The translations under genes were made by a program, and so were the position numbers. Positions 1 to 64,000 of a DNA stretch of 64,000 nt are shown here, piece after piece. The notes under the pieces were generated by a model. It saw only the letters and a list, made by a program, of their open reading frames with translations. It searched no databases and had not been told where the DNA came from. Source of the DNA: Prototheca cutis (Eukaryota; Chlorophyta; Trebouxiophyceae; Chlorellales; Chlorellaceae); NCBI GenBank assembly GCA_002897115.2, contig BCIH01000001.1:802745-866744 (forward strand). Direction: 5' to 3'. The stretch's first letter is position 1. Every line of letters begins with the position of its first letter.

Positions 1-1
1 C

Positions 2-112
2 ATGATGGCTCTGGAGGAGAAGTTTGAATTGCAGCTGGACGAGGAGGGTGCGGAGAAGATCTCCACCGTCCAGGAGGCCGCCGACCTGATCGCCGCCCAG
101 ATCGGCGCCTAA
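2..112 (+). CDS. acyl carrier protein, 3' end (partial)
   Basis: The frame opens at the left edge and runs 36 codons to TAA at 110-112. It reads MALEEKFELQLDEEGAEKIS followed by TVQEAADLI, the helix II-III region of plastid or bacterial type acyl carrier protein. The upstream DSL motif carrying the phosphopantetheine serine lies outside the window. Known role of the family: it carries acyl chains as thioesters through type II fatty acid synthesis, in the plastid in algae (a mitochondrial form also exists). The ATG codons at 2 and 5 are probably internal methionines, so the true exon start is off the window. Ending in QIGA is usual for the family. Confidence 0.88.
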   Translation: MMALEEKFELQLDEEGAEKISTVQEAADLIAAQIGA

Positions 113-924
113 GTGCGTTGATACTCGCTAGACGCAGGCCATGCACCCACCCCGCCGGCCGCGACGGCACCCTTGAAACAAGAGAATGCCCGAGTCTTTT
201 CCCCCCGGCTGAAGCAGGCCGGTGAGGGTGTCCTGGCCGCCAGGGACCAAGCCCCTTTAAAACACTGCACGTGCCGCGTCTGTTCTGTTCTGCACACTGT
301 GGCAAGACCTGAGTATCTTCCTGTGCACGTTGTGGAATTGATACAGTGGACAGAGCGACATGGGTGGCCTGGGGACCACACGAGGTGGATGGTGTGGTGC
401 CCTGGCCGATCATCCCCCTCAATCCCCCCGAAAGATTCAAGATTCGGGATTCAGGACCGCACAATGGAAAATGTCCATGACAACGTCGATCGGCTTCATG
501 ATAGATCATTTGTGGCGGGATGAAGCGGGGATGCATGGGCATGATGGCAGCCCACCCAGAATGTCGAATGGGCATGAGATGCGACCTTGCGGAGCGAGTT
601 CGGGATCGCTGCGTCCCAGACCTCGTTTCATGACCGCCTCTCTAGACGACGCTCAGATGCCACCTGACGTCTAAATTGTCTATCCAATTATCATTTATTG
701 CATTGTATTGTGTCGAGACACAGTGGGAGTCGGATACTGGGTCCCGCGGACTCCACGTGCCACGTCGAGCTTTCCTGTGGTTTCGGCCACGTACAGGAAC
801 CATGGACGCGTAGGGGCCCATGCCACCGCGTGGCAGCGGCAGGCATTTTAGGTCCCGCCGACAGGTTCCCAAACCATTTTTTACATTCCATCGAAATCTC
901 CACGTAACTACACAGCGATAAACC
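113..924. other. intergenic, no gene seen
   Basis: About 0.8 kb between two plus-strand genes. Short open frames here lack conserved motifs and a consistent splice context. An AT-rich patch near 675-710 stands out against the GC-rich background and could belong to a 3' end or a promoter. I see no RNA gene. Confidence 0.6.
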
Positions 925-2222
925 ATGGGCAGGACGCACTTCCTTCTCCTGATCGGCCTGGCGGTCCTGGTTTGCGCGCAAGCCAGGTATGGATTCCGGT
1001 GGCAGCGGGGAGAATCGAATGGGGACCCGCACCCTGTCCCACTCTTGGAGCGACTCGCTTTCTGTGACAAGTCATGACAAGGCATTTACAGTGTTTGGGT
1101 GATCACAGCGCTGCTCCACGCCCTGTTTACGCCTCCCGCAGGAACACGGTGGATGGAGAGCCCCTCCGATGTGCGTGGGCGATGCTTGGATGTGCCGGGG
1201 ACCCCAGGACCGCCATGCAGTATGTCATGCGCCTGCATTCCGTCTATAATGTATGCATGTTATGACTCATGCCCTTTCCGACACCGAGCTGTGGCCCTGA
1301 CCGGGTGTCCCCGATTTTCCCCCTTGGTTCCCCTTTTGCAGTGAGGCGGCTGCACGCCAGCGCCAGCCAGACATCGATCGGTGGAAGCAGCGCCTCTGCC
1401 GGGGCATCGGCCTGCTCGGGGGCCGGCTGTCCAGGTGGCGATTCCGCATCCACCACTGGATCCGCCAGCGGCCCGGGGTCCACCACCTCCGGCACCTCAA
1501 CTGCCGGCGGCATGACCAACTCCTGCGCACAGGGCCCCGCCAACTCTGTGGAATGCAGCACCCAGGCCACTGCACGTAGGTTTGAGAGCTGTTGGTAATG
1601 CTTTGGACATGAGTTATGCTGCAGTTTGGGCCTGTTAGTGTACTTGGGATCCATTGCCAGGGGACTGGCATGTGTGTTTAGGGTTAGGCCCGGACATAGG
1701 CCGATGAGGGCATGGACTCCAGGCCCGCTCGGCTTCCACTTGCCGGGGCCGGCTGCCCCAATGCCATGCACCTCGTCCCCGGCACTTGCTCCATCTCAAA
1801 TGTATCCACCACATTTCCCTGTTTTCTCACGGCAGAGCGTGCGTCCAACTGTACTGACATCCCGCCAGACAACAACTTCACGTGCCAGCAGCAGGCCGTC
1901 GACTTCAAAAAGTGTGACGCCGATTTCATGTACCTCTACTCTTACTGCCTCAAGTCCTGCAACCGCTGTGGTGGTGAGACCGGGGGGGGATTTTGCTGCA
2001 GTGACATCGGGGAAGGACGACTGGGAAGACCATGCCCTGTTGCTGGCCTCATCCAGGACTTCTCACCCCAATCTACATCTCACTGTTTATTCTCTGCCAG
2101 ATGAGTGCACGGACGTGGCCCCCTCGGGCATGACGTGCTCGGTGGACCAATGCAACAGTGCCGAGGTCGTGGCCGGGCCCTACTGCCTGAAGACCTGCAG
2201 CCGCTGCAGCACCACTTACTAG
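925..2222 (+). CDS. secreted ShKT-like cysteine-rich protein
   Basis: Proposed exons 925-986, 1142-1170, 1342-1575, 1836-1973 and 2101-2222 are phase-consistent with GT-AG borders and encode about 194 residues. Residues 1-20 (MGRTHFLLLIGLAVLVCAQA) form a clear signal peptide. A Ser/Gly/Thr-rich linker follows. Two six-cysteine modules then occur at about residues 112-154 and 156-194, each ending C-L-K-[ST]-C-x-R-C, which resembles ShKT domains. In the algal and animal literature such domains are found in extracellular, often matrix or protease-linked proteins. There is no catalytic domain, so the likely role is extracellular binding or structure (inference). The 29-nt second exon is the least certain element. 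TGTAA at 2426-2430 could be part of a polyadenylation signal. Confidence 0.75.
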
Positions 2223-2771
2223 AAAGGCAGACGCAGGAGGGCGGCATGCGCTGCCATGGAACCGTGCACACGCCTTTGCGTCCCCGGGGACTGGGCGCCC
2301 GGGGCCCAGAGTCGAATTGATTCAATACCCCTGTGTGTCCAAGCCCAGCTGCATGTGCCCTCGGAAACAGGTGCATGCATGAGATCTTGATCGCCTGGAT
2401 CCGTTTGCATACTCATGTCGTGCCGTGTAAATCAGATTACAAGAAGAAGGAAGAAAGCTTTGCTGGCTAACTAAATGACATCGCGGGGGGGGGGGGGGCA
2501 GGGTGGCCATGACTTGGACGGTCCAAGAGCAAGTATGATTTTGTGGGCCGGGAATCTCGACAGCCCATGCGCGGCGAGACCGCGGTGAATCAAGCGGCGA
2601 CCGCACAGCACCTCTTACCTATCACGACCAATACGGACTGGAAAGCCACATCTTTTTACCTGCCTGCTCCATGGTGACGTTGTTGACAGACATGGCCCCT
2701 GCGTCTCGGTCGGGGTGACCCGGCCAACCGGCTCCCTCATCGCGTGAGCTTCACTGGCGCGCGACGACACC
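2223..2771. other. intergenic with a G14 run
   Basis: Contains the likely 3' untranslated region of the upstream gene and a run of 14 G at 2485-2498. No coding or RNA gene is supported. Confidence 0.6.
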
Positions 2772-4374
2772 ATGCACATGGCATTGAAAATGTTCAAAGA
2801 GACCGATTTTAACCTGCTTTACGGGGACAGGCGGCAGAATGGCCTTGTCGTTGCGGGGGCTGCCGCTGTGACGGGCGGGCTGGCCGCCCTGACGTGGCTG
2901 GCTTGGCACAGGAGGACTGTGGCACCCACACAGCCCCAGGAAGCACCGGCTGAGGCCGTGGATGACCCCATGGAGCAAGTACCGAACCAACTGGCCTGCG
3001 CGGGCAAGCTGACCAGGGCGGAGGAGGTGCAGGCTGTGTTCCTGGGAGAGCTCAAGGGAGAGCTCATGGCGGTGGAGCACGCCTTGCTGGCGGGCATGCT
3101 GCCGCCGTCTCTGCCAGATCTGGGCTTTTTGGTGACGCTGCAGGGGCTTCAAGTCCTGGATCTCGGGGGCAACGGGCTGCGTGAGCTTCCTTCCGACCTC
3201 TTCCCTGCTCTGCCCAAGCTGGAGGTGCTCAACCTGGCCGGCAACTGCCTGGCAGCGGTCCCGGAGGACGTCGGCACTCTGCGTGCGCTGCGGCGCCTAG
3301 GTCTCAAGGGCAACCGCCTGGCCTCGCTGCCTGCAGGCATCGGAGGCCTGGAGAGCTTGGAAGAGCTGTATCTCACGGACAACCGGCTGGAGACCCTGCC
3401 GCCCGAGATCGGACGCCTGCGGTCGCTGGTCAAGCTACAGGCGTCCTTTAACGCGCTGCACACGCTGCCCGAGGAATTGACACAGCTGCCACGTCTGGAG
3501 CTGCTGCGCGTGGCCTGCTGCAAGATCGAGGCGCTGCCAGGGGCTCTGGCTCGCATGCCGGGCCTTTGCTGGGTCAGCCTGGCAGGCAACCCTGTAGCAA
3601 TGGCCGCCGAAGCAACCTCCGCTCGGCGCCGGCCGTCGCCGCCGGCAGTACCCTTTTCGGCGCTGACCCTGCACCACAGGCTGGGCGACGGCGCCAGTGG
3701 TGAGGTCTACGCGGCATCCTGGGGCGCGCCTGGCGCCCCCCGAGTCGCGGTCAAGCTGTTCAAGGGCGACGTGTCACCCGACGGCCGTGCAGCCGACGAA
3801 GAAAGTGTGGCGTGTGCACTGGCAGACCCTTGCCTCACCCGCGTCCTGGGGCGCGTGGAACGACCCCATGCTCTCGTTCTGGCTCTCGTGGAGGGCAAGC
3901 CCCTGGCCCTCAAGCCCGACCACACCGTGAGACCTGTTTTTCTTCTTGGAATGGGAGAGGTGTGTGTGTGTGGGTGGGTGGGTGGGTGGTGGTCAAGTGA
4001 ACAGTCTGATCTCCTCCCTCCCCTTCTAAAAAAACACCACTTTTGAATTACACAGAGTCTGCTGCGGTGTCGGTGGCAGCCGGGGACACGGTATTGCCTG
4101 GCGGTACTGCTGCGCATCGCGCACGGTGTGGCAGCTGCACTGCAGCACATGCACTCGCTGGGCATCGCCCATGGCGACGTCTACGCTCACAACGTGCTTG
4201 CCAACACCACTGGAGACCCCGTCCTCGTCGACTATGGTATGGTTTGGGGGGGGGGGGGGGGGGGGGGGGGGCAAAAAACCCCCCCCCCCCCCCCCCCCCA
4301 AAAAAAAACACAATAAAAAACCCCCCGCGCGCGGCCTGTCTCCCCCCCCCCCCCCCCCGCCCCCCCCCCCCCCC

Positions 4375-4469
<95 letters not shown>

Positions 4470-5072
4470 CGGCGCATATAGACCCCATACTGCTGCAACC
4501 TTCAAAAATATCCATTACATAATCCTCCGCACAGGTGCGTCCTTTTGGTACAACCGCCAACGGGACGCGCACTTTGAGGCACAGGAGGTGCAGGCCTACG
4601 GTTTCCTGCTGGCAGGCCTCTTGCAGCAACTGGACATCAGCTTCCAAGGTAGCAGTCTTTTTGTTGTGGGGTGAATGGACAGGGAAGGAGGGAGGGGTGA
4701 AATTGATCTGCAGGTCTGGTTGATGTGACTTCTTTCGCTTTTCAGTTGCATTTCAAGTTGAATATTCAACCCCCCCTCCTGCGATGCTTCGTGCACCCTT
4801 TCTTGCTCCGAGCTTCACACGCACTGGAGTCCCCTCCCAAACCAGCAGACATGGAGGAGGAGCTGAGCTTGCAAAAGGCACTGCTGGCTCTGGTGCAGGC
4901 GTGTCGGAACCCAACCCCGGGCAAGCGGCCGAGCTTTGCATCCATTGCGGCCCGCCTGCGGACCTTCCAGCGGTCCAGTCGTGCCGCAGGGGCCACGAGC
5001 AGGGAACAGGCGGCGGAGACGCTACGGTCCTCCCGCATTGTCCTCAGCGATCGCAGCAGTGAAGATGCATGA
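2772..5072 (+). CDS. membrane-anchored LRR protein kinase
   Basis: Exons 2772-3926, 4056-4236, 4535-4648 and about 4813-5072 (last acceptor weak), about 569 residues. Residues 25-47 are hydrophobic and may be a membrane anchor. About seven leucine-rich repeats span residues 115-275 (for example LQVLDLGGNGLRELPSDLF). The kinase domain starts near residue 296: glycine loop GDGASGEV, VAVK lysine, catalytic loop HGDVYAHNVL (HGD in place of HRD), metal motif DYG in place of DFG, then an E-A-Q-E-V-Q-A-Y-G segment and an R-P-S-F end motif. K, D, N and D catalytic residues are all kept, so it may be active. A plant family with LRR followed by an HGD-type kinase is similar. Intron 2 holds very long G and C runs. 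The ligand and substrate cannot be inferred. Confidence 0.8.
4246..4469. repeat. G26 / C21 / interrupted C / G63 homopolymer block in intron
   Basis: Inside intron 2 of the LRR-kinase gene (4237-4534). G-run 4246-4271 starts ten bases after the donor, followed by C-run 4279-4299, interrupted C-runs about 4343-4406, and G-run about 4407-4469. The G and C arms can pair. Exact lengths may be assembly-dependent. Confidence 0.85.
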
Positions 5073-5831
5073 GGGCAGGCTATTGCGGGGGCAATCGTGT
5101 GCCTGGGGACCGTTTNCAGACCAGGGGCTGGCCGGATTGGGAGATACTCTGGTCTGGCACGATTCCCACTCCTCAGGTGCATCCTGAGCCTGAGGCTCGT
5201 GTATTTCAAGCAAGCGATTGATTTTCTGTATCCTTACCACATGTTCGACACTGTGACTGGAACATGTGCCTAGTGTTGACCAGGAGCATGACGATTCCTT
5301 CCTAGAAAGGCAGGCCTTCCCCGGAGGTTCCTGCGGTTCCTCAGCGCACCCAGGCGTCCAAACATGCAAAGCAAGCAGGGGGCCGTCAAGTCCCATAGTC
5401 AGTCACCTGGTGTTCAGTCGGTGGAGGAATTATCAATGCATTCTGCGCAAAGGCATCCAATCTCTGCGTCTTTTGGGCTGTGCAGAGAAACCCGCGCCGA
5501 CACCCGCCGCCTGCCCCTGTGATTTTGCCGTGTGACTTCCTGATTCCCGAAGCAGGACACCGGTCCCCAACAGATTGTGGCATTGCCGGTGATCAGCTGT
5601 TCTGGGAGCTCCTGCCAGACACATTTCCGTGATTTGTGCATTCTAGGGCATTTGCAGTGCAGAGGCAGCCACATTTGACAAGTGGGTGCACCTTTTTGGC
5701 CACGTGACAGCAACGAGCGTCGGGCCATGCCGCTCGTGAGTGGGCCGGCCCCGAGCTTGAGCCCAGCGCACCGGGATGCCTTAGGTTCCCAAACCGGTTC
5801 TGGATGCAGAGGGTCTCAGGCATTGGGAACA
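5073..5831. other. intergenic, no gene seen
   Basis: Tandem plus-strand spacer with one ambiguous base at 5116. Open frames present have no recognisable family features. Confidence 0.55.
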
Positions 5832-7356
5832 ATGAGCGCGCCGGGTCTCACTTCGGGCGCCCAAAAGAGTAGCGGCCTAGCGGTTGCGAGAGCACCCCGC
5901 AGCGAGACGGCGACGCTGACCTGCAATGAAGGTGCGCGGCGTGTGGGTGCCTGTAATGAGTAATACAGAAAATGTGCTCATGAAACCATCGCGGCGCCCT
6001 AGTTTGACGTCATGGTGCTCCCCCTGCCGGCCCTGCGCAGGCGGACACCCCCTGTGGCTGCACAATCTGATCAACGAGTGCCGGAACGGTGACTCTCACA
6101 TGAAGGCGTGTACCACTGAGGATGGCGAGATCCAGGCTCTGGGTGAGTGGGCACGAACAGTGATGGGACTGTTGCTGTTCCCTCCAGTGGAACCGGTGAT
6201 TGCCAAGGCACGAAGGCGGGGGGGACGCTGATCTTTGCGGCGATCGCCATCCCTCACCTCTCCCATGACAGTTGTCACCAGGCCTGTGAATGATGTGCTG
6301 TGGATCCAGAGCGTATACACGAGGGCAGAGTGGCGGCGGAAAGGCCTGGCAGCACGACTGCTGCGATCGGTCATCTCCGAAAGCGACGAGCCCCGGGTGC
6401 TGTCGGCGATGCCGGCAGCCGCGCCTGGTGCAACAGCCTGCTTCAGGTCTCTGGGCTTTCGCCACGTCCTGGATATCATAGCATGGCCACGGTGAGGACT
6501 GTGCTTCCATAGCTATCTGTCTATCTTGCGTTGGGCCGTGGGGTGAGTGGGGACGATGACATATGGCCCGGTTGCTCCGCACCAGCGACGCCCACCCCCC
6601 GACCGTACAAGATGCACAGGTGGCAGACGGCCTGTGCCATCTGCTTTGCCAGAATCCAGGGCTCCTGCGTTGACCTGCTGGTGGAGCACCCTCCGGAGTC
6701 GCCTCATTCGCGCAACATGTCCGAGGCTGCCACTGTACGTCGATTTACTACAGTTTGGCGCATTCACTCTTTCCGTGATGATCGGTGCTCGTGAGGGTTG
6801 ACAGATGGATGGATGGATGCGTGCGGCCCAGGAGAAGGGCATGGTTGCCCGGGCCGATTTGCACTCACGCACCACTGCTCATGTGGGGGTTGAAACTCCC
6901 GAGCGCACATGACAATCCACTCAACCGCCCCATGTACAAAAAACTTAGGTGTGTCCGAGCCATGCGGAGCTCAAGACGGTGCTGCAGGAGGTGAGCCCTG
7001 CACCGGAGGGCCTTCGGGGTTTTCTGCCGGGTCTGCGGAATCTGGTGGATGTAGAGAGCGACTTTGTGGTTTCAGCGATCAGCCAAGGGGATGTGTGGCT
7101 CATCCCCGGGGCCAAAACTGGTGACCCTCATCGCCCCTGGGCGGCGGTTATGGGCCCCGTGCCGAGCCCGCATGCCGGGATGACGCAGTATGGCATCGTT
7201 GCGGCCAACGGATCGGGGGTGGAGGCGGCGCTTCGTGTGGCGAGGGTCCGGTACCCCGCGGCCTGCCGCTTTTACGTGCTGAGTCCAGAGCCCCCGCTGC
7301 GTCTCATGGGCGACCAATACGACGAGACCCAGATCTGGGAATGGGACCGCCAGTGA
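5832..7356 (+). CDS. GNAT-type N-acetyltransferase-like protein with extra C-terminal region
   Basis: Exons 5832-5931, 6041-6142, 6272-6491, 6620-6734 and 6949-7356 are all phase-consistent with GT-AG borders and give about 314 residues. Residues 70-135 carry a GNAT fold signature: beta strand LWIQSVYT followed by the acetyl-CoA loop RRKGLAARLL and then CFRSLGFRHV. The substrate is unknown. If the intron at 6492-6619 is not removed, a TGA at 6493-6495 ends the protein just after the GNAT domain at about 141 residues. With splicing the frame continues into a region I do not recognise (contains SAISQGDVWLIPGAK and ends IWEWDRQ). I favour one gene because donor, acceptor and phase all fit. Two adjacent genes remain possible. 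Confidence 0.68.
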
Positions 7357-7801
7357 GCGCAGTTGTCTGCGCGGAGTACAGCCTTACTCCCGACCCAGAG
7401 AGCACCTTGTCAGAGTTGTGGCCTTCCCCCTTTGGAGGTCGCTTCATCTGCATACTTCTGACAAAATTTTTGACCGAGTTGCCGGCCTTGTCATTGCCCT
7501 GTCTGCACGTCGGAATCAGGATCCAAATGCATACGCTCCTTGCCCCTTTCCCTTTGGTTGCCGAGAGAGGAGAGGCCCCAATTGGCCCCATTGTGAATGC
7601 CTGCCGTCCATGCAGGCTGCCAGGAGTGCTGGTTCTCTTTGGTTGGAGGGGTGCAGAGGCGTTGGGCCCCACTACATACAGAGCCGGGCGCTGAGGGCCC
7701 AGCCGGCGCATGGGAGAAAGACGTAGAAATGAAATCAGGTGTGCAGTGCCTGGATCATGGCGTGTGCCTGGGTCAAAAGGACCTGGGCAACTCCAAATCA
7801 A
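7357..7801. other. convergent 3' spacer
   Basis: Lies between the stop codons of a plus-strand and a minus-strand gene, so probably two 3' untranslated regions. No other feature seen. Confidence 0.6.
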
Positions 7802-8708
7802 CTAGTCAGAGTCGGACTCGGAGCCGTACGCGCCCAGGAGGTCTGCCAGACCGGGTTCAGCGGGTTGCTCCGTAGGTCTGCCCTGAACCATGGGGGGGCT
7901 TTCGTCGCCAGTCCTCACACGCTTGGGGCTGGGCCCTTGCTCGGCATCTGGTTCTGGCTTCTCGGGCGCTGGTAGTGAGGCTGTCGTGGCATCGCCAATG
8001 CCCTTGCTCTGGTCGGCTCTGGCCGGCTTCACGGCCACCACAGGCAGCGCCTTTTTCTTCCTGCGGGTGTGACACCAGGGCATGTGTGACGGAAACCCAC
8101 ATCCATGGCGAATCCAGTCCCCAAAAGGGCCCCCAACACAAATCAGCAATCCTCACCGCGCGGCCTGAACGGGCCCAGCTGTCGTTGCCGGCTTGGCTGC
8201 CGTGGACCCTGCCTGGGAGGTGGCCCGCTCCCGGAGTCTGGCAAATTCCAATGCCTCCTTTTCCCGCAGTTCCTGCTCCTGGTACCGCTGGCGCTCCTCT
8301 TGGTCTCGCAGGTGGAGCAGGTCGCCCTTGTCAAAGGCCCCCTTGGCAAACAGCCAACCTGCCCGGCCGGGAAGCTGATCCTCAAGCTGCAGCGCAACGA
8401 CGGCGTGCGTTTTGTGAGTTGCTGGGGTGCGGATGGGATGCCGGGAAGATGCCTCGCGAGCAGGGAGTCTGCGTAAGAACCCTTGCTTCCAGCAACCAGG
8501 CAACAGGGGGATCATCTGCCAGAGCCCAACGGCGGCCGACAGACTGCGAGCGACCTCAATGTCCCCACCGAAGAATCCCACGCACATCCTGGATGGCGCG
8601 AAGGTAATCTGGGTCTTTGACACTCCCCTCCGGCATGGAGACCACCGATTTGAAGCGGTCAGGGTCGACCTTTCTAGGTGGGAAGGCATTCTGCACCGGC
8701 GGAGTCAT
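7802..8708 (-). CDS. charged coiled-coil protein, probably nuclear, function unknown
   Basis: Minus-strand exons 8586-8708, 8157-8515 (start uncertain; 8467 also fits) and 7802-8060, about 246 residues. The start MTPPVQNAFPPRKVDPDRF is supported because a 41-codon first exon ends exactly at a GTGCG donor. A central acidic/basic helix (RDQEERQRYQEQELREKEA, about residues 115-150) looks like a coiled coil. Basic KKKALP and PKRVR stretches could be nuclear signals. The C-terminus is acidic (LLGAYGSESDSD), a bit like the end of FAM192A/PIP30-type nuclear proteins, but the N-terminal half does not match that family well. I do not assign a function. Confidence 0.62.
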
Positions 8709-9270
8709 GACGACGTCGGGATGGCCCTGACGATGCCCAATTATGCATGCATGCTACATTCTATGGCTTGGATGGGCTTTTATGTGCAAAGTATAGATCG
8801 CTTCATGCCTTGCGCGGGAGGCAGGGCGACTTTCAGTTTGACTCCTCGAAGGCTGGATGTCTCGCAAACCCTGCTCGCATGCTTGGGGTCCCTCCGGAAC
8901 CTTCAAGGGGAAATGGGGGACACTGGAATGAGCAGGGGGCATGAACCAATCTCGAATTCCAGGTATGTTCATTGGATCCCGTTATTGGGCTTGAATACCT
9001 TGCTTGTTGCTCGCCTGGCTCAAGGGTGATTGCTCGAGGTTCGCGCTGCGCAAGCGCTCGCGGTGTTCCTCGCCACGGATACTGGGAGGACTTGCCACCG
9101 CGTACGGGCATCGGCCTCGGCAAAGGCATCGCACCCAATATAGTTTGCTTGTCTTGAGATCTGTGCGAGGGCTGGGAAGCAAGCTGACGGGGTCGCCGCG
9201 CATGCGCAGCTGAGCTCCGCTGCGGTGGTGTCCCCCAGCCCCACGTCTGCCCCCCGACGCCCCTCGGCCC
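8709..9270. other. divergent promoter region
   Basis: About 560 bases between two start codons facing away from each other, so it must hold both promoters. No clear TATA or other motif is assigned. Confidence 0.55.
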
Positions 9271-11052
9271 ATGTCCTCGGCGGTGTCCGCACAGCACTTC
9301 CCGTCCCGTGTCCACCAAAGCGTGCTCAGAGACCCGGGCATGGCAGGAGCCGCGATGCATGGCGCCCCTCCCACTGGCCAGGACGGTGGAGCCTCCTGGC
9401 CTGGTGCCCCCGGCCCCCTGGGCCCCGGCCCCACGTCTTCTACCATCAACTCGTGGATGTTCGACGCCATCGGGTTTGGCTCTGACGAGTTCATGCTAGA
9501 TGGGGAGGCCAGCCTGTCGGAAATCCCACGTGCCAGTGCCCAGCCTGGAGCCCTGGGGGCGCCACAGCCCAGCGAGGGCCCAGAAATCAAACCCGACGCG
9601 GGCTTTGATGTCCAGACCATCCGAGACCCATTTTTCACTGACATGTTTCCCGGCGATGCTGCCGGGCTGGACGGTACGGGTTGAGTGTTTTTGTGTGTGT
9701 GGGTGGGTGGGGCGGAAGGGGGAGGGGATATTACTACAGAGGGGAAGTCCCGCACAACAGCAGCCAGTCTACTGAGGGACCCAGCAGGAGCACTGCACCG
9801 GCCAGTTGATGATTGCCCACCCGCGGACACCCCCCCAAACCCTACCCTCACTGTTCATCACCTCCACTCTCATTGCAGTCCCGGATCTGTCGGATTTCTG
9901 GCCTGCAACGGCCAAGGCCGAAGGCCCCAGCGCCGGAAGCACGACGCCAGGCCCGGGTCCCACGGCACCTGCTCTGCCAGACCACGGTGTTACGGCCGCT
10001 GTGGTGCGCACACCCACTCTCGGATCTCCGCAGATGCTGAGCACGGGTCTGGCGGCCGTAGCAACTCCTCCGAGCGGAGCTGTTTCAGCGTCAGCGCCAC
10101 GTGGAGTGGCTGCTCTGACGTCTTTAGCGCCGCCCGGGGTGACTGTACCACCTTCAGCGCCGCCCGGGGTGACTGTAACACCGTCAGCCCCGCCGGCTCC
10201 GCCGCCTTGCACGGGAGCGGACCAGCCTGCTCCAGTGCGGTCGGGGCCGCCCGATCCAGGGCTCGAGAACAACAGACTCTCCAAGAGGCCAAAACTTGAA
10301 GACCAGGTATGTTGTTTCTTTTTAAGGTTGAAATTGTGGCGGACGGGTGGTGTGGGTAGGCCATGGCTTATCGTCTTTGCCGGTGTTTGTGATCATGGGG
10401 TGCCGAAAAAGGGGGGGTTGCTAGTGGCCGGCCGGCATTGCTCCCTGTGGCCTGCGCCGCTTGCAGGCCATATATCGGACACACACACACATCACTCCAG
10501 ACCATGCACCCGCAGGTGAGACCGGCAGAGCCCCCGGCGATGGGCGAAACCGGCGCCGTCGTGGTGGCGGTCACGACACCAGCGCAGCAGCCAGGGGCGT
10601 CGGCCGGGCCCGGCTATGACCTCGCACTGGATTGGACCACTACAACGCGGACGGACTGGATTGTCGATGCGGAAGCGCCGACCCGGATAGGTGCGAGAGC
10701 AAGGGCTAGACAACATCACAGTGGGCTGGTTGCACTGCATTGACCTGTTGGGAGCACGGATACCCCGCCCCATACATGCTGCTGTGGCACGACAGCTCTG
10801 CCCACGCTCTCTTGTCTCTGCTGGTGCGACGTAAGATCACGGCAGTGTTTGAGTGTGAGATGCCCCTCTCCTTGTGCAGTGTTGAGTGGACCGACGACGA
10901 TCAGCAGGGTGAGCTGTGCGCCGCCCGACAAGCCGCTGTCGCCAGCGGCGGCCCTGGCAATCTCCGCCGGTACCATGTCGGATCTGACGGCGCGTGACCG
11001 TGCCGCACTTTCCTACATCTTCAGCGGCACGCCGCTGCCCTGGCGAGACTAG
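9271..11052 (+). CDS. proline-rich orphan protein
   Basis: Exons 9271-9673, 9879-10306, 10516-10690 and 10880-11052 are phase-consistent and encode about 392 residues. The N-terminal half is acidic/hydrophobic (WMFDAIGFGSDEFMLDGEAS and DPFFTDMFPGD), resembling an acidic activation region. Residues 190-230 contain a short tandem repeat of the type APPGVTVPPS. A basic cluster NNRLSKRPKLEDQ ends exon 2 and could be a nuclear signal. The C-terminus DLTARDRAALSYIFSGTPLP is the most conserved-looking part. No known domain is recognised. A transcription-associated role is only a guess from composition. The start could lie at a later ATG such as 9340 or 9355. Confidence 0.6.
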
Positions 11053-11662
11053 CGGGCTGTGTGTCGCATGTACCAGGAAAGCATCGCTGTACCGTGCTTG
11101 TGCCTGCGAGTATATGTTTGTTTTCCTCGTGCAGGTAAGCCATTTTCGACTTTTGTTTCCCGTAATTCGTGTATGGATTTCTTCCCGACTCTTTTTCAAG
11201 TCGCTGCTCGTATAAGTGTGACAGCCGTCCTGACCGCCGGTCCGCGGAAGAAAGAACGCCCGTCACGTTTTTTCCGGGGCCCAGGCCCTAGGGTCTAGGG
11301 TCAAGGCCCGAGGGCAAATCGATTTTGCCCACGTCTGCGTGCAGAGCGTTGCGAGGAAGCTACGTGACTGGTCCTCCCTTGACCTAGCGGCCAGTTTGGT
11401 ATATAGCGACTCGTATCTACTTTCTTAAATAATAGGTTTACTTATCCAAGCTACAAGACACTGCCCACCTCGGCCCTCAGGTCAGTCCTCACCACATCGT
11501 ACCCATGCGCGGGCGGATGCCTCGCGACTGAGATTCACGCAGTGTTGTTGTCCGTGTCTATGAAAAGCATGGCGCCGTGGCCGTGCATGCTCAAAGTATT
11601 TGCATATTCACATATTGATCTTGCCCATATATTGCAGATCAGCGATCGCCCCACCCTCCAGC
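11053..11662. other. intergenic with TATA-like sequence
   Basis: Upstream of the urate oxidase gene. A tatata element lies at about 11400-11405 within an AT-rich patch (11400-11455), roughly 260 bases before the start codon. No gene is supported. Confidence 0.5.
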
Positions 11663-13140
11663 ATGGCTACACTCGCACTCCACCAGCACGGCAAGAGCAA
11701 GATTCGCGTCGGTCGCGTCTGGCGTGATGGTGATGGTGAGCCGGAGATGGGTGTGTTCCATTAGCATGTCATGCACATAACAATTTGTTTCGGTGCATGA
11801 TCGCTGGTGGCACGTGTGGGATGCGCTCTTTGAGACTCCGGGCTGCGCCGTTCCAGTGGACGTGGCGATCATGGGGGAGCTGGGTACCCATTTGAACTTG
11901 GCGTAGCCATGTCCCCGCCAATCCTTTCCCATCGGTCCCGACTGCCCCGTGAATGACTCTGAGGCGCCATGGCAGGAAGCCCTGACCCTCAATGGGCTAG
12001 GCTGTCCCTGAGTCAACATGTGCATCCACCCGCCTCCCCCCCTTCCCACGCAGTGCACACCTTTGCTGAGTTCCAGGTGTTCACCATGCTGGAGAGCGAC
12101 ATGGCGCACGCATTTCTGACCGACTCCAACCGCGGCATGACCTCCACCGACACTCAGAAGAACGTCGTCTACGTCGTGGCCAAGGAGGTGCGTGGTTGGT
12201 CTTGATTTCTTCTGGTCTCCTCCTTGCTCGGAACCATTCTGGCAGCGACCTGTCACATGCGATCCACCCACCCACCCACAAACAGATGGAAAAGCCTTGC
12301 TCGCCCGAGGAGTTTGCACTTGCCATTGCGCGCAAGTTTGTGTCCGAGTACCCGCTGGTTTCCAAGGCCAAGGTGTCTGTGGAGATGAAGCCCTGGACGC
12401 GGCTGAGCGTGGACGGCCGCCTGCACGACCACGGCTACGTGATGAGCGGCACGGAGCTCCGGACCGCGTATGCGACCTTTGACAAGTCGGGCGCGGCCGA
12501 GGTGCACGGCGGCATTCGGGACATGAAGGTGCTCAAGACGACGCAGAGCGGTTACGCCGGGTTCCTGCAGGACCGCTACACCACGCTGGGCGACGCGTAC
12601 GACCGCATCGTGGGCACCACCATCACCGCCACGTGGCGCTACACCCGCGCGCCGGCCTCCTATGACGCAGCGTTTGCCGCGGTGCGCGCCGCGTTCATCG
12701 CCGAGTTCTACGGCCCGGCCAAGCGCGGCGTTTACTCGCCCAGCGTGCAGTACACCCTCTTCCAAATGGGCTCCGTCGCCATCAAGAGGTATGCAGAGGC
12801 AGGGAGGGGCTTTTTGCTGCATGCGGGTGTGGCAGGGGTTGTCATTGGACGGGCGCACCAACTCAATCCCCCTGCTCACTCAATAGTTCAATGCTTCATC
12901 TGTCACGAAACACTTCACAAAAAGCATAGCAACCCCCCCCCCCCCCAACAAAACCCCCAACAAAACAGTGTGGCGGAGGTGGACTCGGTGTTCATCAACC
13001 TTCCCAACTTGCACTTTGTGCCCTGCACGCCCGTGGGCAGCACCTTCAACAATGACATCTACGTTGCGACCAACGAACCCCACGGCAACATCGAGGCGGT
13101 GGTCACCCGCAAGCAGGTGGTCCCCCACGCCAAGCTGTGA
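11663..13140 (+). CDS. urate oxidase (uricase), peroxisomal
   Basis: Exons 11663-11735, 12054-12187, 12286-12788 and 12969-13140, phase-consistent, 293 residues, close to the usual 300. The reaction is oxidation of urate by O2 to 5-hydroxyisourate, giving the algal cell access to purine nitrogen through allantoin. Family motifs seen: HGKSKIRVGRVWR near the N-terminus, STDTQKNVVYVVAKE (with the conserved Thr of the active site), QDRYTTLGDAYDRI and NLHFVPC. The last three residues AKL are a plausible peroxisome signal (PTS1). Intron 3 carries a C12 run before its acceptor. Confidence 0.96.
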
Positions 13141-13903
13141 GCGCTGGGATTGGGTGCGGCCCGGCGTCCCTTCCGATAAACCAAGCTGCTGCTGCCCTGG
13201 TGCTCGGTGGGCAGATGGTATTACCTCTGTTTTTCTTCTTCCTCCTCCTCCGACCGTTGTTTTCCCCCTGATTCAGCTCCTCAATTCTCTGCGCGCGTCT
13301 ACGGGGGGGTTTTGCATGCAACTTCAAAGAAGAAAAGGGTGTGGAGAGAGTCCTTGTCGCTTGGCCCTGCACTTTAATGCAGGCGCCCTCCCTGCCTAGT
13401 GAGATGAGTCCATGTACACTATCACTGTTACTGTGATCATCATGTGAGCCCCTCGGCTGTAACCTCGTACACTATTCTTCTTCAAGGGTCCGGCAGTTGT
13501 TGGGATGGCACAAGCTGAGAGGGGCTGGGGGCGGCAGTCAGTGCCGCATGGGCAATGCATATGCTTGTATCAACACATCAACGTTACAGTGCGGTATTGT
13601 GATCCAATGAGAACATTAATGCCTGACGAGGCCGCGTGAGGTTCTGCAATGAACATACAGGCTCCCAGGGCCTGGGCCAATCCTGGGTGTCAGGAGGCAG
13701 CCAGATGTTTCGACGTACCGGGCACCCAGCCCCCTCGCGCTCAGTGGTGCGACGGTGCACCCACACCGCGGTTGTTGGCAACCCCGTCCGCTGATCAGGG
13801 GCTGGCAAGGGGTGGAATTGTCGCAAGACGAGCACTTCATTCGTTGACCTTGTGAACGGATCAGTTGCCCCCGCCTGGACCGAGCTCGCGATCGAGGGCC
13901 ACG
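13141..13903. other. intergenic, no gene seen
   Basis: Spacer of about 0.76 kb between two plus-strand genes. It holds the uricase 3' region and the promoter of the Sar1 gene. No coding or RNA signal is found. Confidence 0.55.
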
Positions 13904-15036
13904 ATGTTCCTGTGGAACTGGTAGGGCCCACCGCGCGGGGCATGGCGGGGCGACCGAGGCGTGGTCCTTGTCATGTACAGTGGAATTGAATGACGCAGGG
14001 ATACATGGACCGCTCTCCTGTGGGCCTGAGCCCACCACGCGTCCGCGCACCCCGGTCTTGCAGGTTCCAGTCGGTGCTCAGCTCCCTGGGCCTCTACAAC
14101 AAGAATGCCAAGATCCTGTTCCTGGGCCTTGACAATGCCGGCAAGACCACGCTCATGCACATGCTGAAGGACGAGCGCCTGGCCCAGCACCAGCCCACCC
14201 AGTACCCAACTTCAGAGGTGGGCCGTGGGTGGATGGGTTGCATAAACTCTCTGCACTGCCTTTGGCCCTCACATGTGCTGCTCTGCCGTCCATCCCATTC
14301 CATCCCACAAATTGCCATCCACCCCCACACATGCACGCACACGCACAGGAGCTGCAAATGGGCGGCATCAACTTCAAGGCCTTTGACCTGGGCGGCCACG
14401 AGATTGCACGCAAGGTATGGAAGGATTACTACGCCAAGGTGGACGCCATCGTCTTCCTGGTGGACACGGCCGATCGCGAGCGGTTCCCAGAGTCGAGCCG
14501 CGAACTGGCATCGCTGTTGTCCGACGACTCGCTCTCTGACGTGCCCTTCCTCGTCCTGGGCAACAAGATCGACCTGCCACACGCCGGTGAGTAGAAATTT
14601 GGCGCGGGAGTGTGTGTGCTTTTGGGAGGGGGATTGTGTGGGAGGGTTTACGCCCCATCCTAACAGAGACACCGATGACAAAGCCTCCACCCCAACAAAC
14701 AAACGTAAAATATTTGCAGCCTCGGAGGACGAGGTGCGGTATGCCCTTGGACTGGCCAACCTGACCACGGGCAAGGGCAAGATTGACATCAAGAGCCTGT
14801 CCATGCGGCCCATCGAGATCTTCATGTGCAGTGTGGTAAGTCGCCGCATGGCGGGGAGGGGGGGCTTACAGAAAGGAAGGGGCGATGCCCCATATGTGCT
14901 GGTGTCACACCCCCTGCAGCCACTGCAACTCGTGCCACTCACCCCCGCCATCACACCCTAAACCCCCCGACAACAACAGGTCCGGCGGCAGGGTTACGGC
15001 GAGGGTTTCCGCTGGGTGTCGCAGTTCATCAAGTGA
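13904..15036 (+). CDS. SAR1: Sar1 small GTPase (COPII)
   Basis: Five exons: 13904-13920, 14064-14217, 14349-14586, 14720-14835 and 14980-15036, giving exactly 193 residues, the normal Sar1 length. The 17-nt first exon encodes MFLWNW, the amphipathic N-terminus that inserts in the ER membrane. Motifs: P-loop GLDNAGKT, switch II DLGGHE, NKID guanine specificity and a C-terminal [14 protein letters not shown]. Known role: GTP-bound Sar1 recruits Sec23/24 and starts COPII coat assembly at ER exit sites. All introns are GT-AG and phase-consistent. Confidence 0.97.
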
Positions 15037-15356
15037 GAAGACAGCTCTGCAGAATCGTGCCTGTAGTCGGTGCCTGTTTTGGAGAACGGCGGGTCTCAAG
15101 GAGCTGCCACTTTTTCCAGCACACACTGGAGCAGACGCTCCGCGCCGCTCGCGGTCGCATGTCTGGCGTATGCCGCATGCCAGGGATGCCTCCTGACATC
15201 ATGTTTTAATTTAGGGTCATGACCAACTGGAAAGCGCCCATGGGGGAGGGGGTAGGTCACACTTGGCACGGCATGTACACGGAGAAGGGGGGGTTGAATG
15301 AATTTTCTGGGTGCATGTCGTGAGCAGATTTCAACGACAGCCATGCCTGATTCGTT
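15037..15356. other. convergent 3' spacer
   Basis: Lies between the Sar1 stop and the stop of the minus-strand orphan. Nothing else seen. Confidence 0.55.
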
Positions 15357-16340
15357 TCAAGAGTTCCCAGAGGCAGAAGCCGCGCGCTCGGCGGCTTGGC
15401 CCACGACGGCCCCGACTCGCGCGAGGTCGCCCGTGGCGAGGACAAACCCGTATCCAAAGGGTCCTCGGGGAATGCGAGCGTCCTTTGGCGAGACCTGTGC
15501 GTTGAAATGGTGCACAAAGTTCCACTTGTGCTCGCCCGTGTTGTGGCTGGCCCAGGGCGGGGCTGCCGGGTCGCCCAGGTAGACGTTGCCCCCAGGCGGC
15601 CAGTCAGTGGCCGCGGCGCCAACCGCGATGCTGCCGTCAGCCGAGGCAAAGACGACGGCGTCACAGGGCGCGCCGGGACGCGGTGCGGGTGCTTCCCCTC
15701 CCACCGGCNCCTCCAGCCAGTCGTACCCGGGGTCCTGACCCTCGCCGCACCGCGCCGCCCGCGGACGCAGCGTGAACCGGCGGGGCAGGTGGCGCCGGTG
15801 CATGTACCCAGCCAGTGCTTCAAACTGCACAAACCAGTGGTGCTCCGAGGGGGGGATGCAGAAGGTCACGCGATAGCTGATCACATCAGGTGCCAGGAAT
15901 TTGACCGCCTTGGCCAGAACGACGTTGGACAGCACCGTTGTGTTCCGGGGAGGGCCCCGCCAGGGACCATGCTCCATGGGCCGGCCAGGCGGCCAGTAGT
16001 ATGCCATCTGGCACTCGGTGTATGCCTCGGTCCGGTTGGAATTTGCGCGGGCCAGCTTCCAGTTTGAGGAGCACGCGCCGCCGCTGTCCCCGGCGTTGCC
16101 AGCTTCGGTGGGGTTTTCCACCTCAGTGCATGTGCCGGGCTCGATGTCAAACGCACAGGCCGACTGCAGGCTCCCCCCGTTGCCGGGCTGCGGCTCAATC
16201 AGTTCCACGCCCCGGTACGTCATGCTCCAACTGCCGCCGCCGAGCCGTGCGTTGAGTGTCAGGGTCGTGGCACCCATGGAAAGTGTCAGGTCATTGCAGG
16301 GCCAGGGCTCCAGAGGCTGGGGCTCGGCGCTGGAAGCCAT
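15357..16340 (-). CDS. orphan single-exon protein
   Basis: Open minus-strand frame of 327 codons plus stop from ATG at 16340 (MASSAEPQPLEPW). An upstream in-frame extension to 16577 exists, but its composition looks non-coding. One codon is ambiguous (N at 15709). The body is rich in Trp, Pro and Gly with beta-type segments (SMGATTLTLNARLGGGSWS, VSYRVTFCIPPSEHHWFVQF by similarity of pattern, GEHKWNFVHHFNAQVSP), which suggests a beta-sandwich. I recognise no family. The gene is convergent with Sar1 and divergent from the IMPACT gene. Codon usage is as GC-rich as the neighbours, supporting real coding. Confidence 0.62.
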   Translation of the reverse strand: MASSAEPQPLEPWPCNDLTLSMGATTLTLNARLGGGSWSMTYRGVELIEPQPGNGGSLQSACAFDIEPGTCTEVENPTEAGNAGDSGGACSSNWKLARANSNRTEAYTECQMAYYWPPGRPMEHGPWRGPPRNTTVLSNVVLAKAVKFLAPDVISYRVTFCIPPSEHHWFVQFEALAGYMHRRHLPRRFTLRPRAARCGEGQDPGYDWLEXPVGGEAPAPRPGAPCDAVVFASADGSIAVGAAATDWPPGGNVYLGDPAAPPWASHNTGEHKWNFVHHFNAQVSPKDARIPRGPFGYGFVLATGDLARVGAVVGQAAERAASASGNS

Positions 16341-17136
16341 GGGAAAGGTGCCCTTGCAGAGGGGGCCAGTTGTCGCCTTATGCGGCCTGCTCAAGCCCCA
16401 GAGTTGGGCAGGGGGAGGGACTAAGGCCAAGACCCAGCCACCGCCCAATGTTGTGGCCGAATGGCATGCAGGGGTTGGAAAGCCGCAAATAGGTCCGGCC
16501 GGGGGCTCTGGGCAAGGAGGAATACCGAGGCACGTCATGTAAAATGTGTCCGGGGTACCCGCCAGCAGGCGCATCATTTACCCAATGTATGTGTGTCCAC
16601 TCGCATGGACGTGCCGCGCTGCGCATGCCTTCCCTACCTGGGACGGGTACGCTGCCACGAGATCACTTACACGGCGCCTGCGGTGGGCTACGCTGATCTT
16701 CGTACAGACCCCAACAATGATGCCCATGACATGCATTCACTTTGCTATATACAAAATCGCCGAGATCCACCGAAAGGGAATCTCCGCTGGAGGCCGAGCA
16801 GGTGGTGCCAGCCCGCGCCACACCCCGGCATTGCACAACCAGCTTGCTCGCAGGTCAGGTTTTCGCCGTGTCCACGACGTGACCGCTGCTGCACCTCGGC
16901 CTCCTGGGGGAATGGACACAATGTCATGTTTCATTCGAAATTAGCATAGTGTTGTCGATCCTTGAATGATACGTGCGCTCGTGATTTGTACGTAGCGTGC
17001 CTGCAGAGCCAACCCTGAAGGGCACGTCCTTCCTGCGAAAGCCGTCCGTGCAGGACAAATCCTGTCCCACCGGGCAGCCAGACCGGCGTGCCTGAGGCTC
17101 CATCGCGACCTACTCCATGGACCCGTTCCTGTGTTC
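16341..17136. other. divergent promoter region
   Basis: About 0.8 kb between divergent start codons. A 5' exon of the IMPACT gene could lie here, since its annotated start follows a splice-acceptor-like TTGCAG at 17154-17159. No gene is otherwise supported. Confidence 0.5.
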
Positions 17137-18687
17137 ATGAATTTGAGTGCGTATTGCAGTGAGGAGGCTCTAGACGAGCTGACGGCCATCGAGGCCATCT
17201 ACGGCGAGGATGCCGTGGCGGCGGACCCGGAATGCGGCACCGTGTGTGTCACCCTGGAGAGCGGGCCTGCCACCATGACCGCCGGTTTCCTGCTGGGTCC
17301 CGACTATCCAGCCCAGGAGCCTCCCATCGTGGAGTTGGAGAGTGCGCAGATCGACCCGAGCTGCTTTGCCTCCTGGACCGAGGAGCTGCCAGCGTTGTTC
17401 CAACCAGGCACGTCAAGGCTCATGGCGCCGGCGGCGGCGGCGGTGGTGGGGTTTTATTGGGCGTATGGCCCANCGGTACAACAGAGAACAATGGGAAAGT
17501 GATGCAGGGCAAGCCGGAAGTCATGGCTGCAAGGACGAGCCTTGATTATCGCAGACTGGTCTGCGCATGGAAACCCCCGAACCCATTCGTTACCGAACTC
17601 AGGCGAACCGGTCATGTTCACGTGGCTGGAGGCTCTGCGATCCCACCTGGAGGCATGGGCCGAAGCAAACGCGGCTGCGCGAGTACAGGAGCAAGAAGAA
17701 GAGCAGGGAGCCGATGAGCGGCAGGCGGGGCCGCCCTGCAGCCCACCAGCCAGCAGCGCCGACAGGACCAGGCGTGTTCCAGTTGCAGCAGTCAGCGATG
17801 CGGAGCTCATCCGCAAGCTGCACATCGTCCATGGCAAGCCATTTACTGAGAAAAAATCGACTTTTCAGGCACACCTGGCCTCTGTGTCCAGCGTGGAAGA
17901 GGTGCGGAGAATTTGGGGGGGGCCCTTGTGGCCAAGGGGGCGAGTTGTTGGGCTGGGTCTTCGCATTGAAAGGAATCAAATAATGCGCTGGTGATTCATG
18001 CCTGTCTCGACTTCCTCCCCGGTGCTTCTCCTTTCCTCAGGTGGAGACTTTCATGACGTATTTGTTGACAAAACCCAAGATTGCCCATGCCACGCACAAC
18101 ATGATGGTGAGTTGGCGGTGAGCATGCCTGTTGGTCGTCGCACATGTTTGTTCGTTCGCTCCTTTTTTCTTTGGTGCGGCTGGATTCCAGCACCCTGCAT
18201 GCCCCAATAAACCAGCACAGGCATATCGTTTCCAGCTGGACAAGGGGGCTGTGGCCCAGGACTGCGACGATGACGGCGAGACAGCTGCTGGGGGCCGCAT
18301 GCTGCATTTATTGCAGGTACGTTGGGCGGGTGGGTTTGCAATGCCATCGACTACTGCTTGAAGTTTTTGAGGGAAATGCAAGAATAATGGCCCAGGACGA
18401 CAGGGGTGCTCACCACAGTGGCTGCAACCTCGACCCGTCACAGTTCCCNTTGCACACCGACCTTCATCGGCCCTCCGACCCCCCCCCCCCTCCCACACTC
18501 CTCCATCCAAACGGTGCAGATCACGGGCGCCTGCGGTGTGTGTGTCGTGGTATCCCGCTGGTATGGTGGCGTTCTGCTCGGGCCTGCAAGGTTCACGCAC
18601 ATCAACAACGCCGCACGGCAGTTGCTGGCCGCGGAGGGGTGCATCCCTGCTGCGTCGGCAAGCAAGGGCCCTCGCTCGCGCAAGTGA
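17137..18687 (+). CDS. IMPACT-family protein (RWD + UPF0029)
   Basis: Exons 17137-17407, 17603-17901, 18041-18106, 18221-18316 and 18520-18687, about 299 residues. Residues 1-110 form an RWD domain (ALDELTAIEAIYGED, GPDYPAQEPP). Residues 180-299 form the UPF0029/YigZ domain (QDCDDDGETAAGGRMLHLLQ, VSRWYGGVLLGPARFTHINN). In yeast and mammals YIH1/IMPACT binds GCN1 and restrains GCN2, thus lowering eIF2alpha phosphorylation. The same role here is inference. Intron 1 appears to use a GC donor (17408-17409), the only choice that restores the frame. The N-terminus could be extended by an upstream exon. Confidence 0.9.
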
Positions 18688-18951
18688 CCATCATGTGCTG
18701 GAAGAGATTAGCCTCTCGGCTTGTAAAGCTGCTGGAGCGCCAGGCGTCGCGCTGTCGTGCAACGCCGCTTGACAGCAGCGCCTTGACAAGCACCCCAGCT
18801 GCGTTCCCATATTACATGGGTGGTGCCTTTTGCCTGCTGCGGCGCAGTGCAGCTGCCGTACAATACACAGACAATTGAAAACACAGAAACAAAGACAGAC
18901 AGAGTAAGGAAGCACAGAGTGTTTGCCAAAGTAGAAGTGCCTTGGAGAGAG

Positions 18952-20481
18952 CTAAGCCGCCACCAGCTCCGCGGTCTGAGTCCTGGCGACGGTTTGCCTG
19001 GCCACCTCAAAGGCCTGTTCCAAGTCGGCGATCAGGTCTCCTGGATCCTCAATTCCAGCTGCGGGGGTTGTTGTCATGTGGGGTGTGAGCTGATTGCTAC
19101 TGTTGTTGTTTCCTGGCAGCATGTGTTGTGAGGCGAAAATGCAAGGATTTCATGTGACGTGTCGAGAGCTCGGGACGCTCCGACTCTGCAGCACCAGGGG
19201 CACACCACCAATTGCAACGCGCGGCCTGCCTGAGATGCGGATGAGGTCGTCGGGGAGTCCTCGAGCGGCGCGGAGTTCGGCCGGGATGGAGGCATGACTC
19301 ATGAAACAGGGCATGGAGATGAGGGAGGTGACGCCTCCAAACGACACAGTGATCTTGAACAGGCGCGCTGCCTGGCAGATTGCCCGCGAAAGCTCGACGT
19401 TGCCTGTGCAGAACGACAGGATTGACCCCGGGGCAGATGCCTGGGCCTCGTGCACCTCCCTCCCAGGGGCATCGGCCAGGCCCGGCCAGGCCAGCGCCGC
19501 CACCTCAGGCTGGGCCTGCAGCCAGGCCGCCAGGCGCGTCGCCGTGGCGTTCTGGCGCTCCATGCGCAGCGCCATGGTCTTCATGCCGCGCGCCAGGAGC
19601 CAGCAGTCTGAGGGAGCGAGCCCCGTGCCTTCGGCATTCTGCAGGAAATAAATGCGCTCTGCGAGGTCCGGGTCGCGCACCGCCAGAACCCCCGCCATCA
19701 GATCGGAGTGGCCGTTCAAGAACTTGGTGGCCGAGACCATGGCGATGTCGGCGCCGAGATCCAGCGGGCGCTGGTACAACGGGGTCAGGATGCTGTTGTC
19801 CACCACCACCAGCGCGCCCGCAGCATGGGCGGCGGCGGAGATTGCCGCAATATCGGCCACCCGCAGCCGTGGGTTGGTCGGTGACTCGAGCATGACCAGC
19901 TTTGTCCGCCCGGGGACGAGTGCCGCGGTCACTGCTGCGACATCACACGTGTCGACGTTGGTCACGTCGATGCCGCGCCCAGGGACAACACGTGTCAACA
20001 GGCGCGAAGTTCCACCGTAAATATCGTCCCCAGCCACGATGTGGTCGCCCGCGGACAGGAGGTGCGTCACGGTGGCCAGTGCAGACATGCCGGATGTGAA
20101 CACGAAAGCGCGTGTTGCACCCTCCAGCGCTGCAAGTTGGGACTCTAGAGCCGTGCGTGTGGGGTTGCCGCTGCGAGTGTAGTCGTAGGGCCCGCCCTCA
20201 GTGGCTCCAGGCTGCTTGAAAGTGGCGGTCTGGTACAAGGGGGGGGAGCTGGCACCCAGAGGGTCCTCCGGCACAGCACCGCCCTGCACAAGCAGCGTGG
20301 ACAGGGCGTACCGCCTGGGGGTCTGCTTTGAAGCGGGTTCCTCGGAAGGGCCCGAGCCGGGGGAAGAACTCGCCCTGCAAGCCCGCGACCCGGCAGCACG
20401 TGCCGCAGACCGTGCCATACGGCACGGCGGGGGCCCCGCCGCCCTGAAGCAGGCGCCGCCCCTCCCCGCAATCTGATACAT
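18952..20481 (-). CDS. cystathionine beta-lyase, plastid-type
   Basis: Exon 1 19230-20481 and exon 2 18952-19058. This PLP enzyme cleaves cystathionine to homocysteine, pyruvate and ammonia in methionine synthesis. The first 45 or so residues after MYQIAGRGG are Arg/Ala/Ser rich, consistent with a plastid transit peptide (an in-frame ATG at 20631 would extend it). Motifs: PLYQTATFKQP, YDYTRSGNPTR, FTSGMSAL, the PLP lysine in SATKFLNGHSD (about residue 253), and MPCFMSHASIPAELR. The junction gives LIRISAGIEDPGDLIADLEQ, matching plant CBL, but needs a GC donor at 19229-19228. The reading frame would otherwise run on into unrelated sequence. Confidence 0.95.
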
Positions 20482-21009
20482 CTCGATGGGAAATGAAGTA
20501 ATGTTTGCTCGATCATGGGCACGGCCAGGTTTTGGGGTGGGCGCTGGGATTTGTGCATCGCATGAGATGCATTTCCGCCCTGGATTGCTGAGATCACGAA
20601 AACCACGCGCACTGGTGGATCGGAGAGGCACGCTGCTCTGCGATGCGTCGATGTGTCATAAGCTCAACCACGATGTGATCATTGGGCCCAAAAATGCATT
20701 TGTGGCAAGCGACCTGTAATGACAGGAAGCCCTGAGCTGGGGACGCAGCCAGTCCTGGCGAGCGCTGCAGTGGTCATGCCTTGCCTGTCCGTGCTGATGA
20801 TCCGGACGTAGTGGCATTGGTCCCAGGTAGGGACGCACGCATGCACGCCGTAAACCTCTGATTTGGCCTATCGAAGTGGCAGCTGTGAAGGCGCGTGCTG
20901 ATTGTACACAGCAGGGCTGTGGCAGGAGGAGCTTGCCAGTGCTGGACTGCAGCCGTGGCAGACCCAGCCATCTGAAGACGGGACCTAGGGGTGGACGCCT
21001 CGACCAGAA
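20482..21009. other. divergent promoter region
   Basis: About 530 bases between the CBL start (minus) and the RINT1-like start (plus). No further feature is recognised. Confidence 0.5.
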
Positions 21010-24000
21010 ATGGAGGTCGCCGTCACCGAAATAATGCCGAGCCGGGAGCTTCCCCCTCGTGCACAAGAGGCCTGCGGGGACAATGCCAACGGCAAGGACC
21101 TGGCTACAGCAGCAGCTGCCTGTGAGGCACTGGAGCGGCAACGGGAGCGGTTGTGTGGCGCCCTGGCTTCCGCGGCCGCGACGGCGTATAGGGAAGCTAT
21201 TGAGAAGTTGGAGGGCGCACACAGCGGCCATGCCGTGCCGTCGCAGCCGGCATTGCTTGCCGCCGAGCTGGACGAGCTGGAACAGGCAAGGAGACACCTG
21301 TCCCTACTCCAGGTCTGTGTCAGAAGGATCGTGGGGCCGCTGTGCATCACTGTAGATGTGAATACATCCCTGCATCAAGGACGCTGGATCGCAGCGGGCC
21401 AAGTGGATGATGATGTGCCTGAAACAAAGGGATCGTTGTTAAACCCCCACCACCAACCCTAAGGCCAACCGAACGATTTCCTTCCATGAACACAGGAGGC
21501 CCAGGCTTTTGCCAGGGCAGCGCTGCAATCTTCCCATCCCGTCGAGCTGGGTCTCCAAGACCTGGACAGGGCCAGGGAACTTGTGGACAACGTGAACACT
21601 CCCGAGCTCAGGGACGCAGTGCTGCACCAGTTCACTGCGGCCGTTCGGCGCCAGCTGGAGCTGGTACGGTCATGTGGGCTTTTCTGTTTGTTGCTTTGGA
21701 GGGCGGCGTTTGATGTGTCTGTGTCCTTCGAACTTCCCAGCGTGTTTTTATGGAGAAACGTGCACAAATACAGATCGGAACTGGCTGCACCTGGGTGCCT
21801 TTATTTCCAATGCAGGCAGAGGGCAGCCTGGAAGCCAGCCTGAGGTCTCGACTCCAGGCACGACTGGCCGAGGCCGGGTGGCCGCCGAGCCTGCTGGCCT
21901 CGCAGTCACGTACCGGGACGCATCGCGTTGAGCTTGATGGGGAGGATGTGGTCGCGGCCGCGGCAGCACTCGAGTGCCTGCAGGCTCGTGGTGCCAACGG
22001 AGGTGCTGGCGGGTTGATAGCCGACGCCGAAGGCAGCAGGAGCAGTGGTGATGCACTCGCTCCAGCAGACTTTCCCCCATCAGTCTCCTGGGTGGCAGAG
22101 GAGCTAGCCAAGCCCATGGTGGCCGCGCTGCACGCGCATTTCATGGCCGCAGGCCGCTCTGCACCAGGGTCAAACGCGCTGGCCCGGCCGGACAAGCCCG
22201 AGTGGCTGCTGGAGGCCGTGCTGCGGGCTGGGCGCCGGGCCGCAGAAGCCGCCGCGGACTTGGACGTTGCGCTTGCTGCGCAAAGGGAGGGCGCTGATGT
22301 CAACAACAGTGGGTTCGAGAGTGGGGAACTGCTGGATGTGGGCGTGGCAAGGTGTGTGCTGTCTCTTGGTCTGGCACCGATTCTTCAGCAGCAGGTGTTC
22401 CCGGAGCTGCTGGAGCTGGGGGAGCCCACGCTCTGGCTCCACCTGTTTGACGAACTCCTTGCTTTCCAAGAGAGGTGAGGTAGCGGTTTGGTGGGGAGAT
22501 GAGACGTATGTATGTAGCTTTCCTGGCTCTGGCTGCTGTGTCTCATCTCTAGGGGATGGGTCGCCGGGGTGCCATCACGCCGCCACTGCTGCTGAGCACA
22601 CCGGCCCTGCGCCGACCCGTCATTCTTTTCGCCAGCCATTGGGACGACCTAGGAATGGTGGAGACCATTGCCCCCAGCAGAACGTGACAGCACATAGTAT
22701 TTTGAAACATCACAGAATCAACACACACCCTATCCCCTTCAGGTACGCCGTTTTGTTGGGCGGCGACAGCGACACAAGCGCACTGCTGTCGCCGGCTGGC
22801 GGTACCGGTCTTTTCTCCCTGGCACTCGCGCCGGCCAGCGCCGCGCCGGCAGAGTCGCCGGCCGACTGCCTGGCCGGCAGCGGTCCGGCGGCCGAGGCCT
22901 GGCTCGCCGCGGAACGAGCCGACGCGCTGGCGCAGGTGGAAGGCGCAGCCGAAGCCCCGGGCGCGTGGCTCCGTGGGGCGAGTCTGGTTGAAGGCATCTT
23001 CGACAGCGACAACGATGACGGGGATGGCAGCGGCGGCGGAGACCACTCGCCGACAGGAGAACCGGAGGAGTTTTTGCCTACGGGGTTTGCGGAGCAGCTG
23101 GTCTCGGCGGTAGGGTCCCAGCTGCGACGCAGCTCGTTCCTCCACCTGCCCCAACACAAGCATGCCTTCGTCCAGGTGTTGCATCGCTGCTTGTCGCGCA
23201 AGCGAGGGGTGTCTTGCCTGCTTGGGCTTGTTGCGATCGCGCCTGGACTGCCAGGAGGCACGGCAACATCCTGGTCGCACCCCTTGTCACCGCACACATC
23301 ACACAACCGCACCTGCACAGGCGACAGTGGTGCCTGCACTGAAGAGTGCTCAAGGACTGCTTGAGCGAAGACTGGCCTCCGCGGCGGCGTTTGACGACTT
23401 GTTGGATGACTACTGGCTGCCGCGCGTGGCCTCTGCTGTCTGCACAGCGCATTACCTGGAACACCAGCTCAGGTGCTGCTGCTTGGGCTCATTTGGGAGG
23501 TTTTGGGGTCTCTGGGAGGGTGGATGGTTGCCTGGCTTGGGAGGGCTGTCCTGGGTCAACACACGTCACGTAATGATGGCGGCGAGGAGGTCAGCAGATG
23601 AGCACTCGTCATTGGGTGTGCCGACAACCCCACTCAGAGGCACCTGCACACCCCACCATGAGTTTGTTTTGCTTGCGAAAATGAAAACCCCAAGTATTCA
23701 CACTAAGAAAAAACACCGCTGCCGCTCTGCCACGGATGCTCCTATAAATTCCTGAGCACTGCAGGGAGCAGCAGGGAGTGGCAATGCTGGCGTTGGTACA
23801 GGAAGAAAACGCGGCGTCGCAGTGGGCGCTGTCGCCGCTGCTGCTGCCCTGTGCCAGAGGGTTTGCCTCGCTGAAACGTCAGTGGGGGTACCGGCTGGCA
23901 GAGCAGGCCGTTGCTGCCTTTCGCACCGTCTTTGATCCCTACAGGTGTGCATGCATGTCGGTGCAGTCAGCGGGGCAGTGGGGAAGTGTATGAACTGTGG

Positions 24001-25037
24001 AACATCATCTGACCACCGCTCGCCAGTGCAGCCGGTCACATCGGCCATGCATGCTCAAAGTGCCTCCTGTAAACCCTGCACGGCCCAGGCAACGGACGCG
24101 CATGGCCCGGTACTCGCCCCGTGCAGGAAAGAACGCTCGCGCTTTGTTGCCGGTTGGGTGGGCGGCAGCCCCCAGTCTCCAAGCAGTGTCGCTAGGCCCA
24201 GAGATATCTGTACAAGCTTGCCACCCGCGGCGGCTCTGCTGGCCGCCGGGGATTCGCTCCAGCGCACGCTGCGCACGCTGTGCTCCAGCCTGGACGCAGC
24301 CGTGTTTGGCGATGTCTGGCGGGCCGTGGCGCTCGCCATCAACCGTGCCTTTTTCAGCGAGCTGGCACTGGAGGCCCTGTTCAGTCCCGAGGTTTGCATG
24401 TGTTTCTTTTGTGTTTTTAAGTGCCGGGGGGGGGGGGGGGGGGGGGTCTGTTGATATGCAAGGAGCGTACGTGGTTGTTCATCGCACGGCACCAGTTTGA
24501 GCAGGCCACGGGAATGCGACGCAGTTCATCCAGAATCATATCTCGCAACAAACAAGAACCATCCATCCGAACGAACAGGGCGCAGAGCTGTTTGCAGCTG
24601 ACGCCACGGCGCTGGCCGGCCTGTTTCATGAGTGGTCTGCCAACCCGGGGGCACACTTCCGCGAGACCCAGGATGCCTGCAGGTGAGACGGGTGGTCTTT
24701 GGAGTGGGTCAAGGGGTCATGGGTCAGGCATGGTGGGAGCCGCCTGTCCTGGGCCTTGCTGACCAGGAACGCCACTTAGGTGCCAGCGGTTCTCGTGGCT
24801 CGTCTCCCACGCGTGCAGTGCCCTTGTGTCACTTGAACACAGACCCATAACCCCATGCCTCGATGCACGCGCAACAGGCTGCTGACCATGGACATGGAAA
24901 GCGCCCGTCAGCTCGCGGAGCAGTTGGCCGCACCGTTGCGGTCGCCCGGCGGCCTGACAGCCCCAGGGTGCGCTGCGCTGAACCCTGCCCAGGCCAGGGA
25001 CGTTCTGTCACAAAGGCTGGATCTGCTGCATCATTGA
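21010..25037 (+). CDS. RINT1/TIP20-family vesicle tether (MAG2-like)
   Basis: Nine exons: 21010-21312, 21496-21663, 21816-22474, 22743-23175, 23321-23472, 23765-23944, about 24217-24391, 24525-24682 and 24878-25037. All are phase-consistent and total about 795 residues, the usual size for RINT1/TIP20 proteins. The N-terminus is helical. The middle has LHLFDELLAFQERYAVLLGG, and the C-terminal third has GAELFAADATALAGLFHEW, which resembles the conserved RINT1/TIP20 end. Known role: subunit of the Dsl1/NRZ complex tethering Golgi-derived COPI vesicles at the ER. A low-complexity acidic insert (about residues 470-500) is family-atypical. The acceptor of exon 7 is uncertain (24127 also keeps frame), and intron 7 has a G21 run. 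The family call is by pattern only. Confidence 0.7.
24426..24446. repeat. G21 run in intron
   Basis: Uninterrupted G-run about 35 bases after the donor of intron 7 of the RINT1-like gene (G on the sense strand). Confidence 0.9.
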
Positions 25038-25354
25038 TGCAATGCCGTGTCGGATCATTTTGCTGTAATGGTCGTCGCAAGGCTCGGCTGTGCCCGGGAG
25101 AAAAGGGAGTCCCCGAGCGTGTGGTCCGGAACGAAGGCTGACGTGGCCGGGGGTGGATCGCCACCGGGTGGAGGCGGTACCGTCATGGCGAATAGCTCGC
25201 ACGCCTGAAGGGTATCTTCGGCCGGCCGGACCACGGCAACACCGGTACTGTGTCATTTTACTGGTCGATCTCACAGTATAAACGTGGTGTATTGTAAATT
25301 ATAGGTGCGCGTGTCCAGCAAGACAAGTGACGACGTGAGCGGGCAGGTTGCCGC
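25038..25354. other. intergenic, no gene seen
   Basis: Short spacer between two plus-strand genes, with an AT-rich patch at about 25270-25305 just upstream of the next start, a possible core promoter. Confidence 0.5.
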
Positions 25355-25864
25355 ATGGCGAGCCTCTCTCCACCCGCGCCGTTGAAGGTGAGATCATTTC
25401 GGGCGCCCGAGGACCGGTCCACGCCACGCCATGCCAGCTGCGCGGAATCAAGGCATGGCCTGCGTGTCCACGCAGGTTCTCGGTTTGCTCCTCCTCCTCA
25501 GGTGCAGGCGTTCGAGGCCGACCAGGCCCTGGCAGCGGCGCTGGCCGGATTCGAGCCCCGGCCCGTGGACTCGACCTCCCCGACCACCTACGTGCGCCAG
25601 TCTGTGGACGATGAGCCCTCATCCGGGACCGGTACGCGCCCATCCAGCCCGCCGGTCCAGTACGTCAAGGACCACGAGTTGGAACGGGCAGCTCTCCTGG
25701 AGCAGATTGGTTTCCTTCTGACCAGCGTGGACGAGCTGCAGGCCGCCCTCCGGGACGAGCGGGCCTACAGCTCCAGGCTGGAAAGCGAGCTGGCAGAGCT
25801 CAGAGCTACCACGGCCGCACTGCGGCGCGCCGGTGGCAGCGGCATGCAGCATGGTCTCCTGTAG
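25355..25864 (+). CDS. small coiled-coil protein
   Basis: Exons 25355-25387 and 25502-25864, 131 residues. The frame is also open through the intron, but the GTGAGATC donor and the CTCCTCCTCAG acceptor are strong and the intron length is a multiple of three. The C-terminal half (about residues 70-120: LERAALLEQIGFLLTSVDEL and beyond) is a predicted coiled coil with leucine heptads. The middle is disordered, rich in Ser, Thr and Pro. No family is recognised. Confidence 0.6.
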   Translation: MASLSPPAPLKVRSFRAPEDRSTPRHASCAESRHGLRVHAGSRFAPPPQVQAFEADQALAAALAGFEPRPVDSTSPTTYVRQSVDDEPSSGTGTRPSSPPVQYVKDHELERAALLEQIGFLLTSVDELQAALRDERAYSSRLESELAELRATTAALRRAGGSGMQHGLL

Positions 25865-26651
25865 TAAAAGACACGCGGCCACCCGCCACAGGCGGCGCCG
25901 GCGCCTGCAGGCCCGGCGCGCCACATATGTTCTCCGCGCGCGTATGTGCATGGCTGTACAATAAGATCTTATCTTGTCAAGATCCTGGCGCACACGCATG
26001 CTCCCCCTTGATTTCATTCCCCCAGCTCTGGCTGCTGCAGCCCTTCTGAGCGTATCTTATTCGACACCCATTCGGTGCTGTTGGAACGGATTTTTCCTCC
26101 TGTTCAAGGCTCGATTATTACCATTTACTACTGTCACGATCATTATGTCTTGGTATGTCACGGTGTGCCTGCGAATGGCTTGGTGATGGCCCCCATCCAC
26201 CCCAGTTGTAAAAACTGCATGCCTCAAGAATGGTTCATCAGTGGGTCAGGCAAGGGCTGGGCGGCCGGGACGGCCATCTGCCGCTCGCTGCCGAGAATCG
26301 TCGCCTGACCGAACTGTCACCGTCAGGGTCACTTTGCTCGACTTGGATCAGGGCAGCGATTAGCCCTTGCTGCTTACCGAAATCGGTGACGGAACTGCAG
26401 GAAGGGAGCCTGGCTAAAACGCACGGAGTCCTGATGCCTCATGAAGGGCCATGATACCGTGATGTCCACGTACTGAACGATAGAGTTTCATCGAGGTGTA
26501 TTCCAGGCTCCCGGGCTGCCGAAAGCAGGCAATCGACGGGCACTGCCAGTTGGGCAGCCGGGTGGGCTGGATCACCTGGACCATGGCACGGCAGCCGCGG
26601 TAGGCCGGGCACCTGACCCACCCCCAGGCGTCATCGCGTTCTCCTCCCGCC
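25865..26651. other. intergenic, no gene seen
   Basis: About 0.79 kb, relatively AT-rich at 25950-26170. Open frames here carry no recognisable motifs. It is the promoter side of the NELF-C/D gene. Confidence 0.5.
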
Positions 26652-29525
26652 ATGCCTGCGAGCACGGGCCAGCAGTCGGCCCGGCCCGGCTCCAGCAGGG
26701 ACGAGGTGGCCACCCTGAACGAAGTGGAAGCCTACCTCCGGGCGCCCGATGCCATCATGGAGCCAGACATCGTGGACAGGCTGCGTTGTTATGTCCAGGC
26801 CCAAGGCCATCCCCAGCAGGCCGTCGAGTTCCTCAGCGACGGCTACCAGGGTGCGTGGCTGTGTGTGTGTCCGGGATGGTTTGGGGGGAACTTGGGAGGA
26901 GCTTGCCCCATGCGCCCGCCGCGGCCTGACCACATTCTTCATGGTGCTGCGAAATGTCACATGCTCAGGTGATTGCCCAGCCATTTGACACTCTGATAGG
27001 ACCGAGGTAGATAGTGTATGCCCGCCCGCCCCCCCCAACCCCCCCTGGCCCCACACTATGTTTGACTCCCAGTCATCATTTGTCACTGCAGGGTATGCCC
27101 AGATGGCGATGCTAGCTTGCGATTGGCTGCGCATGGTGGACACGTCGCCGATGGCCGGATTTGACCCCGGCATGCCCAGCGTCCCAGCTGCGCCAGCGGA
27201 GGAGCCGCTGACAGACGAGGCGTCGTGCCTGCGGGTGCGGTGCATTGGGAGCCGAACTGGTTGTGGCCATAGTGGGGTCGAAATTGGAGCCCCGCTTTTC
27301 CCCCAGGAATGTCCACCACCCCACTCATGGGCACCATGGTGCAAGCAAGGCTGAATGCACTGACCATTGGTGCTTCCTCCAACGCGAACAGGACCTGATC
27401 AAGGAGCGGTTTGACCCGGGAAAGTTCAACAGCATCTTTGCACGGGGTGGCCCCGGCGCCCCCAGCTGGCTGCAGGGCCTGATAGCCGATGCTGGTCCGT
27501 CTGGGTTTGTTTCATTCTTTCTTTTTTCAGTGAGGTGGGGACAGTGCTGCATGCACGCGGATGTGCCATGCGATCTTCAATCTTTTCCCTCTGGTGCTAG
27601 GAATCTGAACGGAACGAAGATGTCGTCCATTGTTACCCCTGACAACCCACCAAAAACTGCAGATGGGCGGGCCATGATCTATGACTTGTCATCCCGTTTC
27701 TCCAGCTCCCTGCTTCTCAACTTTGCCATCCAGAAGATCCTACAGCAGCCGGGGCGTGAGGCGGAAGTCGCAGCCGTGGGTGCCTCCCTGGGTGCATATT
27801 TCGGTGTCTCCCACCGCTTGGCCGCCGCAACGCTTCAGACTGCCCTAACCGCGGTCTCCGACGCGACGCTGGCGGCTCTCTCGTCCGACCTCCAGGTCTG
27901 TTGGGTGGGGATGGATTGTTTTTTCCTGCAGCCCCCGTTCTCCTGGCTCGTCTTCCCACCATCACCTCGCTAATCTTCCCGACCGACTCCAAGAACAACC
28001 TCAGCAACAACAACTTCGTGCAGCGCAATGCGGCGCGGGCGCAGCACACCTACCTCCACGTCCAAGGCCTGCTGTGCATGCTAGGCTCGCGGCCGCGCGG
28101 CGCGCGACTGCNGCGGCTGTCGGATGAGCTGGAAGAAACGGCCGCAGCAGCACAAGGCAGCGTGGTGTGGAGTTTGGGGCCGCTGTTTCGGGCACCGCCG
28201 GGCAAACCGCCGCACGAGGCTGAACGTGCAGTGTGTGACCTCGCGGCTGCTGGGGTTGTGGGGCGGCCAGCCCCCGTGCCTGAGATCCTGCGTCTCCATT
28301 CGCTGTTTTCGCGGCATGCAGCTGGCGAAAGGAGTGACGGTGTTACTGCCAATGGCACTACTGAGCATCGACCGGCCGGCGGCAAGACTGATGGCATGGA
28401 ATGCCGTCCTGGTGCCGATGATGATGAAGAAACCGGCGCGGGTACTCGTGCAGCCATCATGAACGATGATGGTGCTCGGTCCCCACCACAGACAACGAGC
28501 ACCCCTCAGCAGCCACTGCTGCCACCGAGCCTGGAGTTGCTCCGCCGGCCGGCAGTGTTCCGCGTGCTGCTGTCGGCGCTGTTTGTCCCCGGTCCGCCGC
28601 TTGGTGCAGCCACGCAGACCGCGCTGACGTCCCTGCTGGCCCTGGCGGCCGCGGGGGGATCAGGCCCCGGCGAGCCAGGGATCACCGAGCGGGCGCTGCG
28701 CGCCGCGGCAGGGTTGACGCGCCAGGCGCTGCAGGATGATGGGATCTCGGCTGAAGACGCGGCGAGTGTCGATACGGCTTTAGCGCCGCCCGTGTGCGCC
28801 GCTGGGTTTCTGGCCGCCATGGGAGCCCGGCTGGGCAGACCCTCGTACTGGGCCTCCGATCTGCATGGACCCCGCGCGCCGCCTTTTCTTTTCCTGCTGC
28901 GTGCCGTCATCAGTCGGCACCCGCGCCTGCACCCCCAGGTGAGCGCGTCGTGAATGGACCGATTTTTGTGTTCAGAATTTTATTTCTAGCTGTGAGTGTG
29001 GCTTGGGCTCAGAATCTCACCAAACCAGCTCAGCAGGCGCTGGATGGCATTGGGCGGACGCTGACGGCGATGGGCAACGGCAGGCACGACCTGGCACGTG
29101 CGCTGATTGAGGCCGTCACGGGGCTCCTCGCAGGCCCTGCTGTCCTGGAAACCCTGGCCTGGGCACGGGAGTGGGCAGCCACAGCCGATCCTTCCCTAGT
29201 CCGCCATTTTGTGTTTTCCGCCCTGGGCGTCGCGGCCCCGCCCTACTCGCCCGCATTCGCAGCAGGCATGCTCCGTGTGGCCATCCGAGCAGGCCTGACG
29301 CCCTCGGGTGCTGCTACCATGCAGTCTGGGCCAGCTCGCCGTCTGGGCAGCACCGGTGGTGGGTCATCGCAGGCAGCCCACTTGCGGCCCGGGGTGAATT
29401 CCAGGCAAGCGGCCAGGGAAGCGCTGCTCGCGGAGTTTGCAGCAGGGTGCAGCGCGCTGCAGTTCAGGCCGCCGCTTGCCGCGCGAGAGCAGGCCTTCCT
29501 GCAGACGCTCTGCTCTGGATTTTAA
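26652..29525 (+). CDS. NELF-C/D (TH1) homologue
   Basis: Exons 26652-26850, 27092-27234, 27392-27494, 27663-27895, 27994-28938 and about 29013-29525, around 711 residues. Segments that align with human NELF-C/D (TH1): DAIMEPDIVDRLRCYVQAQG, LIKERFDPGKFNSIF, WLQGLIADADGRAMIYDL, SLLLNFAIQKI, ARAQHTYLHVQGLLCML and PSLVRHFVFSALGVAAPPYS. In animals NELF-C/D is part of the complex that pauses RNA polymerase II near promoters. The protein is about 120 residues longer than the human one, mainly through a low-complexity insert coded at about 28330-28520. N at 28112 leaves one residue unknown. The acceptor of exon 6 has two in-frame choices (29013 or 29028). Confidence 0.82.
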
Positions 29526-30458
29526 GGATGGATGGATGGTGGGTGGTCAGTCGAGGGCAGTGGTGGGGCAAACGTGGACTGATGCCAGAGTTGTGTTTCC
29601 CTCTTCCGTGAAAACCCCATCTGGCGCCCAGGCCCATTTCGTTTCTTTGACCCATCAATACCACTGCCTGCCATGACTTTCGCTGCTGACAACTATACCA
29701 CTTACAAGGACACACAGTGGCAAATGCATGGGGAGTCAGGCGCAAAGGGCACGGCGCAAGCAGGCACGGGTGTGCCCCAGAAGAAGGCGCCAAACCCGTG
29801 ACTGAGCGGGCCCTCCAGGTTCAAAAAAAGAGGGACACGAGGCACGCAGGGGCCCGCGGCTGCAAGGCGCTGCCTGGCAGATAACATGCGCTTTATTTAA
29901 GAAGAGAGCATGGAAAAACAAAAAAGACAGGCAGACATCCGACGTGCACCCTCAGCGTGTTCAGTATCCACCGTCCCTGTCGACGGCGCGATGCCATGAG
30001 GAGAAAGGAGGGGAAGGGGACATCAGGTTTGACAGTGTTGCGCTTGGGAGACCAACCTGAACAAAAAAAACTCGTCTCTTTCTATTCACAAGGGGTGCCC
30101 CTCTGTGCAGTGCTGCTGCACAAGCAGGTCGTTCGTTGGTCATTGAGTCGGGGGGGGGTTTGCTGTGGTGTCACAGGCGAGCGGCATGCAAAGTGAAGTG
30201 GCTCTGCACACCGACAGGTGTTCCGACGAAAGCGGCTCCCCAAAAAACAGGAGTGCACCATTGCATGTGTGCGTGTATTTCAGGCAGGGGGAACAACATG
30301 GGTTACGGGCCCGTGCGGAGTGGTCGCCAGGCCCGGCCTTTCGCTCGCCAAAACTGCTGCTGGCTGGGTGCCGGGCCGGGGGCCGGGGGCCGGCCAGCCA
30401 GTGACCCGTCGTGATCATGACGAGGTGAGCGCTACTCATGTCAGTGCAGCATGCACGC
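29526..30458. other. convergent 3' spacer
   Basis: About 0.93 kb between the NELF-C/D stop and the acyl-CoA synthetase stop. It starts with a short GGAT repeat (29526-29540). No gene or RNA is supported. Confidence 0.55.
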
Positions 30459-32835
30459 CTACTTCTTCTGGGCGGCGTAGAGGCCATCGATCTGGGCCTG
30501 GTACTTGGCGAGGAGTTGCGGACGCTTGAGCTTGAACGTCGGCGTGAGCAGGCCCTCCTCGATGGAAAAGGATGTGGGCTCGATGTGTACGGCGCGGACC
30601 TGCTCAAAGCCCTTGAGCTTGTTCTCCTTGGCCACTGCGGAGAGCTCGGCTAGCAGCTCGGCGGCAAAGGCCGTGTCGGCGGCGGCCTCGGCCGGGGTAC
30701 GGCCCTTGGCGGCCGCAGACAGGCGCTCGGCGTCGGGCACGACCACGGCGACGAGCGTGGACTCGAACGAGTTGCCGTACACCCAGATTTGCTCCACACC
30801 GGGCGTGAGTTTGTACACATTCTCGACCTTCTCCACCGCAACGTACTCGCCCTGGCTGAGCTTGAAGATGTTCTTCTTGCGGTCGATGATGCGCAGGCCG
30901 CCAGAAGGCGTCAGCTCCCCGATGTCGCCCGTGGTAAACCAACCATCGGGGCGCAGGACCTCGCGCGTCTTCTCCTCGTCCTTGTAGTACCCCGAAAACA
31001 CGGTGGGGCCCCGGATGCAGACCTCGCCGCGCGGTGGGTTGGCCGAGGGACTGTAGTTCATCTCCGGCACGCCCTCCAGGCGGAAGGAGATGCAGGGCTG
31101 CGGGGGACCGACGGTACCCATCTGGTCGGGCTCGGCAGGGTAGGCAATGAAAGAGGCCGCGCACGTCTCAGTGAGCCCATACCCCTGGACGACGAGAGAA
31201 CACATGGTCACACGCAGAAAGTCCTCGATCTGCGGCGACAGGGGCGCGCCGCCGCTGACCAGCACGCGGCACCGCCCGCCCAGCGCCTCCTTGATCTTCT
31301 TAAAGACGATGCGGTCCCACAGCGGCGCCGCGCGGTCCTGCGGCACGCCAGCACGCAGCCTCGCCAGCTTGGTGTTGAAGGCGTGGTGGAACAGCACGCG
31401 CTTGAGCCAGCTGCCCCCGGCGACCTTGGCGTTCACGGACGCGTAGATGCGGTCAAAGACGCGAGGCACGGAACAGAAGAGCGTCGGCTGGAGCGCGCCC
31501 ACGTCGCCCAGCAGTGACTTGACGTTGCCGCCCCAGTACCCGATGGCCCCGCCCACGTGCAGCATCAGCTCCTCCGCCGCGCGGTCAAAGATGTGCGCCA
31601 GCGGCAGGAAAGAAAGCAAGGAATCGGTCTGGCCCATGGGCACGCCCGCATCGACCAGGAAAGCACGCAGGCTCAGCACCACCACAATCACAGCGCGGTG
31701 ACTCAGCTCCACACCCTTGGGGTCACCCGTCGTCCCGCTCGTATACATGATCGTGCACAGCTCGTCAAGCGTCATCTTGGCTGCATTGCATGGTGGTTGG
31801 TGTGGAGGGATGCATCGGTATTGGAAGCATCCATGCCGCCATGCTGTCCTGCCTGTGATCCCTGGGTTTGATGCCCCCAGCTCTCCTCCCAACAAATCAG
31901 CAAACACGGACAAGCAAAACAACGGTGACACACCTGGCTCGACGGGGGCGGTCTTGCCCAGGGCAACGAATTCGGCGTAGGGGTATGTGGCGATGCCAAG
32001 CACCTTGGCATCGTCGACGGCCTTGGCGTCGACCTTGCCCCAGTAGACGACGGTGTGCACCAGCTCGCGCACCGCGGGCAGAGCCTTGACCAGGTCGGGG
32101 AGCTTGGAACCCTGAACCACGACTGCCGTGACCTCGGCGTGGCGGATGATGTATTCGACGGCCCGCTCGCCCAGCGAGTCGTACAGGGGCACACAGTAGT
32201 AGCCCTGGCGATTGCAGGCTTGCATGGACAGCATCCACTCGGGCGTGTTGGGGCCGTAGATGCCCACGCGGCCGTGGGCGACCAGGCCGCGGCTCGCAAA
32301 GGCAGCCCCCAGTGCGGCAGCCTCCTCGCCCGTCTGGGAGTAGGTGCGCCAGGAGAAGCCGTCCGCCGTCCGCTGGCCAAGGCAGTTGTTCCCACCGTAC
32401 TCGCTCACGGAGTGGGAGAACAGGTCCCAAAGGGAGTTGATGCCGGCGGGGATGGCGGGGGGACCGTCCTTGGCCGCCTTCACCCTGCGCAATTGGAATG
32501 GGCGGGACAGGCGCGGCGAGTGAGAGGAGCGCCTCGACAGCGCGGAAGGNATGTCGCGTTGATAACCTCATGATCAAGCATCTACGAGTGACATGGAGGC
32601 ACAGGAGTGACGCTGGCGGCAGCCGCCTCCGCGCTCGCCCCCAGGTACGGCCGATGAGGAAGGCGGGGCCGTGGCCTCCCCGCTGGCCGGCGGTGAACCT
32701 TGTCGCTGGCAGCCTCAACCCAACCGCGATTTCCCATCAATCCCACCTGTACTCCGGGCCGAACTCGGGGTGATCATCGGTCGCCGGGACGGCGGGGGCC
32801 ACCTCCGCGAGGTAGAAGGGGGGTGTGCGGGTCAT
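30459..32835 (-). CDS. long-chain acyl-CoA synthetase
   Basis: Exons 32747-32835, 31934-32484 and 30459-31780, 653 residues, the usual size. The first exon gives PFYLAEVAPAVPATDDHPEF, and the join GPEYRVKAAKDG matches the LACS N-terminus. Motifs of the AMP-binding family: TIMYTSGTTGDPKGVELSHR (P-loop), FLPLAHIFDR, VQGYGLTET, DGWFTTGDIGEL, DRKKNIFKLSQGEYVAVEK, and the C-terminal lysine region SFSIEEGLLTPTFKLKRPQL. Reaction: ATP-dependent activation of free fatty acids to acyl-CoA through an acyl-adenylate, feeding lipid synthesis or beta-oxidation. The C-terminus (AAQKK) is not a peroxisome signal, so ER or plastid envelope is more likely (inference). Confidence 0.96.
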
Positions 32836-33162
32836 CGTGCTGGCCCTGCTACGCTACGTAGTCGCTACCAAGCGCGCTCAAAATCGGTGTTTTAAAGTCT
32901 ATTATGTCTAATTGCAGAAATCTGGCTGGTTTTAAGCGCACAGGATGGCGTTCCTTGGTCACCGCGCGCGCCCGTGATGTTAGCATTTCGGGACTTCCCG
33001 TACTAGGCTCTGGCTTACGTGGCTTTCAGGCGCCATACTGGGTCCTTGCGAAATTCGCCAATAAACCTACACCCGGGGGCGTTTTGTAACCATATAACGG
33101 CACTCCGTACAGAAAAGATGACAGAGTTCGCTTCCATATTACATTACGGCATTTTAGGAGGG
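32836..33162. other. intergenic, tandem minus-strand genes
   Basis: About 330 bases between the RPF2 stop and the acyl-CoA synthetase start, containing the promoter of the latter. No other feature seen. Confidence 0.5.
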
Positions 33163-34967
33163 CTATTGCTTGCGCGCTGTCTTTTGGGTAGCTCCGTCTT
33201 CGGCGTCGGCTTTGCGCTTCTTGAGACCCTGTGGAACCAGGGAACAGGTGTCGCGTCGCGCCGGGGGCTGTTCATCAGGCCGCGCATGTGTACCTCATCC
33301 GCCAGCCCCAATCGCGTTAACATTTCATGAGTCATCGGAGCATCAAGCGCACAGGGTGCAGCAACACCCCCCGGCCCCTCCACCCGGCCCCACACACCTT
33401 GGCCTTGTGCAGGGCAATGCTGTCCACGTTTTGCGAGGGCACATAGATGCGTCCCACCCTGCCATCCAGCGCATCGGTCGTGACATTCTTCTCCTGCATG
33501 TTGTTAGTTTAGGGAAAGGACATCATTTTGGGCATGAGCACTCGTTTCCAGTGATGGCGGAGAGGCGATCGTGGGCAGCAGTGCCAGCCCTGCCAGGCAT
33601 TTTCCTCCCCCCACTATTCCAGCGTGCCTTCTTCCGGGTGAGCTTGGGCTGCTTCATGGCCTCCTTCTCCAGGTCGGCAGGCGGAGTCCGCACCCGCCGG
33701 ATCTCCAGATCCAAGAACGGGCCCATGCTCTCGAGCTCAACTCGCGGCACTCGTGTGCCTGCGGGTTAATCCGTGTTTTTTTTTTTTTTTTTGGGGGGGG
33801 GGGGGGGGTACGCCGCTCAACCAGACCAATGAAGGTCTCTCGGATCCATGCACAAGAGGGCATCATGCAGACACCCTTCCCTACAAACACACACACGCAC
33901 ACACACAACACAGCACCCCTCCTTGCTCACCTGATTTCTTGAGCTTGATGGCGTACTGGCGCAGGAGGATGGTCTTGGACCCCGGGAGGTAGGTCACGAA
34001 CATGACTCGGTCGAGGCCCTTGAGGTTGAGAGCGGACACCTGTTCCCCCCTGAAAAAGTCGAGCAGCAGGCTGCGCACCTGGCGCAGCGTGGCGTCGTTT
34101 TCAAACCCCTCTCCAGCAAACACAAAGGCCGGCTTGTTGCCCAGCTGCGTGCTGCGGCTCCCGGAAAACGCGGTGACGGGGGCAAAGCCCCGCACCCCAA
34201 ACTCTATCATGTCCAACATACGAAAATCGTACAGCCGGCCCAGCACGAGGTTGTTGGGTCGCTTCTTGGAGTGCATGCCCACCGCAAACAGGCTGCAGTT
34301 GGCGCGAGCGCCGTGCTGCTCCAGCCAGACCTCACCGCCAGACTCGAATGGCAGCACCTCATTCTTACGCGACAGCTTCAGTGAATCCGCCTGCAGAATG
34401 GTGTGCGCGGGAAAGGGTTTGTGCCTGCTTGGACTGGTGCTTCTCTTGTTGTTGGTCGCAACGACGCGATCGCGTATGCGTGGAGGGAGCAGCGCCCAGG
34501 CATGAAGAGCACTGGTCGCCATTCCCTTGCTTGAGTGTGGCCTGGCATCAACGCCGCAGAACATGTAGCTGGGGCGATTATACGCCAGACACAGAGGTCT
34601 GGCCCCACCCACAGAATTTTAAACATAATTGCCCTTTCCATCTTCAACAACCTCGACCCCCTCTGTTCCCAAGCCGTCTTCTCACCCCCTTGAGCTTGTG
34701 GAGTTGAGTAAGCACATCCTTGACGGTCTGGTTGGTCTTCTTTCCGGCGACTAGCATCGCCCGCCGAGCATCCTCAACCTACATCAGAGCAAAGCGTGAA
34801 ATGGGTGGGTATGCAAGGTGCGCAACGGCGTTCCGGACCGGCTCCTCGCCATGCCGGGGCCCAGCCCCACCATCACCGTCCACCGCCCGCACCAGTTTGG
34901 GCGCCCGGGCTTCGAGGATGCGCCTTCCTCTCCTCGTTTTCGGTTGAACAATACCAGAAGATGACAT
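33163..34967 (-). CDS. RPF2: ribosome biogenesis factor RPF2 (Brix domain)
   Basis: Six exons: 34893-34967, 34686-34778, 33931-34390, 33628-33758, 33398-33493 and 33163-33228, 306 residues, the same length as human RPF2. It begins MSSSGIVQPKTRRGRRILEA. The Brix domain core includes HSKKRPNNLVLGRLYDFRML and DMIEFGVRGF, followed by RVELESMGPFLDLEIRR and the basic tail GLKKRKADAEDG. Known role: with RRS1 it brings the 5S RNP (5S rRNA, uL5, uL18) into pre-60S particles in the nucleolus. Intron 4 needs a GC donor (33627-33626). The junction LTRKK/EKNVTTDAL then matches the family. Confidence 0.95.
33776..33808. repeat. T17-G16 tract (sense C16-A17) in RPF2 intron 3
   Basis: On the transcript strand this is a C-run followed by an A-run, ending about 17 bases before the acceptor of RPF2 exon 4. 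Confidence 0.9.
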
Positions 34968-35636
34968 TGTAATCTATGGCCTGCCCGCCGAACGCCGGGC
35001 GAGTGTCCCGCAAAGAATTCCGCTTTTCTCCTGCTGTGTCCCGCTTGGCAGCCACCACACCTCGTTCTGTGTCGGTCGACTTGTCCAAACGGATTCCAAA
35101 CGTGCAAATTTTACTATAAATGAGAATTCACATACAACAACAGTTCAGCCGGGCGTCGTGCAGGTGAATTGGGTGTGCCGTGACTCGTTGCGCGACCTGC
35201 ATGCAAAGGCTGTACTCCCCTCCCAGACCTGTGCCGCTGCGGGGGTCCATGTGCGGGGTTCAAACCACGCACCCCACGGATCTCCCGCCAAATGTCTGAA
35301 CAACCCCCAAGCTGCCAGACATCGATCGACACCAAAAACTTCTCAACCGCAGCATAAAACAGTATCGATCTCTATTTAAATGCATTACAAGCTTCAATGA
35401 AAGAGGGGGGCATCGCTAGTCGCTTGCGTCGTGCATAATGAGCTGGCAGAGTTTGAAATACGTTCCCTTGGTTGTTGGTGGTGAGGACGACTGACCAGCT
35501 CACATCTGCGCTGGGCATTAGATAGCCCTGCAGTATTTTGTGGCGTGAACGCCTGTCCCATTTCATTGGCGGCAGGCCAGACCACGGGAGGCGGGCCGTT
35601 TTTCACGAACGACTGCCAGTCCGGTGGTCGACCAAC
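34968..35636. other. divergent promoter region
   Basis: About 0.67 kb between RPF2 (minus) and the NLP factor (plus). No specific motif is assigned. Confidence 0.5.
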
Positions 35637-38600
35637 ATGACGCAGACCTACGAAGCCCTGGTACGCCGTGGGAATCGATACTGGGCAGCTTGTAACGCTG
35701 GGACGATGTTCATGGGAAGCTACATGGATTTTTTATGCTTTCTGGATTGGAGAGTGTGTCTGAGAGGCCTTGTAGGAATTGAAACGCTTCTGGAATGCTG
35801 TTACCAGGCCTCTGCCGTCCCAGCACCCCTGGCTGCCCAAGCCCATCCTCTCCTGGGACTTACTCTTGTAAACAATGTTCCTTTTTGCCTGCAATTTCTT
35901 ATCAGAAGAGCCTCCTAAGCATTCTCTCCACCGGCTGGGCCAACGCTCTCTGCCACCCTCCAAATCTTCCGCCTTTGAGACACCCGCACCGATGCACAAA
36001 TAAGCAAGCAAAGGAACCACCAGGCCATACCCCACCGAGCGCTCTCCCATGCAGGTACACACGCTGGCCAGCCATGTGCAGCAAGCAGAACCCCGTCCCT
36101 GCTGCGGCGTGCTGCTGCAGATCTGGGCCTGCCGTGAGGTGGAAGACGGCGTCGTCCTCAGCACCAACGACATGCCGTACTTTCTTTGCGGCGCGAGCGA
36201 CGAGCTGGCGCTGTTCCGCTTTGCGTCCACGCGCCACTGCTTTGCCATCGGCACTGGGGCTCCCTCCCGCGCGTCGCCCCTGGCGGCGTTTTTGGGCCGG
36301 CGGGCGTGCCGGGTCGCGGACCTGGCGGCGCTGGGCGCTGGCGAAGCCGTGCGGGCCGACGCTGCCACGCTGTGCTCCGCCCGCGGCGTGCTGATGCTGC
36401 CATTGCTGGGAGCCGAGGAGGGGCCGCACCCGGCGCTGGCGGTGGTGGAGCTGGTGCTCAGCAGACCTGATGCCGAAGCCATGGACCGCCTGCACGTCTG
36501 CCTCTGCACCGCGGCCAGCACGCTGGGCTACCGGCTCCCAGACCCGGGTGCCACAGGCTGCGTGTTGGGGAATTGCAGTGTGCAATATGACAAGGGCAGC
36601 CCAGGCACCTCAGCGCTGGTCATGAAAGGCGCAGGCGCAAGCCGCCGTGCCGGTGGTGGTGGAACGGGTGTTGCTCCCAACGGCGCGGTGGTCCCACCGA
36701 CAGACACGGCCTCCGCCTCCCAACAAACACAGTCGCAGTCTCAGTCGCCTGCGGCTGCACCCATGACGCCGCTCATCCGTGCGCTGCACCTGCTGACGGG
36801 GAGCCCCTGGCCTGAGGGGGGCGTCCAGGGCGATGCCGGTGCCAGCGCCCTGCACGCCGGCAGCCGGAGGCAATCTGGCGGCGCCGATACACCCAGCGAG
36901 GACAAGTGCGAACGGGAAATCGAAGGGCCGGTTGGATCGGGTCCCTTTTCCGCGGCTGCACGGCTGCAGCGTCCGATGCTCGATGCCGGGGACGAAGAGG
37001 ACGAAGAGGAAGAGGAGGAGCCCGAGGGTGATGACCCCGGCGACGGTTCGCTGTCAGAGGACGAGTCGCTGCGTCCCGGCGGGCGGCGGCTGTCGCTGGA
37101 AGACCTGCAGGCGCAGTTTGGACACAGCGTGAAGGAAGCCGCGCGGAACCTGGGCGTCTGCGTCACGACCCTCAAGCGTTCGTGCCGCCGCCTGGGCATC
37201 CGCTGCTGGCCCCGGCGCCAGTTACTGAAGCTCCAGCGGGCGCTGGCAGAGGTGGGCACCGTCGGCGATGCCATCGGCGCCGCGCCGGCCCGCGGAGGCG
37301 GTAACAGTAATGGTGGGGGCGGTGGTCATGGACTCAGCAAGAGTGGCGGGCGCGGACGCACGGCGTCCGGGGCGGCCGCCAGCACCGGCACCGACACCAC
37401 CAGCACAGCAGCAGCGCTGAAAATCGCAGCGCTGCACACATCACGCCAGCGTCGTAGCACCGCCGTCGGTGGTGCTGCATTTCAAAAGGAATCCGCAAGC
37501 CTTCCCGCCGCAGCACCGTCGCTGGCTTCGCTGGCCTGCAACCTTGTCGCCAACCTGAGCAACGGCCGCGGGACCGACGGCACGCCGTTGCCTTCTCCGC
37601 GCGACGCACAGCACACCGATCGGCTCCGCGCTGGACTGCCCGCTTCACGGCCGGGCAGCCGCGAACCGTCGCAGACCGCCTCACTCTCAACAGTGTCCGT
37701 CCGGCCCCGTCGCGCTGCGGCCATCGCCGCGCAGTCCTGGCTCGAAGCCGCGGCAACCGAGGACACAGCCGCCACCCCACCAAAACCCTCCCGGGGGGGG
37801 ACGGGGCTGCAGGCACTACAGCCGCCGGCAGCCGCCGGCGGCCGCCGGCCCGGTGTCGCTGGGCATCCGGCCACGCCGCCCCGCATCACTGCGGCAGCGG
37901 CACCTGACCGTGCAGTACCAAATCTGTCTGACGGTACGCCGGCCATCCTCTTTGACGCCTGCGAGCACCAAGATGCTGCGGCACAGGGTTTCTATTGCAG
38001 TACCGCCACTGAACCGCGGTACCACGCTGCCGATGGTCCCCCCCAGTACCACAACGATGTCGTTGCTCCCCCGCGGTACCCCGAGAATGGGCCTGGGACG
38101 TACGTGGTCGAGGAGGCGGAACAGCGACGATGCACCTACCCCGACGAGGCTTACCTGTACCATCACCCAGTAGCGCCACCGCCGCCGCCACTGCAGCTGC
38201 ACTTCCCTCCTGCAATGGCAACCGACCTGCAGGCCGCTGGCGGAGGGGCCGAGTACGAGGCAGTAAATGAAGTGCCCGCGCCGCCACGCCCCGGATCGCC
38301 ACTGTCACCGGCGGTCATGTTTGTGATGGACTCCCTGGGTCGGCCGCAGGCGGCGCAGCAGCATGCGTTCGAGCTGCTGCATGCAGAGGGCGGGCACCTG
38401 CACGTTGACTGCGGTGGGGGCGCGCTGCCGGGGTCAATGATGATGAGCCCCGGGCTGCTCAAAGACCGGGGCGACGCCGACGACGGGGACCAAGGGTTCT
38501 GGGCCGACGCCGGCGCGTCCATCGGCATCTCNCCGCTGCGCCCCCGTCGCGCGGGACTCCTGGCGCAGCCTCCCATGCCCCCGGCAGACCCGCAGCACGT

Positions 38601-38766
38601 GCTGGAGCTCTGTGGATTGGAAGACCCCACCGCACACGTCGCGTTGCTGGGTGCCGCCCCAGGCCTGCACGCACCGCCGCCGGCCGGCAGGTTTGGCTAC
38701 TTTGCAGGGCTGCAGGCGCTGCCAGACCGAAGGGTCGAGCTGTTTGACATGCAACAAGGCTGTTGA
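35637..38766 (+). CDS. NLP-type RWP-RK transcription factor
   Basis: Exon 1 35637-35660 (MTQTYEAL) and exon 2 36055-38766, 912 residues, phase 0. The N-terminal 170 residues resemble the GAF-like sensor part of plant NLP proteins (GVLLQIWACREVEDGVVLST and the segment ALFRFASTRH). The RWP-RK domain lies at about 37087-37245 (residues 353-405): SLEDLQAQFGHSVKEAARNL, then GVCVTTLKRSCRRLGI and CWPRRQ. In land plants and Chlamydomonas (NIT2), this family controls nitrate response genes. A nitrate role here is inference. Differences: the signature RWPxRK reads CWPRRQ, and I see no C-terminal PB1 domain. Long regions are low-complexity (acidic run at about residue 320, Ala/Ser/Pro stretches). N at 38532 leaves one codon ambiguous. 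Confidence 0.82.
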
Positions 38767-39258
38767 GCCAGATGGCGTTCTTATTTGTTGCTTGTCGGAA
38801 TGAGGCACGGTTTGCTGGGGGAGGGGGATGCGCCAGGGCAGGCGCACGGCACTCTGGTGTGCTGGCCCCAGAGACCCCCACCCTAACCTCGAAACATGCC
38901 AACAAGAGGAAAGGCCCCTAAGAGAATGGCAGCCTACACGTCTCTGGACTGTGCGTTTTAAGCTTGCATTGAGTGTCCCATCGTGCACTGAATCCTGGTA
39001 TTGTTGCTGCTTTGCTCGGCCATCGATTGTAGTTTCTCCACCGCGAACCTTGGCACGGCAGTCACCAGGCCTGGCTATGAATCAGGGGTTACAGTGCAAC
39101 CAGTGGGATGGGCAAGGCGAGGAAAATCAAGGTTTATCCAGGGCCGTGCCCGCAGCCTTGCTCTTGGTTGCTGCGCATTCAAAATCGCTGCTCTGCCCCC
39201 GAACCACAACGGTCCCAGCCATCAATCACAGCAGTCACACTGCCCCCCGCTGCATCAG
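38767..39258. other. convergent 3' spacer
   Basis: Between the NLP factor stop and the reductase stop. No other feature is supported. Confidence 0.55.
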
Positions 39259-40824
39259 TCACAGGACAAAAGGGATGACGGCCTTGCGGTTTGGTGGATA
39301 CGTCTTAAACCGCTTCTTGTACCACGCATGGTGGTGCAGCGCCCTGTGGTTGTTCGGGTGTCAGGTTAGGAATGGTGCCATCCATGCAGCTGGTAGGAAG
39401 CTGCAAGCAACGCAGCCCCCCTTGCGCCTTTGAAAGAGCCACCGGATCGCACCCATCGCCCGCGCTCCTTTCGTTCCCCAAACACCCAGACGACGATCCT
39501 TTCAGAAATATGCAGCAATGCGCCTTCCCTCAAATCCTCGGCCCATTACCACGGGGCCCCCCTCTCCTCTACACGGCATTCTTGCCTGGGGATGAGGTTG
39601 GCAGCGGTGAAGACTGCAAAAGCAGCGGCAGGCAGGGACCACGCTGCGACGGCCCACCCTGCCCACTCCAGCACCTCGCCAGTGTAGTTGGCAGCAGAGA
39701 CCAACTCAAACAGACCACCGCGGGGAATTACATAATGGCCCTTACGGCCGGGCCCACGGCGCTGGCGTAGGAGAATGCCGTCCGACTGCAGGTTGATGGC
39801 AAATCCCGCAACCCAAAGGCTTAGACCAAGAAAGAAGCGCAGACCCAGCGGCTGCCCGGCAGCTTCCATCATCAAATACCGCGACTGCGGCAAGAGGCAG
39901 GTGGTGGCGCTGAATCTCGGCAGCGCCGTANAGGGGCATCTGGCGCCGCACCCGGCCGGCCTGCAGTGCCACGGTCCGCCAGCACCACCTGGCTCACCTG
40001 CATAATGCCGTTGAACATGCAGAATGCCGCTGCCATGGCCCACACCACCACGGGCGTAGGCTTGCCTGCCGTGTGGAAGGGTTTGGATTGCATGTGTGGG
40101 GCAGATCGCACACTGGATGGATACCCAGCTTAGGGGTTGCATAGCCTAGCCAACAACAGAACAGAGTCAAACCCCTGAGCCCCCCCCCCCAAAAAAGGTC
40201 GCTGGGCAACCTGGGACGATCCGGAATGGGTATACCAGGTCGCGATTGATGTAATGGATGAGGAACATGGTCAGGAGCAGCACGTTGGAGGCCTCCTGCA
40301 GTGCTTTCCGCTGGCCTGGACCAGAGCCGAGTGCGAGCCACCCGACCGGCACTGCCAAACTCCAAATTTCTTGAGTCTGCGCTGGATGGTATCAGGCATG
40401 GATGTATCAGCCAGGTATGGGGTGTGAATGCATGGCAGGCTCCACACCCCTGAGTCCCCGTTGTCCCGGCCACGTACAATCCAGGCAATCCTGGCTGGGA
40501 TGAGGGGGCCCCAGCCGCCGGAGGAGTATCTGCAGCGATGAGTGCACGGCACAGATGAGACTGTTTTGTCTTCAAATTACTCCGTGATACCGCCATGCAG
40601 GGAACCCTCTGGGGAGGGGCCCAGGTTCTTCCTTTCAATCACGGATCATCAATCCACCGTTCTCCTTGGCTTCCCCGAATTGCTGGGCACCTTCCGTACG
40701 GGGCAATCACGCCCGCTAGAAGAAAGACAGCAGCCATCCCAGCAGCGACGATCATGCCCCAGGCCATTTGGTCCGTGGTGGGCATGTGCGCCAGGCCGGC
40801 AAGGGCCGCGCCCAGGGACGGCAT
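39259..40824 (-). CDS. steroid 5-alpha-reductase family protein (DET2-like)
   Basis: Six exons: 40691-40824, 40478-40529, 40211-40376, 39998-40065, 39586-39884 and 39259-39343, 267 residues (DET2 is about 262). Motifs: APYGRYSSGGWGPLIPARIA, RDLVYPFRIVPGKPTP, SLWVAGFAINLQSDGILL, YVIPRGGLFELVSAANY, EVLEWAGWAVAAWS and the end ALHHHAWYKKRFKTYP with KAVIPFVL. These are the NADPH and substrate regions of 3-oxo-5-alpha-steroid 4-dehydrogenases. Six or so hydrophobic segments indicate an ER membrane protein. Known chemistry: NADPH-dependent reduction of a 3-oxo-delta4 steroid. The algal substrate is unknown. Intron 5 uses an apparent GCAAG donor (39585-39584). The first ATG could also be 40785 (MPTTDQ). 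Confidence 0.92.
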
Positions 40825-41276
40825 TGCCGTCGTGCCTCCTTGTCGGGGGTGAGTGCACCGGCCCTGTCCAATCGCAGCTCCCACGACAGCGGTCGAGCGA
40901 TCCCAAGGGTAGGATGTCGGATCGAGCAGTATTTTCGAGTGAACGAAGCAATCGGACTTATTTTCATAAGACGCCCGCAAGCTCCATAGGAGCCTGCTGG
41001 CTGCGTAGGGTATTTTGGTTCAACAGGACCCACTTTTTGATCGCATTGATGGGGCCCTAGGTCGTGTGGTGCAGGGGTTGGCGGCTGCCTCCGTTCCCAT
41101 CTGCACCGCTTGGTGACACCCCGTGCCAAAGCACCTGTACGTAGAAACACACAAACAATGCTGCTGTGCCAGTCTTTCTAACCCTGTCCTCCCTCCCACC
41201 ACCACTATGAATTTGGTTTCCCACATGTCTGTTTACAGTCGGCAGGGCACACCCCTGGGGACCATGAGTCAGCAGC
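40825..41276. other. intergenic, tandem minus-strand genes
   Basis: About 450 bases between the eS31 stop and the reductase start. No other feature recognised. Confidence 0.5.
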
Positions 41277-41977
41277 TCAGGCGGTCTCACCCTCGTTGGC
41301 GACGTAGGTCAGGTGGCACTTGCCGCAGTAGACGCGGTTGAAGTGGGTGGCCATGAAGATGCCGGGGCCGCAGTTGGGGCAGACCTTGCGCAGGCGCTCG
41401 ACCTTGCCGGCGTCCGAGACCTTGTAGAAGGACAGCACGCGCAGCTTGATCTTCTTGTGCTTGTGCTTGATCTTCTTGGGCTTGGTGTAGGTCTTCTTCT
41501 TGCGCTTCTTGGCACCACCCAGCAGGCGCAGGGAGATGTACAGCTGCGAGTCGTCGGACACGCCGCAGGCGGACAGCACGGCACCGTCCTCCAGCTGGTG
41601 GCCGCCGAACAGCACGCGCTGCTCCTCGGCGCACACACCTGTTGGTGTTCATGGTGGTCAAGGGTTGTACGTTTAATTGGCATGTCTGCAGTCAGAAACA
41701 AACAGTCCTCCTTCGGGGGGGCACGGAGACCAGGAACCTTCCGCCTTTCCGTGAGACACAAACTCACCCTGGCGAGCCTGGATGGCGGCCTTCACATCCG
41801 CGACCGTCGCGTTGGAGCCGAGCTCCAGCACATGAGTGCGATCTGCAAAAGGGAGCGGGACGAATGCATGAGTATTTCGCGCCCCTGGGAGCGAATCAGG
41901 CCAGTCCTGAGCCCGACATCCCCTCTGCCCAGCAGGCCGGGGCCGCACTCCGCACCGGTGTTCACAAAGATCTGCAT
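41277..41977 (-). CDS. RPS27A: ribosomal protein eS31 fused to a divergent ubiquitin-like domain (RPS27A)
   Basis: Exons 41956-41977, 41768-41842 and 41277-41638, 152 residues. Residues 1-74 are ubiquitin-like, starting [17 protein letters not shown] and ending [10 protein letters not shown]. Residues 75-152 are eS31: basic [13 protein letters not shown] then a C4 zinc finger CPNCGPGIF ... YCGKCHLTY. As in other eukaryotes, the N-terminal module is presumably cut after GG to free the 40S protein. The module has lost all ubiquitin lysines except the one at position 27, lacks two residues of the first loop, and changes Ile44 to Leu and Val70 to Ser. It may be a chaperone-like tag and not a working ubiquitin (inference). 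Confidence 0.95.
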
Positions 41978-42312
41978 GGTTGCTATGTCGACGCTCGGCT
42001 ATTCACTAGCCGTCCTCACGTCGAAAGAGGGAGAGCCGGGGGCCCTGCTCGGTCTTTGGCATGGACCTGCTCTCCCGGGGGTGGTGGCTGGCCCGCCTCG
42101 ACCCCGGATTTGCGCGGGAAGGTCCACGCTCGCGTGCTTGCCCATCTCGGGGCCACGGGTGGATCGTGCTGTTCCCCTCACGCCAAGTGATGACTTCCCT
42201 GGCATACTGTACCACCTGCGAGACCCGGCATTTTCAGCGATCTGGGTAAACGAATTATTTTGAGAGTTGTGGGGCGAATTTTGCGCGGAGGAGGCTTGAG
42301 CGCCTGGTGGCC
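41978..42312. promoter_or_regulatory. short divergent promoter between eS31 and ACINUS genes
   Basis: Only 335 bases separate the two start codons, so both core promoters must lie here and may overlap. No TATA box is evident. Confidence 0.55.
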
Positions 42313-44567
42313 ATGTCGACGGACTGGGTGCTCCAGCTCAAGGTCACGGAGCTCAAGGAGGAGCTCCAGAAGCGTGGTCAGCCAACAAAGGGTCTGAAAA
42401 ACGATCTTCAGGATCGCCTGATCACCTACATCAACGAGCATGAGGTGAAGGATGTGGATGTGCTGTTGTTGTTGGAGGGGCCGGTTGGCGTCGCCAGTGG
42501 TGTGTTTGGAGGTTGCGCTGCTGCTGCTCTTCCGCACCAGCTCTCCTGCAGAGGTTTGGTCCCACTCTATGCCACACCCATGTGGCCACTGTCGCAGGCT
42601 GACGAGGNGGGGGCAACCGGTGCGGTGGGAGCACAGGAGGCCGACAGCACCAGCGACAGCAAGTCTCCGTTCACGAGCAGCGACGACGAGACGGCGGTCG
42701 AGGGTATGGATGCCGTGATCGGCAACCCACCCGCGGGCGCCATGGATGGCAGGGCGCACAAGTCTGCGTTGCCGGGGTCGGCCAGCTCACAGGGCCGGAC
42801 CCGCAGGAGCGCCAAGCAAGCGACGCCGGAGTCTGCAGCCATCGAGGAAGCCCCAGAGCCGGAGCCCAAGGCTGAACCTGAGCCCGAACCCGAGGCTGAG
42901 CCAACAACAGCTGGCTCCAGCAGTGGTAGTGACAACGATGGTGGTGCTGCAGTCGCCGATGCAGGAACAGACACGACGGCCTTGCCTGCCAAGCCTGCCG
43001 AGACCCAAGAAACCGCGGCACCCACAGACGAGAAAACTGGCACTGTACCGGAACCGATCACGTCTCCGGATGCCAAAGCGGCGCCGGCCGACGGAAGCCT
43101 GGCTGCTCTGGATGCCACAATGCCTGCAGCAGTGCCGGCCGAGGAGGTGATGGATCTTGACTATGGCGAGGACGACGGTGCCGCAGGGACTCGGCCCGTT
43201 CACGACGAGAAGGAGGCGGCCCGGTCAGCCAAGCGCAGCTTGGGAGGTGATGCGGTGAGGAAAGAGCCCCAGCGCAAGCGCGGGCCCGGCGCTGCAGCAC
43301 CAGACTCTGGCGCCGATGCTAGGCGTCTACTGGTGGCCTCAGCCGATGGAGACGCCGCTGCCCTCGCGGCGGCTTCGGCCGGCCCGGCGGGTCCCAGCCG
43401 TGCGCTGAGAATCGATGGCTTTGTGCGCCCATTCACCGAGCGTGCGGTTCGAGAGTTGCTGGACGGTTCGGGCCTGAGCTTGAAGGCGCTGTGGATGCCC
43501 AGCATCAAGACACACTGCTATGCGGTGTTTGGCGACCGGCAGGCCGCAGCAGCAGCGGCTGCCGCGACCGACGGCCTCCGTTGGCCATCGGCCAGTCCCA
43601 AGACCCTAGCGCCGCAGCACGTGGCACTGGTCGAAGCGGAGCGGGCTATTGGCGCGGGCGCGGGCAATCCGGAGTTTAGAGTGCCCCGGACGGCCGAAGA
43701 CGAGGAGCCCGAGGGCGTGGCCGCTGCCGCCGTGGCAGAGGCGGAGGCAGTTGTGAGCTCAGGTCCGGGGTCTGCTTCCGCCGCGGCAGCGGTCCCGCTG
43801 CAGGGTGACACCACGACGGTGGGCCCCAAGTCTGCCGATCACGCCACTGCTGCTGCACCAGGCAGAATCATCACTGGCACTGCAACCGAGACTGCATCGG
43901 CACCCGTGCACAGGTAAGAGACTTCCGGTACTGATGATTTTATGGGTGTAGGGTCAGGGTATCCATGCCTGTCGGTGTTTGGGGAGGATCGCTGGGCACG
44001 AGACCTCTCTCTAGGGCACCGTCGTCGCAGCAGTGCTGCAAGCACAACCCCCGTGCATTGTACGCAGTGGCAGGGAGTGGGACCGTGAAAAGAAGGTGGC
44101 ACAGCAGCAGGCTGAGAAAACAACCGGGCAGCCAGTGCGAGAAGGCATGACGGATCTGCGGGAGCTGCTGTCAAACCGAAGAAAGTCTGGCGGCGGGGCC
44201 GAGGAAGGCAAGCCGGTGGCTGCTGCGGTAAGCCCGCGGGCTGTTCAGCAGGCAAGCAAGCCCTTTTTGGGATTGGGGCTGGGGTGGTGGTAGGGGGGCT
44301 TGACCGTCATTATACGTGAAGGGTACCTGCATTCTCTGGTCAACATCCAGTGCACCTTTGGGAGCAGCCAGTGCTATAGCATTCCTCCTCTCAACACCCA
44401 CCTACCCACCAATACCCTCACAGGAGGAGGAGGAGAAGGTGTTGACGTTGGATGACCTGTTTCGGCGAACCAAGACGGAGCCGGCACTGTATTGGCTGCC
44501 CCTGACGCCCGCCGAGCCGCTGGCAGCTGTGGCTGACAACGAGTCCGATGCCCACCGGGCGGAATGA
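42313..44567 (+). CDS. ACINUS-like protein (SAP, RRM and RSB motif)
   Basis: Exons 42313-42444, 42598-43913, 44068-44227 and 44424-44567, 583 residues. Residues 1-44 are a SAP domain (LKVTELKEELQKRGQPTKGL). A long acidic, Ala/Glu/Pro-rich region follows. An RRM-like fold starts near residue 313 (LRIDGFVRPFTERAVRELLD). After a basic segment (REWDREKKVAQQQAE) comes the RSB motif TLDDLFRRTKTEPALYWLPL near the C-terminus, which in animals binds RNPS1 and SAP18 in the ASAP complex. Known role: exon-junction-linked splicing and mRNA quality control in the nucleus. N at 42608 gives one unknown residue. Confidence 0.92.
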
Positions 44568-44869
44568 TATGTGATCCTGCCCACTTGCATCTTTGAAGCC
44601 GTGCCTCCCAGGCATGGCATGTGCAGAACCTGTGACCAAACCTTGTCTGCTGTGTGTGTGGAGCAGGCAGCTGCAAGTGCGCAGAGACGGCGTTGGAGAA
44701 GCCCACATTCATTNTCAGCTTATCAACTGGGTTTTATCCGCAGGGCGCACACGGTCCGCCACCAGGTGGTCATCCGTCGTCAACAGTCTTACAAGCAAGT
44801 ATAAAAGTTCAGAAATGTGTGAGCCATGACCCGAGGGACGCATGCCCGCCCAAACACTGCGCCTGCTCA
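44568..44869. other. convergent 3' spacer
   Basis: Between the ACINUS and RRP45 stops. One ambiguous base at 44714. Nothing else seen. Confidence 0.55.
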
Positions 44870-45649
44870 CTACCGCTTCTGCTTCTGCTTGTTCCTCTCC
44901 GCTCGTACCGCGGAACGCAGGTCTGCAGGCTTGTCGGCGGCAGCAGCCGCCGCTGCNCCCGCTTTGGCAATCATGCCCGCGATGAGGGCGTAGGGATCAC
45001 CCCCATGCACGCCTTGTTCTGCTGCGAGAGCCTCGAGCTTGGCCCGCTTCTTCCGCTGCTTCCGGGTCTTGGCCTGGTCCTGGTCCTCGGGTGACGCCGC
45101 ATCCTCCATTTTCGCAGCAACGGTGGTGCCTTCACTCCTGCGTGCCACATGCATGGCCGGTGACATCTCCTGCTGCTGTTGGGCATCTGAGCCAGCGGGT
45201 GCAGACCTGGTAACAAGCTTGTGCTCAGACTGGCCTGCGTCCTCTGCCACAGGCGTTGCCGCAGGGGCAGCCTTGCCACGAGCTTCCGATCCCCCTGCAC
45301 ACAGCAAAGTGTGTTCTTGCATTTCGACATCTTCAAGAACAACAGCCGTTTTTATGTCGCCTGCCTCGACATGCTCATCGCCGCCAGAGGGCTCCACGTC
45401 CATGCCTTCTTGCCCAGCGGGGGGACCTGTCTCTTCTTTAATGTCCATCGCCTCTGCCGGCTGTTGGCTTCCTGCCTCCAGAGCATCCACCACAGCTTGC
45501 CGGGGAACTGCGTGGGAATTGGGGATGGGTTTTGGCATGGGCCGGTCAAGCACTGGAGATTTCATCATGGGGTTGTTTCTTGTATATGAATACGCTGTCT
45601 GCAAGGCGCACCCATGCCCCACCACCATGTCTGCCCTTCCCCCCCAACC

Positions 45650-45683
<34 letters not shown>

Positions 45684-46994
45684 CACACACGCACACATGT
45701 AAAACAGAAAAAGGGACACGCACCAGCCAGCAGCCCTACAGCCTCGCCCGGTGCCCGCCGCCGCACGCGGGCTGCGAGTCTGGCAGCGGTGTGTGCCTCG
45801 AGCGCGTCACGCAGGCTCTTGGCCCTCGCTGCCGCAACGCTCGCGCCCAGGCGGGCGCAGCGCATCACCTCACTGGGTGGCATGCCTGCACCATGCGTCT
45901 TTTGCGCGCCACACACCTGCAGTAATTGTTATTTAAAGTGCTGCGCATCAGAGGATGGATATGGCTTGGAACATCGCTCCGTTCCTTCTTAAATGTATCA
46001 AAACTCTGCTCATCTTATAGCCGCCCTCCCAATGACAGCAACACTGCCCTACCTCGCCCGTGGCGCTGATGATGAGGGTGAGGGTGCCCGTGGCCGCGGC
46101 TTCCTCCCGAGCCGTGGGTTCCATGACCAGGCCACCCCCGGCAAAGCTAGCAAATCCCACGGGCAGGGGCTGGCAGTGCATGCCCAGGGGGGCCTGCTCG
46201 GCCGCGCCAGGTGGCAGCAGCACGACCCGTGGCGTGCCGTCACCGCCGGCCTCGACGCGCGCCGGCGGGCGGCGGAAGCAGGAAAGCGCGGCCAGCGCGG
46301 CGAGACCTGCAGCGTCCAGCAGGCTGCCGTCGGACTGGAGAATGGCCAGATCCAGTGCAAGGTGCCATACCTTTGACCCCGGGATCAGGGCCAGGGCCTC
46401 GACGTCGATGGCCCGAGTCTCTCGCAGACCCCGTTCCACCACCCGAGTCAGTTCCTCCACTTCGGGCGGCGGCCGGGTCGTGGTTGGACCAGCTCCAGCG
46501 CCGTCGCCCGTCGTCATCCCACCGGCCGTGCCAGCAATCCTGGTGTTAAAGTGGACGACGCCCTCCTGTGCGCGGCCGGGGTACGGCGCGCGGAGCGTGG
46601 CCGCGATTGTGGCCAGAACCACGGTGCCTCCCAACGTCACCATGCACCCCGAATCGTCGTGCAGAAACTGAAACTGCAGCGGCCGGGCATCGTACAGCCC
46701 ACGCCCGTCCTCACGCACGCCCACGGCCACAGCCTGAGGATTGGTGAGTATGCAGGAATGGTAACAGTCAGCCAATACCGCGATCCATGGGAGCGAGCGT
46801 GGGCAGCCCGGCGCTGCTGCTGCTGCTGTTCCAGCCGGCAGCCCCACCCACACAATGCCATCCCCACCCACCATGCCTCAATTCCCACACTTCCCTCCCC
46901 AATTCCTCCCCAGGGCACCTGCGCAAGACCCCAATGCACCCACATTTTGTATGAACGTTGCCTCGATGTTGGACAGGAGTGGAGGCTGCGCCAT
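44870..46994 (-). CDS. RRP45: exosome subunit RRP45 (EXOSC9/CER7 type)
   Basis: Exons 46944-46994, 46053-46733, 45724-45916 and 44870-45507, 520 residues. The N-terminus MAQPPLLSNIEATFIQ joins to VREDGRGLYDARPLQFQF, as in RRP45. The RNase PH fold follows: TVVLATIAATLRAPYPGRAQ, RAIDVEALALIPGSKVWHL and the second half to TLIISATGEVCGAQKT. Catalytic residues of active RNase PH are not expected in this subunit. Known role: one of six ring subunits of the RNA exosome in nucleus and cytoplasm. The last 210 or so residues are low-complexity, acidic then strongly basic (KTRKQRKKRAK), ending RNKQKQKR, with one ambiguous codon (N at 44957). A (CA)n repeat sits in intron 3. Confidence 0.92.
45652..45680. 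repeat. (AC)n microsatellite in RRP45 intron 3
   Basis: About 14 AC units between exons 3 and 4 of the RRP45 gene. Confidence 0.9.
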
Positions 46995-47557
46995 GTCGTC
47001 CTACGGCCGTGGCCACGAGCTCTACCAGCGGCTGTGGCCTCTGGCCCCAGCGGAGGAGAGGTCCCTGCTCGGGATACAGACCACTCAGCCCGCTAGGCCA
47101 TATGCGCTGCTCCCTAAATTTTGAAAATAGCGCAGTCACAATGCAGTGCACGAGAATCCATCTGGGGCCGCTCTGTTTACCTCGCTGCATGGGATGGGCA
47201 TCATGAAAACGGAACTCGCATGTCGCGAGCTGGCTCCAAAGAAGCCGCGCCCTGCGCTGCCCTTGGGAGGATTATCTGGCTGCGTTGGCTTACAATAAAC
47301 GGAAGCAGAGCATTATATCAAGCGTACAAGGTCAAATCCTATCATACAACAATGTCACGATTACATATTCTGAAATCTATATCGTATACGGAAGCTTTGT
47401 TCTATGGGGGATGGAGTTGCCACAGAACCCAGCTAGCAGGGGTCTCCGGCCCCGAGGGACATGCCCACTTCTCTCGTCCTTCCCATCTCCACATGAGCAG
47501 TGGTCCATGGGTGCGCGTCAAACCCTGCAGGACCACACACACTGCTGTTCATGACGC
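46995..47557. other. intergenic, tandem minus-strand genes
   Basis: About 560 bases, AT-rich at 47290-47400. It is the promoter side of RRP45 and the 3' side of the next gene. No gene is supported. Confidence 0.5.
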
Positions 47558-50500
47558 CTAGCGGTCATTCCCACTTCGCCACTGCATTTCCTGGACTTGG
47601 CCGTCACCCGCCACCAGCTGCTGGACAGCTTCCTCCTTGTCCAGCCAGTCGAGTGCAGACTCTTCCAACAGCAGACCCAGCGCCAGCAGTGCCTGGGGGG
47701 ACAAGCGGTACTGCAGGTCTGGTCGATCAAGATCAGCCAGGGCTGCGCCTCCGGCGGCCTGCATGGTGGTGGCGTCGAGGTATTGCTGCAACTGGGTCCA
47801 GGGGTTGGAAAGTGGATTCTGATTTGGATTGTTTTGGGAATTCCCTTCAATGCAGCGATAACCCAAACATATGTGCACCAAAATGGTAGTCATCACAACA
47901 GGCAGCTGTCCGGTCCTCTCACCTGCACGGCGGCCATGACCTTGAGCATCGCGGGGCGACAGCTGTCCAGCCAGGGCGCTGGTGCGGCATGGGGCTGGTA
48001 CAACCGTGCTCCGCCGTGCCGCATATAAAAATCGGGCACCTTTGCTGCACCAGGTGCGACCGGGTCCCAAGAGCCCATGACGGCCTGAGTAACGGGGCAG
48101 GCCCGCAGTGCCTTGCCGTGACTCTTCCTGCAGAGCCGGCACAGCGAGTACTCGCCGCCTTCCCGCCGCTCTCCCAGCCATGTCAGCCCCAGGCCATGCC
48201 CATGCATGACTCTTACGTCATCCCGGTCCCTGCGAATCATCGTGAAGCGTCCGTGTGTGTCTTTTCAGTGCGTGGGTAGGGGGGAGAAAAGGGTATCTTA
48301 GGCATTATCTCCTCCTGGGGTTTTTCTTGCACCGAGGGGACCATTAGAACATCCCCCCCCCCAAAAAAAATCACAGCAGTCATCCAACCGACGCACTGAG
48401 TCTCTGCCAAAGCGGCAGCCTGAGCGAGTCCCTCCGCGATGCGTGGATCCCGTTGCTGGCCGGGGTCGCGGGCCATGTGCCCCCAGGCCTGGTTGTTCAT
48501 AAAGTTTAGCGCCGCCTCCTCCCGCTCCACCAGGGGCCGGAACATGGCCTCCAGCAGCGGGCGCCGGGCCGCTTCGGTGTCCCGGCCGAATCGTTGTGGC
48601 AACGCCCGCCAGGCAAAGGCCGTCGTCGGACCTGCATGGCATGGGGTGGAGTGGATGGGTGTGAGGGAAGGTGTGGTCTCCGCACGGACAATCTGTGCTT
48701 CATCACGCCGCACCATAAAGGCAGCAGTTTCAAGCACAGTCATCAACGATTTCCCAAGCCCATCTTCCCCCCTCTCAAACAAAGCAAGCCACAAACCTGC
48801 AGTTGGTGGCAGTGTGGGGGGCAGTCTGATCGTCAGCGCGTGACTGCTCTCGTCCAACGCCCGTTCCCGTCGGCGCTTGCCGGCTTTGCTCCACGACACA
48901 ATCTTGCGCTTGCTCAGCGCCACCGCTCGCATGCTGGCTGCACGCCGAGGGGTACAAGGGTTGCATGCACGCGTTGGGGCACGGGGACGATGCTGTCTTG
49001 CGCATGGCACCCCACAGTTACGCCCCGACAGCATTGGCCCCACACCCACAAGGCATAGTTGAACAAGGTTCTGGAGGTCCCCTCCCCCAAAAAAGAAACT
49101 CAGACTGTCGTTCAACCACACTCACCGAGGCGTTGCTTGGGTGTCCTGAGGCTCCAGCCAACGATAGCCCTCTCAGAGTACCCGCTGTCCCTGGCAACCA
49201 CACGCCGCTCGCAAGGCCCTGGCCTGCCCTCATGCTGCGCCGCAGGCTGCAGGATCAGGCGGTTGCATCGTTGAAGAAGACGAATCAGACTCGGTTTCGT
49301 GGTGTAGCATTCAGAATAACAAGTCCACGGCTGGTCATTCCATGGCAACAATGATGCACGCACACTCCGTCACCTTGGGACACAAGGCAAAGTTCCGTCC
49401 CACACGCTCACCAGGCGACACCCTGGGCACTTGCCGCAGCGCTCTGTGACATCAACCCACAGCGGATCGGACTGTCGTCTTTCCTGGCAGGACGCCTGTT
49501 CGTCGAGGAACGCCTTGAACTGTGAACCGGCACGCGTGTGTGCAGGGAGGGGAGGGGTGCTTGTTGGAATCATGGCCACGGTTGATGTCCCCGTGCCATC
49601 ATGGCCATGATTTCATCCCAGCAGGAGATTTGCCTTGGCTGGCAATTGTATTTCTCTTCCCCCCAAACCAGGACATCCCAGGGTCCATCACCAAGGCAAG
49701 CGTATCATGACATGAATGCAAGCCGCTCCTCCCCCTCACCTTTGTCTGGCTGCGGAGGAAGGACACTCTGCCAGCGCCAGACTGACCCCGCCCCGCCAGC
49801 CGCCGTTCGCGGAGTGCCAGTTTGGTGTCATGCCTGTAAGAAAGAATGGAGCGGCACCAGACATCTCTCGGGCAGTGATAGGGCTCACCTAGCGCGCGCG
49901 CGCACACACACACGTATGAATGTGTGGGTGTGTGGAAGAGGTCTAGCCCGCTCCCTTTCCTTGTCTGCACCGCTCCTACCTGATGTGGGCTACAAGATCA
50001 AAGACCTCTGGGCCGTAGAGTCGTGGCTGCGAAGAAAGGTTGTCGCCCTCGTNGGGCTCGGCCATCCCGGCCGCAACCATCACCCGGTGCACTGCCTCCT
50101 CAGCCGCGGTCCGGTCAGGAAAGTGCGCGGACAGAAGGCAGGGCCGGCCCTCTGTACGCGTGAATGGTGTGGTGATGATGGGACCAAAGCGGGGGGAGGG
50201 GGTGACTGTCTTACTTGCCGTCAACATGTTTGGCCGTTGCAGTGTATTCTCCTCCCTAAATCCCATGCATCTCCAATTCCAGCATGTCCTCGTCAGCAAA
50301 TAAGATAAGTAATCAACAGTCACACATAGCACGTGTTTAAAAATTGGACTCACCGATTCGGACCACGCCCACCCATGCCTCTTTCTTCATCGTCGATTCG
50401 TACACCTGAGGATTGCGAAAGTGGAAGTGGCGCTGGCATTTGGTCTAGCAGCAAGACCGGATGCCAACACAGGCAGGTGCAATGCAATGTCTGGGGGAGG

Positions 50501-51017
50501 TTGTGCATCCATTTCACCCGAGGACAGGGGAGAAAGCCACCTGCAGCCATCCCGCCCGGTGATCCTTTGATCACCCACACACCTCAAACGGCGGCCTGGG
50601 CTCCCTGCTATCAACACTGCTCGCCTCCAGGTCGATGCTGGACTCGTCCTCGCTCTCCAGGTTCAGGCGCTCCAGCTGGCTGGGTATCGAAGCGCCACGG
50701 TGGCGCTGAGGATGCAGGCTCTGCCCCGCCGATGGGCGGCCTTGGTCTTCGCTCTCTTCCTCCTCCACAGAGCTCCACGATCCCGCACCGTCGCTGTCAC
50801 TGTACTCATCGCCGCTGTAGCTGGAGCTGGAGGTAGGCTCCACTGCCTCTCCCTCGCTGGTCCAGCCGGTTTTCCTGCTGCCCGGCTGGGTGGTGGCCCC
50901 TGTCCCCCCGCTGCCAGAGTCATCGCCGCTCGATGACCCGGATTCCATGCTCTCATCGCCATCACCCGTGTGCGTTGAATGCGAGGCGCTGTCGCTGTCC
51001 TCGCTTGCGGAACGCAT
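47558..51017 (-). CDS. orphan protein with acidic N-terminus and cysteine clusters
   Basis: Ten exons, all phase-consistent: 50583-51017, 50354-50405, 49980-50205, 49740-49833, 49412-49519, 49126-49246, 48797-48937, 48397-48631, 47923-48229 and 47558-47818, 659 residues. Residues 1-145 are Ser/Asp/Glu-rich and disordered. A segment at about 150-240 (KKEAWVGVVRIG, then LLSAHFPDRTAAEEAVHRVM) faintly recalls an AP2-type DNA-binding fold: a Trp-containing strand followed by an amphipathic EEA helix. Cysteine groups occur near residue 295 (ERCGKCPGCRL) and near 505 (YSLCRLCRKSH), possibly metal-binding. A basic helix KAGKRRRERALDES could be a nuclear signal. No known family is recognised, and a nuclear regulatory role is inference. 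N at 50053 is in exon 3. Confidence 0.66.
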
Positions 51018-51400
51018 CGACGAGCCTCACAGGAGATGCGCCGGGGCTGGAAATAATCCATGCATGGGCACGCGCACCGGCCCGGCGCAATCTCGAGCAC
51101 TGCTCGAGCACATCTTCGCCACAGTATTTGTTTTTCAATTATTCGGCACAGAACGAGCTCTGCATGACTGCCATTTGGCCAACACAAGAGGAGCATTCTT
51201 CATTCTTCATCATTGGTTGCGCTCGCCGTGGAGAAGTTTTGAATGTGTCGATGGGCGAGTGTGCAAAATGCGATCTGGCAGCCCGAAGGGGCCATCCAAA
51301 TGAGCACTCGGCAGCACAGACAGAACATGAATCAAGACTATTGTTGTACTAACGATCATGTGTAGAGGATCATGATGAAAGGGCCACATGGTGGTCGAGC
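51018..51400. promoter_or_regulatory. divergent promoter between orphan gene and RAD51C
   Basis: 383 bases between opposed start codons. No clear motif is assigned. Confidence 0.5.
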
Positions 51401-52549
51401 ATGGAGGTGAGCTCCCTCCCGATACCCCCGACCCTGCGGTCGGCGGTGCTCGCTGCGGGTTACAGAACGGTGGGTGCTCTGGCCCAGGAGAACCCTGTCA
51501 AGCTGGCTGCAAGTGCGATGGGAATGTTGAGGGGGTGTTGTGGTGGTCGATGGACACGCTGAGGGCACGGCATTCGAGAGCATAGCAGGCATGTCACGGG
51601 ACAAGGTGTTTGGGTGCCCTGGTCACCATGCCTTCCTCGCAGTCATGAGGGTCTTCATGATGAGCTTCTGAACGTCATGCCAGTGCATTTACATACATGC
51701 GATGCACTGAAAGGATTGTCGAGATCTCTCAAGGTCTTCACCTGATCTTCCGCAAACCTCCACACCTCAACCCTCCCCCCCCAAAAAACACACAAGCACT
51801 GGCTTTGGACGCCACCACAGTGGAGCGGCTGCGGGCCACTGCCCAATCCCGTGCAGCTGGCGGTCCAGCACTGGCCGGAGCGCGGTCAGCTCGGACGCTG
51901 CTGGACCGGGAACGTGCCGCGGGTCGTGTGATCACCTTTTGTGCCGCGTTGGATACCGTGCTGGGTGGTGGGGTGCCACTGGGCCAAGTCACCGAGCTCT
52001 GTGGTGGCCCGGGCGTGGGCAAGACCCAGCTTTGGTAGGTGTGAAGGTCTTGGATTTTCAAGGGGAAAGGAGAGGGGGCAGTTGCGAGTGAAGCCTGGTA
52101 CTCCGTACCACAAACGGCTGGTACCAACCGTTCCACCGCAATCCATACTCTAATCTAAAACCCAAACACAAGCCCACATGCCACCCATACACAGCATGCA
52201 ACTGGCGCTGGATGTGCAAATCCCTGGGGCCTTTGGCGGGTTGGGGGGCCAGGCGCTCTATATCGACACCGAGGCTGGGCTTTGCCCCGACCGGCTGGCC
52301 GGCATGGCCCGGGCGCTGGCCGCCCACCTCGCCCGCGTCGCGAGGACCAAGGGCGATCCGGCCCGTGCTGCTGCTGCTGCTGCAGCTGCAGGGCCAAACC
52401 TTTTAGACGGCATCCACTACTGCCGCGTACACGACCTAGGGACACAGGTGAGCATGCGGTTTTTGCTGGCATGGTTTTGCACTTTCTTGTTTGTTATGTC
52501 AAGGTGTTGGTTGACGGGGGTGCAGGCTTACAACCCGCCCCGCCCCGCG

Positions 52550-52600
<51 letters not shown>

Positions 52601-53185
52601 CGTCAAAAACAGATGGCAGTGATTGATGGTCTGGACGGCATGCTGGCCGCACGGCCCGGTGTTCGGCTGGTTATTTTCGACAGCCTGGCATTCTGCCTGC
52701 GGCAGAGCCACGCCGACCCTGCGACCAGGAGCCGGCAGCTGGCGCGCATCGGCCAGGTCCTCACCTCCGTTGCCACGAGGCACCACGTGGCGGTGAGAGG
52801 ACAGGTGTTCTGCTGTGGGGATTTTCTTGTGTTTTGAAGGGGAAAGGTGTATGGATACATACGATTCCCCGCCAGACAAAGGCTTCTCTGCAGCGAGCAA
52901 AATGCCAGACCACATGACCATCAACAGGTGGTGCTGACCAATCACGTCACGGTGCGGCCAGGCGCGGCGGGCGCTCCGGCACGGTTGGTCCCGGCGCTGG
53001 GAGAGACCTGGGCCCATGCGCCGGCCTCGCGCCTCATGCTGTACTGGGAAGCCGGGGCACGCCGCGCCTTCTTGTTCAAGTCGGCTAGCAGGCCGCCAGC
53101 TTCGGCGGAATTCTGCATCGTCAGCGAAGGCGTCCGTGGCGTGCGGGTAGCTCAGCAACCTGTTGCCAAGCGGCCCCGCGAGTGA
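51401..53185 (+). CDS. RAD51C: RAD51C homologue
   Basis: Exons 51401-51512, 51797-52034, 52195-52447, 52613-52792 and 52928-53185, 346 residues. The N-terminal exon [20 protein letters not shown] aligns with the RAD51C helical domain. The ATPase core has [18 protein letters not shown], Walker [25 protein letters not shown] and Walker [12 protein letters not shown]. The end has VVLTNHVTV and [20 protein letters not shown], and finishes AKRPRE, a possible nuclear signal. RAD51C belongs to the RAD51B-C-D-XRCC2 and RAD51C-XRCC3 complexes that help RAD51 in homologous recombination. Intron 3 is almost filled by a C51 run next to the acceptor. Confidence 0.95.
52549..52599. repeat. C51 run in RAD51C intron 3
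   Basis: Uninterrupted C-run ending 13 bases before the exon 4 acceptor, on the sense strand. Confidence 0.9.
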
Positions 53186-53235
53186 GCTGGCTCTCGCTGG
53201 GTGGTGAGCGCTGTTGTCGCCACCTGGAGCTGGGT

Positions 53236-53236
<1 letters not shown>

Positions 53237-53321
<85 letters not shown>
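53237..53321. repeat. (CT)n followed by C56 in convergent spacer
   Basis: About 14 CT units (53237-53266) run into a C-run to 53321, then a short GC-alternating piece. It lies between the RAD51C stop (53185) and the pseudouridine synthase stop (53467). Nothing else is seen in that 280-base spacer. Confidence 0.9.
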
Positions 53322-53322
<1 letters not shown>

Positions 53323-53466
53323 CTCGCGCGCGCGCGCGCCAAAGTCATGAGAGACTCCTGGCAGGAGGGGATGCCTTCTCTCACCCTGAAGGGGCACACA
53401 GTCGACAAGTGCTGTTGGTTGGCAACTTCCATGATGCTCCCCTAACAGAACTGGCTTCCCAGAGCA

Positions 53467-55874
53467 TCAGCCGTCGGCCTCTGATGGCCACTGTCGGGTC
53501 CACCAAGGCTCGGGTGCCTGACACGCAAACACTAGAGACTCGGGCTGCCCATTCCCCGCCGGGGTTCGGAGCTCGAGCCGGGCGGCCTGAAGCCCAATCG
53601 CCCCTTCAGGCTCGGCCAGTGGGCTGGAGGCCTCCATTGCCGCCCTCGGTGCCTGCACAGGGTGTTCACATTTGTGGGGAGGATATGCATGGAGTGGGTG
53701 CAATGTGATGGGGCGCAGCCATGGCGAGAAAGGATGCATTCTCGGAACGTCGCCGATTGCCCTGTTCTGCGCAATACTGTGCGATGCATACCCCCAGCAT
53801 GCGCGCGTGCATGCATGCAATGAAAGATCAGAGTGACCAGAGGCCAGACCATCACGCCACTGCTGCTGCTTGCTGAAGTGGAAAGTACCCCAATTTTTCA
53901 AGCGCATCGACAGGCAACCAAGCATCCCCCTACAGCCCACCAGCATCCTACCTCGCCGGGTTTCCTGGCCAGTGGCTGGTACATGGTGTCTCCCACGAGG
54001 GGCAGGCCTAGTGCCGCAAACTGCGCCCGGATTTGGTGCGTCCTTCCAGTAATGAGTCGGATGGTGCATTCGTACAGAGGCTGCAGCTGTTGTTTGGGCG
54101 GAGCCGCTACCGTTGGGTCATTAATGCAGTTGGCCGCCTCCCTGCTCTGTCCACTGCAGGCACCTTCTGGCACCAGTGCATCCTCCTGACTGCTGCAGCT
54201 GGGGTCCAAGCGGGGCACGACCTCCAGAATTTCCAGCTGTGACAGGCTGGCTCCTTTGGCAGGTTCATCGAGGGCCACGGTGTGCAGGGGCAGGCCTCGA
54301 ACGCGGGTGCCCACACGGAGATAATGCGTCAGGATCCCTGCAGGAGGATCGGCCGGTGGCTCAATTGACAAGAGGTGAGGTTGGGTCCGTGCTTTGTTGG
54401 TTGGGGCCTCCCTTCCACACACCAGGCAAGAAATGAGTGTGAAGCCAGCCCGTCACGCACATCATCACATACTGCCTTGCCACGCACCGGCTGCCGGGGG
54501 GGGCACAGACTCGTCCAGCGGCCTACAAAGTGCTCGGTAAACCTTGGTGATGGCGCCGGCCTGCTGCGCAATGTGGAAAGAGCGAACCGCGTCCAGAGAC
54601 CGACCGAGTGCCAGCACACCCTCGGTGCAGACGTCCAGTCGGTGGATAATGAGCAGCTCCTCTGGTTCTGGCAAAGGGCTGGAGCTGGGTGCATCCGACG
54701 CATTGCCGGCTGCGCTGTCCTGCCGTGCACGAGACAGGTTAAGCTCCTGGACGGCCTGCCACGTCAACGGTGATGGGAAATTGGAGAGACATTCTGGAAA
54801 AATCCCCCAATTTGATGATGCCAACTGTTCCAATGGACACATTCTGGGAGGACAACATCTTTGCCACCTGGGCGCATGTACAATAGGATTGCAGGATTCC
54901 AGCTGCTCGAAAAACAGAAACCTGTTCGGCTTCCCAGCCTTGTGGCAACAAAAAAATTCCCCACCCACCTCTGTTGCGAGCGATAGAACACACTCCCGGC
55001 GATTATCAACGGTAATGGGCACGGGGACGCCCGGAGGCTTGTTCACGATGATGTAATCTTCTGTCACCTCCAGTACCCGCGATGCCCAGTCCCCTGCACC
55101 AGCCGCAGGAAACCGCTTGGGCTGGAGGTGTGCGCGGATGTAAGACCCCGCTGGGACAGCTGTCTCGGGGGCTGCCCTTCGCGGCACGGACAGCCGTGTC
55201 TGGTGGTGGTGGCTGGGGGGGGCATTTGACAGACGAAACGCTGTCAATTCACCAGATAAGCTCGTCAACACAGCTATGCAAATCGTGTGTGTCCGCAACG
55301 CTGTAGAAAGAAGATATGAATTTGCTGCTTTGACCCCAAGAGGCAAATCCCAAATCTGAAACTCACGTCTCTGCCATGTAGTGCTAACGCTGCCTGCCTG
55401 GCTGGGGAGTCATGGGTGGCACCGGCATGGACTGGCATGCTGGGTGGCACGGGACAGCTGTAGATGGCCCCCAGGGTCAAGAGTCCATGTGCCACGTCCT
55501 GGACAGAAGGGAGTCGGAGGGAGGTCCTGACGCTGCTTGCCTGCGCTCTACTCAGTCCAGCTGTAGGTCCATGTAGCCATGGAAGAATCAAATCCCAATG
55601 TCCATAAACCCCTTATGCCACGAACCGGGGGAAGGCCCAGGGACTCTGTCAGCAGTTCTCCAACTGGGCCCTGCCGGGGTGCCAGGAGGTGCTCCACCCG
55701 GGGCCCCGGATTCCGGTACCCGGCAGGCAGAGGCTCCTGCAGACAACGTCTGATGACGTCGATCTCAGCATCGCTCAACGTGTGGGAGGTGGTCGACATG
55801 CCTGCTGGGCGCAGCGGGCGGGCAAACAGTGGCGCGACCCCGTGGCGGCAGCGCAGAGGCAGCCTAAGGCTCAT
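53467..55874 (-). CDS. RluA-family pseudouridine synthase
   Basis: Six exons: 55626-55874, 55367-55498, 54969-55199, 54488-54755, 53952-54337 and 53467-53652, 483 residues. The catalytic motif is LLIIHRLDVCTEGVLALGRS, with the invariant Asp in HRLD. Also seen: YIIVNKPPGVPV, TKVYRALCRPL, RLITGRTHQIRAQFAALG and LVGDTMYQPLA, plus the end motif IGLQAARLEL. Reaction: isomerisation of uridine to pseudouridine in rRNA or tRNA. The N-terminal residues 1-30 (MSLRLPLRCRHGVAPLFARP) are basic and could be an organelle transit peptide. Which RNA is modified cannot be read from the sequence. A low-complexity insert sits in exon 5. Confidence 0.92.
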
Positions 55875-56246
55875 GGCCCCCACCTAGCCACATGCCTGCG
55901 CAGCGCATTGCGGACGCTCAACAATAACGCACGACGGCCATGTCAACGCAGTGGGCTTGCAAGATCTTGCTTAACGCATGTTGCTCCCCATGCATGCAGG
56001 GATGAAAATGTTCGTGCGACGCCCAACACAGGGGACTTGCTCGCGGGCGGGACTGGAACGAATAGGTCCATGACGGGGCAGGGCACGGCACGTGACGAGG
56101 GGGGGTGTTCCTTTTCCTCTTCCCGAGATCACTCGATCTCTCGTCACCAGCTCTCGTCTTCTCATAGAGTACCTCGCATCTCAATTGTTTTACTTAACGA
56201 AATTCTGGTACATTTGCAGAGACGGTGTTGCCCGGGCGGGCTTGCC
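55875..56246. promoter_or_regulatory. divergent promoter region
   Basis: 372 bases between opposed start codons of the pseudouridine synthase and the HAD protein. An AT-richer patch lies at about 56155-56220. Confidence 0.5.
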
Positions 56247-57603
56247 ATGTCGTCCATTGTGGCACCTACTGCGACTGCGTTCCGGCTCGGCTGTGCAACC
56301 GCTGCCAGGCAGACATGGCAGCCTCGATGGGCTTCACAGGCGAGCTCGATGGTTTGCCAAGGAAGCCGATGCGCCCATGCTCAGCCCCAACCTCCACAGA
56401 CGGACGCCAATGTGGGTGGGGAAGCGGTGCGAGCTCGCCGGCCCCCGTCCCTCCGGGACATTCACCCGGACTTTAAGGCGTTGCTTGTCGACGCCGCGGG
56501 CACCCTGCTCCTTCCTTCCGAGCCTGCTGCAGAGGTGAGCGTGGGTACGACGGTGCTCATTCGGAAACGGCGGCCGTGGTGCAGGAAATGGGACGGGGAA
56601 TTTCAGTATCTGGCAGTCGTGCCAGAGTGCCAGTTGCGGAAGGCCGTTTGACCCAATAGTTTTGGGAAGGGGACCGTACCATGCTGACACGTTCCTTGGA
56701 AACATCGCCCTCCTCTCAGGTGTACCTTCGTTATGCTCGGAAGTACGACGACATCAAGCTGACAGAGGCAGAGGTACTCCAGCGGTTCAGGAGCGCATAC
56801 AACATGCCCTACAAAAAGTCCCTGATCCGATACGTGGGCGATGGCCGGCCATTCTGGTACGGTGACAAGGGAGTGGAGGGTCTTCTTTTGCATGGGAGCA
56901 GGTGAGTCGGGAGGCAGTGCACCTTCCGTCTGACCCACTTCCCCATTCATACTTGACATTATGTGCACAACCAACAACAGGCGGGACATTGTATCGTCGT
57001 CCACGGGCTGCCACGACCCCAATTTTCTGGAAGACGTCTACTCCTACTTTGCACGGGGGGATGCCTGGCGCGTGGCCCCGGGCGCGGTGGAGGTGCTGCA
57101 GCGCGTGCGTGCCCGGGGCATCAAGGTCGCCGTGGTTTCCAATTTCGACACGCGCCTGCGTTGCATCCTGGACGAACTGGGCCTGTCCCACGCCTTTGAT
57201 GCCATCATCATCTCCGCAGAGGTACTGTTTAATTGCTTGTTGGTTCTTGAGATGAGAGGGGCCTGCTTCATGGGGTAGGGACCTTGACACATCTGTTCAA
57301 GAGCAATAAACACATGCTCCCCTACGTTTAGTGCCCTTGGACCCATTGTCTCTCCCCCCCTCCCAACATATACAGGTCGGGGCGGAGAAGCCCAACCCCA
57401 CTATCTTTGAGGCCGCATGCCAGCAGCTGGGCGTCTGGCCCGAAGAGTGCGTGCACGTCGGCGACGACCGGCGGAACGACGTGCTGGGAGCTCGGTCAGC
57501 GGGATGCTACGCCTGGCTCTGGGGCCAGGATGTCGGATCCTTTGACGATGTCGAGATGCGCCTGCTCACCCGCAACTTCATGGACAGCCTGGCCCCACCT
57601 TGA
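56247..57603 (+). CDS. HAD-superfamily hydrolase (HDHD3-like)
   Basis: Exons 56247-56534, 56720-56856, 56981-57221 and 57376-57603, 297 residues. The first 65 residues are Ala/Arg/Ser/Gln-rich, consistent with an organelle transit peptide. Motif I is LLVDAAGTLL (Ala where DxDGT proteins have the second Asp), motif II VAVVSNFDTRL, motif III lysine in GAEKPNPTIF and motif IV VHVGDDRRNDVLGA. The cap region includes RPFW/RDIVSSSTGCHD, which matches plant relatives only with the GTACGG donor at 56857. The missing second Asp of motif I makes phosphatase activity uncertain. The natural substrate is unknown. Confidence 0.9.
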
Positions 57604-57949
57604 CTATGCTGGTCTGTTCTTCAAGGAGGCAAGTGCAAACCAAGGCATCCAAAGGAGAAGCTGTCCAGCCCTATGCGCGTGTCTCAACCTCCTCACCAAT
57701 TTGTTAAAATTCTCTCATACAAAGAGCTGTATATTCTCTTGGTGCCCGCCAGGTGTGGTACCAACCCACTGCTCTCTCCGTTACAAAACCGAATGCTGTG
57801 ATGTATGTACACAATTGGTCCGAGGGAACGAATCACCATTCACTTGCCCCACCGCCGTAGCCGTTGCCTGCGGAGCATATTTCAACAAGAAATTGGGCAG
57901 TGGGACAGTCGCTCAACTGAACCTTCCAATAATGCCAATTGCAAGTTAC
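57604..57949. other. convergent 3' spacer
   Basis: Between the HAD protein stop and the RPA1 stop. Nothing else seen. Confidence 0.55.
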
Positions 57950-59143
57950 CTAACGCCTCCCTCCCCTTCCATGAAAATACAGCTCACCTCCACCATATTG
58001 CGGCTGCTGCCGCTTTGCACCATACACAGGCACATCTGCAGAGTGTTGGGCAGGAGCCAGTGAAATGAATCCAATCGGGCAGGGCAGAGAACACTCCACC
58101 AGCGTCCATGCCGCTGTCCGGTATTGACGACAGCCCTCTTCGTGCCACCGACCTGAGTACGCCCCGTAGCCACCAGCACCACCACCATAACTGCCGCCGC
58201 CACCTCCTGCACCGTACACGTGACCACTGGCGTTGCCGCCATAGGCAGTGCCACCGGCCCGTGGCCCACCGCCACCACCTCCCAAAAAAGCATTCGCCCC
58301 ACCACCTCCGGGCCCTGCCGGCGTCGACTGGCCCTGCGGCACTCGGCTCGGTGCGGTCGGTGGGAAAATGGGCTCGCCACGCTGTAGCTTGGAGATGAGG
58401 TCCCGCGTCGTCCGCGACTCGTCCGCGTAATCCAGCGGCGTGGCGGAGATGAGCGAGATGCGCACCCGCGTCTCGTCGTTGTATGTGTCCTCGGCAATCT
58501 TGAGCTTCATGCAGTACGTCTTGAAATTCGCTTGCTGTGCGTGTGTGTTGGGGGGGGGGGGGGGGGGGGGAGGGAGTGGATAGAGAGGGTGGGTGTGGCC
58601 AAATGGGGCCAGACTCATCCAACCACCATACGCTCCCCCACAAACAATAAAGACAGATCCAGGCCCTGGGAATCACTCATCACCCCATCTATCTCATCAT
58701 ACCTGGATGATGGATCCAAACATGGGGCTGCCCTCCTCCCACAGCTGCCGCAGTTCGCCTGCCGGCACGCCAAGCAGCTCGGGCGCTGCAGTAGCACGGC
58801 ATGCCGGTGTGTGTGTAAGTCGCTTGCCAGCATGGACTCACCATCCCTCTCCTCTCTCCCCCCCCGGACCTCACACCAGCCCTTCAACGTACCGGCTTCG
58901 TTGAAGGCGGTGACCCACAGCTCGCCCGTGTGGTCGGCCAGCTGAAGCGACAGGATATACCGCCAGTCTGGTGTCGCGTTCTGCCCGCACCGCTCGCAGT
59001 AGCTGTGTGCATGCGAGGGAATGGATGGGGGTGTCCTCCCTGCTGGCAAAAACGACAGCACATCACCTGACCACGGCACATTCGGTGAGTCGCCATGCCG
59101 TCCACAGTCCACGCTGTCTCCTCCCCACACACAACCCACGCCG

Positions 59144-59232
<89 letters not shown>

Positions 59233-61621
59233 AAAAAACACTCACTAGACGTTATCACCCGCGTGGTCTTGGAGCTTCTTGTTGCAGGTCTTGCCGTTAA
59301 AGGGCAGGGGGCAGGCCGGGTAGTACATGTTTTCATTGCGCAGAAATGTGACGGTGGCCACGACCTGAACCCAGGCGGGCGTGCCGCCCAGGCCCAGCCC
59401 TTCCTCGCCAATCTGCGCCAGCGTCACGCGCCGGTCAGAGCGACCGCCGCCTGCACCCGCCCGGCTCAGCGCCTCGGACGCCTGTGCTGCACCGCCGCCG
59501 TCGTACCTGCAGCAAGTGGTGCGATGTGAGGTGTTGTGTGTTTGTCCTGCTGGAATGGTCTGACAATACACAGCAGCAGTCCAAACTCGGCGAAAGGGGA
59601 AACAACAACAAGCAAACAAACTCCCTCGCTCGCGGGGGTCTCCAGAGCTCTCCAGGACTCTGCATCTCCCCCTCTCACACACACCACACCACCCCCAAGT
59701 CCACACCAGGCGCGGAGCTGGATGGCCTCGGGCACGTCTGGAGGGTCGAGCACGAGCGTGGAGGAGGCCACGGTACTGAGGGTTTTGCCGTTAAAGTCGC
59801 CCACGCGCGCGTTCTTCACCGCCAGCACGGGGTGCCTGCCCCCGGCCACCGCCGCCTTAATGGTCTCGCCCTGCTGCAGGGCAAACGCTCCCCACAGCGT
59901 CACCTCGATCGACCGACCGCTTTCGTCCCTGTGCGTGTGCGTGTGCGTGTGCGTGCGTGTTTGGGCGGGAGGGAGTCTTGATAAAGTGTATGTGTGTCTT
60001 TTGGGGCCCCTGCCGTTGTTGTCAGAAAAGGCTCGAATGCCTGAGATGACCCAACAGCGCAACACCCACTGCACAACAACAAACTCCCTACCGAATGATG
60101 ATGGGCCGCTTTTGCGTCTCAGTGTGGTCGCGCTTGATAATGGAGGACCAATCGTGCGCGGCGTCCACCACGCCTGCGGCATCATGCGTGGGGTCGGGGG
60201 GCGCGCGTGGGTGCTACGGTCGTGCATTCATTGCTAGGTCGTCCCGACAGCCAGTCCACACAGAGGAAGTCGGACCCCCTGGGGCAGCGCCCGGCTCGGC
60301 ACCCGTAAATCCCCCATAGGTTTGCGCGCCCGGCCCCCCCCCCCCCCCCCCCCCGATGATGCCCTCCCTCACCGACAACGTCGACCATCTGGCCGGCCGG
60401 AACCTCCTCCAAGTGCGAGATGGGTGTGAACTGCAGACAATGGCGGAAGAAAGAGGGCTGGGGTTGTTGGCTATGGCTATGGCCACTCCTCTTGACCTCC
60501 ATCATGGCACAGCCCACTTCCCTACAAGCATGGGCCCCCTTGGGACACCCCCCCACAACTCTGGCATGCCCATGCCGCCCCCTCCACCCACCCACCCACA
60601 CCCACCGAGAAGCGGAGCTGTGGGATTTCACCGTCGTCAGCAATCGGCTCCACGATCGACGCCTCCTCCAAATGGATCTCCAGCTTGTGCTGTGTCTGGT
60701 TGAAATTCTGCACAGGCAGGCGGGCACGGGCTGGGTGGCTTGTTTATCAGGTGCTGTTGTTCTAGTGTTGCTTTGGGGAGGGCAGCGTGCATGCAAGTCC
60801 CATGCAGTACATGTGGATCGCAGTGCCTCACGTCATTCTGGGCCCCACTTCTCCCCCTAGGCCCCCAAACACCAGCTGACGCACCCCGCGCTTGTTGCGG
60901 AGGCTGGCTTTGGAGATCATGTAGACCCGGCCCACCTCAATCGCCTCAAACCACTTGTCACACTGGATTCGTCAGAGGGGGAGCTGTATGCGGTGAATGG
61001 CGAGGCCCGAAGGACATGCGCCCCAACAAGCGCGCAAACAGGCCCGCAGAAGTCGCATGGTCAATGTGCCCCCTATTCCCAACCCACAAACAGGGCCTCA
61101 TCAAACCACATACAGACAAGAAAGACGCACCACGGTATTCCAGCCTACAGCCCGAATCTCGCCGCCCTGAGCGTCCAGCAGGTCGAATGAGAAAAATTTA
61201 CCCTGGCCCCTGTTATTGGTGTACCTGCAAAAGAACGGGATATTCTGTGATTTGATCAGTGTGTGTCAATGTGCGAGGGTGCTAGTGTGTGCGCGTGCGT
61301 GTGCGCCCCTGTTGCTCTCTTTCTGCTGGAAAATCCAAGTTTGTCGGTGCTGTATGGGGAAATCATGCCCGCCTCCCTGGGAAATGCCACCACCAGCATC
61401 ATCACCTTGCATCCTGCCTCCAAACCCTCCCATGCCACTTCCCATGCCCCCCCCCCCCCCCCCCCCCCCCCCCCGCCTCTGGCAAGCCGCGCCTCCACTG
61501 CGCCACGGCCCAACACACCATCGGAGGCGATCCGCCGNCTGTATTTTTTGGGGGTGGGTGGATTAAGGATATTTTTGGGGGAACTTTTGATCATGCAGAC
61601 AAAAACCCACCTCTTCAATAT

Positions 61622-61681
<60 letters not shown>

Positions 61682-63330
61682 CACACATACACACACACAC
61701 ACCCCACACCAACCCACGTGCGCTGGTCACTCTTGTGCGTCACGCGCGCCTTTACGGTCCACCGATTCTGGTAGACATTGAGCGATGCGATGGGCATGAT
61801 GGTCGCCGGCGCTGCGTCGCGAACCACCGCCCCCTGCCCACGGTACTGAGGCGGGCCTGTGCAAAAGATGAAAAGGCGGGGCATGAATCAGTGAGCACGC
61901 GACGAGACGGGGCGCCCATTGGTAACAATCTGACTTGCCAGCACTGAGTCCATGCACTCCCACAACAGAGAAACAGCCCTGTTGTCGACATCCCACACCA
62001 TGCTCCAACTATCCCCTTCCGCCGACCGACCGACACGCCCCAGCTTCCCATCACCATTTCCTTCACACACGCGCACCGGTCGGAGGGGCGCCATAGGGTC
62101 GGGCGGCAGACGGGTACGCGGCGGGAATGCTGCCACCAGCGCCACCATAGGCACCCGTTCCGGTCCCGGGCAGCCCATAGGGGGAAGGCTTGTCCTGATA
62201 AACACTTTGAGGAGGCGCGCCATAGGCCGGTGCCGAGATAGCTGATGGGGGTGGGGCGCCGTAGGCCGGGGGTGGGGCACCGTAGGCCGGTACAGCTCCC
62301 CCAGAAGGTGGAGCACTGTAGGGCGCCGCAGGACCCCCGGAAGGTGGAACGCCGTAGGCTGGCACGCTCCTTGGTGGCGCGTCGTATGCTGGCGGCGCTG
62401 CAGGAGCCGCCTGTGCAGTTGGTGGAGCCCCATACACTGAGGTTGGGGCAGGCGGCACGCCATAGGCTGGCGCCGGCGCCGGCGCGGTGGCGGGGGGTGC
62501 CCCGTAAGCTGGCACTGGTGTGGTCGCGGGGGGTGCNTGTGCGGGGGCACCACTGCCGTTGGCATCGGGCAGAGGCTTGCCCAGCACGGCAGGGTCCGTG
62601 AAGGGCACGGGCTGCCCAATCCTGGGGAACTGTGGCTGGATGACCTTGCAGTCCACCACCACCACGACTCTGCACAGCGTGCAAGGGCGGACAGGGGGCC
62701 TCTGGTTCCGCATGCGGTGCGGGCGCTAGGCGATTGCAGCGGCGGTGCTGTTGCCATCCAATCGAGGACGTGTCCCCACCATGCATGATCCACCACAGCC
62801 AGTTGGGGGTGGGGCATGCTCGGAAACTATTCAGCGGCGCCACGTTCCGTAGTATGACTCATTCATTGCCTCATTTCCTCCCCAGGGCACTCCGCTCGAG
62901 GGCCCTCTCTCCAGGACTTTCAGCTCCAAGACCCGCCCCTCCCCCACATCCTCCACGCCTCACCTCTTTCCATGCATGAAGCCGCAGGTGTACACAGGGA
63001 TCTGAAGGACGCTGCCCTCCTTGATCTGGGCCACATCCACCTGGTTGGCCAGGATGCAGACAAACTGGAACTCGCCGTCAGAAAGCATGACCCTGTGCCG
63101 CACCTGGCCGTCCGGCCTGGTGATCTGTTTGATGCCTGCGCGGGGTCACGGGGGTGGAGCATGGTGCTGGGGCCCCCGACGGACATGGTGCGCGGCTGGG
63201 AACGGGCAAGGGCGACCAAGCAAGGCTCCCCCCCGGCTGCCCTACCCAGGCACTGGACGGTGTAAGTCTGGAGCGGGCCATCGGAGAGCATGCCCGCGAT
63301 GGCCCCGCGGGACAGCTGAGTCCCACTCAT
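57950..63330 (-). CDS. RPA1: replication protein A large subunit (RPA1)
   Basis: Fifteen exons: 63246-63330, 62964-63135, 62077-62669, 61718-61856, 61131-61224, 60885-60962, 60606-60707, 60373-60430, 60092-60173, 59707-59928, 59246-59506, 58893-59002, 58703-58785, 58153-58534 and 57950-58035, 848 residues, all phase-consistent. Domains: RPA1N at residues 1-90 ([20 protein letters not shown]); a 190-residue linker of YGAPP-type repeats; DBD-A and DBD-B at about 285-545 ([54 protein letters not shown]); DBD-C with zinc finger at about 600-640 (YYPACP, TCNKK, YYCERC); then a glycine-rich tail. Role: binds single-stranded DNA in replication, repair and recombination, in the RPA1-RPA2-RPA3 trimer. 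Several introns hold long G/C runs. N at 62537. Confidence 0.95.
58550..58570. repeat. G21 run (sense C21) in RPA1 intron 13
   Basis: On the transcript it is a C-run shortly before the acceptor of exon 14. Confidence 0.9.
59144..59230. repeat. C-run of about 87 with one A (sense G-run) in RPA1 intron 11
   Basis: Interrupted only at 59196. On the transcript it directly follows the donor and a T8 run. Exact length may be assembly-dependent. Confidence 0.88.
60334..60354. repeat. C21 run (sense G21) in RPA1 intron 8
   Basis: Starts on the transcript about 18 bases after the donor of intron 8. Confidence 0.88.
61447..61474. repeat. C28 run (sense G28) in RPA1 intron 4
   Basis: Second of two C-runs within intron 4 (61225-61717). 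Confidence 0.88.
61623..61679. repeat. C57 run (sense G57) in RPA1 intron 4
   Basis: On the transcript it lies about 38 bases after the donor, after a GT-rich stretch. Confidence 0.88.
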
Positions 63331-63568
63331 GATGTTAAACTCACTAAATGTAGGAACATGTAAATCATCGATTCCTGTGTGCGAGACAGGCCCGAGTAGG
63401 AATTCGACGATAGATTCGTGAGCCGACACGCAGTTTCAGATTCGCTCACGGGACAGTCCGTCCGCTATGCAAATCCGGGGACTCCCGGCACCTGTTCAAC
63501 GGTACCGAATTCTAGTGGCAGAAAAGCCCATTTGGGAATCATGTTGGGTGCCAAAATGAATCGGACAT

Positions 63569-63782
63569 TCAGAACAGGCGGGGGTCTCTGCAGGGAAGGG
63601 CTCTAGAGTCTGCGCCAGTCTCCATCAGCTGCAGCGCCACGTAGCGGATGTTGCGGGCCGCGTTGGCGTCGTGGTTCCACTCCTCGCTACAGCCGGGGTG
63701 ATGCCATTTCCAGACAGCGTAGTTGTCCCTGGCCTCCGGGAAGTTGCCCATCGCCGTCGATACCAGCCGCGCTGTCTCCGAC
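63569..63782 (-). CDS. last exon of a probable Fanzor/TnpB-like protein (partial)
   Basis: Minus-strand exon starting after TTGCAG at 63788-63783 and ending TGA at 63571-63569, coding 70 residues. The core VWKWHHPGCSEEWNHDANAA continuing RNIRYVALQ matches the C-terminal zinc-ribbon and RuvC-III block of TnpB/OrfB and of eukaryotic Fanzor proteins, where the pattern is Cys-x2-Cys, x-R-D-x-N-A-A-x-N-I. The Asp in HDANAARN would be the third RuvC catalytic acid. Odd: one cysteine (PGC) plus two histidines stand where two cysteines are usual, so the zinc site may be altered or lost. Upstream exons lie beyond the window. It sits about 240 bases upstream of RPA1, same strand. It could also be a degraded copy or a domesticated descendant. 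The family call rests on this short block. Confidence 0.55.
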
Positions 63783-63890
63783 CTGCAATGAGCAAGGCCA
63801 TGCTCAGAGGGGTGTAGGGGGCCTGCTACAGTGCTGCACCATTGCTTTCCCGCCTTTCTGCATGGTTCCTCCTCTCTCTCCCCACAGGCC

Positions 63891-63891
<1 letters not shown>

Positions 63892-63941
<50 letters not shown>

Positions 63942-63949
63942 CCTCGACA

Positions 63950-64000
<51 letters not shown>
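63892..64000. repeat. (AC)n microsatellites at right edge
   Basis: Two AC arrays, 63892-63939 and 63952-64000 (running off the window), inside the intron upstream of the Fanzor-like exon. The run at the window end may explain a contig break nearby. Confidence 0.92.

Follow-up and report, generated by a model that had tools for sequence, protein, structure and literature searches.

Known Fanzor elements and the present locus

Fanzors are RNA-guided DNA-cutting enzymes of eukaryotes. In canonical prokaryotic TnpB proteins the catalytic Glu precedes the zinc ribbon by about 50 residues, and RuvC-I has a D-hydrophobic-G motif. PMC10711439 gives DPG together with a Glu placed six residues ahead of the zinc ribbon as the Fanzor fingerprint, and TDG in the WED as a Fanzor1 motif. 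The guide RNA of SpuFz1 is placed between the stop codon and the right end (PMC10432273). The Fanzor1 elements CRe-1, -2 and -3 of Chlamydomonas reinhardtii are multi-exon, with 150 CRe-1 loci that were TSD-flanked or counted; 5' truncation and internal deletion are frequent among the CRe elements, 3' ends are kept, TSDs are about 7-19 bp and short foreign DNA is sometimes present at the 5' side (PMC3627910). The same paper gives CMe-1A of Cyanidioschyzon merolae about 150 copies of about 3 kb, with no TIR found (PMC3627910), and in Auxenochlorella the most abundant repeat encodes a Fanzor (PMC12633428).

The locus described here lies in a window of 64,000 nucleotides from Prototheca cutis (C1:802745-866744), within a searched genome of 19,886,974 bases (19.9 Mb) on 23 contigs. 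It adds a member to the known Fanzor1 element type and is very probably what remains, truncated on the 5' side and decayed, of a transposable element that carried Fanzor1. By description, its family resembles CRe-1, -2 and -3 in being a multi-exon Fanzor1 of high copy number with truncated or deleted copies, kept 3' ends and occasional foreign 5' DNA. It differs from the CRe elements in that Helitron2 ends were not established here and candidate TSDs were seen in a minority of copies only. By description it is also like the Auxenochlorella case, with a Fanzor as the leading repeat in a compact genome (about 22 Mb there), and like CMe-1A, where a small genome likewise holds some 150 copies and no TIR was found. 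In itself the locus, the end piece of a dead transposon copy, is unremarkable. The notable point is its setting: in a eukaryotic genome of 20 Mb, at least about 139 separate copies of the Fanzor C-terminal exon, falling into three or more lineages, occur together with six unbroken exons that reach from RuvC-I to the alternative Glu. In such a genome one could study what service a Fanzor renders its transposon, whether guide RNAs are supplied in trans by internally deleted copies, and what insertions do near gene starts.

The exon and its boundaries

The features of the locus, in window coordinates, are as follows.

62960 to 63330, minus strand: first coding pieces of RPA1, with the start codon at 63330-63328
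63349 to 63385, minus strand: further stretch common only to the window and its inverted twin, inside the 97% match 63349-63750
63386 to 63571, minus strand: element 3' region behind the stop codon, which occurs at 8 places of the genome, counting this one, with 77-100% identity; across the family the element ends near 63398
63569 to 63782, minus strand: exon-like frame with its stop codon at 63569-63571 and an acceptor-like ATTGCAG (CAG) ending at 63783
63572 to 63750, minus strand: Fanzor-derived coding remnant with a degraded second zinc knuckle, WHHPGC, and the RuvC-III block NHDANAARNI; identical to the inverted twin and aligned with relatives
63746 to 63874, minus strand: DNA replacing the first zinc knuckle, not Fanzor; an 86% copy lies at C6:191621-191747
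63892 to 64000, no strand: (AC)n microsatellite reaching the window edge, followed in the assembly by 10,763 N (C1:866745-877507)

The sequence-only reading had proposed a 70-residue exon at 63569-63782, and the exon is real: it has an open minus-strand frame, an acceptor-like site and 118 matches in the same genome. The frame runs over 63572-63784 up to a TGA at 63569-63571, its letters including ...GNFPEARDNYAVWKWHHPGCSEEWNHDANAARNIRYVALQLMETG..., and all 118 of the candidate places scored matched its 71 residues (E up to 0.07), which puts the exon far beyond chance. The best match other than itself, 92% identical with an E-value of 7.9e-41, is an inverted twin at C1:878729-878923 on the opposite strand (L032). 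The frame stands as it had been described, but the family part is confined to 63572-63750, with 59 whole residues; about twelve residues at the start of the frame derive from other DNA and do not belong to the Fanzor family.

Comparison with the twin fixes this boundary. The two copies are identical over 365 bases (63386-63750), and the match continues at 97% to 63349. At 63750 they diverge, the twin running into CSNC, the first zinc knuckle, and the window running into the DNA that is copied on C6. No Fanzor exon matched at C6:191621-191747 in genome searches with either the window exon or the complete exon of the largest subfamily. The zinc ribbon of the window copy is consequently incomplete, without its first CxxC knuckle and with WHHPGC as the second. 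The RuvC-I DPG and the alternative Glu are absent from the readable DNA of this copy, the assembly consisting of N over C1:866745-877507, an assembly gap or a withheld stretch in which upstream exons might lie.

Copies and lineages in the genome

A search with a complete exon from the largest subfamily found at least 150 places that encode the zinc-ribbon/RuvC-III exon (150 of 150 scored matched, from 263 candidates, the candidate numbers being first-look counts and lower bounds). Once pieces within 300 bases were joined, at least about 139 separate copies remained among those scored. So many matches across the genome indicate a dispersed repeat and not a single gene. The exon from RuvC-I to the alternative Glu was found at 34 places from 36 candidates (29 after joining), six of which, the query included, are free of stops over 235 or more of the 237 residues. 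The 5' end of lineage C occurs at 40 places or more (40 of 40 scored matched; 118 candidates). Both element ends were matched at 21 separate loci, L042 and L045 without the last 35-41 bases, and several of these have most of the coding core deleted. Judged from these end, locus and exon counts, element ends turn up more often than core sequence, a pattern like that of internally deleted derivatives.

BLAST comparison of 24 loci separated at least three groups.

Lineage A: the window, L032, L033, L051, L053 and L054, with L052 more distant
Lineage B: L046 to L049, elements of about 1.5 kb
Lineage C: L034 to L045 and most of L009 to L030

L043, a lineage C copy with both ends, is about 4.9 kb long, some 0.9 kb of the L034 core being missing from it, and one lineage A copy, L051, bears a 5' end of lineage C type. 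Words of at least 8 bases common to the 5' and 3' flanks were found in four of 13 copies (L037 with 11, L017 with 9, L040 and L041 with 8) and in 7 of 156 mismatched flank pairs (Fisher p 0.005, the pairs not being independent); the word in L040 may be element sequence, as the 5' flank of L051 is similar. Inspection by eye established no terminal inverted repeat, and a Pfam scan of five frames from the 5' part of lineage C elements gave no transposase and one weak LGFP match.

The lineage A element on C7 (L033) contains a 692-residue open frame with all the motifs, a length that takes in unread letters and an intron left unspliced. A second, degenerate copy of its last exons follows some 0.8-1.3 kb past the stop of that frame, and it is to such a distal degenerate copy that the window exon corresponds. 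In the degenerate set the alternative-Glu stretch is shortened, reading WAKRTQEVDTSK in L033 and WAKRTQEVDTSE in the twin L032. The second sets of L033 (C7:273500-281000) and L032 (L032:2508-4109) are 87% alike over 1.6 kb. In L036 a Fanzor copy is partly duplicated in direct orientation (L036:3006-3195 and 3722-4567) on either side of a 100-base N run; the duplicated parts, C5:1143573-1144196 and 1144295-1144999, are perhaps an assembly artefact.

Fanzor identity of the family

The intact-looking members of the family carry the Fanzor fingerprint. RuvC-I reads GIDPG in L034, L035, L036 and L037 and GFDPG in L033. The alternative Glu lies six residues before the zinc ribbon, in VDEFRTSQ or VDEFNTSQ, followed across a predicted intron by ICSAC or VCSNC; the splice joining these two exons is deduced from the sequence. 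The frames of L034-L037 contain VDEFRTSQ, a CSAC knuckle (with one residue unread in L037), a second knuckle and NRDVNAARNI (NRDVNAAGNI in L035), and L033 contains VDEFNTSQ, CSNC, CQNLDC and NRDVNAARNI. The zinc ribbon and the RuvC-III Asp, in CSAC..C.SC and WNRDVNAARNI, can be aligned with distant Fanzor-like proteins. The Fanzor1 motif is present as TDG in L034 and L036 and as SDG in L033. A prokaryotic TnpB with the canonical Glu was considered and rejected: G replaces the Glu at the aligned MGNASF region, and RuvC-I is DPG.

A profile search, proposed earlier as a check on the exon, fell short for the exon itself and succeeded for its relatives. Against Cas12f1-like_TNB (PF07282), the window exon alone gave an E-value of 0.01 and the exon of the twin 4.6e-5, both below the cut-off, but the frames of relatives scored above it (L034:772-3288, 1.4e-12; L033:2894-4969 on the minus strand, 1.2e-7; L046:6169-7071, 1.1e-7). 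On L034 the NCBIfam model guided_TnpB reached an E-value of 1.5e-6, but its 27.8 bits fell well under the cut-off of 100.

A profile built from two frames of this genome and five distant proteins matched the PDB entries of SpuFz1 (2.8e-32), GtFz1 (3.6e-23) and PpFz1 (7.5e-23), and Fanzor1 structures were top-ranked with profiles A3 and A6. The profile of the family RuvC exon alone (A5) matched no Fanzor in the PDB, and the family's own C-terminal exon profile alone (A4) matched no Fanzor1 there, giving instead LaTranC (1.5e-4) and the TnpB-like L79 (0.0027). The score link to Fanzor1 therefore runs through the distant relatives, of which there are at least six proteins (E 9.0e-13 to 3.0e-4, among the 7972 scored candidates sharing most words). 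A single-sequence PDB search with L034:772-3288 matched mainly low-complexity chains, because the unspliced intron translates as glycine runs. Viral contigs searched with profile A3 gave two stretches and none was confirmed, a search with one peptide pattern that says little about viral relatives. A closer relative, P0007, is 43% identical (E 2.1e-60) and has MDFG in place of DPG. This protein of 551 aa comes from a 3102-base contig of a public assembly, and by eye its C-terminus is closely like subfamily B, which suggests the same or a related organism sequenced elsewhere.

The earlier assignment to a TnpB/Fanzor C-terminus is thereby upheld, for a Fanzor1-like family, by the place of the last 59 residues within it, by the fingerprint of the relatives and by the profile match to SpuFz1. 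Intact-looking members share with the solved Fanzor1 structures (SpuFz1, PDB 8gkh; GtFz1, 9cer; PpFz1, 9cf0) the order RuvC-I, alternative Glu, zinc ribbon and RuvC-III. In comparison with those structures, the window copy retains the last 59 residues only, and the profile link requires the distant relatives.

A probable relic of the element

Constraint was estimated for the window exon against six relatives, giving dN/dS values of 1.26, 1.02, 0.99, 0.93, 1.11 and 0.91 (six of six comparisons), small-number estimates based on 52-57 codons with 3-11 synonymous changes; pairwise values among the same relatives were 0.56-1.46. For intact-looking lineage C copies, ten of twelve comparisons gave dN/dS values of 0.24-0.48, and the other two gave 0.88 and 0.92. 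As the twin is identical, values near 1 describe the distal exon of lineage A and not the window copy alone. No constraint at the protein level was seen on the lineage of the window exon (0.91-1.26). The four coding gaps among six aligned lineage A copies, 9, 6, 3 and 6 bases long, are each divisible by three, which hints at coding constraint in the past and speaks against pure drift. No difference in conservation was seen between the coding remnant and the 3' region of the window copy; Fisher p lay at 0.17-0.54 for five comparisons and was 1.0 against the identical twin.

The locus is most likely a relic, fitting the published picture of Fanzor1 elements, and the window copy is not a candidate RNA-guided system. 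That the exon is instead the last one of a working Fanzor gene, with an altered zinc ribbon and its other exons hidden in the N stretch, is very unlikely. The frame is open, the acceptor-like site is present, the RuvC-III Asp is retained and the twin beyond the N stretch carries an intact-type exon tail at its edge, but the first knuckle is gone with C6-type DNA in its place, dN/dS is near 1, and the matching exons of the twin are a degenerate second set without the alternative-Glu stretch. The readable gene that had been expected is not borne out, the copy being cut at 63750 with N beyond 64000. Likewise the 'modified zinc site' is better explained by decay: CSNC stands upstream in the twin, and in place of the WHHPGC of this copy the intact-looking C7 relative has CQNLDC. 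An exapted exon, in which the frame 63572-63784 forms the last exon of a host gene with a Fanzor-derived end, is extremely unlikely; the frame does stay open across the join with the foreign DNA and has the acceptor-like site, yet no constraint was seen and no other exon was recognised.

The identity of 365 inverted bases on either side of an N run also raises the question of whether window copy and twin are one locus duplicated by mis-assembly, and the small gap in L036 is likewise flanked by a direct duplication. This too is improbable, as the copies differ on both sides: upstream of 63750 the window has other DNA, and below 63386 substitutions and a 9-base gap are followed by different flanks.

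In the preferred reading, that of a truncated and decayed copy, the coding remnant and 3' region are members of a dispersed repeat family in which the copies that look intact code for a protein bearing the Fanzor fingerprint, and the window copy stops at 63750. Living elements would produce a Fanzor1 nuclease, with a guide RNA read from the element 3' end into the flank. Copies would have spread by transposition, often with internal deletion or 5' truncation, and the present fragment, probably inserted or rearranged just upstream of RPA1, would yield no working nuclease.

The 3' region and a possible guide RNA

A guide RNA had been suggested at 63331-63568, and the window gave little sign of one. 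Folded as RNA, 63386-63568 reached -59.5 kcal/mol (z -1.22), with 19 of 200 shuffles equally good, and a search of the whole window against Rfam at gathering thresholds gave 0 matches.

For the subfamily C 3' ends, folding of three of the 25 aligned ends in whole gave z of -3.89, -3.03 and -2.78, and a 29-base piece gave -0.56. By this structure and by analogy with SpuFz1, a guide RNA at these ends is plausible, and the putative RNA would run about 15 nt past GTACCCCAC into the flank. The terminal stem GUGGGGU...ACCCCAC has 93.8% of cells paired; its covariation of 0.044 equals that of the shuffles, 0.044 (260 of 500 as high). A hand-drawn terminal hairpin for the 25 ends was rejected, as the RNAalifold consensus differs and none of 20 pairs changed on both sides. 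The hand-drawn structure had 92.3% of cells paired, 29.6-53.8% when slid by 1-3 columns and 92.5% in shuffles, with one compensatory change. With pairing much as in the shuffles and that one change, no covariation is claimed.

The RPA1 neighbour

RPA1 was confirmed as the neighbour on modest evidence. The Pfam scan of its pieces gave Rep-A_N on one (E 6e-4; 20.2 bits, below the cut-off of 26.7) and PF01336 on another (E 0.053), and no match for the first coding piece. Further pieces look RPA1-like by eye. Both gene and element lie on the minus strand, and the element DNA upstream of the start codon stops 18 bp short of it (63349), or 67 bp short by the family-wide end (63398). There is hardly any likelihood that the fragment has been reused, its 3' end serving as leader or promoter of RPA1 and as a solo guide-RNA scaffold with the RPA1 5' flank as guide, such that intact Fanzors elsewhere could bind, cut or regulate RPA1.

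The RPA1-like gene has, by eye, an apparent long linker rich in AYGAPP-like repeats (62063-62600, minus strand), which separates its N-terminal piece from the first of the DNA-binding OB folds. Introns and spacers contain long runs of poly-C and (AC)n at 60333-60355, 61449-61475, 61623-61679 and 63892-64000, and such runs translate as glycine- or proline-like runs, also within Fanzor introns such as that of L034.
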